Positions 1-14,986 of a stretch of DNA of 14,986 bases are shown here, in pieces. How positions within the stretch are numbered: the stretch's first letter is position 1; every line of letters begins with the position of its first letter. This DNA comes from Desulfobacteraceae bacterium (GTDB lineage: Bacteria; Desulfobacterota; DSM-4660; Desulfatiglandales; Desulfatiglandaceae). Made by a program: the position numbers and the translations under genes. The notes below the pieces were generated by a model that ran no database searches, had not been told where the DNA came from, and saw only the letters and a program-made list of their open reading frames with translations. The stretch lies in NCBI GenBank assembly GCA_020349865.1, contig CP070700.1, positions 219,503 through 234,488 of the forward strand. The letters are read 5' to 3'.

Positions 1-586
1 GCGCTTCAATCAGATCTTTAATGATTTTTATTGCCTGAGCAGCATCGTCGCTGTATCGAATTCCGACAACGTACTCGAATCGCCTGGCCACATGTGATAC
101 GAAGTTGGTTATGTTTGCCGTGAAGACCTTTTGATTAGGAAGCCTCACGTAAAGGCCGTCGAAGGTTCTGAGTGTGGTGGACATAATTCGGATGTCTTCC
201 ACAAATCCTGCAGTCCCGTCTATGTTTACTGAGTTTCCGATCTTGATCGGCCGCTCGATGATTAAGAAAATACCTGATATTAGGTTTCCTATGATACTCT
301 GACTGGCAAAGCCTATTGCTAATCCGGCAACGCCCCCAGCTACCAGCAGTCCGGAAAGCTTCACTCCAAAAATCGGCAAAACAATGATCACCGCAATAAT
401 AACAACCGTATAATAAGAAAGTTTTGCAATGATTTCCAGATGCTCTTTGTCTACTTTTTCCTTTAGGAACCTTTTCAAATACATGGAAATGGCTTTCGCT
501 ACTGAAAAGCCGATAATCAGAATCGCTAAACCGATCATCAGGTCAAAAACCGTCACATTGCCGTATAAAACTTTTTTGAGAATCAT
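1..586 (-). CDS. MscS-family mechanosensitive ion channel (partial, C-terminus off window)
   Basis: Small-conductance mechanosensitive channel of the inner membrane, which releases solutes on hypo-osmotic shock. The 195 visible residues hold an N-terminal membrane segment (about 13-33), a second (about 57-75), and a Gly/Ala-rich pore helix (about 79-110, including GGVAGLAIGFASQSIIGN) followed by ERPIKIGNSV and the beta domain with LPNQKV, all typical of MscS. The frame runs off the left edge. The ATG at 586-584 overlaps the TGA of the upstream DUF432 gene (585-583) as ATGA, so the two are probably translationally coupled. It looks like a short MscS with only one or two helices before the pore helix. 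The family assignment is secure; gating properties cannot be judged. Confidence 0.93.
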   Translation of the reverse strand, partial: MILKKVLYGNVTVFDLMIGLAILIIGFSVAKAISMYLKRFLKEKVDKEHLEIIAKLSYYTVVIIAVIIVLPIFGVKLSGLLVAGGVAGLAIGFASQSIIGNLISGIFLIIERPIKIGNSVNIDGTAGFVEDIRIMSTTLRTFDGLYVRLPNQKVFTANITNFVSHVARRFEYVVGIRYSDDAAQAIKIIKDLIEA

Positions 587-1290
587 AGTCCGTACTCCAT
601 CACAAACTTTGTTGACGTCACAAGAAGCTTTCTTGCCGTGTATGCTTCTAAAGAGTGGGTCATTCCATCTTCAAGCGGTGAATTTTCAAAATCGGTCTCT
701 GCAATATCCCCCGCCCTGAGTTTTATGGTTGCCTTCATTGCGACTAACCTGTCATTGTAGAAAATCTTCATTCCATACGCATTGAAAACAGCTTGAGTGA
801 GTTCAACCCAACCGGTGGTTGTATTGGTTAAACTGAGCTCAATGACTCCTTGCTGTAGAACATTCACTGTTGGCATCACCGAATACGCTTCACTCTTCCA
901 ATACTTACAAATAAAACCGTTTCTCGCGTCGCCATAAAGTGTGAATTTCTGGTTTGTTAAGGTAAAAATATCAAGGAGTTGGAAATCGCTTTCAGTGGCA
1001 ATATAGGTGGCAATTTCTATGGGGAAGGTCAGAAAAATCTTTTTTGTGGCTTGGGGTCCAACAACAAGTTTTTTTTCAAATTTTACGAGAAGATGTGGGG
1101 TAATTGACTTGGGTTTGTTTAATGGTTCAACAGGGTTTATAAGAAGCTTGCCGTCGCTAATAAGTAGTGTTCTTTTTACTTTTTCCTCTAAACACTCCCG
1201 ACTATAATTATAAACTTCTCCCTCCTTTTCAATAGCAAGGGAAATCCCCTCTTGCTCAATGCTCAACGGCATATCGTATGTGCCAAACAT
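583..1290 (-). CDS. DUF432 domain protein coupled to MscS
   Basis: A 235-residue soluble protein without signal peptide or membrane segment. It resembles the DUF432 family of unknown biochemical function, mostly predicted beta strands, with SITPHLLVKFEKKLVVGP and a later stretch reading KIFLTFPIEIATYI. The start at 1290 is preceded on its strand by an AGAGGGG ribosome site. Its stop overlaps the start of the MscS gene by four bases, so it may modulate or assemble with that channel; I recall DUF432 genes sitting beside MscS genes in archaea and bacteria, but could not check this. The family call rests on pattern recognition, without a profile search. Confidence 0.72.
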   Translation of the reverse strand: MFGTYDMPLSIEQEGISLAIEKEGEVYNYSRECLEEKVKRTLLISDGKLLINPVEPLNKPKSITPHLLVKFEKKLVVGPQATKKIFLTFPIEIATYIATESDFQLLDIFTLTNQKFTLYGDARNGFICKYWKSEAYSVMPTVNVLQQGVIELSLTNTTTGWVELTQAVFNAYGMKIFYNDRLVAMKATIKLRAGDIAETDFENSPLEDGMTHSLEAYTARKLLVTSTKFVMEYGL

Positions 1291-1503
1291 GATGTCCCCT
1301 CTTACCTGATCTTTAACTTACTTGTCTTTTGTCAATATTTGTTAAGCCTTTTGAAGGTTGGATTTGAATTGATGGCCACTGAATGCCAAAAAAATGGTAA
1401 TAGTGCTGCGCACCTCAGTGTAAGAAAAACTTTCAGAGCGTTAAACTAAACCTTTCTTGAAAAGCGAGGGATAGGTTTTCAAAACAATTAAATGCGCTAC
1501 TCC

Positions 1504-1836
1504 TCATTTTGTTTGTGCAGTGACTGATTGCTCCTCCTGTGTAGAATCTGGCAGCTCCTTAACCTCTTCTACCCTCACCTTCTCTTTCATATCAATATTC
1601 TCCCGCTCTAAGATTTTAACTCTTCGACGAAGGGTCAGCCGGGTCTGCAACCCTACTATCATACCAACCAAAATGCCAATAACAACAGAAAAATAAACCA
1701 AGGCATATAAAGGGATACCGATATCAACAACACCAAAATAGTAGCTTAACAGGACCGTCTGGCTGTTCTTCACACCGAAGGTGATCAATAACAGAAGGAC
1801 TAAAATCAGAATAATGGCCTTAAAATAACTCCCCAT
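1504..1836 (-). CDS. LapA/DUF1049-like small membrane protein
   Basis: A 110-residue inner-membrane protein. Two hydrophobic helices lie at about 7-22 and 42-64, separated by a short loop with the family-like pattern KNSQTVLLSYYFG, which matches the N(x)Q-V-(x)4-F pattern of LapA-domain (DUF1049) proteins. A charged cytoplasmic tail follows (RRRVKILERENIDMKEK, then acidic residues) and probably forms a coiled coil. E. coli LapA works with LapB in controlling lipopolysaccharide synthesis, but many LapA-domain proteins have no assigned role and this one has no LapB neighbour. It lies between the TM-helix gene and the DUF432-MscS pair on the same strand, with gaps of 142 and 213 bases, so an envelope-stress operon is possible. 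Confidence 0.8.
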   Translation of the reverse strand: MGSYFKAIILILVLLLLITFGVKNSQTVLLSYYFGVVDIGIPLYALVYFSVVIGILVGMIVGLQTRLTLRRRVKILERENIDMKEKVRVEEVKELPDSTQEEQSVTAQTK

Positions 1837-1978
1837 TTTATCACCTTCTTTCTTATCTTAACCAAAGTGCAAATCTGGCTCTATTTTTGCAAAGCCCCTC
1901 TCCTTTTTCACATTGAAGTGCAAAACTGTTTTCTGGAAACTTCTTTTTTTATCGAAATTGATGGAATAAGTCGTGACG

Positions 1979-2662
1979 CTATTGTTTTGCCGAGGTTTTC
2001 TTTCCTCCGAGCCATTTTTTCAAGTATTCAGCAGCAGCGTCTCGTCCACCCAGTCCAAAGGCCAAGGCCACTGCTAATGCCGTGGCCCCAAAGGCGATGA
2101 TAAATACAGCCGCCACAATCTGCTCTCCAATTCCAAGCTGAAAAAGAGAAATAGAGGCAGAAAAAAATATTATGGAATAAAGAGCGACCTTCCCGAGCCC
2201 CTCTGCATTCGCCATGCCGGCATTGGAGGCCGCCGTTCGCACAACAGCAGAAATCAGATTGGCAAACAGGATCCCCAGTACCAGAACAATGATCGCGGCT
2301 ACCACATTGGGAATATAAAGAAAAACATCATTAAGGATATCCGAGACAATCGGCAGCCCCAACGCGTCCAGTGTGGCAATGAGCACCAGAATCATGATGA
2401 ACCAATAGATCAAAGATCCGATGATCTCGGAAGGGGTTTTGAGGATGCTGCCTTTTTTGAGAAATTCATTCACCCCTGTTTTTTCAGTCGCGGTGTCAAA
2501 ACGTACAAGTTTGAGTAGCTTAACTGCTGCAAATTTTATCAGTCGAGCGAAAATCAATCCCAGGGCAAAAATGATAATTGCACCAATCAGCTCAGGCAGA
2601 AAGGCCGTAATCTTGGTGGCAAAGGCATCCCATGCCCCCTTGACAACTGTTGTAATCTCCAT
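1979..2662 (-). CDS. TM-helix repeat membrane protein (MscS-related, no beta domain)
   Basis: A 227-residue integral membrane protein with about five hydrophobic helices (about 24-45, 80-105, 115-140, 160-178, 182-204). Features typical of the 'conserved TM helix' family (PF05552-like, related to the membrane part of mechanosensitive channels) are visible: repeated LPELIGAIIIFALGLIFARL and IPNVVAAIIVLVLGILFANL helices, and the C-terminal GLGGRDAAAEYLKKW. There is no MscS beta domain. The start is preceded by AGGAGGT at a good distance. A second copy of its last 78 codons lies inverted at 7110-7360 as a pseudogene. Transport or osmotic function is inferred from the family only. Confidence 0.85.
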   Translation of the reverse strand: MEITTVVKGAWDAFATKITAFLPELIGAIIIFALGLIFARLIKFAAVKLLKLVRFDTATEKTGVNEFLKKGSILKTPSEIIGSLIYWFIMILVLIATLDALGLPIVSDILNDVFLYIPNVVAAIIVLVLGILFANLISAVVRTAASNAGMANAEGLGKVALYSIIFFSASISLFQLGIGEQIVAAVFIIAFGATALAVALAFGLGGRDAAAEYLKKWLGGKKTSAKQ

Positions 2663-3808
2663 CTCTTTTACCTCCTATGTTTGTTTTGAAAGGGTTTAGC
2701 CTTTGAGCGCTAAGTGCTCAAGGGTCCACTGTTGTGCTCCAATAATTTGATCGAAACGGTTATGCAATGTTTGCAATAATTAATTACTATATTGATTTTA
2801 TTAAATATTTGTATTGCTACCTCTGTAAAATCATCGAAAATATTAGTTCTGGTTTTTTTGAAAAGCATTACTGCGCTAACCGGCATTTGCATGGTGCATG
2901 TCCAATCACTGGAGAGTAATAACATCATCGAGCAAAAGGCCCTTTGTCGATCCCTCCAGGGCGTGAAATCACTGGATAGCCATGCAAAAATACATCAATA
3001 GACATAAACAAAACAATGGGGAAAACAATGTATTTAACAGGGGAAAAATATGTATTTTTAACATTATCTTTCCTTAGTGAGTGAAAATTCAGATCCGGAA
3101 AGGTCACCGTAGCTAATTGGTTTTTTTTCGCAGAAAGTGCTTTCAATCTAAGGGAGATTTGGCTGAATGAATATCCAATTATTTGAAGTTGCAGTTAAAG
3201 CAGTAAAAAGTGGGGTTATTTAGAAAGGCACATCATAACTGAAAAATATTTATCTTAAGTAGGTTGCGGTTTTTTTGTTAGTTCGAAAAAGTTGATGTCT
3301 TTGCAAAAATTTTTCTTCCGCCCATTTTATATCAATAGGCTGGCCACTCGCAGAGCATAAGGTTATTGCTTCCAAGTTAAAAAGCTCATTCAACGACGTA
3401 TTTGGCTGTCTGTATAGGCGCTTGGACCGAAACTTAAAAACGTATCCTTGGTTCAAATGATTTCTTAAGGGAGGTTATAAACTTGAAAAAAACGCAACAT
3501 GTTAAAAACTAATCAAAATGGCTAAGTTTTGTCAACTTTTTTAGCAAAATGAATTCATTTAACCTTTTCAGGGAATAACGATCTCATTAGTGCTTATGAT
3601 CTTTCCTCTCATTTCTTCAAATGCACCGCACAAATAGTCCGCCAGAAAATCGGGCTGCGGAAAGATCGTTGTCCCGGAATATAAGCCAGGTATCTATCCG
3701 GTTGCTTGTTTATCTGTATTCTTTGGTTGAACCTTTATCAATCGACGAAAAACAAAAGTCCGATATGATGTACACTGTAAAGTTTGGCTGCCAGGATACC
3801 GTGATTGT
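2663..3808. other. 1.1 kb region without a convincing gene; holds one arm of an inverted duplication
   Basis: Between the TM-helix gene and glgC lies AT-rich sequence with only short open frames. On the minus strand 2880-3187 is duplicated at 6795-7103 and forms the distal leader of the TM-helix gene. A 14-base palindrome, AAATGAATTCATTT, lies at 3547-3560. A 68-codon minus frame at 3250-3456 has no ribosome site and no family resemblance that I can see. Nothing else is recognisable, and no clear terminator follows glgC. Confidence 0.6.
2880..3187 (-). repeat. Leader repeat, copy A (inverted partner at 6795-7103)
   Basis: Reverse-complemented, this stretch aligns with 6795-7103 almost end to end, with many substitutions and a few one- or two-base indels. 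The best conserved block corresponds to 2929-2965, including GGGATCGACAAAGGGCCTTT, which can fold as an imperfect hairpin with ATCGA/TCGAT ends. Both copies keep an open frame of about 73-76 codons ending PGGIDKGPFAR, but most differences between them change amino acids, so a conserved protein is not supported. In this copy the repeat lies about 220 bases upstream of the intact TM-helix gene and points the same way. Confidence 0.85.
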
Positions 3809-5107
3809 TTAATGGGCAAGGATTTCTGGCTCACCTTCTCTGAAATATCCCTTGGGAACTACCACAATTCCCCGCGGTGTCACCGTAAATCGCTTCCTAT
3901 CCTCATCCGGACTATATCCGATCTCCGTGTGAGGGGGTATTATGTTGTTTTTATCAATTATGGCCTTCTTAATCTTGCAGTATCGCCCCACCGTGACTCC
4001 GCCCAAAATAACTGACTCCTCTACAGTAGACCAACTCCGAATCACCGCATTGTAGGAGAGCACTGAATTGCGAACGATTCCGCTGACAATACAGCCCGGA
4101 GCAACTAACGAATCGAGGGCCTTTCCTGCTCGGGCAGATTCATGATGTTCTTCAGCGAAGATGAATTTCGCAGGAGGCACTGCAAATTGGTAGGTATGAA
4201 TGGGCCACTTAACTCCGTAAAGGTTAAAGTAGGGATCTACTCCGGTCAGGTCCATATTCGCGTTCCAATATGCGTCCAGCGTTCCCACATCCCGCCAGTA
4301 TCCAGAGTCACGGGTGCATGGCTCCAACTGGAGCTGGCGTTCACCGTCTTCCAGGGTCTCATAGATATAGTCTTCAATGCAGTTGCATTGACGATAGGGA
4401 TATGCATAGATTCGGTAGGTGTCCAGCGAATGAGGGATGATTTGACTTCCGAAATCGTCGTCATGAGTAGATTGAAGCATCTTAATGAGGGCTTCGGTCC
4501 TGAACAGATAAATTCCCATGGACGCGAGCACGTGCCCTGGGTCACCGGGAATGCTTTTGGGGTCTTCTTTGGGTTTCTCTTGAAAGCCAAGGATACGAAA
4601 GTCACTGTCAACTTCTGCCACCCCAAATTGGTGGGCGATATTTTTGTCAGCTTCCAAGAGAGAAATGGTGATATCGGCCGCTTTTTCCTCATGGTAGTTA
4701 AGGAAAAGACGATAGTCCATTTTGTAGATATGGTCGCCTGAAAGAATCAGCACATAGCGCGGTTTGTACCGTTCGATCAGATAAAGGTTCTGGCGGATGG
4801 AATCGGCGGTGCCCCGGTACCAATCCAGACCGATTCGCTGCTGTGGTGGCACAACCTTTAAGAAGTGACCGATTTTCTGGCTGAAGATGCGCCAGCCGGC
4901 ATCCAAGTGATCGACCAAAGACTGGGATTTATATTGAGGCAGCACGATGATTTTGTAGATCAGGGAATTCACACAGTTGCTTAGTGTGAAGTCAATGAGT
5001 CGGTAAATGCCGCCGAATGGTACAGCGGGCTTGGTTCTTTCTTTGGTAAGCGGCATGAGCCTATTACCCCTGCCGCCGGCCATGACAAATGCAAGAGTAT
5101 CTTTCAT
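3809..5107 (-). CDS. glgC: Glucose-1-phosphate adenylyltransferase (ADP-glucose pyrophosphorylase)
   Basis: Catalyses ATP + glucose-1-phosphate to ADP-glucose + PPi, the committed step of bacterial glycogen synthesis, in the cytosol. The 432 residues match the usual bacterial GlgC length. Visible signatures: the nucleotide-binding loop MAGGRGNRLMPLTKERTKP (9-27), WYRGTADSIRQNL (96-108), LSGDHIYKMDY with the metal/catalytic Asp125 (122-132), FQEKP with Lys179 expected to bind glucose-1-phosphate, SMGIY (197-201), YWRDVGTLDAYW, and a C-terminal left-handed beta-helix with VRNSVLSYNAVI and VTVGRYCKIKKAIIDKN repeats. The ATG at 5107 is preceded by a GAGGGGA site. No other glycogen enzyme is adjacent, but a stand-alone CBM48 glycogen-binding gene lies at 7417. 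The family assignment is very secure; allosteric effectors cannot be predicted. Confidence 0.97.
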   Translation of the reverse strand: MKDTLAFVMAGGRGNRLMPLTKERTKPAVPFGGIYRLIDFTLSNCVNSLIYKIIVLPQYKSQSLVDHLDAGWRIFSQKIGHFLKVVPPQQRIGLDWYRGTADSIRQNLYLIERYKPRYVLILSGDHIYKMDYRLFLNYHEEKAADITISLLEADKNIAHQFGVAEVDSDFRILGFQEKPKEDPKSIPGDPGHVLASMGIYLFRTEALIKMLQSTHDDDFGSQIIPHSLDTYRIYAYPYRQCNCIEDYIYETLEDGERQLQLEPCTRDSGYWRDVGTLDAYWNANMDLTGVDPYFNLYGVKWPIHTYQFAVPPAKFIFAEEHHESARAGKALDSLVAPGCIVSGIVRNSVLSYNAVIRSWSTVEESVILGGVTVGRYCKIKKAIIDKNNIIPPHTEIGYSPDEDRKRFTVTPRGIVVVPKGYFREGEPEILAH

Positions 5108-5735
5108 CCTCTCATCCCCTCAGCAGGTCTCTTTGACAACGATACATCTTTCCACAAGCTCCAAATAGGACAGCGCGTAAGCTCAGGAATGCAAACAAAA
5201 ATGTGCACATCATAATAATATTTAGTAAAAATTTAAGACCGGGGAAGCTGCTATGTCAAGGAGAAAGATTCGAGCCCTGTTTAAACCCATCGGTGACATC
5301 CTGGGTTAATCGCGTCATGCATGCTTGTTACATTAGACCTCGCCCGCAGAAGACGGCGTATTAGACTGTGCCTGTCCCCTGTCTTTTATAATTTCATTGC
5401 ATACGCTGTCGCTTCGAGCCCAGCCACACAGCCTTTTCCAACAGCCTTGGGAAACTGCCAGTGGCGGGTAAAAATCGGGAAACAATTGTTGCAGCAAGGA
5501 TTTTCAAGTCGCAGTATGAGACTACCGCACAATCTGGGTTAATATCCTCTGTGCCTGGCATTAGATTATGTGCAATAGTTTACCTTTTCCCACTATTTTC
5601 AAACAACTAAACTGTTACGATTATGTAAAGTTTTCACTTGACGACCTCTTGTTACTAATATACTTTTTTTGTTATAGTTTTGTTTCACTTAAATCCTCCC
5701 CTGGCTTCAATCCTTTTTTATTGGGAATTTTGGGT
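5108..5735. other. Intergenic region between divergent glgC and SDH protease genes
   Basis: This 628-base stretch should contain the promoters of both divergent genes. I see no convincing gene. An 18-codon frame at 5253-5309 (starting MSRRKIRALF) and a 73-codon frame at 5321-5542 lack family resemblance. The segment around 5368-5384 contains GTGCCTGTCCCC, a string I associate with repeats near REP-type transposase remnants in such genomes, but no transposase is seen here. Confidence 0.5.
5638..5664 (+). promoter_or_regulatory. Possible sigma-70 promoter of the SDH protease gene
   Basis: TTGACG at 5638-5643 and TATACT at 5659-5664 are separated by 15 bases, slightly short of the usual 16-18. 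They lie about 70 bases before the chosen start at 5736 in AT-rich DNA. The match is by eye only. Confidence 0.35.
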
Positions 5736-6584
5736 ATGGAAACTAGACCCTCCATATTTTCCAGAGTTGCCAATGTGATACGATCTTTTTTTTGGATCTT
5801 TCTCATCTCCCTGCTCTTCTATCAGTGGTTCAGTGCCTCCTCAATTGAGCGAAGACGATTGTCAGCCTTAGAGGCCATACAGGTAGAGAGGGGAACCAGG
5901 GTAATCACCTTAATACATCGCGAGGAAAGCGTCAGCCTACTGGGAATACCGGTCACAAAGTACATTGACATTGACGACGCCGAAGCCGTTTTAAGAGCTA
6001 TTCGGCTCACTCCTGCGGATAAACCCATAGATATCATCCTTCACACACCAGGTGGACTGGTGCTTGCTGCCTCACAGATTGCTAACGCGGTTCAGAAGCA
6101 CAAAGGAAAGATCACGGTTTTGGTCCCTCATTATGCCATGAGCGGTGGCACCCTTATTGCCCTCGCTGCTGATGAAATCGTCATGGACGCTAATGCCGTA
6201 CTTGGCCCGGTTGATCCGCAAATTGGCGACCTGCCTGCAGCTTCCATCATCAGGGCTGTAGAACTGAAGTCCCCCCAGAACGCAGAAGATCGGACGCTGA
6301 TCCTTGCGGACATCTCCACAAAGGCCATTAATCAGGTCGCCTCGCTGGTTGTCGAGCTGCTTGGAAAACGGATGCCTGAGAAAGAGGCTAAAGAACTTGC
6401 CGCGCTGATCACAACCGGTCAGTTCACTCATGATTTTCCCATTACGGTAGACCGTGCCAAGTCCGTTGGCCTTCCCGTTTCATTGGAAATGCCCAAATCT
6501 ATTTATAGACTCATGGAGTTCTATCCACAAAGAGGTGTAGGCCGCCCGTCGGTAAATTACGTCCCCATGCCAAAGGTTCGGTAG
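5736..6584 (+). CDS. Membrane-anchored Clp-fold serine protease, SDH family (PF01972-like)
   Basis: A 282-residue protein with one N-terminal membrane helix (about 16-32) followed by a ClpP/SppA-like crotonase-fold domain. Visible marks are DKPIDIILHTPGGLVLAA (95-112; HTPGG likely forms the oxyanion site), LVPHYAMSGGTLIALAADEI (129-148) with Ser136 as presumed nucleophile, and MDANAVLGPVDPQIG (150-164), the pattern of the SDH_sah family. Such proteins are thought to be membrane-bound proteases or peptidases; the substrate is unknown. The frame is open from 5568, but the upstream 56 codons read as low-complexity AT-rich sequence, so the start METRPS at 5736 is preferred although its ribosome site is weak. 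It stands alone between intergenic regions. Confidence 0.85.
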   Translation: METRPSIFSRVANVIRSFFWIFLISLLFYQWFSASSIERRRLSALEAIQVERGTRVITLIHREESVSLLGIPVTKYIDIDDAEAVLRAIRLTPADKPIDIILHTPGGLVLAASQIANAVQKHKGKITVLVPHYAMSGGTLIALAADEIVMDANAVLGPVDPQIGDLPAASIIRAVELKSPQNAEDRTLILADISTKAINQVASLVVELLGKRMPEKEAKELAALITTGQFTHDFPITVDRAKSVGLPVSLEMPKSIYRLMEFYPQRGVGRPSVNYVPMPKVR

Positions 6585-6794
6585 GGCAATAAGGATATTT
6601 TGGCACTTTAAATGGGCTAAATCTAGCTCTATAAAGGTCACGTTAGATTTGCTGTATCTGCTGACGAAAGGATTTGAAATCTTGGGCTGTTTAGGATACG
6701 CAATGCTAAACTCTCTCATAGCCCTCAAATTGTGCTTGCCTGTCTATAGGCAGGGCTTTGTAAGGATAGAGGAGACGTAAATAAGATTATAATA

Positions 6795-7103
6795 TTCAAA
6801 TAATTGAACATTCATCCAGCCAAATCTCTTGTTGGTGGAAAGCACTTTCTGCGAAAAACCAGAACTAATAGTCACGGTGACCTTTCCGAATCTGAACTTT
6901 TACTCACCAAGGAAAGATAATATTAAAAATACATATTTTCCCCTGTTAAAATACATTGTTTACTCCATTGTTTTGTTTGTTTCTATGGAAGTACTCTTAC
7001 GTGGTTACCCAGTGATTTCAAGCCCTGGAGGGATCGACAAAGGGCCTTTTGCTCGATGAGGGTATTACTTTCCTGTTATTTGACATACACCATGCAAATG
7101 CCG
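6795..7103 (+). repeat. Leader repeat, copy B (inverted partner at 2880-3187)
   Basis: Plus-strand partner of the minus-strand leader at 2880-3187; the 37 bases around 7017-7054 are nearly identical between copies. It runs directly into a truncated copy of the TM-helix gene, so the 220-base proximal leader and the first 149 codons seen in the intact copy are missing here. The join lies at 7104-7109, beside an AATGCCGG octamer that also occurs at both deletion endpoints in the intact copy (2887-2880 and 2224-2217), which suggests deletion between short direct repeats. Confidence 0.85.
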
Positions 7104-7109
7104 GTTATC

Positions 7110-7360
7110 ATGGCGAATGCAAAGGGGCTCGGAAAGGTCGCCCTTTATTCCATAATTTTTTTCTCTGCCTCTCTTTCTCTGTTTCAGCTTGGAATCGGTA
7201 AGCAGATTGTGGCGGCTTTATTTATCATCGCCTTTGGGGCCACGGCATTAGCAGTGTGGCCTTGGCCTTTAGACTGGGCGGAAGAGACGCGGCTGCTGAA
7301 TACTTGAAGAAATGGCTGGGAGGGAAAAAACCCCTGGCCAAGCAGTCAAAAACTGTATGA
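7110..7360 (+). pseudogene. Truncated, frameshifted copy of the TM-helix membrane protein
   Basis: This matches the last 78 codons (150-227) of the intact gene at 1979-2662 with roughly 90 percent nucleotide identity by eye: MANAKGLGKVALYS through FGATALAV. Two extra bases (TG, about 7255-7258) then shift the frame. In the next frame homology resumes with LGGRDAAAEYLKKWLGGKK and runs to TGA at 7358-7360, a few codons past the intact stop. The N-terminal two thirds is deleted and upstream sequence is fused in its place. A shifted open frame reads on to 7307, but a functional product is unlikely. Confidence 0.88.
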
Positions 7361-7416
7361 ATTGTTTGAAGAAGCTTAATAAAATCAATTATTAATCTTT
7401 AATAGGAGTCATCTAA

Positions 7417-7713
7417 ATGGCAAAACAAAAGATAAAAGCTAAAATCAAAAGGCAAAAGGTAACGTTTTCATTGAATGCGCCTGAGGCGAAGAAAGTCGCC
7501 GTTCTGGGAGATTTCAACAAGTGGAGGGAAAACAAGCATTTAATGAAAAAAGCCGAAAACGGTGTGTGGCATAAGGTTGCCATGCTTCCTGCGGGAAGAT
7601 ACGAGTATAGGTTTTTGGTGGATGGACAATGGTGGAACGACCAGAAAAATGATCAGGCCTGCTGGAACTGCTTTGGAACGCAAAATAACGTCCTTGATGT
7701 GCGAGCCAAATAA
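7417..7713 (+). CDS. Stand-alone CBM48 / AMPK-beta-like glycogen-binding protein
   Basis: A 98-residue protein consisting almost wholly of an early-set (isoamylase N-terminal / CBM48) domain. Visible marks are VAVLGDFNKW (28-36 region) with Trp36, GVWHKVAMLPAGRYEYRFLVDG (49-70), and QWWNDQ (71-76) with Trp72/Trp73; the end reads NNVLDV, as in AMPK-beta glycogen-binding domains. It has a basic N-terminus and no catalytic domain. TAGGAGT precedes the ATG. Family members bind alpha-glucans; here it might bind glycogen made through the GlgC encoded at 3809-5107, but no partner is adjacent, so the role is inferred. Confidence 0.88.
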   Translation: MAKQKIKAKIKRQKVTFSLNAPEAKKVAVLGDFNKWRENKHLMKKAENGVWHKVAMLPAGRYEYRFLVDGQWWNDQKNDQACWNCFGTQNNVLDVRAK

Positions 7714-7786
7714 GTGGGTTGCGGCCTAAGCTTTATTTTATGAGTAAGGCATGAAGGCCGGCGTATGAAGTATTTTGCACAAAGGG

Positions 7787-7815
7787 TTGAATGTGTGCGG
7801 CAATCAACCACCATT
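7787..7815 (+). promoter_or_regulatory. Possible heat-shock (sigma-32-like) promoter of the Hsp20 gene
   Basis: TTGAAT at 7787-7792 and CCACCATT at 7808-7815 are 15 bases apart and resemble the TTGAA and CCCCAT elements of sigma-32 promoters, located 45 bases before the Hsp20 start. The match is imperfect and made by eye. Confidence 0.3.
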
Positions 7816-7859
7816 CTAATTTTGTCTGGGGAGGGCATAAAAGTAGGGAGGTGGAAAAA

Positions 7860-8306
7860 ATGGAACTTATACCATGGAGACCTTTTGGAGAACTTAGTAC
7901 CTTTCGAAGGGAAATGGACAGACTCTGGGACAGGGTCCTTGGTGGAGAACCTTTTGCCAGAAGTTTTGTGGGGGAATGGTCGCCTTCTGTGGATGTCTCT
8001 GAAACAAAGAATGAACTTGTTGTAAAAGCGGAGCTTCCCGGTTTGGAAGCAAAGGATATTGAGGTGAATATCACAGGAGATTTGCTGACTATCAAGGGAG
8101 AAAAGAAAAAAGAAGAGGAAGAAAAGGACGAGCATCATCATTATGTTGAAAGATATTATGGTTCCTTCCAGCGTTCCGTCAGGCTTCCGGTCAATGTCCA
8201 GCGAGATAAGGTTGAGGCGGCCTTTGATAAAGGGATTTTGAAGGTAACAATGCCCAAAACAGAAGAAGCAAAGAAAAAAGAGGTGAAGATTAAGGTTAAA
8301 GGTTAA
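7860..8306 (+). CDS. Small heat-shock protein, Hsp20/alpha-crystallin family
   Basis: ATP-independent holdase chaperone that binds unfolding proteins in the cytosol. The 148 residues have an N-terminal arm (ELIPWRPFGELSTFRREMDRL), an alpha-crystallin domain from about 40 to 133 with PSVDVSETKNELVVKAELPG and the family signature GILKVTMPK (125-133), and a Lys-rich tail containing VKIKV, which includes an I-x-[IV]-like anchoring motif. A highly charged EKKKEEEEKDEHHH loop (81-94) is normal for the class. The start at 7860 is chosen because GGGAGGTGG lies directly upstream; the frame is open earlier but without a ribosome site. Confidence 0.96.
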   Translation: MELIPWRPFGELSTFRREMDRLWDRVLGGEPFARSFVGEWSPSVDVSETKNELVVKAELPGLEAKDIEVNITGDLLTIKGEKKKEEEEKDEHHHYVERYYGSFQRSVRLPVNVQRDKVEAAFDKGILKVTMPKTEEAKKKEVKIKVKG

Positions 8307-8407
8307 CTATAAGACCCCCTGCCCTCCCCTTTTACCTGCGCAGTGGTTCTATTGCTGGCGGCGATTCAGTGTCTCATAGCAAAAATTGCAGACAGCCCGC
8401 GCAAATC

Positions 8408-8423
8408 AAAATGGCGCCATTTT
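8408..8423. terminator. Perfect 16-base palindrome followed by T-run after Hsp20
   Basis: AAAATGGCGCCATTTT at 8408-8423 is self-complementary and is followed by more T residues to 8427. It could fold as a short stem with a GCGC loop and act as a weak intrinsic terminator about 100 bases beyond the Hsp20 stop. The AT-rich stem makes it a poor terminator by usual criteria. Confidence 0.35.
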
Positions 8424-8463
8424 TTTCGCTAAAAATCGAATTTTGAAAATACCGAGCGAGCGC

Positions 8464-8555
8464 ATTCCCCGTTGCTTGCTGCGGGTTTAGCGAGCGAATA
8501 AGAGTATGCAGAATTCCTTGTCATTTGGGAGATTCCCTGCAGCTTGCTGCAGGGA
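8464..8555. repeat. Tandem pair of ATTCCC...GCTTGCTGC...GGG hairpin repeats
   Basis: The unit at 8531-8555 contains a perfect inverted repeat, TCCCTGCAGC / GCTGCAGGGA, around a TT spacer. The unit at 8464-8485 is a decayed direct copy (ATTCCCCGTTGCTTGCTGCGGG) with two mismatched stem positions. They lie between Hsp20 and the lipoprotein gene. The form is that of a dispersed palindromic (REP-like) element; a transcription-termination role is possible, but no T-run follows. Confidence 0.6.
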
Positions 8556-8601
8556 GCTTCAATTTTCAAATAACTGTAACTGAAAGACCGGAGGTGTCAT
8601 C

Positions 8602-9210
8602 ATGATGAAACAAAAATTAATTTCGAGCGTAGTGATCATTACATTTATTACCCTTTTATCAGGGTGCCAATCAATTCCGCAAGAACACAAAGGCGCGGCG
8701 ACTGGGGCGGGGGTCGGCGCGGCAACGGGGGCGGTGACAGGAGCGGTGATAGGTAAAAGCACCAAAGGTGCCGTAATCGGAGCACTCTTAGGCGCACTCG
8801 TTGGTGGTGCGATCGGCCACTATGCCTACGACAAGAAAAGGACGCGAGAGGAAACTCTTCAGACCTATAACTATAAAGGATCGCAAGGATCACTCCTGAC
8901 TATTGAGGAGGCATCATCTTCGCCTCAAACAGCGCGCCCAGGGGATGTCGTGGAGATGAAGATGACCTATGCGGTTCTTAATCCCAGTGCTGAAGCCAAG
9001 ACGAGTATAACCGAGATAAGGGAGATCACACACAACGGCGAACTGGTTGGCAAGCCCGAAGTCCGGGTTGAACGTGGTGACGGCACGTATACTTCAACGG
9101 TACCTATACGTTTGCCTTCGGATGCGAAAAAAGGAACGTATAAGGTGCGCACTACGGTGCAGTCCGAAACCGCTAAAGACTCCAAGGAGATCAGTTTCAC
9201 GGTACTTTAG
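8602..9210 (+). CDS. Glycine-zipper outer-membrane-type lipoprotein
   Basis: A 202-residue predicted lipoprotein. A signal peptide ends in the lipobox LLSGC, with Cys22 the lipidated residue. Residues about 30-75 are a glycine-zipper segment (GAATGAGVGAATGAVTGAVIG, then GALLGALVGGAIGHYAYDKK), as in SlyB/RcpB or YMGG-like proteins. From about 95 the protein reads as a beta-rich domain (RPGDVVEMKMTYAVLNP, GTYKVRTTVQSE), like an Ig-like sandwich. GGAGGTG lies just upstream, and ATG at 8602 or 8605 are both possible. Envelope stress function is suggested by family resemblance only. Confidence 0.82.
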   Translation: MMKQKLISSVVIITFITLLSGCQSIPQEHKGAATGAGVGAATGAVTGAVIGKSTKGAVIGALLGALVGGAIGHYAYDKKRTREETLQTYNYKGSQGSLLTIEEASSSPQTARPGDVVEMKMTYAVLNPSAEAKTSITEIREITHNGELVGKPEVRVERGDGTYTSTVPIRLPSDAKKGTYKVRTTVQSETAKDSKEISFTVL

Positions 9211-9284
9211 AACCGGATCATACTGTCAGGCATCAGTCTCACAAATATTCAGCCCGAAAGCGGTTTAACAGTCGGGCGCCAAAA

Positions 9285-9571
9285 TTGATAGTTTCGTAAA
9301 AAGCTATGTGATGCTGCGCTGCGGCACTGTAACCGAATCTATCTTGCTAAGTTAGTTGAAAGTCTTATGAATGGTCATTGCGAGCCCGCGACGAGACTTG
9401 TCGGCGAGCCTCTCGGCCATGAGCTCTGGGCCGAATGGCTCAAGTCATGCCGCTCGGTCGAGTCGGAGTGAAGCGACGAAGCAATCTCCTGATTTCAAGT
9501 AATTACATCAATTGAGATTGCTTCGCTTCGCTCGCAATGACAAGTGAAATGACTTTTTACGGGTACATCAA
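9285..9571. mobile_element. Nested inverted-repeat element (MITE-like, GTCATTGCGAGC family)
   Basis: Outer inverted ends are TTGATAGTTTCGTAAAAAG at 9285-9303 and CTTTTTACGGGTACATCAA at 9553-9571 (14 of 19 positions pair). Inner perfect 12-base ends are GTCATTGCGAGC at 9374-9385 and GCTCGCAATGAC at 9530-9541, and the inner arms continue as GAAGCAATCTC (ending at 9488) and GAGATTGCTTCG (from 9514). In the left inner arm about 80 bases of GC-rich sequence, itself with small inverted repeats, separate the 12-base tip from the remainder. No transposase is encoded. Repeats of this type are known to be dispersed in several bacterial phyla; mobilisation in trans is assumed, not shown. Confidence 0.7.
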
Positions 9572-9806
9572 AAAATTGACGGATCAGAACTTTGTTTACG
9601 TTGACCTTAAAACACCGTTAGATGAAGTTTACCGTCAGCTTCTCTCTACCTACAAGCCAGCCGCGGCCGTTTTAGAAAATGGCCGATTGAAAGGAATGCT
9701 CTGCCTGGACAGCATCAGCAGGTATTTTATGATTCAGAACGCCCTAAAAGACGTGCGGGGGCGCAGCCATGATAAAGTTAGAATCAAAAAAAGATCTTGG
9801 ATTTGA
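9572..9806 (+). pseudogene. 3' remnant of a CBS-domain gene, probably a site-2 protease (M50) tail
   Basis: The frame from 9572 to the TGA at 9806 reads as the end of a CBS domain: DLKTPLDEVYRQLLSTY, then KPAAAVLENGRLKGMLCLDS and ISRYFMIQNAL. This resembles the C-terminal CBS region of bacterial site-2 protease family proteins. No upstream HExxH or membrane part exists in the window: the sequence before it is the inverted-repeat element, whose right end provides the apparent ATG at 9537, and no ribosome site is present. I read it as a gene truncated by insertion or deletion at the element. The M50 origin is likely but not certain; a short stand-alone CBS protein is the alternative. Confidence 0.6.
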
Positions 9807-9823
9807 CGAAAGGAGAAATACAA

Positions 9824-10348
9824 ATGAACTGGCTAACGAAAGAGAAATGGTCTCCGTACATGGCCGGCGCATTGACCGGGCTCCTGATGATTTCATCCGT
9901 CTGGGTTGCCGGCAGGTATTTTGGTGCCTCTACCACCTTTGTCCGCTCCGCCGGCATGGTCGAAAAGATTTTCAATGCGGAACGGGTCTCCAAAACGGAT
10001 TATTTTATCAAAGAAGTGCCTAAGATCGACTGGCAGTGGATGTTTGTGGTGGCCATTTTGATCGGCTCCCTTATCGCGTCAAGAACTTCAGGCAGCTTCC
10101 AGTGGAAGTCCTTGCCCGATATGTGGGAGAGACGTTTTGGCCCGAGCCGCGGTAAACGCGCCCTCGCCGCCTTTACCGGTGGGCTGATTGCCATGTTTGG
10201 TGCGCGTCTGGCTGACGGGTGACCGAGCGGTCACGGGCTGAGCGGTTCGCTTCAGCTGGCAGTAAGCGGATTGATTGCCATCGCCTGTTTTTTCATAGGC
10301 GGTGTCATTGTTGCCCGGGTCCTGTATGGAGGAGGTGACCAGACATGA
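9824..10348 (+). CDS. YeeE/YedE-family half-transporter, probable selenoprotein (TGA = Sec133)
   Basis: Membrane protein of the YeeE/YedE (sulfur transport, DUF395) family; members such as TsuA import thiosulfate using membrane cysteines. The start at 9824 follows AAGGAGA. The frame meets TGA at 10220-10222 but continues 41 codons with undoubted family sequence: GARLADG-[TGA]-PSGHGLSG, then LQLAVSGLIAIACFFIGG, ending in TGA at 10346-10348. Family members have Cys where the TGA lies (GCxSGHGxSG). A SECIS-like hairpin with a GG-starting loop lies 14-33 bases downstream. Total length is 174 residues with selenocysteine 133. The end overlaps the next half-transporter by ATGA. Alternatives are a Cys-to-stop mutation or a base-call error; intact homology after the TGA argues against old decay. 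Confidence 0.75.
10237..10256 (+). promoter_or_regulatory. Candidate bacterial SECIS hairpin
   Basis: GCTGAGC (10237-10243) pairs with GCTTCAGC (10249-10256) leaving one bulged T, around a GGTTC loop (10244-10248). The loop begins with GG, 21 bases after the last base of the TGA, and a bulged U lies near the loop. These agree with known bacterial SECIS rules (G in the first two loop bases, loop 16-37 bases after UGA). The selenium factors selA, selB, selC and selD are not in the window. Confidence 0.6.
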
Positions 10349-10872
10349 AAGAACTAGTCTACGGTCTTTTTACCGGTGTTTTGTTTGGCATTTTTTTACA
10401 AAAAGCCCAGGTCATTCGCTATGACAAGCAACTTGGCGCGTTGCGTCTTATGGACATGACCATCGTCAAGTTTATGCTATCGGGCATTTTGGTAGCCATG
10501 GCAGGGGTTTATCTGCTTCAGGATCTTGGTTTGGCCAAGCTGTCGGTAAAGCCGACAATCATGGGCGGCAATATTCTGGGAGGGCTTATCTTTGGAGCGG
10601 GTTGGGGGTTGCTGGGTTACTGCCCCGGGACCTCGGCCGGTGCGCTGGGTGAAGGCCGATGGGATGTGGTGTGGGGCATCCTGGGGATGTTAGCAGGTGC
10701 GGCCATTTTTGCAGAAGCATACCCAAGCCTTAAAAAAACAGTTCTGACATGGGGACATTACGGCACGATCACCCTGCCCCAGGTACTCGGAATGAACCAC
10801 TGGCTTATCATTATCATCTTTATCGTTGGAGCATTCGTTCTTTTTCGATGGTTTGAGAAAAGAGGGCTTTGA
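10345..10872 (+). CDS. YeeE/YedE-family second half-transporter
   Basis: A 175-residue integral membrane protein, the second half of a split YeeE/YedE transporter. Hydrophobic helices lie near 5-20, 40-58, 72-92, 106-124 and 153-168. The signature GWGLLGYCPGTSAGALGEG (86-104) carries Cys93, equivalent to the conserved cysteine motif of the family's C-terminal half. The ATG at 10345 overlaps the stop of the first half as ATGA, and a strong GGAGGAGGTG site lies inside the end of that gene, so coupled, balanced synthesis of both halves is expected. Substrate is probably a sulfur (possibly selenium) anion; thiosulfate is the best family-based guess. Confidence 0.9.
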   Translation: MKELVYGLFTGVLFGIFLQKAQVIRYDKQLGALRLMDMTIVKFMLSGILVAMAGVYLLQDLGLAKLSVKPTIMGGNILGGLIFGAGWGLLGYCPGTSAGALGEGRWDVVWGILGMLAGAAIFAEAYPSLKKTVLTWGHYGTITLPQVLGMNHWLIIIIFIVGAFVLFRWFEKRGL

Positions 10873-10930
10873 ATAAGACAGATTCACATCCTGAACGTTG
10901 AGGCATATTTTCATTTCTGCTGCTGAGGTG

Positions 10931-11031
10931 TTGCTGGCCGTTGATGCTGGATGCTCGATGATATATACTGGATAAAAGGAGAATTAAACATTGCTATGTT
11001 AATCGAGTATCCAGAAACCAACGTCCAGCAA
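10931..11031. repeat. Long imperfect hairpin between YeeE/YedE and SOR genes
   Basis: The left arm 10931-10959 (starting TTGCTGGCCGTTG) and right arm 11002-11031 (ending AACGTCCAGCAA) pair over about 29 positions with four or so mismatches, around a 42-base centre. The arms contain CTGGAT and CTCGAT strings typical of dispersed palindromic repeats in related genomes. It occupies the middle of the 249-base gap before the SOR gene and could end transcription of the transporter genes or be a small non-autonomous repeat; neither is shown. Confidence 0.65.
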
Positions 11032-11121
11032 TGTTCCAATTGTTGCATGAGAGTATTATCAAGAATTTGGAACCCGTTTTAGGATCTTACTCTAAAATAT
11101 CCAGAGAAAAGGAGGTCAGAA

Positions 11122-12156
11122 ATGTCTAATAATCAAACAGGAATGGATCGAAGGCGATTTATGAAACTCGCTGCAATCGCAGCGGGAAGTGCCAGTCTTC
11201 TCGGAAGGTCGTCCCTGGCTCGGGCGCAGTCAATTGGTGATGAGCCTGACAGTCCCATTTATCTGGCGCTCAACATATCGAAGGTGGCCAACAACGAAGA
11301 GAGCTTCCGGCTGATGCACAAAGTTGGACCTAAGGTCTGTATCACCACGGCCACACATCCGGGCTTTGTGGGGTTCCAGGCAAACATCCAGACCGGCATT
11401 CTGCCCCTGGCAGGCCGATATGGTGGTGGAAAAGTACACATGGAAAAGGAACTGAATCCCATTCGTAACTATCAATACACCATGTGGAAGCGGTGGGAGG
11501 ACCACGACGAGTTTCACCTACAGCAGTTCGACAGGATATTTGAGCTGTGCGGAAGCTGTTTGTCCATGGTCATCGAGGGTCCGTGGGAGCCGGTGTACCG
11601 CGTGGTCAGGGCCAAGATGGCCCCTATCAGAACCATGGGCCAGATTACCGACCTGGGAGTGGACATGCAGCAAAAAAAGGACTTTATCCGCTTCGCGACG
11701 CCTCAGCGCTGTGTTGCCATGGCCGAGCATACGGTGATGCCTGGAAAAGAGGAGGCGTTTGAGGCAGGCGCCATTTCCACCATGGAGGCGCTCTCTCACT
11801 CGACCGGTTTTCTGGGATATATGATTCTCAAGCAGATCGGCGTGTGTGCCCTGGGCAGCTTTATGCTGGATCCTGCGTCAATGGCGGAGGCCTTGCAGAC
11901 GCTGGGCGCAAACCCGCCCGATGATCCGAAACCTCTCTTTGAAACCCCTCAAGCCATGCCGAGTCCACCGGAGTATTTGATTCACAGTGAATGGGATGCA
12001 CCCGAGATAGCGCAGTTGGGCTTTGGCAAAGTGCTGGTCAATCACCAAATCAGAAAAATCCATGATGACGGCGTCATGGCAAATCTGATCCGCGGGCCCT
12101 ACATCATGTTCTTCCAGCCTATGATGGAGGAGCCGGGATGGCGTACCATGCTTTAA
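11122..12156 (+). CDS. sor: Sulfur oxygenase/reductase with Tat signal peptide
   Basis: SOR uses a mononuclear non-heme iron site and cysteine-bound persulfide to convert elemental sulfur and O2 into sulfite, thiosulfate and sulfide. Of 344 residues, 1-42 are an extension with a twin-arginine signal (DRRRFMK at 9-15, hydrophobic AAIAAGSASLLG, then LARAQ near the likely cleavage at about 36). The rest matches archaeal SOR. The Acidianus residues Cys31, His86, His90, Cys101, Cys104 and Glu114 appear at a constant offset of 42: Cys73 in GPKVCITT, His128 and His132 in DHDEFH, Cys143 and Cys146 in ELCGSC, Glu156 in GPWEP. The C-terminal GPYIMFFQPMMEE fits too. AGGAGGTC precedes the ATG. Characterised SORs are cytoplasmic 24-mers without export signals, so an exported SOR is unusual. 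Family identity is very secure, export strongly suggested. Confidence 0.95.
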   Translation: MSNNQTGMDRRRFMKLAAIAAGSASLLGRSSLARAQSIGDEPDSPIYLALNISKVANNEESFRLMHKVGPKVCITTATHPGFVGFQANIQTGILPLAGRYGGGKVHMEKELNPIRNYQYTMWKRWEDHDEFHLQQFDRIFELCGSCLSMVIEGPWEPVYRVVRAKMAPIRTMGQITDLGVDMQQKKDFIRFATPQRCVAMAEHTVMPGKEEAFEAGAISTMEALSHSTGFLGYMILKQIGVCALGSFMLDPASMAEALQTLGANPPDDPKPLFETPQAMPSPPEYLIHSEWDAPEIAQLGFGKVLVNHQIRKIHDDGVMANLIRGPYIMFFQPMMEEPGWRTML

Positions 12157-12309
12157 TGAAACTCCATTGAGGATTGTCTCAAGACTGAAAAGAGAATGAA
12201 ACTCGAAGAAGCAATGTAATGAAGATTGAAGCCAAATACTTCACTGGGATTCAGCTTTGCGTCTGGAGCGACTCCGTGAGAAGCAAAAACAGGATAATAA
12301 GGAGGTAAG

Positions 12310-12639
12310 ATGAGGAACTTTATCTTGATTATCATAGTGGGCCTGGTGTTTCTGGCGATCAATGTTGGGGCAGAGGAAGGAAAATCAATTTTCAGCTCCC
12401 ATCACTGCGGAACGTGCCACAAATTGGACACCGGCAAGGTCAATCCGTCTCTGAGAGAGATCGCCCAGGGCTACCAGGGAAAGGAAGACCGGTTAATAAG
12501 CTACTTTAAGGGCGAGTCGGAACCCATCATAAGACCTGACAAGGGAGCGGCGATGAAAAGATACGTTGAAAAGACCAAGGCCCTGTCTGATAGCGATCGA
12601 AAAGCCTTGGCCGATTATCTGTTTAGCCATAAAGAGTAG
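12310..12639 (+). CDS. Exported monoheme class I cytochrome c
   Basis: A 109-residue precursor with an N-terminal Sec-type signal peptide (hydrophobic 4-19, cleavage probably near GA-EE at 21). One heme-binding motif, CGTCH (33-37), gives covalent attachment Cys33/Cys36 and axial His37; Met82 in AAMKRYVEKTKALSD is the likely sixth ligand. The mature protein of about 88 residues resembles small c551/c552-type electron carriers in the periplasm. AAGGAGGT lies directly upstream of the ATG. It follows the SOR gene by 153 bases on the same strand; SOR needs no external electron carrier, so the cytochrome more likely serves sulfite or thiosulfate oxidation or an oxidase elsewhere. That role is inference. 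Confidence 0.92.
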   Translation: MRNFILIIIVGLVFLAINVGAEEGKSIFSSHHCGTCHKLDTGKVNPSLREIAQGYQGKEDRLISYFKGESEPIIRPDKGAAMKRYVEKTKALSDSDRKALADYLFSHKE

Positions 12640-12795
12640 CGCGATCTTATTCGGAGGCAGGATCATTGCCTTCAATTCACCAATGGTGGTAGGTGCTTCC
12701 GGGAGTAACTATTCCCACTGCCTGGAAAACTTACCAAATCATACGGTCACCATCCACGGAGGCGTGGACAAAAGCCAAAAGAAAGGAGACATGAA

Positions 12796-13386
12796 ATGGA
12801 ACATAAACTCCCCGAACTGCCTTATGCAAAAAAGGCCTTAGAACCCCACGTATCTGCCGAAACCTTAGAGTATCATCACGGGAAACACCACGCTACCTAT
12901 GTTAGCAATCTCAATAACCTGATCCCCGGCACTGAGTTTGAGGAGATGTCTTTGGAGGACATCATCATGAAATCTTCCGGAGGCGTTTTTAACAATGCCG
13001 CCCAAACATGGAACCACTCCTTCTATTGGAAGAGTCTGAAGCCCGGGGGTGGCGGTGAACCCACTGGTGCCCTTGCGGATGCTATTAAGTCAGCATTCGG
13101 GACCTTCGAGGATTTCAAAAAAACTTTCACCCAGAAGGCAGTGACCCTTTTTGGTTCCGGATGGGCGTGGCTGGTAAAGAACAAGGACGGCTCAGTGGGC
13201 ATTGAGGTCACAAGTAACGCAGGCACACCCATTACTTCTGGGCAAAAGGCTCTGTTCACCTGTGATGTATGGGAGCACGCCTACTACATTGATTACCGGA
13301 ATGCGCGCCCAAAATATATTGAGGCATTCTGGAACCTGGTTAATTGGGACTTTGCCTTAAAGAATCTTTCCGAAATTAAGGGTTAA
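12796..13386 (+). CDS. sodB: Iron superoxide dismutase
   Basis: Converts superoxide to O2 and H2O2 in the cytosol (no signal peptide). The 196 residues are typical in length. Metal ligands are His27 (in LEYHHGKHH), His74 (in [14 protein letters not shown]), Asp157 and His161 (in [14 protein letters not shown]). Gln70 in AAQTWNH is the residue that marks the iron rather than manganese type. Start at 12796 is supported by GAAAGGAG and by the conserved N-terminal [10 protein letters not shown]; the ATG five bases earlier is in another frame. Lying downstream of an O2-using SOR, it suggests regular oxygen exposure. Confidence 0.97.
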
Positions 13387-13389
13387 CCA

Positions 13390-13425
13390 ATGAGCAAGAA
13401 ATCTGAAGCAGCTGCAAAATATTAG
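13390..13425 (+). CDS. Eleven-residue leader frame abutting the DUF502 start (TAGATG)
   Basis: ATG at 13390, reading MSKKSEAAAKY then TAG at 13423-13425, is preceded by AAGGG at good spacing. The TAG is immediately followed, in the same frame, by the ATG of the DUF502 gene, which has no clear ribosome site of its own. It may be a small leader that couples translation from the SOD message to DUF502, or the original N-terminus of DUF502 cut by an in-frame stop. Pyrrolysine at TAG is a remote third option with no supporting evidence here. Confidence 0.4.
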   Translation: MSKKSEAAAKY

Positions 13426-14022
13426 ATGAAGGCTGTCATCCGTCATATAAAGAAACATGTCATCAGGGGTCTTTTTGCAATAATCCCGCTTGCTTTGTCT
13501 TATTTTGCAGTAAAATTTCTTTATACCACTATCGATCAACGCGTCGTGAGACTGGTGGATCGTGTCCTTGGTTTTAGCTTCCCTGGATTAGGGCTTCTCT
13601 TGGTTCTTGCTGCACTCTATGTTCTCGGCGTTGTAGCAAGTAACGTAATTGGGAAACAGCTCTTTGGTGTTGTGGAGAGAATCACAACCCATATTCCCCT
13701 CATTCGGACGACTTACAAAGTTGGACAGCAACTTGGATCAACACTCTCATTACCGGAGAAGCAGGTATTCAAACGCGCGGTGCTCGTCGAGTACTTAAAG
13801 GCCGGTTCTTGGACTATCGGTTTTGTAACAGGTACGATTGTCGACAGGAGAAATGAGGATGAAAAATTTCTCAAGGTGTTTGTTCCCACTCCGCCTAATC
13901 CTATATCCGGGACGATGATCGTTTTAAGAGAATCCCAGACGAGAGATCCGGGTTGGACGATTGATGAAGCCCTGAAGGCTGTCCTGTCGGGTGGTATTAT
14001 TGGCCCCAATGAGTTGAAGTAG
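13426..14022 (+). CDS. DUF502 family inner-membrane protein
   Basis: A 198-residue membrane protein of the DUF502 family, with helices at about 13-33 (RGLFAIIPLALSYFAVKFL) and 52-75 (FPGLGLLLVLAALYVLGVVA), then a conserved soluble part with ERITTHIPLIRTTYKVGQQL, and VFVPTPPNPISGTMIVLRES, the P-T-[PT]-PNP-[IT]-SG hallmark. Its biochemical role is not known; membrane or envelope homeostasis is usually presumed. It follows the SOD stop by 39 bases in the same direction. The start is uncertain: a better ribosome site precedes an in-frame ATG at 13390, separated by one TAG. Confidence 0.88.
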   Translation: MKAVIRHIKKHVIRGLFAIIPLALSYFAVKFLYTTIDQRVVRLVDRVLGFSFPGLGLLLVLAALYVLGVVASNVIGKQLFGVVERITTHIPLIRTTYKVGQQLGSTLSLPEKQVFKRAVLVEYLKAGSWTIGFVTGTIVDRRNEDEKFLKVFVPTPPNPISGTMIVLRESQTRDPGWTIDEALKAVLSGGIIGPNELK

Positions 14023-14071
14023 GGGGGCGGAAAGGAAGATTTTTACATAAGAAAGGAGGTCATAGGTCATC

Positions 14072-14986
14072 ATGATGGAAAAAACGCGTTTTTATAGAAA
14101 GGAAACTCATAACAACCGAACCGCGGGCATAATCACTGTGCTTGTTTGCGCCTTTATGTTGTTGTCTTTGGCGCCGAAGGCTGAGACAAAGCCGGCTGTT
14201 TCAACTCCCCCTGGGTCTTTTTCCGAACTGGTTAAGCAAGCCAGTCCGTCGGTGGTAAATATCAGTGTGGAAAAGGTTGTGAGGGGCAGAGGAGGAGCCC
14301 CTTTGCCATTTGGTTCTGATGATCCTCTCCGGGAATTTTTTGAACGTTTCTTTGGCAACCAAATGCCAAAGGACTTCAAACAGCGGGGCCTGGGCACAGG
14401 CTTTATCATCGACAAGGAGGGTTTCATTTTGACCAACAATCATGTGGTGGAAAACGCCGATGAGATTAAGGTAAGGCTGGCTGACGAAAAGGAATTTGGC
14501 GCTAAGATAATCGGCCGCGACCCCAAGACCGACCTGGCCCTGATCAGAATTGAAACAAAGCAACCGCTAAAGCCACTGCCCCTCGGTGATTCGGACGAGC
14601 TCGGGGTGGGGGATTGGGTGGTGGCCATTGGGAACCCTTTCGGGTTAGGCAATACTGTCACGGCCGGTATCGTGAGTGCCAAGTACAGGCAACTCGGTGC
14701 CGGCGCCTATGACAACTTTATCCAGACCGATGCCTCAATTAACCCCGGAAACAGCGGGGGCCCACTGCTGAACACGGCGGGAGAGGTGATCGGTATCAAT
14801 TCGGCTATCTTCTCCCAGAGTGGTGGAAATATCGGCATCGGGTTTGCCATTCCCATTAATATGGCCAAGGACCTTCTCCCCCAGCTCAAAACGGGAAAGG
14901 TGATCAGGGGCTGGCTCGGTGTGATGATCCAGCCGATTACGCCTGAACTGAAAGAGAAATTGAAACTCGAGGATGAAAAGGGCGCC
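14072..14986 (+). CDS. HtrA/DegQ-family periplasmic serine protease (partial, C-terminus off window)
   Basis: Periplasmic protease/chaperone that degrades misfolded exported proteins. The 305 visible codons include a signal anchor or signal peptide (about 18-37) and a trypsin-like domain with catalytic His124 ([10 protein letters not shown]), Asp154 (KTDLALI) and Ser228 (NPGNSGGPL), and then the start of the first PDZ domain ([11 protein letters not shown], 280-290). The long LA loop has the FFERFFG sequence typical of DegP/DegQ. AAAGGAGGT lies 11 bases before the first of two adjacent ATG codons (14072, 14075). The frame is open to the last base. Whether it has one or two PDZ domains cannot be seen. 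Confidence 0.95.

What the first reader, a model, noticed from the sequence alone, without database searches (positions are those of the whole stretch)
11122..12156. Sulfur oxygenase/reductase carrying a Tat export signal
All core SOR residues (Cys73, His128, His132, Cys143, Cys146, Glu156) are retained at a uniform +42 offset from the Acidianus numbering; the extra 42 residues are a clean twin-arginine signal. Characterised SORs are cytoplasmic, O2-dependent, and form 24-subunit shells. An exported version would move sulfur oxygenation/disproportionation to the periplasm or beyond, where S0 particles and polysulfide are more accessible, and would need either Tat export of subunits with assembly afterwards or export of folded oligomers. 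I know of no described Tat-type SOR.
Basis: partly seen in the sequence, partly recalled or inferred. Interest (0 to 1): 0.88.

Follow-up and report, generated by a model that had tools for sequence, protein, structure and literature searches.

The report
Sulfur oxygenase with an export signal
An oxygen-using sulfur enzyme that is usually described as working inside the cell carries a conserved export tag here and in dozens of relatives, several of them in apparent sulfate-reducing bacteria, so it probably works outside the inner membrane.

Summary
ORF 11122-12156 (344 aa) is a complete sulfur oxygenase/reductase (SOR) with all six core residues at +42, and residues 1-35 form a twin-arginine (Tat) signal behind an AGGAGG ribosome-binding site. 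The signal is no oddity of one sequence: 72 of 194 SORs examined carry it (window included; 2 more uncertain). R11 and F13 are invariant in 72 of 72 and R10 in 71, while the signal otherwise drifts (44% mean identity against 83% in the core). All 72 lie in one lineage, mixed with close relatives (69-85% identical) that start at the core and lack it. Six held genomes with the Tat form have one SOR each; 5 of 6 have DsrA and DsrD, 1 of 6 cytochrome bd, 0 of 6 a haem-copper oxidase. TatC was found in only 4 of 6. Most likely the folded, iron-loaded subunit is exported, assembles in the periplasm and dismutates sulfur with O2 where a sulfate reducer meets oxygen. Export, assembly and activity are inferred, not shown. 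The papers searched describe no Tat-type SOR. New variant of a known enzyme.

The parts
11110..11115 (+). ribosome-binding site AGGAGG, 6 bases before the ATG
   Evidence: a GGAGG-type site also precedes the Tat-form starts of L001, L002, L003 and L024
11122..11226 (+). Tat signal peptide, residues 1-35 (RR at 10-11, F13, K15, h-region 16-28, A-R-A 33-35)
   Evidence: pLDDT 48-64 in the blocks of residues 1-40
11149..11154 (+). twin-arginine codons (residues 10 and 11)
   Evidence: R10 71/72 and R11 72/72; synonymous codon changes among eight genes
11227..11253 (+). linker, residues 36-44
   Evidence: alignment
11254..12153 (+). SOR catalytic core, residues 45-344, with C73, H128, H132, C143, C146, E156
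11122..12156 (+). Tat-type sulfur oxygenase/reductase gene, stop codon included
9824..10348 (+). linked YeeE/TsuA-like half transporter; in-frame TGA (10220-10222) at the conserved Cys, probable selenocysteine
10345..10872 (+). second YeeE/TsuA-like half transporter (DUF6691-like); its start overlaps the previous gene's stop (ATGA)

Best explanation
This is a sulfur oxygenase/reductase exported by the Tat pathway. Shown from sequence: a complete SOR core with every core residue, behind a conserved Tat signal with its own ribosome-binding site. Inferred: the subunit folds and takes up its single iron (H128, H132, E156) in the cytoplasm, is exported folded as a monomer or small oligomer, is cut after A33-R34-A35, and assembles into the hollow 24-mer in the periplasm, since a 15.5 nm sphere should be too large for the Tat pore. 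There it uses O2 on elemental sulfur or polysulfide, bound as persulfide on C73, to give sulfite, thiosulfate and sulfide; classical SORs need no electron carrier for this. In hosts that look like sulfate reducers it would remove O2 and turn periplasmic sulfur into sulfite and thiosulfate that the Dsr pathway can use; in some genomes a linked YeeE/TsuA-like pair could import the thiosulfate.
For: SOR identity: Pfam 474.8 bits; the six core residues kept in 72 of 72 Tat rows, except C146 in 71 of 72; AlphaFold2 model pLDDT 87.8, best PDB match 6qpa with TM 0.89 by target length; chimney-lining positions hydrophobic in 72 of 72 Tat rows. Signal: R10 71/72, R11 72/72, F13 72/72, K15 66/72, A33 50/72, A35 60/72, while mean pairwise identity is 44% in the signal against 83% in the core; synonymous codon changes at the arginines; Tat-signal model matches 23 of 57 members at E <= 0.1. 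Kin without the signal have their own ribosome-binding site at the core start in L004, L005, L007, L009, L011, L012 and L013, and in-frame stops upstream in L007, L009 and L010, so the difference is real. One SOR in each of the 6 Tat-form genomes, so no cytoplasmic copy was found behind it. TatA/B in 6 of 6, TatC in 4 of 6. DsrA 5 of 6, DsrD 5 of 6, cytochrome bd 1 of 6, haem-copper oxidase 0 of 6. For comparison, the 10 genomes with the short form (G004-G013): DsrA 3, DsrD 3, bd 4, haem-copper 2 (same calls). YeeE-like pair near SOR in the window and 7 of 24 related loci.
Against: No export, cleavage, assembly or activity was measured. TatC was not found in 2 of 6 Tat-form genomes (G001, G003); G003 is a fragmented draft, but G001 is a single-contig genome recorded as a chromosome, so gaps explain it less well there. 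The window's own score for the Tat model is just under the cut-off. The Tat label needs 10 changes on the quick tree of 209 rows, 11 on 145 rows and 5 on 59 rows; one Tat clade is borderline rejected on the 145 rows (p-AU 0.0456) but not on the 59 rows with a better model (p-AU 0.24). Repeated loss or gain is therefore likely, and close kin manage without the signal. The Dsr contrast with short-form genomes rests on 6 against 10. The YeeE link is shared with short forms, and other neighbours are not conserved.
Confidence: 0.73

Rival explanations
1. Exported, but no longer a sulfur oxygenase/reductase in practice: in anoxic hosts it is a periplasmic sulfur-handling protein, or acts only as an O2 scavenger with little disproportionation.
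For: Most held Tat-form hosts lack terminal oxidases; score under NCBIfam's SOR equivalog cut-off; some loci hold incomplete copies (L018, L019, L021). PMC6382920 (passage) says the Thioalkalivibrio SOR has atypically low reductase activity.
Against: All core residues kept in 72 of 72 rows apart from one C146; the core is 83% identical on average among Tat rows.
Confidence: 0.13
2. The N-terminal stretch is a Tat-like signal that is not used for release: the enzyme stays in the cytoplasm or is held at the membrane by an uncleaved signal, because the oligomer forms before export.
For: A 24-mer would be too big to export; close relatives (69-85% identical) do without the signal; TatC not found in 2 of 6 genomes, one of them a single-contig genome.
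Against: RR, F, K and A-x-A are under constraint while the rest drifts; A-x-A is the pattern expected for a cleaved signal; TatA/B in 6 of 6 genomes.
Confidence: 0.12
3. Wrong start codon: the extension is untranslated upstream sequence.
For: 51 close relatives start at the core.
Against: Ribosome-binding site directly before the first ATG; no Met codon between residues 14 and 65 of the window protein; motif conserved in 71-72 of 72 with synonymous codon changes.
Confidence: 0.01

Closest known systems
Sulfur oxygenase/reductase of Acidianus ambivalens (2cb2) and Halothiobacillus neapolitanus (6qpa)
   Same: fold, iron ligands (H86, H90, E114), C31, C101, C104, extent of the core
   Different: known ones start at the core with no signal and are described as cytoplasmic (wording in PMC12345210 and PMC6335251, passages); chimney positions F133, V137, F141 are I175, L178, M182 here
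Bacterial SORs without a signal from Deltaproteobacteria, Syntrophales, Anaerolineales and other records
   Same: 69-85% identity, same core residues, sometimes the same linked YeeE-like pair
   Different: no Tat signal; start codon and ribosome-binding site lie at the core
Desulfobacterota SORs of Bohai Sea sediment (PMC12345210)
   Same: SOR in Desulfobacterota: the paper assigns 33 of its 39 SOR-bearing genomes to that phylum (passage)
   Different: the paper calls SOR cytoplasmic, and its main text has no occurrence of 'signal peptide', 'SignalP' or 'Tat'; I did not examine its sequences
Tat-exported metalloenzymes in general (recalled)
   Same: signal layout; cofactor loading before export
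   Different: no twin-arginine signal among 69 more distant SORs examined or in the papers searched

Membership tests
Sulfur oxygenase/reductase (PF07682) | profile match over the curated cut-off and full length | tested here: met
   474.8 bits against 25, profile 2-300 of 300
Sulfur oxygenase/reductase (PF07682) | NCBIfam equivalog SulOxRed cut-off | tested here: not met
   314.3 bits against 400; a naming threshold rather than a catalytic feature; 57 of 57 members of A1, with and without the signal, match the model at E <= 0.1
Sulfur oxygenase/reductase (PF07682) | iron ligands H86, H90, E114 and cysteines C31, C101, C104 | tested here: met
   present at +42
Sulfur oxygenase/reductase (PF07682) | SOR fold | tested here: met
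   AlphaFold2 model, TM 0.89-0.90 by target length to the ten SOR chains listed first
Sulfur oxygenase/reductase (PF07682) | hollow 24-subunit assembly | not testable with these tools
   chimney positions hydrophobic in the sequence; no complex was modelled
Sulfur oxygenase/reductase (PF07682) | O2-dependent oxygenation and disproportionation of sulfur | not testable with these tools
   no assay
Tat-exported protein | twin-arginine motif, h-region, A-x-A near the N terminus, conserved in relatives | tested here: met
   the window itself scores 16.6 against a cut-off of 16.7 on TIGR01409
Tat-exported protein | Tat machinery in the host | tested here: inconclusive
   window's genome not held; six related Tat-form genomes: TatA/B 6 of 6, TatC 4 of 6
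Tat-exported protein | export depends on RR and TatC | not testable with these tools
   no experiment

The most novel reading that the evidence does not exclude
A lineage of sulfate- and sulfite-reducing bacteria runs O2-dependent sulfur dismutation in the periplasm: an exported SOR cage burns O2 against extracellular sulfur without any respiratory chain, protecting the anaerobe and turning sulfur plus trace O2 into thiosulfate and sulfite that it then respires.
Probability: 0.4. Interest if true: 0.8.

Novelty: new variant of a known kind. Interest (0 to 1): 0.62.

Why it matters
SOR oxidises and reduces sulfur in one enzyme, and the papers I read passages of place it in the cytoplasm where they say so. 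A conserved exported form would put this chemistry where sulfur particles and polysulfide are, and would offer a way for sulfate reducers without terminal oxidases to use or tolerate O2 at oxic-anoxic borders. It also poses a clean assembly question: how an iron enzyme that forms a 24-subunit cage is made after export. Metagenome studies that score SOR as a cytoplasmic sulfur-oxidation marker could misplace this activity.

Tried and rejected
Whole genome of the window: not held, so the host's own Tat, Dsr and oxidase genes could not be checked. A single origin of the Tat form: tested twice with different answers, left open. A conserved operon partner: cytochrome c (12310) and superoxide dismutase (12796) follow SOR in the window, but the cytochrome c has no match in the 49 loci compared (many overlap one another), and the only SOD match lies about 3.3 kb away in L006; neighbours in L001, L002, L003, L023 and L024 differ. 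Only the YeeE-like pair recurs. SECIS hairpin behind the TGA of the YeeE half: the window folds better than shuffles (z -2.03; 6 of 200 as good), but L003 folds differently (z -0.99), so support is weak. Limits of the sample: searches found 257, 245 and 162 proteins and list 120 each; unlisted ones were not examined. One listed protein (P0140) lacked the anchor motif and was dropped before counts; P0049 and P0092 were set aside as uncertain. My first, strict Tat rule called 66 Tat and 8 extended-without-Tat of 195. Of those 8, five show RR, one HR, two neither; the count of 72 uses the looser rule [HR]R-x-[FL]-[ILMVF] before the core. The divergent SOR chain 9rdn was not followed up. Change made on checking: confidence lowered from 0.75 to 0.73, because G001, which lacks TatC, is a single-contig genome.

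Full report
WHAT IS THERE. The ORF at 11122-12156 on the + strand encodes 344 residues. It matches Pfam SOR with 474.8 bits over profile positions 2-300 of 300, and its nearest solved relatives are SOR 6qpa (317.6 bits; Halothiobacillus neapolitanus) and Acidianus SORs. In the alignment query residue 47 pairs with Acidianus residue 5, and C73, H128, H132, C143, C146 and E156 pair with C31, H86, H90, C101, C104 and E114. That these Acidianus residues are the catalytic ones is recalled; PMC7398979 and PMC6335251 (passages) state an indispensable cysteine, a non-haem iron site and a hollow 24-mer.

THE SIGNAL. Residues 1-35 have the layout of a Tat signal: M-D-R-R-R-F-M-K, an uncharged stretch 16-28, a basic residue at 29, A-R-A at 33-35. 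NCBIfam's Tat-signal model scores 16.6 against a cut-off of 16.7. AGGAGG stands 6 bases before the ATG, and the window protein has no Met between residues 14 and 65. AlphaFold2 gives the core high confidence and residues 1-40 low confidence (block means 48-64), as expected for a signal.

IS IT CONSERVED. Three protein searches listed 194 relatives beside the window's own protein (each lists only its best 120). P0140 was dropped for lacking the anchor motif, which leaves 194 proteins with the window's own. Of these, 72 carry the Tat extension (window included), 2 are uncertain and 120 have none: 51 close ones (numbered up to P0125) and 69 others, 66 of which lie outside the lineage described below. 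Among the 72, position 10 is R in 71, position 11 R in 72, position 13 F in 72, position 15 K in 66, position 33 A in 50, position 35 A in 60. Mean pairwise identity is 44% over residues 1-36 and 83% over 45-344. In eight genes the arginine codons differ (first: CGA, CGT, CGC, CGG; second: AGG, AGA, CGA) while the residues stay. The rows are related by descent, so the counts are not independent, but a fixed motif in drifting surroundings is what a working signal shows. The Tat-signal model matched 23 of 57 members of A1 at E <= 0.1; I read 24 of those 57 as Tat (the matching members are not listed by name).

THE FORMS WITHOUT IT ARE REAL. In L004, L005, L007, L009, L011, L012 and L013 a GGAG-type site precedes a start at or up to about 20 codons before the core, and L007, L009 and L010 have in-frame stops upstream. 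So two forms exist; those without the signal are 69-85% identical to the window. On the quick tree of 209 rows, whose lineage of close SORs holds 142 rows, all 77 Tat rows lie in one branch of 111 rows (SH-aLRT 91) with 32 signal-free rows and the 2 uncertain ones; the 98 rows outside that branch lack the signal. The signal was most simply gained inside this branch and then lost in places. The label needs 10 changes there (mean of shuffled labels about 63). Holding all Tat rows together is borderline rejected on 145 rows with a simple model (p-AU 0.0456) and not rejected on 59 rows with a mixture model (p-AU 0.24). One or several gains stays open.

HOSTS. No genome is held for the window. SOR is rare in the phylum of G001: 10 of 395 genomes have a match, 9 over the cut-off. 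Six genomes with handles carry the Tat form (G001, G002, G003, G014, G015, G288; G015's copy is cut by a contig end; the genome of L021 was not checked). Each has one SOR match. TatA/B is found in 6 of 6, TatC in 4 of 6 (not in G001 and G003), DsrA over the cut-off in 5 of 6, DsrD in 5 of 6, cytochrome bd in 1 of 6 (G288), haem-copper oxidase in 0 of 6. The 10 short-form genomes G004-G013 have DsrA 3, DsrD 3, bd 4, haem-copper 2 (same calls). DsrD marks reductive sulfite reduction (recalled). Most of these are draft genomes, so absences are weak; but G001 is a single contig recorded as a chromosome and lacks TatC, DsrA and DsrD, a point against a simple story there. An enzyme that needs O2, in hosts that mostly look like sulfate reducers without a terminal oxidase, is the surprising part.

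NEIGHBOURS. A split YeeE/TsuA-like transporter lies near SOR in the window, L003, L005, L006, L007, L018, L019 and, about 7 kb away, L009: 7 of 24 related loci, several of them cut short by contig ends. It is upstream in the window, L005, L006, L007 and L009 and downstream in L003, L018 and L019. It accompanies both forms (window and L003 with the signal; L005, L006, L007, L009 without; the N terminus is missing in L018 and L019). TsuA of Spirochaeta is a thiosulfate importer (recalled; PDB 6leo and 8j4c matched). Thiosulfate is a SOR product, so import after a periplasmic reaction is a reasonable but untested link. The cytochrome c and superoxide dismutase after SOR are not conserved there, and L001, L002, L003, L023 and L024 show differing neighbours, which fits an enzyme that needs no fixed partner.

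STRUCTURE. The model (57-row alignment, pLDDT 87.8, pTM 0.82) matches the ten SOR chains at the top of the list with TM 0.89-0.90 by target length, then drops to distant ferredoxin-like monooxygenases. Chimney positions F133, V137 and F141 of an Acidianus SOR are I175, L178 and M182, hydrophobic in 72 of 72 Tat rows, so a tetramer channel remains plausible. Position R99, named in PMC7398979 as part of the trimer channel, is E141 here, and E in 44 of the 69 others. SOR particles measure 15.5 nm (PMC7398979, passage). The Tat pore is thought to pass about 7 nm at most (recalled), so subunits or small oligomers would have to be exported and assemble afterwards.

LITERATURE. Searches paired SOR with signal peptide and periplasm (7 papers), twin-arginine (6), Tat or Desulfobacterota (65, 25 listed), periplasmic/mesophilic/24-mer (33, 15 listed), extracytoplasmic (2) and exported/signal sequence (4); one search listed 40 SOR papers since 2022. 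Most were seen as listings only. I read passages of PMC12998232, PMC9751629, PMC8780430, PMC10494364, PMC12345210, PMC5114278, PMC7398979, PMC5023260, PMC6382920, PMC4062416, PMC2864759 and PMC6335251; those passages describe no Tat-type SOR. PMC12345210 reports SOR in 39 Bohai Sea genomes, 33 of them Desulfobacterota, calls SOR cytoplasmic, judges it probably not a key enzyme there, yet found sor among genes upregulated during incubation with sulfide; its main text has no occurrence of 'signal peptide' or 'Tat'. Most subscription papers, and preprints, are not in the library.

VERDICT. The sequence claim is firm. Export is likely. Periplasmic SOR activity is probable, and the role (O2 removal plus supply of sulfite and thiosulfate) is my best inference. 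It is a new variant of a known enzyme, with real surprise in the combination of enzyme, location and host.

Noticed in passing
window 9824-10348 (TGA at 10220-10222): The YeeE/TsuA-like half gene has an in-frame TGA exactly where relatives have the conserved Cys of the G-[C]-[TP]-S-G-H-G motif; reading through ends at an ATGA overlap with the next gene. L003 also has TGA there; L005, L006, L007, L009, L018, L019 have TGC or TGT. Probable selenoprotein of a kind already listed as a GUxSG YeeE/YedE family protein (PMC13188914, passage); whether a link to SOR is in print was not searched. G003 has a tRNA-Sec match (74 bits) and a partial SelB match under the cut-off.
   Followed up: partly
A SOR without the tetramer channel would be odd.
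   Followed up: partly
L018:3549-4007, L019:737-1144, L021:4230-4702, G177:C1:213518-213739: Incomplete or disrupted SOR copies in several genomes (missing N-terminal part, internal gap, in-frame stop): gene decay or assembly faults.
   Followed up: no
window 7110-7345: Frame-broken partial copy of the MscS-like channel gene at 1979-2662 (pieces 92% and 67% identical at the protein level).
   Followed up: no
P0070 and L004: A short-form SOR that groups with Tat forms on the trees (SH-aLRT 83), as if the signal had been lost, with 17 polar residues in its place.
   Followed up: no
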